A DNA stretch of 41,870 nt, taken from the NCBI RefSeq assembly GCF_000685155.1, contig NZ_JMIY01000001.1, positions 500,432 through 542,301 on the forward strand. The letters are read 5' to 3'. Position numbers and translations under genes: made by a program. This document shows, piece by piece, positions 1 to 41,870 of the stretch. Source of the stretch: Candidatus Methanoperedens nitratireducens. Lineage in GTDB: Archaea > Halobacteriota > Methanosarcinia > Methanosarcinales > Methanoperedenaceae. Every line of letters begins with the position of its first letter. The stretch's first letter is position 1. Below the pieces are notes generated by a model. It was given only the letters and a program-made list of their open reading frames with translations. It did no database searches and was not told the origin of the DNA.

Positions 1-135
1 AGTAATGAGGCAAAATATTAGGAGCTAAACAGCTCTAAAAAAACCTGAGTAGATACCAAAAAAGTAATTATTCCCAGGGAAGAGAATAAAAAATAGAGCC
101 TCAATATCAGTTCTCCTGGTCAAATTCAAGCAGCT

Positions 136-402
136 TTATGCATCACGGTGGTGAACCAGTAATCCAAGTTGGGCTAATAGATCCCGGGCTATATCAAGTG
201 ATTCTTCCTTACTTCCAGCTTTGATGATCATCCTGCCGCTCGGGTACATTGAGACCTCAACACCATTGTAATTTAGCAACAGCAGATACTTTGTTGCTAC
301 CCTTGTCTGGATTATCCTGCTAGCTTCAATCAGGTCTATTCTGGTATTGGTACTAACTTCAAATGCAGTTCTGCCCGAGCATAACCGGACTGAGATCACC
401 AT
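136..402 (-). CDS. Conserved hypothetical protein with TBP-like half-repeat
   Basis: Small soluble protein of about 88 residues. The open frame extends to a TTG at 444, but the ATG at 402 is preferred because it lies about 26 bases from a TATA box centred near 428, the spacing of a leaderless archaeal transcript. The C-terminal half has the pattern hydrophobic strand, Gly-Val-Glu-Val, Pro-Ser-Gly-Arg-Met-Ile-Ile-Lys, then an amphipathic helix with Ala-Arg-Asp. This resembles one half of a TATA-binding-protein or ACT-like fold, but the family is not recognised with certainty. It is divergent from the S-layer-like and pelota genes and shares a promoter region with them. It could be a nucleic-acid-binding accessory protein; the function is unknown. 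Confidence 0.6.
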   Translation of the reverse strand: MVISVRLCSGRTAFEVSTNTRIDLIEASRIIQTRVATKYLLLLNYNGVEVSMYPSGRMIIKAGSKEESLDIARDLLAQLGLLVHHRDA

Positions 403-422
403 AGGCTTTTTAAATGCAAAGG

Positions 423-433
423 AAATATATAAG
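423..433. promoter_or_regulatory. Shared bidirectional TATA box
   Basis: AAATATATAAG reads as a TATA element on both strands. On the minus strand it is about 26 bases from the ATG at 402, giving a leaderless start. On the plus strand it is about 35 bases from the ATG at 463. One near-palindromic element could therefore drive both divergent genes. This is a positional inference; no transcript data are available. Confidence 0.5.
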
Positions 434-462
434 CTTGAGTACAAACTCTCAATACAATTAAT

Positions 463-984
463 ATGTTCCTGAGGCGAGATGTTTCACGTTCATCTTTACT
501 TTTATTATTTTTAATACCAGCCGGCGCTGCAGCCAGTGATACCTTATTGAATGGAACGAATATTTATCTGACTACAGGACAATCCTATAATCTGGAGCAG
601 GGGTATGTGCTGAGTTTGAAAGGTGTAAGCAACGACGGCTCGATCTGGCTTCAGTTAATAGAAAATAATACTATCGTAAAAAGTGAAATCGTACACAATT
701 ACGGGTCTTTTGTATATAACAAGACTAACAGGACAATACTCTCTGTTGTGCTGGATAAGGTATATTCAGGTTCATCCGAACAAAACCTTGTATCACTTTA
801 TCTCTATCAGTTCATTGATCCTGATATGCCTGCGCCTGGTAAAACTATAATAGCTAGAGATACTATAAATATAATTAATAACAGTTCATTTCCAGGAATA
901 CGCCCTGCTCTGGAGCCTGGTATATTGATAATTGGCATTGTTTTGAGTGTAATTATTTTTTATATAATGTATAAATTATGGTGA
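463..984 (+). CDS. S-layer-repeat-like membrane-anchored surface protein
   Basis: Protein of 173 residues with an N-terminal signal peptide: an Arg-rich start, then a Leu-rich core to about residue 22, ending near AAAS. The extracellular domain (about 25-140) has the order 'LNGT... Gly-Gln-Ser-Tyr-Asn-Leu ... Gly-Tyr-Val-Leu ... Ile-Trp-Leu-Gln-Leu ... Gly-Ser-Phe-Val-Tyr', which resembles one repeat of the S-layer duplication domain of Methanosarcinales surface proteins. Several N-x-S/T sequons (for example NGT, NKT, NSS) suggest N-glycosylation. One transmembrane helix (about 150-170) ends the protein, so it is anchored with its domain outside. It sits 3 bases upstream of pelota, an unrelated gene, so co-transcription is probable. 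The exact role is unknown; the family placement is from pattern similarity. Confidence 0.6.
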   Translation: MFLRRDVSRSSLLLLFLIPAGAAASDTLLNGTNIYLTTGQSYNLEQGYVLSLKGVSNDGSIWLQLIENNTIVKSEIVHNYGSFVYNKTNRTILSVVLDKVYSGSSEQNLVSLYLYQFIDPDMPAPGKTIIARDTINIINNSSFPGIRPALEPGILIIGIVLSVIIFYIMYKLW

Positions 985-987
985 ATC

Positions 988-2034
988 ATGAAGATATTGA
1001 AAAAGGAACTCAGGCTCAATGAGGGTGAGATATCACTTGTTGCTGAATCTTTAGACGACCTCTGGCATTTAAAATATATACTTGAGCCTGGAGACCTGGT
1101 GTATGCTTATACCAGAAGGAGGGTGGAAGGTGCTACTGATAAATTAAGACCTGAAAAAGCTGAGAAAAAAACCGTCCGTCTTGGAATAGGTGTTGAGAAG
1201 GTTGAGTTCCACAGGTTCTCAAACCGCCTGCGCGTACACGGGGTTATTATCGATGGGATGGATATAGGGGCGTATCATACGCTCAACATCGAAGAGGGAA
1301 CGAGTATTTCAATCGTTAAGAAGTGGAAAAACGATCAGTTAGAGAGGATAAAAGAAGCAGAGATCGCCTCCAGACGCCCCAGGGTAATAATCGCTACAGT
1401 GGAGGAGGGAGAGGCATACATAGGGGTGGTAAGGCAGTTCGGAGTAGAGGAATCTTCGCATCTTGAACGATCACTTGGAAAAGGCGAGGGCAGTAAGCGA
1501 AATGAGTTCTTCGGCGAGCTTGCATCCCAGTTGAAATGGGCGGCTGAAAAAGTCGAGGCTGTAATACTGGCAGGTCCCGGGTTCACGAAAGAGGATTTCC
1601 TTGAGTTCCTCAGGGTCAGGGAACCTGAACTTACAAAAAAGATAGTGATTGAGGATACTTCATCCATCGGGGTCTCAGGTTTTCAGGAGGTCCTGCGCCG
1701 CGGGGCTGTTGACAGGATAATGCAGGAATCGAGGATCGGCAGGGAGGCAAAACTTATAGAGGAATTAATGAAGGAGATCTCAATAGATGGAAAAGCTGCC
1801 TATGGTATGGCTGATGTCAGGAATGCGCAGGGCTTTGGTGCGATTGAGACATTGCTGATCACGGATGAGCTTCTGCGCACAGAGCGTGAGAGCAACTCAA
1901 TTGATGATTTCTTAAGGGATGTTGAACGCTCCCAGGGAAGGATCGTGGTATTCAGTACAGAATTTGAGCCAGGAAAGAAACTTGAATCCCTGGGCGGGAT
2001 TGCGGCGCTTTTGAGGTTCCGGGTGAACGTGTGA
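988..2034 (+). CDS. pelA: mRNA surveillance protein pelota
   Basis: Archaeal pelota (Dom34) of 348 residues, the normal family length. It enters the empty A site of stalled ribosomes and, with ABCE1 and aEF1A, splits them for rescue. The three eRF1-like domains are visible: an N-terminal Sm-like domain (about 1-130, including 'LEPGDLVYAYTRR' and the conserved 'GAYHTLNIEEG' stretch), a central domain (about 135-255, including 'AVILAGPGFTKEDF') and a C-terminal domain (about 256-348, including 'YGMADVRNAQGFGAIETLLITD' in pieces, and a final strand 'GGIAALLRFRV'). It lacks the GGQ hydrolysis motif of eRF1, as expected. It ends overlapping the next gene by 4 bases (GTGA), which implies translational coupling. 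Confidence 0.97.
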   Translation: MKILKKELRLNEGEISLVAESLDDLWHLKYILEPGDLVYAYTRRRVEGATDKLRPEKAEKKTVRLGIGVEKVEFHRFSNRLRVHGVIIDGMDIGAYHTLNIEEGTSISIVKKWKNDQLERIKEAEIASRRPRVIIATVEEGEAYIGVVRQFGVEESSHLERSLGKGEGSKRNEFFGELASQLKWAAEKVEAVILAGPGFTKEDFLEFLRVREPELTKKIVIEDTSSIGVSGFQEVLRRGAVDRIMQESRIGREAKLIEELMKEISIDGKAAYGMADVRNAQGFGAIETLLITDELLRTERESNSIDDFLRDVERSQGRIVVFSTEFEPGKKLESLGGIAALLRFRVNV

Positions 2035-2708
2035 ACCTGAGGGATGCGGCTCTGGATATCAGATATCTCCTTGATAGGGGGTATCCGCAAAAAGGAGCGG
2101 TAGAGTTTGTCTGTAACCATTACAGGCTAAATGAGGAATCAAGGTATCTTCTATCAAGGGCTGTTCTCTCGTATGAGGTTTCTGAAAAACGAAAAGCGAA
2201 ATTTTTACCATGTGATAAAATAAAAGGGAACAGTATAATAATAGATGGCTATAATATCCTTATCGGGATGGAAAGCATCATTGAGAAAAAAGCGTATCTG
2301 TGTGATGATGGGGTGATAAGGGACATTAAAGGTGTTTTCAGCAATTATAAGGTCTCTGAAAGTACTGAGGCAGCAATTGAACAAATATTACATTTCTTAA
2401 AAGAAAGTAGTCCCGATTATGTCTGTATTCTTTTAGACTCGAAAATAAGCAAAAGCGGTTTGCTGGCAAGGACTTTGAGGGAAAAGATAAGATACGCAGG
2501 CCTGAGAGGAGATGCCAGGACCTCAGATAATGTAGATTATGATCTAAAAAATTCTAGATATATCGTTGCATCAAGTGACGGCGTGATAATCGATGCTGCA
2601 GAGAAGGTGGTGAATTTTTTGTACTGTATAGTATCAAGATCTAAGTATCTTGAATCAGGAGTTGTTCGGAAGTTATCTTATATTAACGATCCCAATTCAG
2701 GATCATGA
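2031..2708 (+). CDS. DUF434 domain-containing protein
   Basis: Protein of 225 residues, starting with a GTG inside the stop codon of pelota. The N-terminal part (about 1-55) matches the short DUF434 helical domain ('LRDAALDIRYLLDRGYP' followed by 'FVCNHYRL'). The rest (about 65-215) resembles the domain that usually follows it, with 'IIIDGYNILIG', a central Leu-Asp pair, an acidic 'DNVDYDL' and 'YIVASSDGVIID'. The acidic residues at strand ends suggest a PIN- or NYN-like nuclease-type fold, but catalysis is not established. Its fixed position between pelota and a RimK ligase with 4-base overlaps makes a role linked to translation quality control plausible. That role is inference from context. 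Confidence 0.8.
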   Translation: MNLRDAALDIRYLLDRGYPQKGAVEFVCNHYRLNEESRYLLSRAVLSYEVSEKRKAKFLPCDKIKGNSIIIDGYNILIGMESIIEKKAYLCDDGVIRDIKGVFSNYKVSESTEAAIEQILHFLKESSPDYVCILLDSKISKSGLLARTLREKIRYAGLRGDARTSDNVDYDLKNSRYIVASSDGVIIDAAEKVVNFLYCIVSRSKYLESGVVRKLSYINDPNSGS

Positions 2709-3571
2709 AAAAAATAGGCATAGCAGTAACAGACCCTGAGGACTGGACAGGCGCTGCCCTGTGTAATTCTGTGAGGAATTACGGCATGCATCCTGTTGTA
2801 TTCAGTCTCAATAATTCGACTTCGAACATCTCATCAGATAAAATATATTCCGATAAAATTAATCTGACATCACTGGATGCTGTTATTATCCGTGATATGG
2901 GACCTGCGACCCGGAATGATGCCGCATTTAGATTTGATATTCTCTGCCAGCTCAAAGAGCTTGGAATCAACGTTATTAACTCACCTGAGTCCATAGCGCG
3001 GGCTGCGAACAAGCATGTTTCAAGTTATTTATTTCAAAAGCACGGGATTCCAGCGCCTGAAACTGTAGTTACCAGCGACCTGGATGATGCACTCGGTGCG
3101 CTATCCTCTTTCGGGCGCGCTGTGGTGAAGCCGGTCTTTGGGTATAAAGGGATGGGTGTGGAGTGCGTAAAGGACGGGGATACCGGAACCCGCAGGCTCA
3201 AAGAGCTATTGGAAAAAAACGGTTCTGTGTATATGCAGGAATTCATACCCAATCCCGGCCGGGATATCAGGGTATTTGTTGTGGATAAAAGGGTGGTGGG
3301 CTCAATATACAGAACTGCATCTGCAGGAGGATGGATAAATAACCTGAGTCAGGGCGGGAGCGCAGGACCCTGCGTATTAACTCATGAACAGGAGAGGTTG
3401 AGTTTGAAAGCTGCTAATGTTATTGGGACGGTTTTTGCAGGGGTGGATATTATCGAGGGAGATAGAGATTATATTCTTGAAATCAATGGAACGCCATCAG
3501 GTAGAGGAATTTTCGAGGCTTGCGGGGTGGACGTGACAGAGAGTATTGCAGAATTCGTATATAAATGTTAA
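2705..3571 (+). CDS. RimK-family ATP-grasp alpha-L-glutamate ligase, MptN-like
   Basis: ATP-grasp ligase of 288 residues, the usual length for RimK/MptN/CofF proteins. It carries the family pattern: an N-terminal Rossmann-like domain (about 1-95, 'VIIRDMG'), 'INSPESIARAANKH' (about 95-110), the ATP-binding 'VVKPVFGYKGMGV' (about 139-151), 'MQEFIP' and 'DIRVFVVDKRVVG', and the metal-binding 'YILEINGTPSGRG' near residue 260. In methanogen-type archaea such enzymes add glutamate to tetrahydromethanopterin (MptN, giving tetrahydrosarcinapterin) or cap coenzyme F420 (CofF). MptN is the better guess, but substrate cannot be decided here. The start overlaps the preceding stop by 4 bases (ATGA). Confidence 0.85.
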   Translation: MKKIGIAVTDPEDWTGAALCNSVRNYGMHPVVFSLNNSTSNISSDKIYSDKINLTSLDAVIIRDMGPATRNDAAFRFDILCQLKELGINVINSPESIARAANKHVSSYLFQKHGIPAPETVVTSDLDDALGALSSFGRAVVKPVFGYKGMGVECVKDGDTGTRRLKELLEKNGSVYMQEFIPNPGRDIRVFVVDKRVVGSIYRTASAGGWINNLSQGGSAGPCVLTHEQERLSLKAANVIGTVFAGVDIIEGDRDYILEINGTPSGRGIFEACGVDVTESIAEFVYKC

Positions 3572-4073
3572 GAGTTACAACAGTTTTAAATTATCCTATT
3601 AGGTTAGTACCATTACATTTACATGCTCTTTTTACCTATGGTGATATAAGGACTGATAGACCTAATACACCACAAAAATATCTATTTTTTCAGTCCTTGC
3701 GGCTCAATCCCAAAGCAGGTCACAGGTAGAAATAGAGCCGTTTAATACAAAATGCCATACAGCTGAGCATTTGAGAACTATTGCACTAAAGCGACACTAC
3801 ATATGCGATATAGGCCATTATCTCAAGCTAGTTGGTATGATTCTACCTCCAATTACCGTTACGGATTGGCTATTGTAGTACAATTCCTATCTCATCACCC
3901 ATACCATTCAAGAAATGTAACATGGAAATTATGAACCGGGATTGCCTACACCTCTTTTGCAGCTCTGAGTAGTATGCAGGACATTTTCTTCTTTTTATGT
4001 GTCCCAGTTATGCATATTCCTGTTATGCTGCTGCACGAACGAGACTAGCTCATTATCAAATCCCGGTGATGAA
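3572..4073. other. Gene-free stretch at the leader-distal end of CRISPR array 1
   Basis: This 502-base stretch has no convincing gene. An open stretch of roughly 60-70 codons (about 3665-3877, plus strand) has protein-like composition but no recognisable family, and may be a decayed gene. A 9-base inverted repeat (AAGGACTGA at 3648-3656 with TCAGTCCTT at 3690-3698) could form a hairpin downstream of the ligase gene. Because the array is read from the right, this region is the trailer side, not the leader. Confidence 0.5.
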
Positions 4074-6860
4074 CTTTCAATCCCTCTAAGGTCTGATTTT
4101 AACTCACCTTCTTTAAGACCATCTGGTATATCAGTTTGGAATTTCAATCCCTCTAAGGTCTGATTTTAACGGCGATTGTCGCAAGTGTGGGACTGTGGCT
4201 TTTCCGTAATTTCAATCCCTCTAAGGTCTGATTTTAACTAGCTCCTGTACGTCAGAATCGAGAATTTCAGGGGATTTCAATCCCTCTAAGGTCTGATTTT
4301 AACTTTTAAGCTGTTATTTGAGCAGATGCAGAGCAGAAAAATTTCAATCCCTCTAAGGTCTGATTTTAACGAGCTTTTTCCAGACAAACCACTTGCCCCC
4401 TTCATTATTTCAATCCCTCTAAGGTCTGATTTTAACGGCTATGAGATATACCGCCCCTGCTATGATAGCTAAATTTCAATCCCTCTAAGGTCTGATTTTA
4501 ACCAGTGTAAAACATGGGTGGGAACTGTCTGAAATATCCCAGTCCAATTTCAATCCCTCTAAGGTCTGATTTTAACGCAGCTTGTAAAAGTTGGTCTTGT
4601 CCTCATTGCTCAAATTTCAATCCCTCTAAGGTCTGATTTTAACGAGAAGATGATACCGCCTGAGATCCGTGACATAGCAACTGAGATTTCAATCCCTCTA
4701 AGGTCTGATTTTAACGCTTTTTCCGTATATCACACGGCTCATGGTATCGACATTTCAATCCCTCTAAGGTCTGATTTTAACGGTAATCCTCATAGCGACT
4801 CTCGGTGTCGCTGCTGTATTTCAATCCCTCTAAGGTCTGATTTTAACTATATTTTTTGTGTTTGCAGTTCTGCTCTGGTTTATATTTCAATCCCTCTAAG
4901 GTCTGATTTTAACGGATATCAGCTAGAGGCAAAAGCGTTTGAGTTCCTGCATTTCAATCCCTCTAAGGTCTGATTTTAACGAGATCAGGAGCAATGCCCT
5001 GTACAACCCGGAGCAGATTTCAATCCCTCTAAGGTCTGATTTTAACGGACATCATTCCCTCGTTTTATGAGTGGGTTTTTCAATTTCAATCCCTCTAAGG
5101 TCTGATTTTAACTTTGTGGGGAAGAAACCTAATGAGTAATCAATCGTGCATTTCAATCCCTCTAAGGTCTGATTTTAACGCGAGAGTGTACGAACTGCCG
5201 CGATACACCCCCACGAATTTCAATCCCTCTAAGGTCTGATTTTAACTCGCCGCCAAGCCTGTCTCCTATTACAAGTCGTACGAGATTTCAATCCCTCTAA
5301 GGTCTGATTTTAACATCTCGATAAGATGCGGCGCATCAGGGCATACACCCATTTCAATCCCTCTAAGGTCTGATTTTAACTTTGGCGGTAAACCGTCTGC
5401 GGTAATATTTCCAACTACATTTCAATCCCTCTAAGGTCTGATTTTAACGATAAAAGAGGTTGTTTGTGGCATTGTCGCTGATGTGGCATTTCAATCCCTC
5501 TAAGGTCTGATTTTAACAGCCGTCTGCATGGTGCGCTGCGACGACGGGGCGACGGATTTCAATCCCTCTAAGGTCTGATTTTAACAAACTATATATCAAA
5601 TTCAATTTGGTGAGTTAACGGATTTCAATCCCTCTAAGGTCTGATTTTAACCTCCAGTAACCAGGGTAGACATACGTCGCTTATGGGCAACATTTCAATC
5701 CCTCTAAGGTCTGATTTTAACACCGAGACAACCCTTTCTTAATTGCATCCGTTGTTGATTTCAATCCCTCTAAGGTCTGATTTTAACAATGGTACATGTA
5801 ATCCCTATCCTGGCTTTTGCGATATTTCAATCCCTCTAAGGTCTGATTTTAACCCTAGTACACAGCAGACAGCAAAAGATATTTCTGCATTTCAATCCCT
5901 CTAAGGTCTGATTTTAACGATGTTTCATATTCCCACGATGTGCCGCTTAAGTTGTTTTATTTCAATCCCTCTAAGGTCTGATTTTAACGGTTTTATGCCC
6001 TTCGCTCCAGGTATGCGGGTATTCAGATTTCAATCCCTCTAAGGTCTGATTTTAACATTTGACCAGAAAACCCAAAACTTTTTTCTTATGTCTATTTCAA
6101 TCCCTCTAAGGTCTGATTTTAACGCAGAAGCGACTACAGAAGGAGCAGAGGGCGAAAGAGAATTTCAATCCCTCTAAGGTCTGATTTTAACGCCAAAGCG
6201 TTCATCCTTCATATCTTTCGTAAGATACTAATTTCAATCCCTCTAAGGTCTGATTTTAACTTTGGGCAGTTGGGTAGAGGGGCGTATATATCTGAAATTT
6301 CAATCCCTCTAAGGTCTGATTTTAACCCTCGATGACAAAATACCTGCATCGGCTAAGCTTGATTTCAATCCCTCTAAGGTCTGATTTTAACAGGCAATTT
6401 CAAATATAATGGCGGTTCCGTTTCTCATGTATTTCAATCCCTCTAAGGTCTGATTTTAACCTGTTCGCATTACGAAAATCGAGGTTTGAACATGCAAATA
6501 TTTCAATCCCTCTAAGGTCTGATTTTAACAGCATGCTCGACAGAGAAAAAGCACAGCTTGAGAAGGATTTCAATCCCTCTAAGGTCTGATTTTAACTTTA
6601 GCAGCTACTCTGTTAAAAGCTTTCCAATCCTCATTTCAATCCCTCTAAGGTCTGATTTTAACTCTCAATAGAAATACAGGCTCGGCTGGTGCCTCTAAAT
6701 TTCAATCCCTCTAAGGTCTGATTTTAACTGATATACCCGAGTTGATCAACGAGCTCCGGATCTTATTTCAATCCCTCTAAGGTCTGATTTTAACTACACC
6801 CTCCCATGCAGTAACTGCGCCTGCTTCCGTATTTCAATCCCTCTAAGGTCTGATTTTAAC
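4074..6860 (-). CRISPR. CRISPR array 1: 42 repeats, 41 spacers
   Basis: Counted by hand: 42 copies of a 30-base repeat, on the plus strand A+TTTCAATCCCTCTAAGG+TCTGATTTTAAC, separated by 41 unique spacers, mostly 35-40 bases with two long ones (44 bases at 4503-4546, 42 bases at 4644-4685). Read on the minus strand the repeat starts GTTAAAATCAG and ends GGGATTGAAAT. The ATTGAAA-type end is the usual crRNA 5' handle, so transcription is on the minus strand and the leader is at 6861-7044. The leader-distal copy (4074) has C instead of A at its first plus-strand base; no other mismatches were seen. The array lies directly downstream of cas4-cas1-cas2 on the same strand. Confidence 0.98.
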
Positions 6861-7044
6861 CAAGCTTTTTAAGTCCCATATTTGACTTGATATATTGGTA
6901 TTTTTCAAGGTAATTTTGTGGGAATTACTATCGTTTTTTCCTCAAATCTCAATTGAACTCATCTAACAAAAACCTTTGGTAAAATAAAATATTTTATCGT
7001 GGATGTCAGGTTTGGTATTGCCTTTATAAAGATCCACGACTTTT
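6861..7044 (-). promoter_or_regulatory. CRISPR leader and promoter of array 1
   Basis: AT-rich leader between the newest repeat and cas2. It aligns along its whole length with the leader of array 2, and the block 6992-7044 is identical to 14525-14577 over 53 bases. That block holds a TATA box (CTTTATAAAG, 7022-7031) flanked by an inverted repeat with 8-base arms, TCGTGGAT at 6997-7004 and ATCCACGA at 7032-7039. Transcription to the left would start near 6995-7000, giving a leader RNA of about 135-140 bases before the first repeat. The arms cover the expected start site and the element upstream of the TATA box, so they look like an operator. Confidence 0.85.
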
Positions 7045-7055
7045 CAGAACCGAAA

Positions 7056-7331
7056 TCAGATTATAGTTGAGATCTCAGCTTTCCTTGTGCCAGCCTCATC
7101 AATATCAAGATATCTCTTATCCCTGCTCTTGTAGCATATTACATGGTCCAGTGATTCATCAATTATCTCTTTGAGACGATTCATTATTCTCATATATTCG
7201 GATTCTGTAAGTTCACCTTCAAAAACACTGTTCTGTACCCAGTTAAGGTATTGCTTCAGGTAAATTCTTACTTTATTAACTCTTTCTACCCCTACGTCAT
7301 AGACAATTACCACGTACAGAATTACCACCAC
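7056..7331 (-). CDS. cas2: CRISPR-associated endonuclease Cas2
   Basis: Cas2 of 91 residues, a typical length. It forms the core of the Cas1-Cas2 integrase that inserts new spacers at the leader end of arrays. The first strand 'VVIVYDVG' carries the conserved Asp (D12), and the middle holds the '[17 protein letters not shown]' type stretch of Cas2 proteins. Its start overlaps the end of cas1 by 10 bases, and its stop lies only about 25 bases from the TATA box of the array 1 leader. It probably serves both arrays, since no second adaptation module is present in the window. Confidence 0.95.
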
Positions 7332-8311
7332 ATTATCAGGGGTTTGTATTCCTTTTCACCAAGACAATGTTTTACCAGCTTATATAGTTCAAGCCTTATG
7401 AGTCTCTTGAAGGATACTTTCCGATCCAATCCCCTGTGCATTATCGTAGTTGACAGCTTCTCATCATATTCCTTTAAAAATATCTTTTTCCCTTTTTCAC
7501 TCAGCAGCATATCCCCTATTTCGCCCCTGAAGCAGTCATCACTGAGCATGTTTTTATTCACAAGCTTCAGGATTATCCTGTCTATTATTATGGGCTTGAA
7601 TATCTCACTTGCATCAAGAGCCAGAGAGAACCGCCTCTCAAAAGGTTCGTGGAGAAAGGATATCGTGGGATTGAGCTGGGTATTATAGATTTCTGAGAGT
7701 ACTGTGGTGTACATTAACGAGTTGCCAAAACTGATGAGCGTGTTCATCCTGTTTGCCGGCGGCATCCTTGACCTCTTGATTATCCTGTAATCTTCCGGGA
7801 ATATCTCATCCAGGGCATTATAATAGAGATCTCTTATCCTGCCCTCCACGTTCATGACTTCAGGAATTGTCGCTGCTGCAGGTAGCCTTGAGAATTCAGA
7901 TTCAATGTTCGTGATGTGCGCCTCAAGTTCGGATTTCTCCCTGGCGTAGTACCTCAGATTTCTCAGGATATTGCCGCATGCTCCTTCCACAAAGGATTTT
8001 GCAAGACAGAGCCTCTTTTTACTATCAAGATAATTTGCAGCCTGTTTTACGATCAGGTCACCGCTTATCAGTGTTTCTCGCGGGTAGAAAGTGCCCTCAT
8101 AAAAGCCGTAGTAATTGAAGAAATGTATTGGTATCCCGTTCTTAGCAAGATAATCCACCACGCCTGATGAAAAACTCAGCCGCCCGTAGGCATAGATCGA
8201 ATATATCTTGTTTATCGGCAGTGCGCGTTTTGTGCTCTCGTTCTCGAAGTAGACAGTGTTTTCATGTCTTGTCAGGCTGCCGTCCTGTGCGATATAAAAA
8301 TTATCCTTCAT
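7322..8311 (-). CDS. cas1: CRISPR-associated endonuclease Cas1
   Basis: Cas1 of 329 residues, normal length for type I Cas1 enzymes. It catalyses spacer integration with Cas2. The N-terminal beta domain runs to about residue 80 and the alpha-helical catalytic domain follows. Expected metal ligands are visible: E156 in 'NVEG', H221 in 'FLHEPFERR' and D233 in '[10 protein letters not shown]'. The start overlaps the cas4 stop by 4 bases (ATGA), so cas4-cas1-cas2 form a tight operon. Base composition resembles the host genes and not the AT-rich effector block at 14780-21072. Confidence 0.97.
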
Positions 8312-8874
8312 ATTTCATCTCCAAAGCAGAACTCAAAGTAGGCGCATTTAGGGCAGATCCTGGCTTTTTTAGGAGATGGCATCCTGCCACTTATGATCCT
8401 CTTGATCTCCTGTATGATATTATTCATATCTGATTCATCTTTTTCTGAAAGTATGACCTGGTCTTTTTTACTGATAAGCGGGTAATTGATCTCACCTGCT
8501 GCCGTTATGCCTTTTGATTTCAGGTAAAAAATATAGTATAGCATCTGCCATCGATGAGCTTCTTTCATCTTCTTTGTCTTTTTTATCTCATGGAGGACTA
8601 TAGAATCTCCTTTCCTGATGAAATCGATACTTATTGTCTGGTCTATGGTCATTTCCTTCTTGTCGCGCCTGTAGCGGTCCTCGTGCAGGAGCCTGCCTAT
8701 GTTCACGTTCTCGTTCTCGCTTTCAAGGGTTATGTTGTGCGAGAAGAGCCAGAGTTTTGTGTGGCAGATGAAGTAATATGCTACCTTAACTCCGGTAATG
8801 CGCATGCTGCCGGTGATGATTTCCTCAGATGGAGCTTTTTCTGCCTCTTCCAGTGTTATGTTAGGTTGGATCAT
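8308..8874 (-). CDS. cas4: CRISPR-associated exonuclease Cas4
   Basis: Cas4 of 188 residues, a RecB-like PD-(D/E)xK nuclease with an iron-sulfur cluster. It trims prespacers and helps select the correct PAM before Cas1-Cas2 integration. The C-terminal Cys set C174, C177 and C183 ('[10 protein letters not shown]') pairs with an N-terminal Cys (C37) to hold the cluster. The nuclease core is around '[21 protein letters not shown]' (in pieces), with the Asp and the Glu-x-Lys ligands. It is the first gene of the cas4-cas1-cas2 operon. Confidence 0.95.
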
Positions 8875-8904
8875 TCTATCCCGACAAATTCATATTATCA
8901 ACGC

Positions 8905-8915
8905 ATATATTAATA
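8905..8915 (-). promoter_or_regulatory. Candidate TATA box of the cas4-cas1-cas2 operon
   Basis: An A/T-only element (ATTAATATATG-like on the minus strand) lies about 32-40 bases before the cas4 ATG at 8874, at the right distance for a short 5' leader. The region is generally AT-rich, so the call is tentative. Confidence 0.35.
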
Positions 8916-8978
8916 ATGTTGCACAGCATGAGAAAAAAGGAACAGCTAAATCACTTAAGCCTGGATTCTATTTTCTCA

Positions 8979-9137
8979 TTTCGATTAATACGGCCTCTGT
9001 TATTCAGACTTCATGTGCGGAATGCATTGAGGTGAGCAGTTTTTTGGCTTCTTTTTAGATACTACTCTCGCATGCATTAAGAACGATCAATGGTTTCACA
9101 AAAAAGGAGGCACATCAGCTACCGGGGCGGCGCCATA
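8979..9137 (-). pseudogene. Decayed, internally deleted duplicate of the VapC/DUF104 toxin-antitoxin locus
   Basis: Two adjoining blocks match the toxin-antitoxin locus further right. Bases 8979-9050 match 10692-10767 (internal part of the PIN toxin gene) and 9054-9137 match 11121-11204 (upstream flank of the antitoxin gene). The roughly 350 bases that separate these blocks in the other copy are missing here, so this is a duplicate with a large internal deletion. It retains a single base (in 'CACCTCAATGCAT') that the other copy has lost, which helps identify the frameshift there. It encodes no functional protein. Confidence 0.8.
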
Positions 9138-9159
9138 CATGAATAAGTACGAATCATAC

Positions 9160-9410
9160 CCACCGCAAAGTGCACAAAGTCGGCTATGAACAGGTTCATA
9201 GATAACAATGAAAAAGACACCAGTTGAGCGGAACACGGACTGGCACGGATTGAAACTATCCGTGTACATCCGTCTGATCCGTGTGCATCCGTGTTCTATG
9301 TCATGGTGTTTTTCATAACAGTACGCAAAGATCCAGTTGCGCTTTGCGCTTGTGGTGTTCAGGGCGGGGATTGAGGCGTGGAGGCGGGGCGGGGGGAGCG
9401 CGGGCAGCAG
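9160..9410 (+). repeat. Dispersed GC-rich repeat, copy A (interrupted)
   Basis: Copy A of a repeat found four times in this window (also 10283, 11986 and 14613). It opens CACCGCAAAGTGCACAAAGT (9161-9180), continues at 9321 with GTACGCAAAGATCCAGTTGC and the complementary arm GCGCTTTGCGCTTGTGGTG, then a G-rich tail ending near 9410. The first and second parts form an inverted repeat, so the RNA or single strand could fold into a long hairpin. Here the repeat is split by a 142-base palindromic insertion. No protein is encoded. Confidence 0.8.
9181..9322. mobile_element. Nested palindromic MITE-like element
   Basis: A 142-base insertion inside dispersed repeat copy A. Outer arms ATGAAAAAGACACCA (about 9208-9222) and TGGTGTTTTTCAT (about 9304-9316) are near-perfect complements. 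Inner arms GAACACGGACTGGCACGGAT (9231-9250) and the block ending ATCCGTGTGCATCCGTGTTC (about 9277-9296) are also complementary. A small perfect palindrome, CTATGAAC/GTTCATAG, lies at about 9183-9200. The triplet AGT is present on both sides (9178-9180 and 9320-9322), which could be a target duplication. It has no coding capacity, so movement would depend on an enzyme encoded elsewhere. Confidence 0.65.
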
Positions 9411-9455
9411 GGGCGGCGGACGGCGGCACGTGAAGCTGGTCTAATTATGCAAATG

Positions 9456-9486
9456 CTTATAAATAACTGAACTAAAATTAGTTATT
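9456..9486 (+). promoter_or_regulatory. TATA box and operator-like inverted repeat of the UPF0175/DUF3368 module
   Basis: CTTATAAATA at 9456-9465 is centred about 26 bases before the ATG at 9487, giving a leaderless transcript. An inverted repeat with 7-base arms (AATAACT at 9462-9468, AGTTATT at 9480-9486) fills the space between TATA box and start codon. A bound protein there would block transcription, as expected for autoregulated toxin-antitoxin operons. Confidence 0.6.
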
Positions 9487-9792
9487 ATGACCGTAGCAGA
9501 ACACACAAAAATGATCAAGACCGAAATACAACTGCCCGTTGATGTCTTATATTCGCTTGGTATTGATAAAGCTCGTATGGAATATTTTGTGAAGAAGAAT
9601 TTCCTGCTTGAACTTTACAGAGAAGGCAGGATATCCCTTGGAAGGATGGCAGCTTTGCTTGGAATGAGTCGAACCGAGATGCTTGGGATTATGAAGGACT
9701 CTAATATACCTTTAAACTACGGCGTTTCAGAACTCAATGAGGATATTGAAACAGCGAAAAGATTGGGTATATTAAATGAAAGTAGTGAGTAA
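9487..9792 (+). CDS. UPF0175 family antitoxin
   Basis: Protein of 101 residues of the UPF0175 family, common in archaea as the partner of DUF3368 PIN-like toxins. After a short strand ('KTEIQLPVDVLYSLGID'), a helical part includes 'LLELYREGRISLGRMAALLGMSRTEM' (in pieces), a helix-turn-helix-like segment suited to binding its own operator, followed by 'IPLNYGVSELNEDIE', the usual family ending. It overlaps the toxin start by 17 bases. As antitoxin it should neutralise the toxin and repress the operon from the inverted repeat just before its start codon. Confidence 0.85.
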   Translation: MTVAEHTKMIKTEIQLPVDVLYSLGIDKARMEYFVKKNFLLELYREGRISLGRMAALLGMSRTEMLGIMKDSNIPLNYGVSELNEDIETAKRLGILNESSE

Positions 9793-10240
9793 TTCTTCAC
9801 CTTTGATATTCTTATCTGCTATTGGCATGCTGGATTTATTGAGAAATGAGTTTGGGGAAATATTGATACCAGAAGCTGTATATGATGAGGTTACTTCAAA
9901 AGAGCTTAAGGGCTCAAATGAAGTAAAGCATGCTGATTGGATTAGGGTTGTGTCGATTAAAAATAATAAAGCGCCCTCTTTTTTGCCAGTTCTTGACAGA
10001 GGCGAAGAGGAATCGATTGTTCTTGCGATCGAACAAAATGCCGACCTGGTTTTGCTGGATGACCTTGCAGGAAGGAGGGCTGCCATGATGCAGGGGCTTA
10101 ATGTCATGGGAACTCTGGGGTTTTTGAAAGTGATGGATCGTAAAGGCAGGATAAAAAATTTAAGGGATGTACTGGATGGTCTTCAAAAGAATGGATTCTG
10201 GATGAATGTTGATCTGTACAGGAGAATGCTAGAAGATTAG
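9776..10240 (+). CDS. DUF3368 PIN-like toxin
   Basis: Protein of 154 residues of the DUF3368 family, PIN-fold putative ribonucleases. The N-terminus 'VVSNSSPLIFLSAIG' replaces the usual DxN of PIN domains with S-N-S-S-P, as is normal in this family. Further acidic positions are visible in 'EAVYDEV', 'DRGEEESIVLA' and 'LVLLDDLAGRR'. The length is complete. Its 17-base overlap with the UPF0175 gene shows they are one module. The substrate is unknown; related PIN toxins cut tRNA, rRNA or mRNA. Confidence 0.85.
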   Translation: MKVVSNSSPLIFLSAIGMLDLLRNEFGEILIPEAVYDEVTSKELKGSNEVKHADWIRVVSIKNNKAPSFLPVLDRGEEESIVLAIEQNADLVLLDDLAGRRAAMMQGLNVMGTLGFLKVMDRKGRIKNLRDVLDGLQKNGFWMNVDLYRRMLED

Positions 10241-10282
10241 GAGACTGTGAAGAGTATCCCCCGGCATATGTACTAAGCATAC

Positions 10283-10413
10283 CCACCTCAAAGCGCGTAA
10301 AGTACGCAAAGATCCGGCTATGCTTTGCGCTCGCGGTATTCATGGCTGGGGTTAAGGGCGTGGAGGCGGGGGGGGAGCGCATGCTCTCAGGTGGAGCAGG
10401 ACAGCGCCATATC
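10283..10413 (+). repeat. Dispersed GC-rich repeat, copy B
   Basis: Second copy, beginning CACCTCAAAGCGCGTAAAGT, then ACGCAAAGATCCGGCTATGC and the complementary arm TTTGCGCTCGCGGTATTCAT, with a G-rich tail (about 10350-10413). It lies between the DUF3368 toxin and the 3' end of the broken VapC gene and is in the same orientation as the other copies. Confidence 0.75.
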
Positions 10414-10426
10414 AAGGGGATTATGT

Positions 10427-10841
10427 TCAATCCAGTAACAGTGCCCGGAAGCCTGCCTGCTGAAAATGGTCGTCAGCTGTTAAAGCCTCTTTCAAACCCT
10501 GATCAGTCATTACAAGAAAAGAGATACAATCTGTTAATCCCCATTCCTTGTCTCCACGATTAGTATAAAAGTCTAACGCACGTTTTAACAATGATGTATC
10601 TACCGAAACAACTCTGACATTTGGGGTAATATAACAACTGTTAATGAAGGCGGCAGCAGCAATACGATTTGAACGTGATAATGCATTACCTATTTCGATT
10701 AATACTGCTTCTGTTATCCAGACTTCACGTGCGGAATGCATTAGGTGAGCAGTTTTTTGGCTTCTTTGTGATAGATATATCATTTGGGTTAAGCAATGCC
10801 AGCACATAAGCTGTATCGAGGAAAAACCTGCTCGCTTTCAT
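10427..10841 (-). pseudogene. PIN-domain toxin (VapC-like), broken by frameshifts
   Basis: The original gene started at the ATG at 10841, overlapping the antitoxin stop by 4 bases, with the typical PIN start 'FFLDTAYVLALLNPND' carrying the first catalytic Asp. The frame is then lost near 10768-10780, where the expected 'IYHKEAKKLL' needs a shift caused by about four extra bases. It is lost again near 10745, where one base present in the duplicate at 8979-9050 is missing. The remaining frame (10427 onward, about 120 codons) keeps the PIN middle and end, including 'ITEAVLIEIGNAL', 'GLTDCISFLVMTDQG' and 'ADDHFQQAGF'. The toxin is therefore most likely inactive while the antitoxin is intact. Sequencing error could imitate the single-base loss. 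Confidence 0.75.
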
Positions 10842-11083
10842 TCAGTGCGTCCTTTTTCTCGCTTGGGAATTCCGTATAAGTAATGGTCATGCTCTTTTGA
10901 CCAGTCCTCTGGTCCCTCGACTTTTCCTGAGAACTTGCTGAGTATATCCCAGAGGCTCTGACCTGTTTCTTCTTTACGCTCGATGGTTATAAGATAGCGA
11001 ACATTTGGCTCTAAGTCCACAGACTCTTCAGGTCTGAGCACGTTTCCGTCAAAAATTGCATGCAGTGTCTTTGTCCGGGGCAT
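10838..11083 (-). CDS. DUF104-like antitoxin
   Basis: Protein of 81 residues with the short DUF104 beta-rich domain: 'LHAIFDGNVLRPEESVDLEP' then 'YLITIER'. This family partners PIN toxins in archaea. The C-terminal tail ('SLWDILSKFSGKVEGPEDW', then a His-rich 'KEHDHYLYG') would wrap the toxin. Its stop overlaps the ATG of the broken toxin gene by 4 bases. It is intact, although its toxin is frameshifted. Confidence 0.7.
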   Translation of the reverse strand: MPRTKTLHAIFDGNVLRPEESVDLEPNVRYLITIERKEETGQSLWDILSKFSGKVEGPEDWSKEHDHYLYGIPKREKGRTE

Positions 11084-11235
11084 TTTGCACCTCTAATGTC
11101 TCTTATGGTTTTTTCACATATTTAGATACTACTCTCGCATGCATTAAGAACAATCAATGGTCTCACAAAAAAGGAGGCATATCAGCTACACGGGCGGCGC
11201 CATATAAGAGGGATTTAAGTACTGAAAACTAAAGG

Positions 11236-11244
11236 CATATATAC
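11236..11244 (+). promoter_or_regulatory. Candidate TATA box of the 11276 toxin-antitoxin module
   Basis: CATATATAC lies 32-40 bases before the ATG at 11276. The distance allows a short 5' leader with a GTGAG ribosome-binding site at about 11267-11271. Confidence 0.45.
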
Positions 11245-11275
11245 GATGCAATAGATAATACCCACTTGTGAGAAA

Positions 11276-11458
11276 ATGGCGATAAGCGAGCATGATATTG
11301 AGGCACTCATCAAGCATAAGGATATAAAACTTGTTGGTGATAGGCTGATAACGGTTCCGAGGAAAAAAGAGAAGGTTTTCTTCCATGTTGAAATGGATGT
11401 TCCTGAAGAAGAAATTGATGAGTTGCTTAGTGATGAGATCTCCCCTTGGGTAGAATGA
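11276..11458 (+). CDS. Small VapB-like antitoxin
   Basis: Protein of 60 residues, acidic at its C-terminus ('EEEIDELLSDEISPW'). Its family is not recognised with certainty, but its size, its place immediately before a PIN gene and the 4-base ATGA overlap with it identify it as the antitoxin. The N-terminal part ('IKLVGDRLITVPRKKEKVFFHVEMDV') looks like a short beta-strand DNA- or partner-binding segment. Confidence 0.65.
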   Translation: MAISEHDIEALIKHKDIKLVGDRLITVPRKKEKVFFHVEMDVPEEEIDELLSDEISPWVE

Positions 11459-11943
11459 GCATAGCGGATTTTACTGATACAGAGATTTTTGTAGATACCA
11501 ATATTTTTGTTTATGCACTGGCAAAGAAGCATCGCCATAAACGTACATGCGAGGCGCTTCTATCAAAAATCAATCAGGGCGAAATTATCGGTTTTACGTC
11601 TTCAACTGTGGTTAATGAGCTATTCCATACGATACTTATCTGGGAAGTTAAGCTAAAATATGGAGATGTCGATATCATCAGGTTCATTAAAGAGCGTCCG
11701 GATGTGATCTCTGAGTGCTATGTTGCTTATGGCGCACTTGATGATGTATTTGATTCCAGTATTGTTATCTTGCCTCTCACCTTAGAAGTGTTGCAACATG
11801 CAAAAACACTATCGAAGAAGTATAACCTCTTATTTTCTGATGCTATTCATGCGGCGTCCTGTGAGATTTATGGAATAAAACATATCGCTTCAAACGACAG
11901 AGATTTCGATCGGGTTGATTTTTTGAAAAACTGGAAGCCTTGA
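11455..11943 (+). CDS. vapC: PIN-domain ribonuclease toxin (VapC-like)
   Basis: Complete PIN protein of 162 residues. The ATG at 11455 is chosen over a TTG at 11446 because it gives the ATGA overlap with the antitoxin. The four acidic positions of the active site are visible: 'IFVDTNIFVYAL' near the start, 'STVVNELFHT' near residue 60, 'LLFSDAIHAAS' near 130 and 'ASNDRDFDRV' near 148. It is expected to cleave RNA when freed from the antitoxin. Confidence 0.88.
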   Translation: MSIADFTDTEIFVDTNIFVYALAKKHRHKRTCEALLSKINQGEIIGFTSSTVVNELFHTILIWEVKLKYGDVDIIRFIKERPDVISECYVAYGALDDVFDSSIVILPLTLEVLQHAKTLSKKYNLLFSDAIHAASCEIYGIKHIASNDRDFDRVDFLKNWKP

Positions 11944-11985
11944 TAGAAGCTGGGCTTCCTGCTACTTCAAGAATTTGTATGAATT

Positions 11986-12056
11986 CACCATAAAGCGCGC
12001 AGAGTCCGCAAAGATTCGGCTGCGGTTTGCGCTTCTGGTGTTCATGGCGGGGATTG
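11986..12056 (+). repeat. Dispersed GC-rich repeat, copy C (short)
   Basis: Third copy, beginning CACCATAAAGCGCGCAGAGT, then CCGCAAAGATTCGGCTGCGG and the complementary arm TTTGCGCTTCTGGTGTTCAT. It lacks the G-rich tail. It lies just before the leader-distal end of CRISPR array 2. The rest of the 205-base gap 11944-12148 shows no gene. Confidence 0.7.
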
Positions 12057-12148
12057 AGGATAGATCAGCGGAATGTGATGCAGGGGAAAGGACGGTTATT
12101 ACTAAGAATGTAAGAGAAGGAGGTTAAACAAAAGATGCTGCCGCCTTC

Positions 12149-14393
12149 ATTTCAATCCCTCTAAGGTCTGATTTTAACTCAAAATGTGTGAAAAAGATAG
12201 CAACAGCACTAAAAAGTTTCAATCCCTCTAAGGTCTGATTTTAACCTTCCGCACCACAAGAAAAAGCCCTATCCTGGATCCCGTTTCAATCCCTCTAAGG
12301 TCTGATTTTAACTTCCTCTTTTTTTTTACCTTTTTACCAACCTCTTGTGTTTCAATCCCTCTAAGGTCTGATTTTAACTAGACAGGTCTACTTTTTACAT
12401 ATTCTTTTGGTGTTCTTGTTTCAATCCCTCTAAGGTCTGATTTTAACGGCGAAAACACTGTGACGGCTACCTGGCGCGTGTAGTGTTTCAATCCCTCTAA
12501 GGTCTGATTTTAACGCTGATGCGATTGTTGGCTCGAACTGGCACATCAACCGTGTTTCAATCCCTCTAAGGTCTGATTTTAACAAGATTGAAGCCGCGCA
12601 GCACCAGACTCCTTGCATCGTTTCAATCCCTCTAAGGTCTGATTTTAACCTCTCAGTACATCCTTATCCCCTGTCAGTCTATAGATTAGTTTCAATCCCT
12701 CTAAGGTCTGATTTTAACCAGAATAAAGTTATAGAGATAACCAAGATGAATCCGCGTTTCAATCCCTCTAAGGTCTGATTTTAACAAATTCAGATGGTAG
12801 ATCCTAGTCTGATTGATGAGACGTTTCAATCCCTCTAAGGTCTGATTTTAACTATAGCTTATAGGGGCGAAGTAATCCGCCCTATTGTTTCGGTTTCAAT
12901 CCCTCTAAGGTCTGATTTTAACCTCCTGCCCGCCAGTATTTAATCTCTCCAGATTCTACGTTTCAATCCCTCTAAGGTCTGATTTTAACAAATTTAAGCC
13001 AGGCTGCAATTTAGCGTGAGGGTGCGTTTCAATCCCTCTAAGGTCTGATTTTAACGTAGCCAAGTTTGGACGTAACCTCTTCGACCTCTCCTGTTTCAAT
13101 CCCTCTAAGGTCTGATTTTAACAGTATTATGGAACTAATTGTTGTTGTTCCTTCTCCGTTTCAATCCCTCTAAGGTCTGATTTTAACCCGCCCTGGTTGG
13201 TATTGTGGCTGCTGCCTTCTTAGATGTTTCAATCCCTCTAAGGTCTGATTTTAACCCTGTATGCCCTCATGTATGCCGCCCAACACCCTTTAGTTTCAAT
13301 CCCTCTAAGGTCTGATTTTAACTACCATTTCGGTACCTGCGACATGCTGGAAGTCCTGTTTCAATCCCTCTAAGGTCTGATTTTAACAGTCGTAGGTGTA
13401 GTTAAAGGCGGTGGTGTCGCTTCTGGGTTTCAATCCCTCTAAGGTCTGATTTTAACACATCAAATATAATCAATGTAGGGTATTATATCCTCTACGTTTC
13501 AATCCCTCTAAGGTCTGATTTTAACACGCAGCCAGGCGCACCATAAGTTTTACTAATCGCAGGTTTCAATCCCTCTAAGGTCTGATTTTAACTATCCCTG
13601 CTGAACTATGGGTTGTATTTATACTTGCAGTTTCAATCCCTCTAAGGTCTGATTTTAACGGGTATATGCTGATGACTACGGTATTAGCACGCCTTAGTTT
13701 CAATCCCTCTAAGGTCTGATTTTAACCCCCATAACTTTTTTAGATATGTTACATCCTGGTATGTTTCAATCCCTCTAAGGTCTGATTTTAACTATATTTA
13801 GGTGGTGGGTCAGGCATTCTATATTTAGGGTTTCAATCCCTCTAAGGTCTGATTTTAACTATACACCTATCCCTTTCAAGTGTAGCCACATTGATTGTTT
13901 CAATCCCTCTAAGGTCTGATTTTAACCTGCATCGGCGAAACTCGTTGCTGCCACAATTCCCGTGTTTCAATCCCTCTAAGGTCTGATTTTAACAAAACCC
14001 ATACTCCGCAAGGAGCAGGTCAAAGCCGTGTTTCAATCCCTCTAAGGTCTGATTTTAACCTCAGGGCGTAATTTCTGCTGTTGGTGGTGTTGCACAGTTT
14101 CAATCCCTCTAAGGTCTGATTTTAACGCAAATGGGGTTTTGAACCTCCTACTGTGAAAGAAGTTTCAATCCCTCTAAGGTCTGATTTTAACACACCCTCA
14201 CCTGTTCAGGCATACCGCGATTACAGGCGTTTCAATCCCTCTAAGGTCTGATTTTAACACCCCTCTAATTTAGCCGCCCCCAGGGTCTCGGCAGAGTTTC
14301 AATCCCTCTAAGGTCTGATTTTAACGAACATGCTGGTACTGGTGCCCATGATGTTTTTTAACCGTTTCAATCCCTCTAAGGTCTGATTTTAAC
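12149..14393 (-). CRISPR. CRISPR array 2: 34 repeats, 33 spacers
   Basis: Counted by hand: 34 copies of a 30-base repeat, on the plus strand G+TTTCAATCCCTCTAAGG+TCTGATTTTAAC, with 33 unique spacers of 35-40 bases. It shares 29 of 30 positions with array 1. The one difference is the first plus-strand base, which is the last base of the repeat as transcribed: C here, T (U in RNA) in array 1. All internal copies have this base; only the leader-distal copy (12149) differs. Read on the minus strand the repeat ends GGGATTGAAAC, so the leader is on the right (14394-14577). No spacer was seen to be shared with array 1. Confidence 0.98.
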
Positions 14394-14577
14394 CAAGCTT
14401 TTTTGAGCCCATTTTTGACTTAATTCACTGGTGTTTCTCAAAGCAATTTTATAGGAATCACTATCGTTTTTTCCTCAAATCTTAATCGAACTCATTCCAC
14501 AAAAACCTTTGGTAAAAAGAAACTTTTTATCGTGGATGTCAGGTTTGGTATTGCCTTTATAAAGATCCACGACTTTT
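14394..14577 (-). promoter_or_regulatory. CRISPR leader and promoter of array 2
   Basis: Homologous to the array 1 leader throughout, with scattered substitutions near the array and complete identity over 14525-14577. The TATA box CTTTATAAAG is at 14555-14564, and the 8-base inverted-repeat arms are at 14530-14537 and 14565-14572. Transcription to the left should begin near 14530. The homology ends about 35 bases before dispersed repeat copy D. Confidence 0.85.
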
Positions 14578-14612
14578 TTGCACGTTGCCGTCAAAATTTG
14601 AATACAAAAGCC

Positions 14613-14730
14613 CCACCGCAAAGCGCGCAAAGTACGCAAAGATCCAGTTGCGCTTTGCGCTTGTGGTGTTCAGAGCGGGGATTGAAGGCGTGGAGACGGG
14701 GCAGGGGAGCGCGTGCCTCTGAGGGAGCAG
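14613..14730 (+). repeat. Dispersed GC-rich repeat, copy D
   Basis: Most complete copy: CACCGCAAAGCGCGCAAAGT, then ACGCAAAGATCCAGTTGC, the complementary arm GCGCTTTGCGCTTGTGGTG and a G-rich tail to about 14730. It lies between the array 2 leader and the end of cas3'. The stretch 14731-14779 shows nothing more. Confidence 0.8.
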
Positions 14731-14779
14731 AAGTAAGGACATGGTGAGAAGAGGACAAGTTTTTGCCGGGGTGAAAAAC

Positions 14780-16651
14780 TTATATTATGTTTTCGTTCAC
14801 TTGAATTTCTTTTATATTTACTCGTTTTTCAGTAATAACTGGGCATAAAGCTCTTACGGTCTTAATTAAATCGATACTATATTCTCGTATATTTTCATCA
14901 TAATATCGAACACTTTCGTCTAAATTTTTTAGTTTATTCAAAAAAGTTTCTTTTACATTGAAGTAACATTCATTTTTGCTAAACGCATCCTCTCCTATCG
15001 GAAATGAATCAACTAAATATAGAAATTCCTTAGATTCTTCAGCCATACCTTTGACGACATAATATTCATCATTCTTTCCTATTATATTTTTATTTTGTAA
15101 TACCCATTCAATATTATATTCAGTTATTAAATCATTTCTGTCTCTATCGATTACTTTACATTTCAAATCTTTCATTCTAAAGTAGCAAAAAGTATCTAAA
15201 AAGATATTCCACCAATTTTGCCATTTTTTTATTATTACAAAAAATCCTCTGTTTTTATCGATATCTGAAAAATTATTTATTTTTTTGTCGATTCTATACA
15301 TCAAATTAAAATACTGCTTAGTCTCAACGTTCATTTTAACATTTTCAAAAAACATTTTTCTAAGAGTGGCATCGGTAATACCTTGCCTGACAGCAAATAA
15401 AAAACATCCTATGAATTTGGGAATTTTTTCTACATAGATTTTTTTATCAACTTGAATCTCCTTGTACTTTTCAATAAACTCATAATAAGTATAGTCTGTT
15501 TTATCAAAAACTGTCTCTATTTTTCGTATTTTGTCCACAAATATAAATATATGACCCTCGCGATTTCCTCTCGCTACCCGACCGAGTCTTTGAAGAAAAT
15601 TTCTAAAATACTTACCCTGATCCATGAAACATACATCAACATCATAATTTACACCAACCTCTACTTTATTTGTGCCAACAATGATATCACATTCCACCAA
15701 ATTGGATTTTAAATTAGATTTAGTAAGCCAACCAGTTTCTTCTTCTATTCTTAAACCAACAAATTCGCTGTTTGCTCTTTCTAAAAAAAGATGTGCATCT
15801 CGCAATTTATCAAAAATTATTAGAATTTTTTTATTCTTAGCTTTAAAATCATAAATTGCTTTTTTATTGGATAAAATGTAGTTTGAAATTTCCGATTTAA
15901 TGAAGTTCAGTTCTATTTTTCCATGAATTGCTCTACTATTTTCTTCCCTATTAAAAATTACTTCTTCGAAAAGTTTATAATCAATATTACCATCTCTAAA
16001 AAATTCTTCCAATCCCCTCTCAGGAGTTGCTGACGTAAAAATAAATTTAATTTCTTTATACGGGAAAAGAGCATCTTTCAATAAAATAAATGATAATATA
16101 TTGGCTATTTGCTCCTCATCATACAAATGATATTCATCAAAAATAAAATAATCAATATGTTCAAAAAATTCGGTCCATTGTCTTTCCCCTTTTATTTTAT
16201 ACAAATATTTTCCAGTAATAATAAAATTTAATAAATCAGGATTGGTGATAATTAATTCATTTTCATAAAGTATTGATAATATTTCTTTCCATCTTTCGGG
16301 TCCTTTTTCCTTCAATTTTGAGCTATTTAATACGTCAATAGAAACTTCTTTGAAATTTTGCTTTAAGTTGTATACCATGTCATTGATCAGTGCATTTGTA
16401 GGAGAAACTATAATTCCTCTCCTTGATTCTTTTATGGGCGATAATTTATTCTCTCTATGATTATTAATGATGGGAAGAGCAAAACTATGAGTTTTTCCAG
16501 TTCCAGTTGGTGCAATAACAATATTTATGTTAGAAAAATTTGGATAATTCAAAAATTCCTTTTGAATCTTATGCAAAAAAAGACCATTAAATTCTATATT
16601 GGAATATTCGATAAATTGAGGTGAAATTGTTAATATCTTACCTCTATCCAT
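14780..16651 (-). CDS. cas3: Subtype I-D CRISPR helicase Cas3'
   Basis: Superfamily 2 helicase of 623 residues without an HD nuclease domain, as in subtype I-D, where the nuclease is on Cas10d. It unwinds target DNA after Cascade binding. Motifs: Walker A 'APTGTGKT' at 47-54, a DEAH-type box 'FDEYH' at 171-175, motif III 'FTSATP' near 206, and motif VI 'QRLGRVARG' in the second RecA domain near 355. It follows csc1 directly (start next to its stop) and ends the operon. Base composition is very AT-rich, like the whole block up to 21072, and unlike the flanking genes. Confidence 0.92.
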   Translation of the reverse strand: MDRGKILTISPQFIEYSNIEFNGLFLHKIQKEFLNYPNFSNINIVIAPTGTGKTHSFALPIINNHRENKLSPIKESRRGIIVSPTNALINDMVYNLKQNFKEVSIDVLNSSKLKEKGPERWKEILSILYENELIITNPDLLNFIITGKYLYKIKGERQWTEFFEHIDYFIFDEYHLYDEEQIANILSFILLKDALFPYKEIKFIFTSATPERGLEEFFRDGNIDYKLFEEVIFNREENSRAIHGKIELNFIKSEISNYILSNKKAIYDFKAKNKKILIIFDKLRDAHLFLERANSEFVGLRIEEETGWLTKSNLKSNLVECDIIVGTNKVEVGVNYDVDVCFMDQGKYFRNFLQRLGRVARGNREGHIFIFVDKIRKIETVFDKTDYTYYEFIEKYKEIQVDKKIYVEKIPKFIGCFLFAVRQGITDATLRKMFFENVKMNVETKQYFNLMYRIDKKINNFSDIDKNRGFFVIIKKWQNWWNIFLDTFCYFRMKDLKCKVIDRDRNDLITEYNIEWVLQNKNIIGKNDEYYVVKGMAEESKEFLYLVDSFPIGEDAFSKNECYFNVKETFLNKLKNLDESVRYYDENIREYSIDLIKTVRALCPVITEKRVNIKEIQVNENII

Positions 16652-17290
16652 TTAAAAAACACCACTGAAAATTTTATTTAATATGCCTTCATTTACATTC
16701 CTCAATATTAAATAATTATTCATCTTATATTCTACATTGAATCCAGGATAGAGAGGAATTTCTAAGTTAAAAATTTTCTTTAAAGTGTAATAATTTAACC
16801 ATATATCATCGTTTGGTTTAGAATTGATTTTTTCCAATTTAGCTAAACATTCTTTTCCTGTTCCGATTCGAATACATAAAGGAAATTTGATATTAAAATC
16901 ATCTTTAGAAATTAAATATGTTTTAAACTCACTACACGGCTTTAAACCTTGAACAAGAAAATAGTTCTTAAATAAATTTCGCCCAGATTGTTCGATTGTA
17001 TCAGCATGTGGTCCACCATCCATAAATAATGTATTTCTTATATAAATTGGAGTTCTTGTGACTTGTATGGGTTTACCGATTGTGAAAGAAAAAGGTAAGT
17101 TCCTTAACTCGCTATATTGAGGTTTTTCCTTATACTCTGTATTAAAATTCTTTAATTTAAGCACAGAATTCAGAGCATAATTTAATGCTATGTCACCAAC
17201 GAATTCATCTGTAATAGAACCACCACTAGTTATTTTAGAAAAATAGAAAAAAGGTGAAAGAAAAGTAATTTTTAGTGGTATCAGCTTCAT
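16652..17290 (-). CDS. csc1: Subtype I-D Cas5-like protein Csc1
   Basis: Protein of 212 residues in the position and length of Csc1 (Cas5d), the RAMP subunit that caps the crRNA 5' handle in the I-D Cascade. RAMP-like features are the N-terminal strand 'KLIPLKITFLSPFFYFSK' and the 'RNTLFMDGGPHADT' segment in the middle. It lies 9 bases after csc2 and abuts cas3'. The identity rests partly on the surrounding genes, as Csc1 is weakly conserved. Confidence 0.82.
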   Translation of the reverse strand: MKLIPLKITFLSPFFYFSKITSGGSITDEFVGDIALNYALNSVLKLKNFNTEYKEKPQYSELRNLPFSFTIGKPIQVTRTPIYIRNTLFMDGGPHADTIEQSGRNLFKNYFLVQGLKPCSEFKTYLISKDDFNIKFPLCIRIGTGKECLAKLEKINSKPNDDIWLNYYTLKKIFNLEIPLYPGFNVEYKMNNYLILRNVNEGILNKIFSGVF

Positions 17291-17299
17291 ACGACAACC

Positions 17300-18289
17300 T
17301 TATTTACTTAAAATTTTCATTTGCTGCAAATAAATTTTGATATCTTCTGATGCTTTTTTATATAATTCCTTAAGTAGCTCTTTATTAGTCCAAGTCTGAT
17401 TAATAAAGGTTATCAAACCTGTAATCTTTTTATCTTCATCGCTATCATTAATGAGAGATTCTGGATATAACGCGCTCATCTTAAGGCTAATGGCATTCTT
17501 GACAGCTTGTTCCGTTACGCCTATATCGAAATCCCATTCCTTAGAAATGATGAAACTATTTATTGGTTGCTCAAAGTCTCCAAAACCTATCGCGATGATA
17601 TCATTGTTGAAGTTTGCTCCATCGGTAGTAGTTTGTGCACCATAACGTTTCTCATACATTATCGTAAACAGCAGATGGACAAACAACTCTGGCGTTAGAT
17701 TATCTACAGAAATAAAGAAGGGAATAAAAGTATTTGGTAAAACGTACCTTGTTCTAAACAAACTTTGTCTTAATTCTCCTGTTTTACCTTCGTACATAGT
17801 TCCTTCTTCGCTTAATGCATTGTGTTGTAATTTTTGAGTAATCTCTTCAAAATCACGGATTGAATATCCCCAATCATAAATTGCCCTACTTGGTAATCCC
17901 ACAGATTCTGCAGCGCCGGCTTTTGTCACACTATCTCCAAAGACAATAGAATTGGGATTACTCAAATGAGATTTATCATCTATCATATTATATCTTACAG
18001 ATACATCAACAACTCCAAACTCCCTGCTGATTTTTAACCCTAATAATTTTTCTTTGCTTTTAAATTTTCTCGCAGGAACTTCGATTACTTCTCTTTTATC
18101 ATCCATTTTGAATGTTATTGTCTCTTCTGAATCAGTGCTCCTATCTATAAAGGGATTTATTGTTTTTCTTAGCAATGCAATTTTGATAACACCAATTCTG
18201 TTTTCATCCAAATTATCCACAAAATATTTCTTTGGAATAAATTCATATAATTTTTTTCTAAATTCTTCAATTGATTTAATTTCTGGCAT
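17300..18289 (-). CDS. csc2: Subtype I-D Cas7-like protein Csc2
   Basis: Protein of 329 residues, the normal length of Csc2, the backbone subunit that binds along the crRNA. Recognisable family stretches are 'NPNSIVFGDSV' (about 133-143), 'GLPSRAIYDWGYSIRD' (about 151-166), 'RTRYVLPNTFIPFF' (about 199-212) and 'GAQTTTDGANFNN' (about 237-249). It starts 11 bases after cas10d, within the AT-rich effector operon. Confidence 0.92.
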   Translation of the reverse strand: MPEIKSIEEFRKKLYEFIPKKYFVDNLDENRIGVIKIALLRKTINPFIDRSTDSEETITFKMDDKREVIEVPARKFKSKEKLLGLKISREFGVVDVSVRYNMIDDKSHLSNPNSIVFGDSVTKAGAAESVGLPSRAIYDWGYSIRDFEEITQKLQHNALSEEGTMYEGKTGELRQSLFRTRYVLPNTFIPFFISVDNLTPELFVHLLFTIMYEKRYGAQTTTDGANFNNDIIAIGFGDFEQPINSFIISKEWDFDIGVTEQAVKNAISLKMSALYPESLINDSDEDKKITGLITFINQTWTNKELLKELYKKASEDIKIYLQQMKILSK

Positions 18290-18300
18290 ATAACCACCTT

Positions 18301-21072
18301 TTATCTTCTCAGTTCATTGAACAACTTGATATGAGCTTCAAGAGCACTCTTGGAAATATCTTTCTCCTTTGCTTTTTTATATTCTTTCAATTTTTCAACA
18401 AATTCCTTTTCACTATTGGGATTAAAATCTTTAATTATTCTGGATACTGTAGCTTTTCTCATTTCTTCAAGCGATTTTTGACTATATAAAAATCCAAATT
18501 GATAGATCCAATTATTCAATCGATTTTGATGTGGAATCTGTTTTTTCCATTGTACCTCGTATAAATTCCAAATGCTTTCAGCAAAAGCCGTTAATTTTTC
18601 TTGTTCAGTATTAGATGGTTCAGATTTCAATGTTTTATATAACATACCTGCAATTTGTTGTACTGTTGTAGTCTTATCGGTTCCCTCTTTGATATTGCTC
18701 TTTAATATCTCGATGCTATCCCGGAACATCCAGGTTTCCTGTGAAGTACTACCGATTTTGCCCCATTGAATTTTTAAAGCGAAATCAACAATTTGTTCCA
18801 TTATGTTCATTTCAAAAACCTCCTTATGTTTTAATAAGAATTCATACATACTAGCCTTTATTTTATTTTTATTTGAATCATCTAATCTATAAAAATAAGA
18901 AAAGACGCATTTTTTATCAGATGCATAATCAAGAAGTAAAGAAACAATTTGATTACCAGCTAAAGATCTCAATAAATAATGTTCGTTCAGTATATCAGGA
19001 ATCTTATCAATTCGTACTTTATCCCATCCACATTGTTTTATGAAGGGCATACATTCTTCGATTACGAACATTTCATTGTGATGTGTGTGAGGGGTGATTA
19101 TATTAGTAGTATATATTTTAAATCCAGTATAATTAATCAGATTCAAAAGGTTATTTAGTGTCCAATAATTGGATTCAACGTCTCGACCCATATTATAATA
19201 GATAATTGTATTATAGTCAAAATTAAATGAGATTTTTTGAATGGTTAATTCTAACTGTTTTGATTGTTGATTGATTGAAATTTTTTTTGCAAATAACTTT
19301 TGTAGTGTCTCAGCTAACGCTTTTTTATCCATATTAATAAAATAGTCCCCAACATCAATGTAAATACATAAGTTACTTTTTGTAAATTTAGGGAATTTTG
19401 CGATCCTCAAAAGCGATTCTGTGGCGCAAAGTGGGCAAAGGTAACTTAAATTGTTGTTCAATTTGTTTAAACATTTGTTACTAAACCCTCTAGCAGTGAA
19501 GCCAAAAACTTTTGATTCTTTAACTATAACTTCACCTTTATCACCGCAGACGGTGCACATATTTTTTTTAATTGTAGGCTCGTTTAAGATATGATCGAAA
19601 CTATCTAATTTCTTAATGAAACTTCCATTTAAATATGTGGTTATAAAATCGCTATAATCTACTTGTGAAGAACTCGATATACTTTTGTTATTATTGAATT
19701 TACTCAAAACTTTAGAAACAAGTAATGCATACAACTTTTCGGGATCTTCATTCTCGCAAACATATAAGATTGAGAGGAGTGTTTTATTTGTTCGATCATC
19801 ATTTGTAAAAATTGTATTTATATTATTTGATGAAAAATTTTTAATAATATTGGATTCATTTTTTTGAAAAGTCTCCATCTCTTTTTTCCATTCGTCTTTT
19901 CCTTTCAAAAATATGATTTTAGATAACCCGATATTGAGAATAATATTCTTATCAGCATTATTTAAATCGTTCCATTCTTTATGAAAAGTAACAAAATTTA
20001 CTCCATCTTTTCGCTGAACGATCTCTAAAGGTAGCTCATAATAATCGATAATAGCATTAAAAAATCCTTTTTTTTCTTTAATTAATTCCCTCTTAAAATA
20101 TATAAGTTTAGAAATGTTTTTTATTACGATTTCTTTGATGATGTTTTCATTCAATGGTAAAAAGTCCAAAAACCCAAAATCTACTTTTTGCGAGTCAATT
20201 TTAGTTGTCGCTATAAAATCAATTTCAGATTCCAGAGGATTTCCAAATCTTTTATTAATGGTATCGATATCTTGAGACCCTAAAGGATCACCAAAATAGA
20301 CCACCCCATCTTTTAAATGAAACAATAACCTGTATTTCTTTTCATCATTCAAAAATTGTTTTACAACTGTAATCAATTTTTGAGATAAAATTGTGTGAAT
20401 GTTTTTATCAACACATACATAAGATATCTTCCAAAAATCACTTAATTTTTTATCAATTTTAAATGGGATATTATTTATTTTATTAAAAAAGGTATGGGTA
20501 TCATCAACCTTTTGACTGGCTATTTTATCAGCGAACTGGGAATATTCAACAAGTTCAGTTAAAAGATTTCTATTTTTGACATTGAGTGTAATGGCATAAT
20601 TTTTTGTCCTCTCTTCTGTTTTTAAAATAATAAATTTTATTTCTTCTATATAGTTCTCCCATTCTGGAAAAAACCTATTAAAATTAAGTTTATTGCATAC
20701 AATCTTTAAATTGTTATCAACAGCATCTCTTAAATCGATAACATCACATAATTTGTTAATATCATGCAATGTATAACCTATAAAAAAAGATTTAATAAAT
20801 TTCTTTAGTTCTTCATTTTCTTCTAAATTACCATATTCTTTCAAAAGGTACTCTTCTAGTAACAAACTTGCAGGGTATAAGCCGTTGAGTATATGAATGT
20901 AATATGGAACATCGGGCAAATCTTTGAATCTGGAAGTTCCTTTGGCACTTACAAGAATGTAATTTTTCATTAATTCGCTGAGTACCAGCTCGTTATAATC
21001 ATTAATTAGTTCATTAAATATTTTAGACCTGAAATACCCAATTTGCTCAATACTTACTTTTATCTCATCCAT
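18301..21072 (-). CDS. cas10d: Subtype I-D large subunit and nuclease Cas10d (Csc3)
   Basis: Large protein of 923 residues from the ATG at 21072. A GTG at 21078 keeps the frame, but the GGGGAGG site is correctly spaced only for the ATG. An N-terminal HD nuclease domain has H60 in 'YIHILNG' and the H103-D104 pair in 'GYTLHDINKL', with a further 'FADKIAS'. A zinc ribbon is formed by C506, C509, C546 and C549 ('CTVCGDKG' and 'LCPLC'). No GGDD cyclase motif was seen, so it is not a type III Cas10. It recognises and degrades target DNA together with Cas3'. It is first in the AT-rich effector operon, directly after a gene remnant. Confidence 0.92.
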   Translation of the reverse strand: MDEIKVSIEQIGYFRSKIFNELINDYNELVLSELMKNYILVSAKGTSRFKDLPDVPYYIHILNGLYPASLLLEEYLLKEYGNLEENEELKKFIKSFFIGYTLHDINKLCDVIDLRDAVDNNLKIVCNKLNFNRFFPEWENYIEEIKFIILKTEERTKNYAITLNVKNRNLLTELVEYSQFADKIASQKVDDTHTFFNKINNIPFKIDKKLSDFWKISYVCVDKNIHTILSQKLITVVKQFLNDEKKYRLLFHLKDGVVYFGDPLGSQDIDTINKRFGNPLESEIDFIATTKIDSQKVDFGFLDFLPLNENIIKEIVIKNISKLIYFKRELIKEKKGFFNAIIDYYELPLEIVQRKDGVNFVTFHKEWNDLNNADKNIILNIGLSKIIFLKGKDEWKKEMETFQKNESNIIKNFSSNNINTIFTNDDRTNKTLLSILYVCENEDPEKLYALLVSKVLSKFNNNKSISSSSQVDYSDFITTYLNGSFIKKLDSFDHILNEPTIKKNMCTVCGDKGEVIVKESKVFGFTARGFSNKCLNKLNNNLSYLCPLCATESLLRIAKFPKFTKSNLCIYIDVGDYFINMDKKALAETLQKLFAKKISINQQSKQLELTIQKISFNFDYNTIIYYNMGRDVESNYWTLNNLLNLINYTGFKIYTTNIITPHTHHNEMFVIEECMPFIKQCGWDKVRIDKIPDILNEHYLLRSLAGNQIVSLLLDYASDKKCVFSYFYRLDDSNKNKIKASMYEFLLKHKEVFEMNIMEQIVDFALKIQWGKIGSTSQETWMFRDSIEILKSNIKEGTDKTTTVQQIAGMLYKTLKSEPSNTEQEKLTAFAESIWNLYEVQWKKQIPHQNRLNNWIYQFGFLYSQKSLEEMRKATVSRIIKDFNPNSEKEFVEKLKEYKKAKEKDISKSALEAHIKLFNELRR

Positions 21073-21074
21073 TT

Positions 21075-21284
21075 TCACTTCCTCCCCTCCCTTATCGTCT
21101 CCTCCATATCATCCAGGAACGGCGGCGCCCTGCCCGTGCCAGGCAAAAAATCACGAGAAGCAAGATACAGCATCGCTCTGGTGCAATCCCTCTGTACACC
21201 ATAGTTAGAGCAGGCCACCATCATATACCGTTCATCCTCCTTCAGTTCTATCAGATCATTATGCTGATCATAATATGGTAGATT
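21075..21284 (-). pseudogene. C-terminal gene remnant upstream of cas10d
   Basis: An open stretch of 69 codons (21284 to a TGA at 21075-21077) that begins at an in-frame stop and has no credible start at its left end. It encodes 'DERYMMVACSNYGVQRD' and 'LYLASRDFLPGTGRAPPFL', ending 'REGRK'. It looks like the end of a larger protein, with codon use and GC content like cas6 and the host genes, not like the AT-rich cas10d it nearly touches. It may be the tail of a former cas gene replaced by the I-D effector block. The family is not recognised. An internal ATG pair could still allow a 49-residue product. Confidence 0.6.
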
Positions 21285-21362
21285 CTAACATCAGTTAAAC
21301 TATTTATCTCTGTTGCTACCTTGGAGCCCATCCAATAATTCTAACTTTTCAAAGGATCATTA

Positions 21363-21372
21363 GTTTTATACC
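21363..21372 (-). promoter_or_regulatory. Candidate TATA box of the cas10d operon
   Basis: On the minus strand GGTATAAAAC lies to the left of the iteron cluster at 21408-21481. Transcription would start near 21335-21340 and run through the gene remnant into cas10d-csc2-csc1-cas3'. Confidence 0.5.
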
Positions 21373-21407
21373 ATCTCTCAAAATAGGGTATAATGGAAAA
21401 GACGATT

Positions 21408-21481
21408 AACAACGAACTCAAAACGAACTTAAACGAACTCATAAGTCCGAGTTCGTATCGAGTTCGTACCAGTTCGTTGTT
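21408..21481. promoter_or_regulatory. Symmetric six-site iteron (three AACGAACT and three inverted copies)
   Basis: Three copies of AACGAACT start at 21411, 21422 and 21432, and three inverted copies (AGTTCGT plus A or T) start at 21450, 21461 and 21471. Steps of 11 and 10 bases in each half put all sites on one face of the helix. The whole forms a 74-base dyad with perfect 11-base outer arms (21408-21418 with 21471-21481). It lies about 36 bases upstream of the candidate TATA box for cas10d, where a regulator could recruit or block the transcription factors. Confidence 0.85.
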
Positions 21482-21589
21482 TTATATTAGCTGAACCACA
21501 TCGGAATCTAAGATGCGATATAGTTGAACTTTTTCATACCAGAACACAGAGGTTACAATCAGGATTTCTTAACCTGTTATCCCGTCTAA

Positions 21590-22351
21590 TTATTGTATGG
21601 GTTTGCTCCCCTGCACCACGTCCACGCATCCGAACCCCATCGCGTTCTTCTCCCCCAGACCTGCATCATAGGCGAACTTTAGCAGTTCAGGGCTTGCCTG
21701 GATTCTCAGGCTCATGAGGCTGCACCGCCTGTAGCTGTCCGCGATCTTGATGCGCCTGGGATTGATATCCGCGGTCTGAACTACATCGAAATGATCCACA
21801 GGTTCTTTGCCATAGAATTCACTGAAGCGCTCGGTCAGGTTCCGATGCAGGTTCTCATAGAACTTCGGCTCTGTGGGGTAAAGATCTATCTCCCGCAGGC
21901 ATTCATTCTCCTTTCTTATGGTCTTGATATATATGGGTGAGAGGGTTCTGAACAAGCACTCATCACCAAAAGAGGGTTCTTTCAGGATCTCGATGCGCTC
22001 GATAACAAGATCAATCCTGCCGCGGGGCCCATCCAGATAGAACTCGGGCTGCTGGAGAAGACCTTCTGTAAAGCTCCTGATAAACCTGTCATCAGGCGAG
22101 GACAGGATAAAATATGCCCTCTCAAAACAAAGGCCCGACTTGCAGGCTTTTCTATTCATCAGCACAAGATTGGAGAATGTGTAGAACTTGAATCCCTGAT
22201 GGGCATGGATCTCATTTGCCAGCCTTACATCTGCATCTGCAAGTTTGAAATAGAGCATCGAGGCAAGGCCGTACTGGTAATCAAAGTTAACGGGAAGGTT
22301 TGATAGGTTCCTTATGGTTATTTTGCTCCTCAGTTTATTCCTCCTCTTCAT
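21590..22351 (-). CDS. cas6: CRISPR repeat endoribonuclease Cas6
   Basis: Cas6 of 253 residues from the ATG at 22351, which follows a GGAGGAGG site; the frame is open to 22405 but the extra residues are low-complexity Arg/Lys. It cuts the pre-crRNA within each repeat to leave the 8-base handle. The ferredoxin-like N-terminal domain runs from 'LRSKITIRNLSNLPVNFDYQ' (in pieces), with a His in 'IHAHQGFKFYTFS' as a catalytic candidate. The C-terminal glycine-rich loop 'AGLGEKNAMGFGCVDV' is typical. It overlaps the upstream gene by 17 bases. Its composition is host-like, unlike the neighbouring effector operon. Confidence 0.92.
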   Translation of the reverse strand: MKRRNKLRSKITIRNLSNLPVNFDYQYGLASMLYFKLADADVRLANEIHAHQGFKFYTFSNLVLMNRKACKSGLCFERAYFILSSPDDRFIRSFTEGLLQQPEFYLDGPRGRIDLVIERIEILKEPSFGDECLFRTLSPIYIKTIRKENECLREIDLYPTEPKFYENLHRNLTERFSEFYGKEPVDHFDVVQTADINPRRIKIADSYRRCSLMSLRIQASPELLKFAYDAGLGEKNAMGFGCVDVVQGSKPIQ

Positions 22352-22694
22352 CCTCCTCCTTTTTAACCGTTTCAAAATACAGCTCCTCATAGAGCAGCAT
22401 TTCAATCACCTGTGATACAAAAAGGCACTTCTGGTACCTCATCAGGTCCTCATCCATGTGCAGTTGAGCATCGATTTGAACACGGAACAGTGCAAACCTG
22501 AACTTCTCTTTATTATCGATCTCTAACGATTTTATGGTCTCTATGAGATAGGGCAACTCATCAGGGTCGTCTATGGCCTGCGCTATAACAAGGATATTAT
22601 CAGGGATTTTTTCAATATCCAGTTCCTTCTGGCCTGTTAAAAGTTTCAGGGTATTCAAGGAATATTTTTTACCATTGATATTTATGTGATTCAT
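22335..22694 (-). CDS. Unknown small acidic protein coupled to cas6
   Basis: Protein of 119 residues with no family I recognise. The N-terminus 'NININGKKYSLNTLKLLTG' is followed by a mostly helical middle with many Leu and Ile, and a charged tail of Glu and Asp (KKEEDEEEE). No membrane segment or Cys pattern is present. It is first in a two-gene operon: the cas6 start lies inside its last codons, so the two are translationally coupled. It could be a small Cascade subunit left from another subtype (for example Csa5-like), a Cas6 partner, or a regulator. None of these can be shown from the sequence. Confidence 0.7.
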   Translation of the reverse strand: MNHININGKKYSLNTLKLLTGQKELDIEKIPDNILVIAQAIDDPDELPYLIETIKSLEIDNKEKFRFALFRVQIDAQLHMDEDLMRYQKCLFVSQVIEMLLYEELYFETVKKEEDEEEE

Positions 22695-22743
22695 GTCTAT
22701 AGTCTTAATCTATCAGCTCCTATATTAGCAAGACGGAGAAATA

Positions 22744-23487
22744 ATGGATACACCGGTAATCTTAAAGACATATTATAAAGGAAAAGTTAAAGAGTATTTT
22801 GCCATGCCTGAAGGAGAGCTGCATACCGACCTTGGAGTAATAAAACTTGAAGAATTAAGGACAAAATCGTTTGGCGATAGGATAACATCTCATCTCGGTA
22901 TTGAGTTCGTAATACAGAAACCCAGAGCCCCTGATCTTTTTGCTCATGCAAAACGCAGCGGAGCCCCTATGATGCCAAAGGATATCGGGGTAATTATATC
23001 AAACACAGGGTTGTGTTCTTCTGATTATGTACTGGATGCAGGAACAGGCTCAGGGATACTGGCTATCTATCTCGGAGGGATCGCAAAAAAGGTGATCTCG
23101 TATGAGATAAGGGATGAATTTATCGGGATTGCACAGCAGAATATGGATCTTGCGGGTCTGTCTAATGTTGAACTACGCCACGGGGATATAGTTGCGGAGA
23201 TCCAGAAACTGGATGAGAGATTCGATGTGATAACCCTGGATACAGGCGATGCACCAGCGGTAATACCCCATATCCCGCGGGTTATCTATTCAGGGGGTTT
23301 TCTCGCTGTATATTCGCCCTTTTTTGAGCAGACAAAAGAGATACGGGATGCCCTTGGAAAAACCGATTTTACTGAAGTGAGGACAATTGAGACTCTGGAG
23401 CGCGAGATCTCTTTTACTGAGCGGGGGACACGTCCTGCAACTGCAAGAGTCGGACATACCGGTTTTATCACGATAGCCAGATATTGA
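22744..23487 (+). CDS. trmI: tRNA (adenine-N1)-methyltransferase TrmI, archaeal type
   Basis: SAM-dependent methyltransferase of 247 residues, the usual length of archaeal TrmI, which makes m1A57/m1A58 in the T-loop of tRNAs. The N-terminal beta domain (about 1-75) is followed by the Rossmann fold with motif I 'VLDAGTGSGILAIYLG' (about 98-113), motif II 'ISYEIRDEF' (in slightly different form) and motif IV 'LDTGDAP' near 166. The end 'ARVGHTGFITIARY' fits the family. It is divergent from the cas6 operon, with 49 bases between the start codons, and converges on the CAP gene with 9 bases between stops. Confidence 0.93.
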   Translation: MDTPVILKTYYKGKVKEYFAMPEGELHTDLGVIKLEELRTKSFGDRITSHLGIEFVIQKPRAPDLFAHAKRSGAPMMPKDIGVIISNTGLCSSDYVLDAGTGSGILAIYLGGIAKKVISYEIRDEFIGIAQQNMDLAGLSNVELRHGDIVAEIQKLDERFDVITLDTGDAPAVIPHIPRVIYSGGFLAVYSPFFEQTKEIRDALGKTDFTEVRTIETLEREISFTERGTRPATARVGHTGFITIARY

Positions 23488-23496
23488 TTTATGTAA

Positions 23497-24165
23497 TCAG
23501 CAAAAGTTCTGTGTTACTAATACTCTCATATCAGAGGCTATTGCCACACCTATGCCTTCTCTATCATAAGTTGGCTTTAGAATATTTTTCCTGTGCCCGG
23601 GACTGTCCATCCAGCCATTTACAGCTGACTGTGCTATTTCTTCAGGGGTATTCCAGTTATAAGACGTAAAATCTTTATAATATATTATTGAACTGTATAA
23701 ATAACCTTTATAAAGATTTTCAGCAAGGCCGTATGTATAATAAGAACCATAATATTTAAAGCACCGATATCCTGATTTTATCCCTCTGTCAGTGGGATTT
23801 TCTCCATCAGGATTAATGTGATCAAAATAGTCATTATCTGCCATATCCTGACTATTGTTTCGTGCTATATTTGCAATATCAGGATCATACTCTAAAGTGG
23901 ATAACCCATTCTGTTGTCTTTTTTCATTGATTAATTCGTGTATCCTGTTCTCTAATAAGCTGATATTAATCTCAGACTGATTAGTTGTTGTTCCTTTTAC
24001 AATTTCATTTGCAGGTTCCTTTAGTCTGTAAGAATTATAAGAGGTATAATCTGTGTCATAGTAATCGATAACAGGATTAAATACTACCTCTATCGGCTGA
24101 TAATTATACCATGCTAAAAATAATATTATGAGAACGATCAGGAACCTGATCCAGTTTCTCCCCAT
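23497..24165 (-). CDS. Membrane-anchored CAP (SCP/PR1) domain protein
   Basis: Protein of 222 residues from the ATG at 24165, chosen over a GTG at 24198 because it follows a GGTGGGGGAAG site and opens directly onto 'RNWIRFLIVLIILFLAWY', a signal anchor. The extracytoplasmic CAP domain (about 75-222) starts 'LENRIHELINEKRQQNGLS' and contains 'NSQDMADNDYFDHINPDGEN' (in pieces) with the conserved His, 'GLAENLYKG' and 'NGWMDSPGHRKNILKP', the CAP signature with its His. Related proteins occur widely in archaea and bacteria with unknown function. It is convergent with trmI. Confidence 0.88.
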   Translation of the reverse strand: MGRNWIRFLIVLIILFLAWYNYQPIEVVFNPVIDYYDTDYTSYNSYRLKEPANEIVKGTTTNQSEINISLLENRIHELINEKRQQNGLSTLEYDPDIANIARNNSQDMADNDYFDHINPDGENPTDRGIKSGYRCFKYYGSYYTYGLAENLYKGYLYSSIIYYKDFTSYNWNTPEEIAQSAVNGWMDSPGHRKNILKPTYDREGIGVAIASDMRVLVTQNFC

Positions 24166-24215
24166 TTCTCTTCCCCCACCTTTCTTCTGTCTAACCACTC
24201 TTATGATATTAGATC

Positions 24216-24265
24216 CTATCCGAAAAATAAATCAATAGTATATTTCTGATTAACTTTTCGGATAG
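24216..24265. promoter_or_regulatory. 11-base inverted repeat between the CAP gene and clpB
   Basis: CTATCCGAAAA (24216-24226) and TTTTCGGATAG (24255-24265) are perfect complements separated by 28 bases. The spacer holds AATATACTATT on the minus strand, a candidate TATA box for the CAP gene. The arms thus flank a TATA box, the same design as in the CRISPR leaders, though with a different sequence. It lies 122-171 bases before the clpB start. Confidence 0.6.
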
Positions 24266-24386
24266 ACTCTTAATTGATACATAACATATTGTTTTATTCT
24301 GGCAAATAGCCTTGCTTACTTGATAATGTTCCTGCAGGTATCCGAAATTTTTAATCTTCAGAACACCAATTAACGAGAGACCCCCC

Positions 24387-26978
24387 ATGCGATTCGATAG
24401 ATTCACCATCAAAGCCCAGGAAGCATTAGCAGATGCGCAGAGTATTGTCCTTGATAGAAACCAGCAGCAGCTTGAGGTAGAACACCTTCTTCTTGCGCTG
24501 ATCAACCAGAAGGAAGGTTTGACCCTTCAGATACTGCATAAACTCGGCGCAAACGTTGCAGGGATAGTATCAAGGCTTGAAGAAGAGATCGACAGGCTCC
24601 CGCGCGTGGAAGGCGCAGGGGCGGGGCAGACTTACATCACACCGAGGCTGAACAGCGTGGTTGAGGCTGCTTTCAAGGAGATGGCGAACCTCAGGGATGA
24701 ATACCTGAGCACAGAACATCTCCTGCTTGCCATATCAGATGAGAAAAATGGCATTTCTGCCAGGATCATGAGGGAGAATGGTGCATCAAAGGACGATATC
24801 ATGAAAGCACTGCGGGAGATCCGCGGCTCTTCAAGGGTGACTGACCAGACACCAGAGGACAAGTACCAGGCACTGAAAAAATACAGCCGCGACCTTACAG
24901 AACTTGCAGAGCGCGGAAAGCTTGACCCTGTTATAGGAAGGGATAACGAGATACGCAGGGTTCTCCAGGTGCTCTCAAGAAGGACAAAGAACAACCCTGT
25001 CCTGATAGGCGAGCCGGGTGTTGGTAAGACCGCAATAGCAGAGGGACTGGCGCTTCGGATATTTGCCGGGGATGTGCCCGAGACCATAAAGGATAAGAAA
25101 GTGGTTGCGCTTGATATGGGGGCGCTCGTGGCAGGGACCAAATTCAGGGGTGAGTTCGAGGAACGATTAAAGGCTGTGATAAAAGAGATAGGGGACTCAG
25201 AAGGGAAGATAATCCTGTTCATCGATGAGCTTCATACCGTAGTGGGCGCCGGCGCTGCTGAGGGCGCTATGGATGCATCGAACCTGCTCAAACCCGCCCT
25301 TGCCAGGGGAGAACTCAGGTGCATCGGGGCTACAACACTGAACGAGTACAGGAAACACATAGAAAAAGACCCGGCACTTGAGAGGAGGTTCCAGCCTGTG
25401 CTTATAGGAGAGCCAACCGTTGAAGAGACCATATCAATACTCAGGGGCTTAAAAGAAAGATACGAGATCCATCACGGCGTGCGGATTAAAGATTCAGCGC
25501 TCATCGCAGCAGCGATGCTCTCCCACCGCTACATAACAGACAGGTTCCTGCCAGATAAAGCGATCGACCTGATAGACGAAGCGGCATCAAAACTCAGGAT
25601 CGAGATCGACAGCATGCCATCAGAGCTTGATGATATAGAGAGGAAGATAAGGCAGCTTGAGATCGAGCGGCAGGCCGTTAAAAAAGAAAAAGATCCATAC
25701 TCAAAGGAGCGCCTTCTTAAGATAGAAAAAGAACTCTCAGATCTGAGGGAGAGAAGCAGCTCAATGAAAGCCCACTGGCAGCTTGAGAAAGATTCGATCA
25801 AGAATATACGGAAGATAAAAGAGGATATCGAGAAAACAAGGATGGCATCTGAGAAAGCAGAACTTGAGGGCAATCTTGAGCGGGCATCTGAGCTCAGGTA
25901 CGGCGTATTGATCAACCTGCAAAAACAGCTTGAAGCCGAGAACAGGAAACTGGCAGAGCTTCAGGAAGATCAGAAGATGCTCAAGGAAGAGGTTGATGAT
26001 GAGGATATAGCAGAGGTAGTATCAAATTGGACGCATATCCCTGTGAGTAAAATGCTTGAGAGCGAGATGCAGAAGCTCGTGCATATGGAAGACCGCCTGC
26101 GCCTGCGTGTTGTGGGGCAGGATGAAGCCGTGATTGCTGTCTCAAATGCGATAAGAAGGGGCCGCGCCGGGCTATCAGACCCCAGGCGTCCCACAGGCTC
26201 GTTCATGTTCCTTGGCCCGACAGGCGTGGGTAAGACCGAGCTTGGGCGGGCGCTTGCCGAGTTCATGTTCGATGACGAGGCTGCCATGATAAGGCTTGAT
26301 ATGAGCGAGTATATGGAAAAACACACAGTTGCAAGGCTCATCGGCGCACCTCCGGGTTACGTGGGATATGAGGAAGGAGGCCAGCTTACAGAAGCAGTGA
26401 GACGGCGTCCCTATTCGGTCATACTGTTTGATGAGATAGAGAAGGCACACCCCGATGTCTTCAACCTGCTTCTTCAGATACTGGATGACGGCAGGCTCAC
26501 AGACGGACACGGCAGAACTGTGGATTTCAAGAATACTGTAATTATAATGACATCCAACATCGGAAGCCAGTGGATATTCGAGCTCCTGGACAGGGAGAAT
26601 GAGATGAGGGAGAGGGTGATGGAAGTCGTGCACAGCCAGTTCAAGCCTGAGTTCTTAAACAGGCTTGATGAGATCATCATATTCCATTCCCTAAAACTAC
26701 CAGAGATCATGAAGATAGTGGATATCCAGTCAGGAATATTGAGCAAGCGCCTTGATGAGAGAAAGATAAGCATCAGCCTCACGGAGAAAGCAAAGGATTT
26801 CATAGCAAGAACGGGCTATGACCCTTCATACGGCGCACGGCCCCTGAAGCGGACAATACAGCATAAGATCCTTGATCCCCTGTCAATGAAGATACTCAAC
26901 AAAGAGTTCGGTGAAGGGGACTCAATAGAGGTGGATGTAGAGAATAATGAGATTGTGTTCAGGAGAGCTGGAAGTTAG
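24387..26978 (+). CDS. clpB: ATP-dependent disaggregase ClpB
   Basis: Full-length ClpB/Hsp104 of 863 residues, which threads aggregated proteins through a hexameric ring, usually with DnaK. Order: N-terminal Clp repeats (about 1-145), first AAA+ domain with Walker A 'GEPGVGKT' near 207-214 and Walker B 'ILFIDELH', a coiled-coil middle domain (about 400-525), and second AAA+ domain with 'GPTGVGKTE' near 611, '[14 protein letters not shown]' and the sensor 'TSNIGSQ', then a C-terminal '[10 protein letters not shown]' motif. It has no IGF-type loop for ClpP, as expected. This is a bacterial-type chaperone also found in mesophilic methanogens. It starts at ATG 24387, after a short AT-rich promoter. 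Confidence 0.97.
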
Positions 26979-27049
26979 ATAATATAACTATAACGTTCAC
27001 ACCCAATTGAATACACTAAAAAATCAATTACTACAATTCTCAATATCCA

Positions 27050-30000
27050 CTAATGTGTCCACGCATTTGAAAGCACTTCAGCTTGTTTCAGTACTAATTC
27101 AACGGCATCCTCTGCCTTATCCGGCGGGTACTTGTAACGCTGCAATGTACGGCGGACAAGAATGCGTAATTTAGCTCTTACACTATCGCGCACTTGCCAA
27201 TCCACTGTAGTGGATCTACGCAGTTTCTCTGTAATTTCTACAGCGATCTTTTTGAGAGTTTCATCACCTAATTCCCGCACGGCGCTTTCGTTATTTGCCA
27301 GGGCGTCATAAAAAGCCACCTCATCCGGATTCAGACCAAGCTCAGCATCGCGTTTCAGTACCCCTTGAAACTCCTTAGCCATTTGAATCAGTTCTTCAAT
27401 CACCTGGGCGGTTTCAATGGCACGGTTGTTGTACTTGCGTAGTGTTTCCTTTAAGCGGTCGCTGTATTTCATCTCCTGCACAACGTTATTGCGGGATTTC
27501 GATTTTATTGCATCTTTTAGTAGTTTTTCCAATAGCTCTACTGCCAGGTTACGGTAAGGCATCTGCCGAACATCTTCCAAAAACTCCTCCGACAGAAGGC
27601 CAATATCAGGTTTATCTAACCCGGCAAGCTCGAACACATCGGTAACACCTTCTGCAATCACGGCATTATCAAGAATCTGCTTGAGAATCGAATTTTTCTC
27701 TTCCTGGGTGCGCTTTTTATCGACAGATGTGAATTTACTAATGGCTGCTTTAATGGCCGAAAAAAATGCTATTTCAGCATGTAGCTCTTTGGCTTCATCC
27801 AGGGTGCTGCATAATGAATTGGCTTTGTTGATCGCCAGTATGGCATCTAGAAAGCGTTTTTTACCATCATCAAGCCCCAGGATATGGTTTGCTGCCGGTA
27901 CCAGCAGTTTGTAGGCGTTGTTCTCAAAGTTGCTGTAATCAAAACCATGGAATAGCCCGCGTACAAGATCTATTTTTTCCAGTAACACCGAAAACGCCTC
28001 TTCGGCGCGCAGGGTGGGTTCACCTTTACCTTTGGCATCGGTGTAGTTTTTCAGTGCTTGTTTTAATTCGCTGGCAATGCCGATGTAATCTACTACTAAG
28101 CCACCAGGTTTATCCTTAAATACCCGGTTTACCCGTGCTATGGCCTGCATCAGGTTGTGGCCTTTCATGGGTTTGTCGATATACATGGTATGACAACATG
28201 GCACATCGAAGCCAGTGAGCCACATATCACGCACAATCACCAATTTGAGCGGGTCACTGATATCTTTAAAGCGTTTTTCTATTTGTTTCTTAGTTTGCTT
28301 GTTATAGACGTGTGGCTGTAACAACTCACGATCAGATGCCGAGCCGGTCATCACAATTTTAATCGCACCTTTGTCAGGATCGGGATCATGCCAATCCGGG
28401 CGCAACTCCACAATTGCATTGTATAAGTGCACACAAATCTCGCGGCTCATAGCCACAATCATGCCTTTGCCTTCAATCGATCTGGTGCGCTCTTCAAAGT
28501 GTTCCACCAGATCAGCAGTCACCTGCCGGATGCGCGGTTTGGCCCCTACCAGCTTTTCTAAGCGGCTCCATTCACCTTTGGTTCTTTCACGGTTGGATAT
28601 ATCTTCTTCATCTTCCACCACATCTTCAACTTGATTAGATAGTGCTTCAATTTCGGCATGATTCAGGTCGAGTTTTGACAGACGCGATTCGTAATAAATG
28701 GGCACAGTCGCGCCATCGTCCACAGCGTCCTGAATGTCGTAAATGGAAACATAATCACCAAAGACTGCGCGGGTGTCTTTGTCTTCAAGGGCAATAGGTG
28801 TACCCGTGAATCCAATAAATGAAGCATGGGGCAGGGCATCACGCATGTATTTGGAATATCCGAATACCAGTTTTTTATCAATCACATTGCCGTTTTCATC
28901 TTTCACATCTATGTAGCGGCCTTTTTGACCATACTGGCTTCTGTGTGCCTCATCGGAGATTACTACAATATTATGGCGCTCGTTTAGGATTGGGTGCCCA
29001 TCTTCATCCCCGAAGGGTGAAAACTTTTGTACTGTTGTAAAAATGATGCCGCCCGATTCCCGCTCAGAGAGCATCTGGCGCAACTCATCACGGCTGTTAG
29101 CCTGAACCGGTGTTTGCTTGAACAACTCCTGGGCATTGGAGAATGTCTGGAACAGTTGACCGTCCAGGTCGTTGCGATCGGTCACTACTACCAGAGTTGG
29201 ATTATTCATTGCCGGTTGCTGTAACAACTTACCGGCATAACAACACATGGAGATACTCTTGCCTGAACCCTGGGTATGCCAGAATACTCCGGCTTTTTTG
29301 CTGCCGGGAACTACTTCTTTGCCATAGGTTGCACGGGCTTCGAATGACTTGTATTCATCCGGTATCTTTGAGGCTATCAGGGTTGCGTTTACCGCTTCGC
29401 GCACTGCATGGAACTGGTGATAACCGGCTATTTTCTTAGTGATTAATTCACCATCGGTTTCAAACAGCACAAAAAAGCGGATGTAATCCAGCAGCAATTC
29501 GCGGTTGAAAAATCCCCGCACCAGGGTTTCCAGTTGCCATTCCAGCAGCGGTTTATCATCTTCATGCTTGATGGTGCGCCAGGGTGCAAATCGTTCCTGG
29601 TTCGCAGTTAATGAGCCAATACGGGCAGTATAACCATCACTCACCACCAATGCTTCGTTAAACACAAACAGGTCGCTGATTTCATCTTTGTAGGTTTGGA
29701 GCTGATTAAAGGCATCCCAGATATCGGCATTCTCATCGTTCGGGCTTTTAAGCTCCAATACCGCGATGGGCAGGCCATTAATAAAACAGACCACATCCGC
29801 TCGGCGCGGCTGTTTTGTTCCCTGTACGGTGAACTGGTTGACCACTAAAAAACGATTGTTGGTGAGATTTTCAAAGTCTATTAAAAAGGCGCGGTCGTGT
29901 ATTGTCCTGTCATCTTTTCGATATTCAACCGGCACACCATCCAATAACAAGCGATGAAAGGCGCGGTTATTGGTTTTTAAATCCAGACCTTCAGGCTTTA

Positions 30001-30214
30001 AAACAAGAGCCATGGCTTGCTCAATAGCACTTTCGGGCAGGTGCGGATTAATACGTTTCAACCCTTCTTGCAGATACCGTTTTAACACAACCTCCTGGTA
30101 ATCGCTGCGTTCAGAGTTGTTTGAATCCGGGGCAATATCAGGGCCATAAACTACTTCCCATCTGTTATCCTGGAACCAGTTGAGACAGAGTTGTTCGAGT
30201 TGATCTTCGTTCAT
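27050..30214 (-). CDS. hsdR: Type I restriction enzyme R subunit HsdR
   Basis: Motor and nuclease subunit, 1054 residues from the ATG at 30214, which has a GGGGGAGGG site just before it; a TTG at 30232 would add six residues. The N-terminal nuclease domain contains 'DVVCFINGLPIAVLELKSPN', the PD-(D/E)xK core. The helicase domains carry Walker A 'HTQGSGKSISM' (about 310), the DEAH box 'VVISDEAHRSQYG' (about 420), 'IGFTGTPIA' and motif VI 'QAIARVNRVF'. The C-terminal helical region contacts the methylase. It translocates DNA and cuts at a distance from unmethylated sites. It is last in the operon, convergent with clpB. Confidence 0.96.
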   Translation of the reverse strand: MNEDQLEQLCLNWFQDNRWEVVYGPDIAPDSNNSERSDYQEVVLKRYLQEGLKRINPHLPESAIEQAMALVLKPEGLDLKTNNRAFHRLLLDGVPVEYRKDDRTIHDRAFLIDFENLTNNRFLVVNQFTVQGTKQPRRADVVCFINGLPIAVLELKSPNDENADIWDAFNQLQTYKDEISDLFVFNEALVVSDGYTARIGSLTANQERFAPWRTIKHEDDKPLLEWQLETLVRGFFNRELLLDYIRFFVLFETDGELITKKIAGYHQFHAVREAVNATLIASKIPDEYKSFEARATYGKEVVPGSKKAGVFWHTQGSGKSISMCCYAGKLLQQPAMNNPTLVVVTDRNDLDGQLFQTFSNAQELFKQTPVQANSRDELRQMLSERESGGIIFTTVQKFSPFGDEDGHPILNERHNIVVISDEAHRSQYGQKGRYIDVKDENGNVIDKKLVFGYSKYMRDALPHASFIGFTGTPIALEDKDTRAVFGDYVSIYDIQDAVDDGATVPIYYESRLSKLDLNHAEIEALSNQVEDVVEDEEDISNRERTKGEWSRLEKLVGAKPRIRQVTADLVEHFEERTRSIEGKGMIVAMSREICVHLYNAIVELRPDWHDPDPDKGAIKIVMTGSASDRELLQPHVYNKQTKKQIEKRFKDISDPLKLVIVRDMWLTGFDVPCCHTMYIDKPMKGHNLMQAIARVNRVFKDKPGGLVVDYIGIASELKQALKNYTDAKGKGEPTLRAEEAFSVLLEKIDLVRGLFHGFDYSNFENNAYKLLVPAANHILGLDDGKKRFLDAILAINKANSLCSTLDEAKELHAEIAFFSAIKAAISKFTSVDKKRTQEEKNSILKQILDNAVIAEGVTDVFELAGLDKPDIGLLSEEFLEDVRQMPYRNLAVELLEKLLKDAIKSKSRNNVVQEMKYSDRLKETLRKYNNRAIETAQVIEELIQMAKEFQGVLKRDAELGLNPDEVAFYDALANNESAVRELGDETLKKIAVEITEKLRRSTTVDWQVRDSVRAKLRILVRRTLQRYKYPPDKAEDAVELVLKQAEVLSNAWTH

Positions 30215-30218
30215 TTTA

Positions 30219-31247
30219 TTACCCTCCCCCAATCAATTTCCACAACAAAGCTTCAATGCATTCGTCATGATCCTCATCGGCAGGATACCAAATTGGGAAA
30301 ATATTGGCCATTGCTAGATGATCTCGCCGAGCTAACCGATCTTCATCTTCGCCAATACTGAGAAGAGCATAATGACGAATCGCAACATCGTGCCCTTTTG
30401 TCTCCACTAGCTGGGTCAGTACCTGAATTGTGCGATCAACGACCAAACTGCAACCAATAAAAAGTAGCGTTTTAGTACTAATTGCTTCAATTACATTTAG
30501 AAGACAGTTTCCCTCTCTATAGTGTCTCTGATATTCTGTATAGGTCAGTACCCGAGAATGCCTGGAATTGGCTTTGCCGTGTAATTTGATCAGCACTTTA
30601 CTTCCTTCCCCCAAGTACCTTGGGAGTTCGCGAGCATTTGCTCCCAATAAAATCTCCAAAAAGGATAAATTTGCAGCTTCATAGCAGCGTTTTATAACAT
30701 CGTCAAAGTTAGTAGTAATAATGCTGGTATTAAATATATATGGCAACATTTGTATCGTGCCTGCCAAATCTTCATCGTGCCCAAAGGCATTCTCTATGGC
30801 CTCATCGAAACTACCTGCAGGCATATCGTCAGCTAGCGCTTGTACTGCTTCTTCGTATTTCCCCTGAGAAAGTAAATTGTTTAAATCATCTTCAGATACT
30901 CGTGTTTCATTACGAAGTTGACAAAGAAACTTAGTCCAACCCGGATAACCACTTGGTATTGACATACCAGCACCAATAAACGGAATGACAGCCCCTCTTT
31001 TATAGGAATCTCTCAGTCGATTAAAACGGCCCTGATTATCATATAATCTAAGAATTTCGTCTGCTTTTATTAGAAGCCTTTTTTTTCTCTGATCTAGCCA
31101 GTCAGAAAATGCTTCATTATAACCGTCAGAATCCATTTCCTTCAATATAGAATCTGGTGTAAATGAAGAGCCTGCTATCTTCACATTACCATTATCTTCA
31201 ATCTCAGCGAGAAGTTCTTCATTAAATTTTCCTTTTAGAAAATCCAT
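30219..31247 (-). CDS. SIR2-domain protein inside the hsd operon
   Basis: Protein of 342 residues with an N-terminal helical extension (1-85) and a SIR2-like Rossmann domain. NAD-binding 'FIGAGMSIPSGYPGW' is at 90-104, 'TTNFDD' at 178-183 and 'IKLHGKA' at 220-226, with N180 and H223 as expected catalytic residues; 'LLFIGCSL' (261-268) closes the fold. Stand-alone SIR2 proteins of this type in defence systems (Thoeris ThsA, DSR, SIR2-Argonaute partners) destroy NAD when triggered by phage. Here it lies 2 bases after hsdS and 4 bases before the preferred hsdR start, so it is co-expressed with the restriction enzyme. A role as abortive-infection backup is inference. Confidence 0.85.
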   Translation of the reverse strand: MDFLKGKFNEELLAEIEDNGNVKIAGSSFTPDSILKEMDSDGYNEAFSDWLDQRKKRLLIKADEILRLYDNQGRFNRLRDSYKRGAVIPFIGAGMSIPSGYPGWTKFLCQLRNETRVSEDDLNNLLSQGKYEEAVQALADDMPAGSFDEAIENAFGHDEDLAGTIQMLPYIFNTSIITTNFDDVIKRCYEAANLSFLEILLGANARELPRYLGEGSKVLIKLHGKANSRHSRVLTYTEYQRHYREGNCLLNVIEAISTKTLLFIGCSLVVDRTIQVLTQLVETKGHDVAIRHYALLSIGEDEDRLARRDHLAMANIFPIWYPADEDHDECIEALLWKLIGGG

Positions 31248-31249
31248 TT

Positions 31250-32644
31250 TTAACTCTCCGCTTTATTAACAGTGTTTATTTCGAGCTTACCTGAGAGGAG
31301 TTTGGGGAGGAGGGTGTCGCGGATAGCGACAAGGTTGCGGAATTCCGCAATATTTGACGTAATATGATCAAAGAAAGGTTCCAATGTCTTCTTAAAATCC
31401 GAAGCAATACCCGAAGGTGGAATAACAATTTTTTTATCCTTTACAATCTGTTGACTAATATTCTGTTGAGCAGAACCTACTGCAACCATATTAAAATCGT
31501 CGCGCTTAGAGAGAAGTATGAAAAACAGAAACGGATATCCTACCTCAGATTTTGCCACCAATCCACTGCAAGCTTGATTTGCAGTACCGCGAGTCTTCAA
31601 TAACCCTAATCGACCAACTGTTGGTGAAGCATACAACGCTATCAATATAGTATCAGGTTCCCATAAATGGCAAGACGATTCTTTGAGCCCCTCTTCGGTT
31701 ATGTGCTCTTCGGAATCAAGCAATGGCTCATCAAAAAGTTCACCGGTCTTATACCATGGAATAGTTCCATCTTTCCAATATCGATTTTCCATGCGCTTTG
31801 GCGTTCCACCATTGGTTATAGAAACACACAAATCTGCGACGGTCCCAACCCTCCACCCCTCCGGCACTTCCCCCAATTCCGAATCCTGCATGGCGGCAGG
31901 GAACAGTTCGGCGGTGGTTTTGAGTTGAGTGTAATGTTCTGGCTTTTCGGCCTGGAGTTGGTATAATTCTTCATCAGTCTTGCCTGAGATGGCGCGCATG
32001 GCGGCGCGGGTTACGCCTTCGGCATCCTCTCCTGCTTCAATGGTGGTAATTTTTGCTTTGACAGGCTCAAAATCCACAAACCAGCTTTTGAATAAAGCCT
32101 GCGCCATGGCTTCGAGGGTTTGGTTGATCTGGCGGTTGAGTTCGATTTTGTCGGCAATTGAAGATAATATATCTGCAATTTGATCTTCATTACCTTTATG
32201 GCGAGGGATTTTCAGATTTTTAAGTACTGGGATTCTTATATTACTGACTGTTGATCCTGTACCTTCATTCCACAAGATTTGTTGTCGAACAAAAGGTGAC
32301 TGAAGCGCCCAAAATAAATATTTGCCATTCACTCCCTTCTTCGGTCGTAGCAAAACTTGTCTTTGTCCTAAACAACATTTAAGACCTTTTGGAATAAGAC
32401 AAACCTCTCCCATAGGTGCTTCGCGAGTAATTACAATATCTCCGAATTGTGGTGCAGCTCGCTTTATTCGTTTTTGGAAATCCTCTTCACTGGTATAGCT
32501 TGGATTGCTAAGATCCAAAATTCCATCTTTAATATTCTGATTGCGAAGCACAATTAAGCCTTTGTCTGTCCACTTTGGCGTAAAGTGGGGACAATCTACA
32601 ATCAGTTCACACATATCCTCTAGTGAGTTGGTTTCAGATTCCAT
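31250..32644 (-). CDS. hsdS: Type I restriction specificity subunit HsdS
   Basis: Specificity protein of 464 residues. Two target-recognition domains are visible: TRD1 (about 1-145), then a conserved helical spacer with 'NRQINQTLEAMAQALFKSWFVDFEPV' (in pieces, about 170-195), TRD2 starting at 'LGEVPEGWRVGTVADLC' (about 255), and a second helix at the end ('LVAIRDTLLPKLLSGKLEI'). It guides HsdM and HsdR to a two-part DNA site, which cannot be read from sequence. The first ATG (32644) lies inside the preceding mini-ORF. Confidence 0.95.
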   Translation of the reverse strand: MESETNSLEDMCELIVDCPHFTPKWTDKGLIVLRNQNIKDGILDLSNPSYTSEEDFQKRIKRAAPQFGDIVITREAPMGEVCLIPKGLKCCLGQRQVLLRPKKGVNGKYLFWALQSPFVRQQILWNEGTGSTVSNIRIPVLKNLKIPRHKGNEDQIADILSSIADKIELNRQINQTLEAMAQALFKSWFVDFEPVKAKITTIEAGEDAEGVTRAAMRAISGKTDEELYQLQAEKPEHYTQLKTTAELFPAAMQDSELGEVPEGWRVGTVADLCVSITNGGTPKRMENRYWKDGTIPWYKTGELFDEPLLDSEEHITEEGLKESSCHLWEPDTILIALYASPTVGRLGLLKTRGTANQACSGLVAKSEVGYPFLFFILLSKRDDFNMVAVGSAQQNISQQIVKDKKIVIPPSGIASDFKKTLEPFFDHITSNIAEFRNLVAIRDTLLPKLLSGKLEINTVNKAES

Positions 32645-32741
32645 AACCCAACCCCGCCAAATTCCGCTTAATCTGCGCTTCCAGCCTGTTCATCCCATAC
32701 TTAAATACATGATCAGCAAAATAATCTATCTGCTCCTTCAT
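32634..32741 (-). CDS. 35-codon mini-ORF resembling the HsdM C-terminus
   Basis: This ORF starts with ATG at 32741 in a 4-base overlap with the AlbA/HTH gene and ends within the start of hsdS. Its second half, 'NRLEAQIKRNLAGLGYG', is nearly the same as the last residues of HsdM here ('DKLEAQIKQNLAGLGFNV'). It may be a duplicated HsdM tail left when the AlbA/HTH gene entered between hsdM and hsdS. It may be translated to couple the two genes, or may have no product function. Confidence 0.55.
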   Translation of the reverse strand: MKEQIDYFADHVFKYGMNRLEAQIKRNLAGLGYGI

Positions 32742-33340
32742 TTTTCCATCACTTCCCACATTCCACCTTTGTCAGGCCCGATTCGTTTAATGATTTTGTT
32801 CTGCTTTAAATTCGCAATTTGCATCTCAATTGCCCGTGATGATACGCCGATCTTTTCTGCAATCTCTTTTGCGCTGATAGCTGGATTTTCTCTTATAAGC
32901 AGAATTATTTTCTCCGAAGTTTTCTCCGAAGTTTTCTCCGAAGCTTTAGTGATCTTAACTAACGGGAATGTAATCTTATAGAAATCAATGCCACCTGAAA
33001 CCACTGGTTCGTCTTTATAATAAGCCTTCCAGCCATTGAACATTTTGTCAAAACCTGAACCTGCGTTCTCAGCCAGTTTAATGACCCTGAATATTTTTGT
33101 AACAATAGGGTTTCTTGGCATTGTGAAATCCTGCTCGATCTTCTCGGCATTATCAACACCACTGATCTTGAAGGTCTTGTCAACCTGACTCACTCCAAAA
33201 ACAAGCCAGCCACCATTCGTATTCGAAAATGCACTAACAGTTTCAAAACTGCTTTTGGGAATGGAAGTCTTCGCCTCTTTCACCTCAAAATCTTCCCACT
33301 CAAGTTCTTCCAACCTGTCAAACAGTTCCTTACGATCCAT
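32738..33340 (-). CDS. AlbA_2/HTH regulator with internal deletion
   Basis: Protein of 200 residues. The N-terminus is an AlbA_2 (schlafen-type) domain ('WEDFEVKEAKTSIPKSSFE', 'FSNTNGGWLVFGV'). At about residue 72 the sequence jumps to the C-terminal part of the same family ('RNPIVTKIFRVIKLAENAGSG', in pieces). It ends in a winged helix (about 140-190, 'AEKIGVSSRAIEMQIANLKQ') after a short repeat of 'SEKT'. Full-length relatives have about 450-480 residues, so roughly 250 residues are missing in frame. Such proteins are common passengers of type I restriction operons. It may still bind DNA. Confidence 0.75.
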   Translation of the reverse strand: MDRKELFDRLEELEWEDFEVKEAKTSIPKSSFETVSAFSNTNGGWLVFGVSQVDKTFKISGVDNAEKIEQDFTMPRNPIVTKIFRVIKLAENAGSGFDKMFNGWKAYYKDEPVVSGGIDFYKITFPLVKITKASEKTSEKTSEKIILLIRENPAISAKEIAEKIGVSSRAIEMQIANLKQNKIIKRIGPDKGGMWEVMEK

Positions 33341-33377
33341 AATCCGAATTACTCCTTCTTAAACGACCCTATTTGAA

Positions 33378-35108
33378 TCAAACATTAAATCCCAATCCCG
33401 CCAAATTCTGCTTGATCTGCGCTTCCAGCTTATCACTCTCTTCAAACTGCGCTTTCAACTGGCTGGTGAGTGCGGCCATTTTTTCCGCGAAAGGCACGCC
33501 GTCGTCTTCCTCCGCTTCTGCGCCCACATAGCGGCCTGGGGTTAGCACAAAGTCGTGTTTTTGTATTGTGGCGAAATTAGCTGAAAAACAGAAGCCAGCC
33601 TGGTTATTCTCCTCTGACCACTCTCGTTGCCATTTATGGAAAGTATTGGTAATTTGCCTGGTATCTTCTTCTTTGAAATCCCTCAGTACACGGTCTTTCA
33701 TATAACCTAAATTGCGCGCGTCGATAAACAGCACTTCACCACGTCTATCTCTTTTGCCATTTCGCGCACTCTTATCTTTGGTTAAAAACCAGATACATGC
33801 GGGTATCTGGGTATTGGTGAACAGTTGCCCCGGTAGCGCCACCATACATTCTACCAGATCTTGCTCGACCAGTGTTCTGCGAATCTCACCTTCGTTATTG
33901 GTGTTACTGCTCATGGAGCCGTTGGCCAATAACAGCGCCATGCTGCCGGTGGGTGCAAGATGGTACAGCATGTGCAACATCCACGCAAAGTTGGCGTTAC
34001 CCGCCGGTGGGGTAAGTATGCGTTTTTCGCCGTTGGTGTTAATCGTCCAGCGCACATCGTCAGCCAGCTTTTCATGCCACCAATCTTTCATATTAAAAGG
34101 CGGGTTTGCCATCACAAAATCGGCGCGCAGGTCGGGATGCTGATCGTCTAAGAAACTATCAGCATTCTTTTTGCCAAAATTAAAATCAATACCGCGGATG
34201 GCCATGTTCATGGCAGCAAGCTTCCATGTGGTTGGGTTTGATTCTTGCCCGTACACAGAGATTTGTTTTTTCTGCTCGGCTGCATCGTAGTGTTTAATCT
34301 TGGCGTGTTCTTCAATGAATTTGTCACTGGAAACAAAAAAACCACCGCTACCCATGGCAGGATCGTACACGCGGCCTTTGTATGGCTCCAGCATTTCCAC
34401 TATCAAGGTAACAATGGATTTGGGCGTGTAATACTGTCCGCCCTGCTTACCTTCGGCGAGAGCAAATTCACCTAAAAAGTATTCATACACATGGCCGAGA
34501 ATGTCTTTGGATTTTAGGTTGAGTTTTTCGCCTTTATACTCTGGATCATGAAATTTGGTGGTGCTAAATTCATTGACCAGACCGATGAGTTTGTCGGTAT
34601 CCAACTGGTATTGGCTGATGCGGTTTAAAATGCCTTTGAGTTTTGGGTTGGCTTTTTCGATTTCATCGAAAGCATTATCAATTAACCATGATGCAGAGCG
34701 CATTTTTACATCTTCGCCTTGCTCATTTTCCCCAATCACGCTATTGGTTGGAAGGATGATTTTTTCTTTAAGGGTGTTCCAGCGGGCGATTTTTGGCACC
34801 CAAAAGACATTCTTTTCTGTGTAGTAGTCGTTAATTTCCAGCTCGGCTTCTATGGCTTGCTTGTAGTCTTCGTCGCTGTCGTAATCGTCGCGGGGCATAT
34901 GATAGATGTTATCGTCATCGTCTTTTTGAAACAGCTCGATGAGTTCTTGCTGGCGCTCTTCGAAGGCATCAGACACGTATTTAAGGAAAATAAGCCCTAA
35001 CACCACGTGTTTGTAGTTGGCAGCATCCAGGTGAGAGCGCAGTTTATCGGCGGCTTTCCAGAGCTGGGCGTCGAGTTCATTTAAAAATTGCTGTTCAATA
35101 TCTTTCAT
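33378..35108 (-). CDS. hsdM: Type I DNA methylase subunit HsdM
   Basis: N6-adenine methyltransferase of 576 residues, first gene of the restriction operon. An N-terminal helical domain (about 1-150) is followed by the SAM-binding motif I 'VYDPAMGSGGFFVSS' (about 244-258) and the catalytic 'DFVMANPPFNMKDWW' (about 334-348, NPPF). The end 'LEAQIKQNLAGLGFNV' is a coiled-coil tail for HsdS contact. It protects host DNA from HsdR. The start is at ATG 35108. The 284-base gap up to the tRNA gene (35109-35392) shows no gene. Confidence 0.96.
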   Translation of the reverse strand: MKDIEQQFLNELDAQLWKAADKLRSHLDAANYKHVVLGLIFLKYVSDAFEERQQELIELFQKDDDDNIYHMPRDDYDSDEDYKQAIEAELEINDYYTEKNVFWVPKIARWNTLKEKIILPTNSVIGENEQGEDVKMRSASWLIDNAFDEIEKANPKLKGILNRISQYQLDTDKLIGLVNEFSTTKFHDPEYKGEKLNLKSKDILGHVYEYFLGEFALAEGKQGGQYYTPKSIVTLIVEMLEPYKGRVYDPAMGSGGFFVSSDKFIEEHAKIKHYDAAEQKKQISVYGQESNPTTWKLAAMNMAIRGIDFNFGKKNADSFLDDQHPDLRADFVMANPPFNMKDWWHEKLADDVRWTINTNGEKRILTPPAGNANFAWMLHMLYHLAPTGSMALLLANGSMSSNTNNEGEIRRTLVEQDLVECMVALPGQLFTNTQIPACIWFLTKDKSARNGKRDRRGEVLFIDARNLGYMKDRVLRDFKEEDTRQITNTFHKWQREWSEENNQAGFCFSANFATIQKHDFVLTPGRYVGAEAEEDDGVPFAEKMAALTSQLKAQFEESDKLEAQIKQNLAGLGFNV

Positions 35109-35392
35109 TAATACCTTCCATTATTCAAATTTTCTCCAATACCCTCATACTATGTCATGTATAGCACTTTATTTTCATACTATGTCCTAAACAAATTGCT
35201 ACTACTAGATTAATATTTTTATATCAATGTATCTGATGATATTTTACTTTTCACCAACGAAGTTCTTCAGACATTTGATCTTGGAAAAAGTCAGGATAAT
35301 GGTTAGAAGTAACCCCATAGCTGTGTCAATCGTACCCCTGGCTGCAAACAGTAAAAACGACGCGATGAGAGAGAAGTATAAAAAATTTAAAA

Positions 35393-35500
35393 TGCTCCGA
35401 TCGGGATTTGAACCCGAGTCCCTGGCTATCTTTATTTTAGCGCCTTCGCACGCTTAAAACTTGAAAGGCCAGAATGATTGGCCTGCTACACTATCGGAGC
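35393..35500 (-). tRNA. tRNA-Glu (anticodon UUC) with a 34-base intron
   Basis: The acceptor stem is GCTCCGA (from 35500) paired with TCGGAGC, with discriminator A at 35393. The anticodon loop CTTTCAA between CTGGC and GCCAG gives anticodon UUC. Loop and stem are interrupted after position 37 by about 34 bases (35428-35461), the standard archaeal intron position. The intron pairs with itself (TTTTA and GCG with CGC and TAAAA), forming the bulge-helix-bulge cut by the splicing endonuclease. The mature tRNA is about 74 bases. Confidence 0.93.
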
Positions 35501-35525
35501 GCAGTAGGCTTAATAATACAGTGCT

Positions 35526-35533
35526 GTATTTAA
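35526..35533 (-). promoter_or_regulatory. TATA box of tRNA-Glu
   Basis: ATTAAATA on the minus strand lies 26-33 bases before the tRNA 5' end at 35500, the normal archaeal distance. Confidence 0.6.
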
Positions 35534-35567
35534 TGGTTTGGGAATAAATAACTTTTTCCCATCATTT

Positions 35568-35846
35568 CTAATCCGGAATCAGCCCGTGCCCGGTGAAGAT
35601 CTCACGCGCCTCCTCAAGCGTCAGGTCATCAGGCGGTATGATTATATCGCTTGGCTCAATAATCTCATCTGCCACCTTTTTCCCGTTCCTGCGCACACAC
35701 TCTGTAAGCTTCATGAACTCGGTTTTGAAGGTTTTCTCATCCCCTTTTGTTACGATTTCCACGATATTATTATCGATTCTATTCATCTCATCCAGATACT
35801 TGCTATCAAGCTCGTACTGTCCTTCTCCCATAAGCCTGACGATCAT
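35568..35846 (-). CDS. PspA-associated protein PspAA
   Basis: Protein of 92 residues with the start 'MIVRLMGEGQYEL', a middle 'MNRIDNNIVEIV', and the ending 'LTLEEAREIFTGHGLIPD'. This is the small partner domain found after PspA in many archaea and actinobacteria (PspAA). It overlaps the pspA stop by 4 bases. It probably acts with PspA in membrane-stress protection. Confidence 0.82.
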   Translation of the reverse strand: MIVRLMGEGQYELDSKYLDEMNRIDNNIVEIVTKGDEKTFKTEFMKLTECVRRNGKKVADEIIEPSDIIIPPDDLTLEEAREIFTGHGLIPD

Positions 35847-36544
35847 TTTCCCATCTCCTTCTTCATCGCCTCAAGCTGCGCATCTACCTCGCTCTTTGAT
35901 TTTATCTTTGCAAGTTCCCGCTCGATATCATCCTTTGTTCCCCCTGTCACATCCTCAAGCGTGCCTGCCTCAACAAGCTCATCCAGAGCCGAAGCGCGTG
36001 CTTTCATATCCTCTGTCTTATCATGTGCTCGCTGAACAGCCAGCCCTACATCGCTCATCTCCTCACTGATGCCGCTTACCGATTCTGTGATCTTTACCTG
36101 GGCCTCAGCCGCACTGTACTGGGCTTTGATCGTCTCCTTAGTGGAACGGAATGATTCTACCTTGGTGGAGAGGCGCCTCTCTGTTGCCACCAGTTTTTCC
36201 TGCTGTTTAGCAACATCAGCTACCTGCTGGTTTAAGCTCTCGATCTCTGCCTGTGTTGTGCTTCTCCGCTCAAGCGCAATCCTGGCCAGATCTTCCCTTC
36301 CAGCTTTAACAGCCTCTCGCGCCTGCCCATCCAGCCTCTCTACATTCTGTTCAAGCTTTACCTTCTGCAGCTCAAGACGCTTCTTGGCCGTCGTAACATC
36401 AGCCACGCCGCGCTTTACATTCTGCAGCAGTTCAATCTGCTTTTCATAAGAATAATCAAGAGTCTCCCTTGGATCTTCAAATCTATTTAGAATCTTGTTT
36501 ACCTTGGCTTTTACTACCGTGCTCATTCTATCAATTAGCCCCAT
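35843..36544 (-). CDS. pspA: PspA/IM30 family membrane-stress protein
   Basis: Protein of 233 residues, nearly all helical coiled coil, beginning 'GLIDRMSTVVKAKVNKIL', the amphipathic membrane-binding helix typical of PspA/Vipp1. The long hairpin (about 25-185) and a helical end (about 195-233) are normal. PspA forms ESCRT-III-like polymers that stabilise leaking membranes. It is divergent from the HerA gene, with 95 bases between. Confidence 0.93.
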   Translation of the reverse strand: MGLIDRMSTVVKAKVNKILNRFEDPRETLDYSYEKQIELLQNVKRGVADVTTAKKRLELQKVKLEQNVERLDGQAREAVKAGREDLARIALERRSTTQAEIESLNQQVADVAKQQEKLVATERRLSTKVESFRSTKETIKAQYSAAEAQVKITESVSGISEEMSDVGLAVQRAHDKTEDMKARASALDELVEAGTLEDVTGGTKDDIERELAKIKSKSEVDAQLEAMKKEMGK

Positions 36545-36639
36545 GAATTTTACCTCCTTAATTCTAATTATCTTTAATTGCTAAATACCTTCTCCAGGGA
36601 GAAAGTATAATAATCAATGGAATAATTCTAATAGATACA

Positions 36640-38439
36640 ATGGTGAAGGACTCAGTTGGCGTTATATTCGGAAAAACCGAATCTTTAAGTTTCATGTTTG
36701 CTGTCTCTGATAGTACAGCTATCAAAAAATCAGATTATCTTAAGATCTGGCACGAATCAGACGGCTGGACCCTTGCCCAGGTATCCTCTATTACCCGCTC
36801 AAGTGAAGATTTCTCTATAGAAAAAGCTGTCGATGTTGCTGAAGGCTCATCCAAAGTCGGAGACATGAACGAGCAGATTATTGCACAGGCTACTGTGATA
36901 GGCTCAAGGGATAAGGAAGGAATCCTGCGCGTGCCTAAATCCCCTTTCAGTCCCGGAGATAAGGTCTTTAAAGCAGATGAGTTGCTAACAAAACAGACCC
37001 TTGGCCTGATGCGCGGGGATATTTATATCGGCCTGCTTGAAGGACAGAACATCAGGGTCAATCTCGATGCGAATAATCTTGTCCAGAAGCACTGCAGCAT
37101 ACTTGCCAAGACAGGTGCGGGGAAATCCTATACAAGCGGGGTGATCCTGGAAGAACTCCTCGATAAGAGCGTCCCGCTTCTGATCATCGACCCGCACGGC
37201 GAGTACGGGACATTGAAATTTCCCAACGAAGAAAAACCTGCATCTTTTGAGCGATATGGAATAGCGCCAAAGGATTATGCTGCCCAGATAACAGTATATA
37301 CACCTGCCAATATGGTGCTCAACCCGGGGGCAGATGAGCTTTTCCGGTTAAACGGAGTAAATCTCGGAATAAAGGATTTTATGCAATTCTTTTCTGATGA
37401 GCACTCACAGAACCAGACAGGCATTCTGTTCGAGGCTATCTCAAAGCTCAAGACTGAGAAACAGACCTATACTATTGATGATATTATCTCTGAGGTCGGC
37501 CAGAATAAGAGCAAGGCAAAATGGAATGTTATCAACAGGCTTGAGGCATTACGTGATACGGGGATATTATCTGATAATGCCACGACGGTTAATGATCTTA
37601 TCCAGGAGGGCAGGGCATCTATAATTGATATGAAGGGCGTAAATCCTGATCTTCAGGCAATGATAGTCGCAAAGTTATGCAATGACATTTTTGAGGCACG
37701 AAAACTCAATACAGTGCCCCCGTGCATGCTGGTGATTGAGGAGGCGCATAACTTCTGTCCTGAAAAGGGGTTTGGAGGGACAGTGAGTACTGATATCCTG
37801 CGCACGATCGCCTCAGAAGGCAGGAAATTCGGTCTTGGACTTATGGTTGTCTCACAGCGCCCGGCCCGTGTGGATAAGAATATTCTCTCACAGTGCAATA
37901 CCCAGATAATAATGAAGGTGACAAATCCCAATGACCTGAAGGCCATCAGCAAAGGACTTGAGGGTATCAGCTCTGGAGTAGAGGAGGATATCAAGAGCCT
38001 ATCTCCTGGTGTGGCGATGATTGTGAGCAATTATATCGAACGACCCGTGCTTGTGGATGTCAGGATAAGAAAGAGCAAGCATGGAGGGGCAAGTGTACCG
38101 GTTGTCAAAGCGCCTATCACTGATATTAAAACACCTGCCATAGAGAAGATAGAAAAGCTTCTATCAGGGCAGAGCAAGGAACAAACGGCAATATCCATAT
38201 CCTCGCGTTCTATTTTGAGAAAAATCCTGCCTGTCCAGGTCACAGAACAAGAGGGGGAACATACAGATCAAATCAGAAAACATATAGAACAGACCAAGGA
38301 ACATATAGAACAGGCCAGGGAACATATAATAGAATTTCAAGATGATCAAACTGAAAATGAGAAACCGATGCAAAAGAAACCGAAAGCAAAACATGAGGTG
38401 AGCCTTTATACCAAGATGTTCGGTTCGAGGAAGAAATGA
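36640..38439 (+). CDS. HerA-like DNA translocase ATPase
   Basis: Hexameric FtsK/HerA-family ATPase of 599 residues. A beta-barrel HAS-type domain (about 1-145) is followed by the RecA-like motor with Walker A 'AKTGAGKS' (156-163), '[10 protein letters not shown]' (about 182-191), Walker B '[11 protein letters not shown]' (about 360-370) and the sensor '[14 protein letters not shown]'. HerA usually works with NurA nuclease in end resection, but no NurA is adjacent. The C-terminus (about 530-585) is a low-complexity 'HIEQ(T/A)(K/R)EH' repeat. It overlaps thiC by 4 bases. Confidence 0.9.
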
Positions 38440-39701
38440 CTACATTAATGGAAATGGCGCATGATGGATTAGTTACAGAGGAGATGAGGTGCGTAGCAGC
38501 AAAAGAGGGGGTCGATGTTGAGCGGGTCAGAAAGCTCCTTGAAAGAGGATATATTGTAATTCCAAGGAGCGCTAACAGCAGTTCTGAACCCACAGGTATA
38601 GGCAAATTAATGCGTACCAAGATTAACGCCAACATAGGTACCTCGAGGGATTACATTGATGTAGGTGCTGAGGTTGAAAAGGCTAAAACAGCACAGAAAT
38701 ACGGTGCAGATACCATCATGGATCTCTCCACAGGGGGCGACCTTGACCTGATACGCAGACGGATTATAGATGCTGTGAGTGTATCTGTAGGCTCTGTTCC
38801 CATCTATCAGGCAGCAAATCGCGGTATAGAGAACATGACATCTGATGATATGTTCAATGCTGTAAGGAAACATGCAGAGGACGGTATTGATTTTGTCACT
38901 ATCCATGCAGGTGTGACCCGGAGTTCTTTTGAGCGCCTCAAGAACAGCAACAGGATACTTGATGTCGTGAGCCGGGGAGGTGCATTTACAATATCATGGA
39001 TGAGGCACAATGATAAGGAGAATCCCTTTTATTCAGAGTATGATTACCTGCTTGAGATTGCAAGGGAGTATGAACTCACCCTGAGCCTTGGTGACGGCAT
39101 GCGCCCGGGGTGTATCAATGATGCTTCAGACAGGGCAAAATTCGAGGAGTTTATCATTCTTGGTGAACTTGTGAAAAGAGCAAGGACAGCAGGAGTCCAG
39201 ACATTAGTTGAGGGACCGGGGCATGTTCCAATAGATGAGATTGGATTGTCTGTAACGGCAATGAAGCATCTCACAGATGATGCGCCAGTGTACCTCCTTG
39301 GACCGCTTGTTACTGATATCGCACCTGGCTATGACCATATCACAGCAGCGATTGGCGGTGCAGTGGCAGGTATGTACGGCGCTGACTTCCTGTGCATGAC
39401 GACACCCTCTGAGCATCTTGCTCTTCCTGATATTGAGGATATCAGAGAGGGGGCAGTAGTTACACGGATAGCAGCCCATGCTGCTGACCTGACAAAGGAA
39501 GGTGTTCGAGAGAGGGCGCGTGCCGCTGACCGGGAGATGGCACTGGCGCGCAAAAACCTGGACTGGAATAAGCAGTTCGGGCTTGCGATTGATAGCGAGA
39601 GAGCAAGAGCGATTCATGCCAGGAGCAGGAATGTTGAGACATGCAGCATGTGCGGGGAGCTGTGCTCGATAAAGATGATGCGGGAAGTGATGGGGAAATG
39701 A
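38436..39701 (+). CDS. thiC: Phosphomethylpyrimidine synthase ThiC
   Basis: Radical SAM enzyme of 421 residues that converts aminoimidazole ribotide to the thiamine pyrimidine HMP-P. This is the short archaeal form; bacterial enzymes are about 600. Conserved stretches are '[17 protein letters not shown]', 'FVTIHAGV', '[11 protein letters not shown]', '[17 protein letters not shown]', '[11 protein letters not shown]' and '[21 protein letters not shown]' in pieces. The C-terminal cluster cysteines are C403, C406 and C410. It starts within the stop of the HerA gene (ATGA). No thiamine riboswitch was found. Confidence 0.96.
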
Positions 39702-39764
39702 ATTCTGCAACTCTTGCCTCATAAGTAACTCATTAATGCTAATAGATACTACAGGTGAAGAATA

Positions 39765-40013
39765 ATGACAACTATAGAACTTTATTATTCAGACACATGC
39801 CGTGACTGCCATCAGCTAAGAGCCATTTTAATGGAGATTCTCCCTAAAAGCATGAAGTTTAAGGAGATCAACATATCCTATCCTGAAGGGCAGCGCCGGG
39901 CCTCTGAGTTAAATATAATGTCTGTTCCAGTGGTTGCTATCGATGGAGAGGTCGTATTCGTGGGAAGGACATCAAAAGAGGAGCTTTTAAGAGAGATAAA
40001 TTTAAGAAAATAA
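39765..40013 (+). CDS. Small thioredoxin/glutaredoxin-like protein
   Basis: Protein of 82 residues with a thioredoxin-like fold. The redox pair is C-R-D-C near residue 12 ('YYSDTCRDCHQL'), and the cis-Pro loop is 'IMSVPVVAIDGEVVFVG'. Similar minimal proteins in methanogens act as dithiol oxidoreductases. A GGTGA site precedes the ATG. It lies 63 bases after thiC, possibly co-transcribed. Confidence 0.88.
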   Translation: MTTIELYYSDTCRDCHQLRAILMEILPKSMKFKEINISYPEGQRRASELNIMSVPVVAIDGEVVFVGRTSKEELLREINLRK

Positions 40014-40390
40014 GAGAAGCAAAATTGGGAGCAGGAGCATAGTTTAAACAGAAAATTAGATCCTGGAGAAACTACAGGCGGCTAATATTGGAAGAGGAGG
40101 AGCATTTGTCCTCCTCCATAAGGTCCCACTCCCGTTTGTCTTTGGGCAATACCCAACCCCCAAATTGGACATATACTCTCACTCATTCGTCCCACATCTT
40201 TTTACTCTGTTTATTCCCCAAACTTCCAGCCTTCAACCTTGCTATTTTTGGTTAAACGTGACTATTTTTCGACAAGTCTATTTCTGTAACTCACAGTATT
40301 TATACTTATTTGTAGCCAGAAAATTACGCATGTATAGATTGGTTGCTATGCAGAGTATCTGAGAATTTATTCTAAAATTAGAAATCGTAA
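40014..40390. other. Gene-free stretch with terminator-like hairpin
   Basis: No gene is seen. A perfect hairpin, GAGGAGGA (40094-40101) with TCCTCCTC (40109-40116), lies 80 bases after the thioredoxin-like gene. No T-run follows directly, so termination is only a guess. The remainder is AT-rich and downstream of the tRNA-Ser 3' end. Confidence 0.45.
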
Positions 40391-40475
40391 CGCCGAGGGG
40401 GAGATTTGAACTCCCGTGGCGCAAAGCGCCACCGGTTTTCAAGACCGGCGCCGTAGGCCGCTTGGCTACCTCGGC
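40391..40475 (-). tRNA. tRNA-Ser (anticodon UGA)
   Basis: The acceptor stem is GCCGAGG (from 40475) with CCTCGGC, discriminator G. The anticodon stem CCGGT/ACCGG encloses CTTGAAA, so the anticodon is UGA. A long variable arm (GGCGCTTTGCGCC) is typical of serine tRNA. The length is 85 bases, no intron. No clear TATA box is visible at the normal place, where an integrase remnant lies. Confidence 0.95.
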
Positions 40476-40481
40476 ATCTGC

Positions 40482-40676
40482 TTTCTGGAAAAAGCAAGCA
40501 AAAACCAGTACCATATCGAAGATTTTGAGATGCACATCAGGGTTCAAAAGAACTCATCTGAAAGAACAACAGGACATAATCTTCTAGATGCTAAAGTGTT
40601 TTTCGAGTATATAAAAGATATCGATGCTAAAAATATCCAGAACCTGATGTTATGGACCACACGAACCATCCAATAA
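40482..40676 (+). pseudogene. Tyrosine integrase N-terminal remnant beside tRNA-Ser
   Basis: The open stretch ending at TAA 40676 encodes 'HIEDFEMHIRVQKNSSERT' followed by 'NLLDAKVFFEYIKDID'. This pattern (helix, 'V.KN.S.RT', helix ending 'F..Y') is that of the core-binding domain at the N-terminus of archaeal tyrosine recombinases. The catalytic domain is absent. The upstream end of the frame runs into the antisense of the tRNA. It probably marks an old integration at tRNA-Ser. Confidence 0.5.
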
Positions 40677-40697
40677 AAAGTTGGAGTTACTGGATGG

Positions 40698-41696
40698 CTA
40701 AAGCTGCTTGTTACGCCCTGCTATATGTTTCTTTGCCGCTGCTGTCGCTTCCCTTCCATGCGATGTTCGTTTGATAAATCCTATCTGGATAAGGTATGGT
40801 TCACAGACCTCTTCAATAGTCCTGATCTCTTCGCCCACCGAGATCGCAATGGTCTTGATACCTACAGGCCCGCCTCCAAAATCATTTACAATCACAGAAA
40901 GAACACGCCGATCAAAATCATCCAGGCCAAGCCTGTCAATACCCAGCATGGTCAGAGCATTATCAGCAGCCTCCTGCGTTATCTCTCCCTCTGCCCTGAC
41001 AATTGCAAAATCCCTTGCGCGCCGGAGTAGACGATTAGCGATCCTGGGCGTCCCGCGGCTTCGTTTTGCGATCTCAAGTGCTCCATCCCGGGTTACAGGA
41101 ATAGCCAGGATAGAGGCACTTCTCTCTACAACCTGCACAAGCTCCTCTACTGTGTACAGGTTAAGCCGTGATATAAAACCGAACCTGTCCCGGAAAGGTG
41201 AACCCAGCAGGCCCACTTTCGTCGTTGCGCCGATGAGGGTGAAAGGCTCAAGATCTAGCTTGAGCGATCTGGCGCTTGGTCCTTCCCCAAGCATGACATC
41301 GATCTCAAAATCCTCCATTGCCGGGTACAGTATCTCCTCAATAACGTGACTTAAGCGGTGAATCTCATCTATAAAGAGTACATCCCCTCTCTTAAGCGCG
41401 GTAAGCATTGCAGCCAGATCGCCCGGACGTTCAATTATAGGTCCTGAGGTTGATTTGATATCAGTGCCCATCTCATGTGCGATAATATGCGCAAGTGTGG
41501 TTTTCCCAAGACCTGGAGGTCCTGAGAAGAGGATATGATCAAGGGGCTCATCCCTTTTTCTTGAAGCCTCGATAAATATTATCAGGGATTCCTTAAGTGC
41601 TTCCTGTCCTATAAATTCATCAAGTCTTGTCGGTCGGATTGAAACATCTTCTTTCTCATCACTCAGTGCAGTTGGCTCGATAATCCTTTCTTCCAT
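40698..41696 (-). CDS. ruvB: Holliday junction branch migration helicase RuvB
   Basis: RuvB of 332 residues, full length. Order: '[18 protein letters not shown]' (about 22-39), Walker A '[15 protein letters not shown]' (about 60-74), Walker B '[10 protein letters not shown]' (about 105-114), sensor '[20 protein letters not shown]' (about 153-172) with Arg finger, and C-terminal winged helix ending '[16 protein letters not shown]'. It drives branch migration at Holliday junctions with RuvA in bacteria. RuvB is unusual in archaea, and no ruvA or ruvC is in the window. Confidence 0.96.
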
Positions 41697-41759
41697 ATTT
41701 AACTCTTTAATGTTATTTTAATATCTATAGTGCTTCTAACTACCGATTAAGCCTTAATC

Positions 41760-41769
41760 ATTTATATAC
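41760..41769 (-). promoter_or_regulatory. Candidate TATA box of ruvB
   Basis: GTATATAAAT on the minus strand lies 64-73 bases before the ruvB ATG, so transcription would start near 41735 with a leader of about 40 bases. The remaining bases to 41870 show no gene. Confidence 0.5.
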
Positions 41770-41870
41770 TTCATCAAGCACAGAGTCCAGGTATCATAAC
41801 CTGAGTTATAACCCATTTTCCGCACATTTTAATACAACTCCCTCCCGAATCAGTATTTAGAAAATGGACT

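What the first reader, a model, noticed from the sequence alone, without database searches (positions are those of the whole stretch)
30214..35108. SIR2 NADase-like gene built into a type I restriction operon
Seen: minus-strand order hsdM, AlbA/HTH, mini-ORF, hsdS, SIR2, hsdR, with gaps or overlaps of a few bases from AlbA/HTH to hsdR. Known: SIR2 proteins in Thoeris, DSR and Argonaute systems deplete NAD; PrrC and RloC show that suicide effectors can be kept silent by a type I restriction enzyme and released when phage inhibit it. Inference: the SIR2 protein may guard this restriction complex and trigger NAD loss when restriction is blocked. I know of no defined system with exactly this order.
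Basis: partly seen in the sequence, partly recalled or inferred. Interest (0 to 1): 0.8.

Follow-up and report, generated by a model that had tools for sequence, protein, structure and literature searches.

The report
NADase toxin built into restriction operon
An archaeal virus-defence operon that cuts foreign DNA carries, between two of its core genes, a gene for an enzyme predicted to destroy the vital molecule NAD; the same arrangement recurs across bacteria and archaea, and a small shared 'adaptor' segment links this enzyme and two other toxin types to the same spot, which suggests a plug-in suicide module wired to the DNA-cutting machine.

Summary
A Candidatus Methanoperedens (archaeon) contig has hsdM, a truncated AlbA/HTH gene, a 35-codon mini-ORF, hsdS, SIR2 and hsdR, tightly packed on the minus strand. 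The mini-ORF is a duplicated hsdM tail and the AlbA gene an in-frame internal deletion. The SIR2 gene is no local accident: all 40 relatives carrying the same N-terminal ~60 residues lie in a type I operon, 38 directly after hsdS and 38 with hsdR downstream, in several bacterial phyla and in archaea. Catalytic Asn180/His223 are invariant among 44 aligned relatives and close pairs show purifying selection. New here: the N-terminal segment is an undescribed adaptor. It also occurs on two HEPN-type effectors (N-terminal in one, C-terminal in an Abi_C protein) in the same hsdS-hsdR slot, while relatives of the same effectors without it lie outside such operons. prrC occupies the same slot. Best reading: a modular NADase effector docked on the restriction complex and released or activated when the complex is disabled, as with PrrC; docking, trigger and NAD loss are inferred. 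The SIR2/type I link and suicide-coupling idea were published in 2012. New variant of a known kind.

The parts
33378..35108 (-). hsdM, type I modification methylase, 576 aa
   Evidence: Pfam HsdM_N + N6_Mtase; 96% identical protein in congener L014/L073
32738..33340 (-). AlbA_2 / HATPase_c_4 / HTH gene, 200 aa, internally deleted in frame (468 aa in the congener)
   Evidence: Pfam; DNA alignment shows a 792-bp deletion with ~10-bp microhomology at 33121-33130; full-length gene in L014
32634..32741 (-). mini-ORF (35 codons) = duplicated hsdM 3' end (..RLEAQIKRNLAGLGYGI vs hsdM ..KLEAQIKQNLAGLGFNV), overlapping the AlbA stop and the hsdS start
   Evidence: sequence; 39-nt direct repeat, 92%
31250..32644 (-). 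hsdS, specificity subunit, two target-recognition domains, 464 aa
   Evidence: Pfam Methylase_S, two stretches; PADLOC Specificity_I
30219..31247 (-). SIR2 NADase-like gene, 342 aa
   Evidence: Pfam SIR2_2; PADLOC ThsA/LmuA/Dsr1; N180 aligns with DSR2 N133 and H223 with DSR2 H171; AlphaFold2 pLDDT 90, best PDB folds ThsA, DSR2, KomC
31062..31247 (-). adaptor segment of SIR2 (residues 1-62), shared with HEPN and Abi_C effectors of the same slot
   Evidence: no Pfam match and no convincing NCBIfam match (best E 0.097); no PDB match
27050..30214 (-). hsdR, type I restriction subunit (nuclease + SWI2/SNF2 translocase)
   Evidence: Pfam HSDR_N, SWI2_SNF2, T1R_D3-like, T1RH-like_C; start at 30214 supported

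Best explanation
This is a type I restriction-modification operon with a built-in abortive-infection arm. The 342-aa protein has two parts: residues 1-62 form a small adaptor that, by inference, docks it onto the HsdM/HsdS/HsdR machinery; residues ~87-321 form a SIR2 NADase of the ThsA/DSR2 type. While the complex is intact the NADase is held inactive; when a virus blocks or dismantles the restriction enzyme the NADase is released or activated, NAD falls and the infected cell stops. This is the logic of PrrC, whose gene sits in the same slot. Shown: operon, intact and conserved active site, purifying selection, fixed slot across phyla, adaptor shared by three effector types in that slot, allele swapping at the slot. 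Inferred: docking partner, silencing, trigger, NAD loss.
For: Position: all 40 adaptor-bearing SIR2 relatives are in type I operons; 38 lie directly after hsdS (most gaps -4 to +12), the other 2 are separated from it by one gene; 38 have hsdR downstream, 32 directly; the 2 without hsdR are at contig ends. A divergent SIR2 set follows hsdS at the end of EcoEI-type hsdR-hsdM-hsdS operons. Activity: GAG, TTN180xD, H223G and GC motifs invariant in 44 relatives; dN/dS 0.03-0.23 in pairs where dS is measurable; fold and catalytic residues match ThsA and DSR2 NADases. Coupling: a profile built only from SIR2 N-termini finds the same segment in a 340-aa HEPN-like protein (RNxxxH) of a congener (E 1.5e-8), its gammaproteobacterial homologue (E 3e-10), and C-terminally in Abi_C proteins (E 6.5e-6, 7.7e-5, 4e-4), all between hsdS and hsdR or next to hsdR. 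Abi_C plasmid relatives without the segment (3 of 3) and complete SIR2 relatives without it (6 of 6) are outside hsd operons. Window and L073 share 94-97% DNA through hsdM to the hsdS start and 88.7% from the hsdR ATG, yet carry SIR2 genes 28% identical, swapped between the hsdS 3' end and the hsdR ATG: the function was replaced, not lost. prrC slot and co-immunoprecipitation with EcoprrI/HsdR: PMC3014915.
Against: No interaction, activity or phage data. Distances among SIR2 proteins track HsdM/HsdR only weakly (Spearman 0.31-0.40, against 0.90 for HsdM with HsdR), so SIR2 is shuffled among scaffolds and need not have a tailored interface. The slot also carries many toxin-like genes in which no adaptor was found: RhuM, Fic, PIN, MNT/HEPN, TIR. 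Genes embedded in type I operons can act on their own (TgvAB, PMC11411939). The adaptor match of the Abi_C proteins is modest, and of the EcoEI-linked SIR2 set inconclusive (hhalign 66%).
Confidence: 0.47

Rival explanations
1. Passive cargo: the hsdS-hsdR junction is a recombination hotspot where any defence or toxin gene lands, and SIR2 works independently of the restriction enzyme.
For: Slot occupants are very diverse (RhuM, Fic, PIN, MNT/HEPN, TIR, AAA_21, Abi_2, AlbA). Others call the site a potential hotspot (DarTG2 between hsdS and hsdR, PMC12255303); embedded TgvAB protects without HsdR activity (PMC11411939). Weak mirror-tree signal.
Against: The adaptor is tied to the slot: it occurs on three effector types only there, and relatives of those effectors without it are elsewhere. 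Every adaptor-only genome hit examined lay after hsdS or directly before hsdR.
Confidence: 0.25
2. RM-as-sensor: instead of guarding against inhibition, the complex switches the NADase on when it binds or translocates on unmodified foreign DNA, so that NADase and DNA cleavage fire together.
For: Same anatomy; PrrC activation in extracts also needs DNA with cleavable unmodified sites and nucleotide (PMC3014915). SPARSA and DSR show SIR2 effectors coupled to sensors (general knowledge; PMC10781750 listed).
Against: Firing at each restriction event would kill cells that restriction alone would save. No direct evidence either way.
Confidence: 0.18
3. Addiction module: Hsd subunits act as antitoxin; loss of the operon frees the longer-lived NADase and kills the cell, which stabilises the mobile operon.
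For: Wide horizontal spread, including plasmids. TA-type genes (MNT/HEPN, RhuM, Fic) share the slot.
Against: No stability data; not exclusive of the guard model.
Confidence: 0.07

Closest known systems
PrrC / EcoprrI (E. coli type IC with latent anticodon nuclease)
   Same: Same slot hsdM-hsdS-X-hsdR (PMC3014915); suicidal effector within a type I operon, held latent by the RM complex.
   Different: PrrC is an ABC-ATPase/HEPN tRNase; here the effector is a SIR2 NADase with a separate ~60-aa adaptor. Latency and trigger are untested here.
Predicted Sir2 genes in type I RM loci (Makarova et al. 2012, PMC3506569)
   Same: States that Sir2 enzymes are linked to type I RM systems and proposes immunity-suicide coupling.
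   Different: The passages read do not mention a fixed slot, an adaptor, active-site conservation or allele swapping.
DarTG2 in a type I RMS (RRDM island, PMC12255303) and TgvAB (PMC11411939)
   Same: Defence genes embedded in a type I operon, DarTG2 between hsdS and hsdR.
   Different: DarTG2 is a toxin-antitoxin pair and TgvAB a type IV restriction system; neither is a SIR2.
[quoted passage not shown] 2005, cited in PMC5183652)
   Same: ORFs inserted between hsdR and hsdS or between hsdS and hsdM.
   Different: RloC is an ABC/HEPN anticodon nuclease; no SIR2 or adaptor noted in the passages read.
ThsA (Thoeris), DSR2, KomC: SIR2 NADases
   Same: Same fold and catalytic Asn/His.
   Different: ThsA has a C-terminal sensor domain and a TIR partner; DSR2 is ~1000 aa; here the SIR2 domain is at the C-terminus behind an adaptor, in an hsd operon.
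SIR2-HerA (Gao_19 / Nezha)
   Same: SIR2 effector; loci can lie beside RM genes in defence islands (PMC11514479).
   Different: No HerA in this operon. The HerA-like gene at 36640-38439 is on the other strand beyond PspA and is not near the operon in congener L014.

Membership tests
Type I restriction-modification system | HsdM, HsdS and HsdR with their full domain sets in one operon | tested here: met
   Pfam domains over cut-off for all three; PADLOC MTase_I, Specificity_I, REase_I
Type I restriction-modification system | Methylation and restriction activity | not testable with these tools
   needs methylome or EOP data
SIR2-domain NADase | SIR2 fold with GAG, TTN.D and HG motifs and catalytic Asn/His | tested here: met
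   N180/H223 align with DSR2 N133/H171; invariant in 44 relatives; fold match
SIR2-domain NADase | Hydrolyses NAD | not testable with these tools
   no assay; deacetylase or other activity not excluded
PrrC/EcoprrI-type guarded restriction system | Effector gene between hsdS and hsdR of a type I operon | tested here: met
   prrC order from PMC3014915
PrrC/EcoprrI-type guarded restriction system | PrrC protein: ABC ATPase + anticodon nuclease | tested here: not met
   342-aa SIR2 protein with no ABC or HEPN domain
PrrC/EcoprrI-type guarded restriction system | Effector bound and silenced by the RM complex, released by an anti-restriction factor | not testable with these tools
   complex modelling and experiments not available
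Thoeris | ThsB TIR partner gene and C-terminal sensor domain on ThsA | tested here: not met
   no TIR among the operon and flanking genes scanned, protein ends after the SIR2 domain
DSR1/DSR2 | About 1000-aa protein with large C-terminal sensor region | tested here: not met
   342 aa; Dsr1 NCBIfam score 21.5 against cut-off 1400
SPARSA (SIR2-Argonaute) | Adjacent pAgo gene | tested here: not met
   neighbours are hsdS and hsdR
SIR2-HerA | HerA in the same operon | tested here: not met
   HerA-like gene is divergent and ~5 kb away, and is absent near the operon in L014

The most novel reading that the evidence does not exclude
An undescribed ~60-residue adaptor domain defines a modular family of effectors (SIR2 NADase, two unrelated HEPN-type RNases) that plug into type I restriction enzymes at the hsdS-hsdR slot. 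Type I RM would then be a general immune platform with exchangeable suicide effectors, PrrC being one unrelated solution of the same kind.
Probability: 0.5. Interest if true: 0.82.

Novelty: new variant of a known kind. Interest (0 to 1): 0.64.

Why it matters
Phages commonly carry anti-restriction proteins, so restriction alone is easily beaten. A NADase wired to the restriction enzyme would turn that countermeasure into the trigger of cell suicide. PrrC is the well-studied precedent; this family would show the principle to be widespread across bacteria and archaea, modular, and marked by a searchable adaptor domain, so guarded restriction systems could be found by sequence and the 2012 immunity-suicide coupling hypothesis tested with an NAD assay.

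Tried and rejected
Phage-borne origin: no match among 50,697 phage records and only two viral-labelled contigs, both with complete hsd operons. HerA, PspA or PspAA as parts of the system: not near the operon in congener L014. AlbA/HTH as an essential part: present in the three Methanoperedens-related operons but detected near few of the other SIR2 operons, and internally deleted here. Mini-ORF as a separate small gene: it is the duplicated hsdM tail. Co-evolution to name the docking partner: inconclusive (partial correlation of adaptor with HsdR given HsdM 0.28, with HsdM given HsdR -0.11). Adaptor identity: nothing in Pfam or PDB sequences; the best NCBIfam match is E 0.097. More HEPN-effector relatives: none in plasmids or in 258 gammaproteobacterial-class genomes. 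Adaptor homology of the EcoEI-linked SIR2 set: inconclusive. Literature: no experimental study of a SIR2 inside a type I operon found in the open-access library; subscription papers and preprints were not searchable, including Payne et al. 2024 on embedded defences and Makarova 2011.
Full report
OBSERVATION. The minus-strand operon is real: hsdM 35108-33378, AlbA_2/HATPase_c_4/HTH 33340-32738, a 35-codon mini-ORF 32741-32634, hsdS 32644-31250, SIR2 31247-30219 and hsdR 30214-27050. A Shine-Dalgarno-like GGAG lies just before the SIR2 start in the hsdS 3' end, and GGGGGAGGG just before the hsdR ATG in the SIR2 3' end, as in a tightly coupled operon. The genome is 3.2 Mb; a same-genus relative (G024) corresponds to the record 'Candidatus Methanoperedens nitroreducens BE2012' (L014/L073), so the host is a Methanoperedens archaeon.

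TWO DETAILS CORRECTED. The mini-ORF is a copy of the hsdM 3' end (39-nt repeat, 92%) and overlaps the hsdS start; the relatives L073 and L058 also show hsdM-tail-like sequence before hsdS. The AlbA gene is 468 aa in L014 and 200 aa here, through a 792-bp in-frame deletion with ~10-bp microhomology.

SIR2 PROTEIN. SIR2_2 is the only Pfam hit. PADLOC profiles ThsA, LmuA and Dsr1 match the SIR2 part. The catalytic Asn and His of DSR2 (N133, H171) align with N180 and H223; the residue positions rest on the printed alignment and on the H171A mutant entries. AlphaFold2 with 44 relatives gives pLDDT 90.2 and pTM 0.89; the best PDB folds are ThsA, DSR2 and KomC. Residues P89, F90, G92-G94, T178-N180, D182, H223, G224, G265 and C266 are invariant in 44 relatives. 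dN/dS is 0.03-0.23 where measurable. Exceptions to an intact motif set in the wider list are truncated contigs, one disrupted operon (L060) and single substitutions (L037, L053, L067).

DISTRIBUTION. Plasmid relatives in Ketogulonicigenium, Photobacterium and Vibrio sit in hsdM-hsdS-(X)-SIR2-hsdR operons. A genome-wide scan, with patterns drawn from the SIR2 domain and not from the N-terminus, found 62 loci. Of all loci, 40 carry the N-terminal segment of the window protein. All 40 are in type I operons: 38 directly after hsdS, 2 after one extra gene; hsdR follows in 38 (32 directly), and the other 2 are at contig ends. Hosts include alpha-, beta- and gammaproteobacteria, Desulfobacterota, Cloacimonadota, Bacteroidota, Nitrospira, Cyanobium and archaea; several are MAGs, but isolates such as Acidovorax delafieldii DSM 64, Bradyrhizobium and Cyanobium are included. 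Six complete SIR2 relatives without the segment are not in hsd operons; one (L012) is fused to a domain resembling formylglycine-generating enzyme (my reading of the sequence) beside Csm-like type III CRISPR genes. A more divergent set follows hsdS at the end of EcoEI-type hsdR-hsdM-hsdS operons. Some of the 40 are close relatives, so they are not 40 independent events.

THE ADAPTOR. A same-genus operon (L017) has in the slot a 340-aa protein whose first ~52 residues match the window SIR2 (37%, E 4e-8) but whose body is different and bears RNxxxH, the HEPN RNase motif (my reading; no Pfam hit). A profile built only from SIR2 N-termini hits it at 1.5e-8. The profile over whole genomes then found another SIR2 operon (G211), a gammaproteobacterial homologue of the HEPN protein (35% identical throughout) in hsdM-hsdS-HEPN-two genes-hsdR, and a 225-aa Abi_C protein with the segment at its C-terminus between hsdS and hsdR. 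More Abi_C cases lie directly before hsdR (L144, L139) and in a Paraburkholderia plasmid as hsdM-hsdS-Abi_C-hsdR. Three Abi_C plasmid relatives that match only over the Abi_C part are not in hsd operons, and the profile does not hit them. The segment is therefore a mobile ~60-residue module found at either end of unrelated effectors, in one genomic slot. No Pfam or PDB match; best NCBIfam match E 0.097. That it binds Hsd proteins is inference.

SLOT DYNAMICS. Window and L073 are 94-97% identical from hsdM to the start of hsdS, differ in both target-recognition domains, share the hsdS centre (89%) and 29 bp near the hsdS 3' end, carry SIR2 genes 28% identical, and match again (88.7%) exactly from the hsdR ATG. 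A SIR2 allele was exchanged for another adaptor-SIR2. HsdM and HsdR distances correlate at 0.90 but SIR2 with either only at 0.31-0.40. Other hsdR loci of this family often carry toxin-like genes upstream of hsdR: RhuM, Fic, PIN, MNT/HEPN, TIR, Abi_C, AlbA. I did not obtain a formal frequency, because many loci are truncated and not every neighbour was scanned.

MECHANISM. prrC lies in the same slot, co-precipitates with its RM enzyme and is freed by the T4 Stp peptide (PMC3014915; PMC3874165). With the adaptor, the simplest model is an RM-docked NADase released or activated when restriction is disabled (0.47). Rivals: passive cargo (0.25), RM-as-sensor (0.18), addiction (0.07).

PRIOR ART. 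Makarova et al. 2012 state that Sir2 enzymes are linked to type I RM and propose that immunity components hold toxins in check (PMC3506569); Anantharaman et al. 2013 extend this to HEPN proteins (PMC3710099). DarTG2 and TgvAB are tested examples of embedded genes. I found no experimental work on a SIR2 in a type I operon and no description of the adaptor, in an open-access library only.

VERDICT. Real, conserved and probably functional; the concept is partly known. The new element is the adaptor-defined effector family.

Noticed in passing
window 35393-35500 (-): A tRNA gene (Rfam RF00005, 48.5 bits), apparently Glu-type with an intron, lies just upstream of hsdM; ARAGORN in bacterial mode misses it. 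No second copy of its 3' end in the window.
   Followed up: partly
window 32738-33340 (-): AlbA_2/HATPase_c_4/HTH gene with a 792-bp in-frame deletion relative to the congener L073.
   Followed up: yes
L010 9109-9909; L066 6990-7802: A 266-270 aa protein without Pfam match sits between hsdS and SIR2 in Photobacterium and a Vibrionales genome.
   Followed up: no
L012 8738-10426: A same-genus genome has an adaptor-less SIR2 fused to what looks like a formylglycine-generating-enzyme domain, next to Csm-like type III CRISPR genes.
   Followed up: no
L122 428-1498: A TIR-domain protein occupies the slot upstream of hsdR in one genome (G473): a possible second NADase type in the same place.
   Followed up: partly
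L131 3749-4909: Abi_C protein upstream of hsdR whose C-terminus weakly matches the HsdR C-terminal domain (T1RH-like_C, E 0.003): a possible effector fused to a restriction-subunit fragment.
   Followed up: no
L045 12980-15913: Downstream of an EcoEI-type hsd-SIR2 operon lies a TIR-nSTAND1 protein of 977 aa.
   Followed up: no
window 36640-38439 (+): HerA-like ATPase divergent from pspA/pspAA next to the operon; judged unrelated because it is not near the operon in congener L014.
   Followed up: partly
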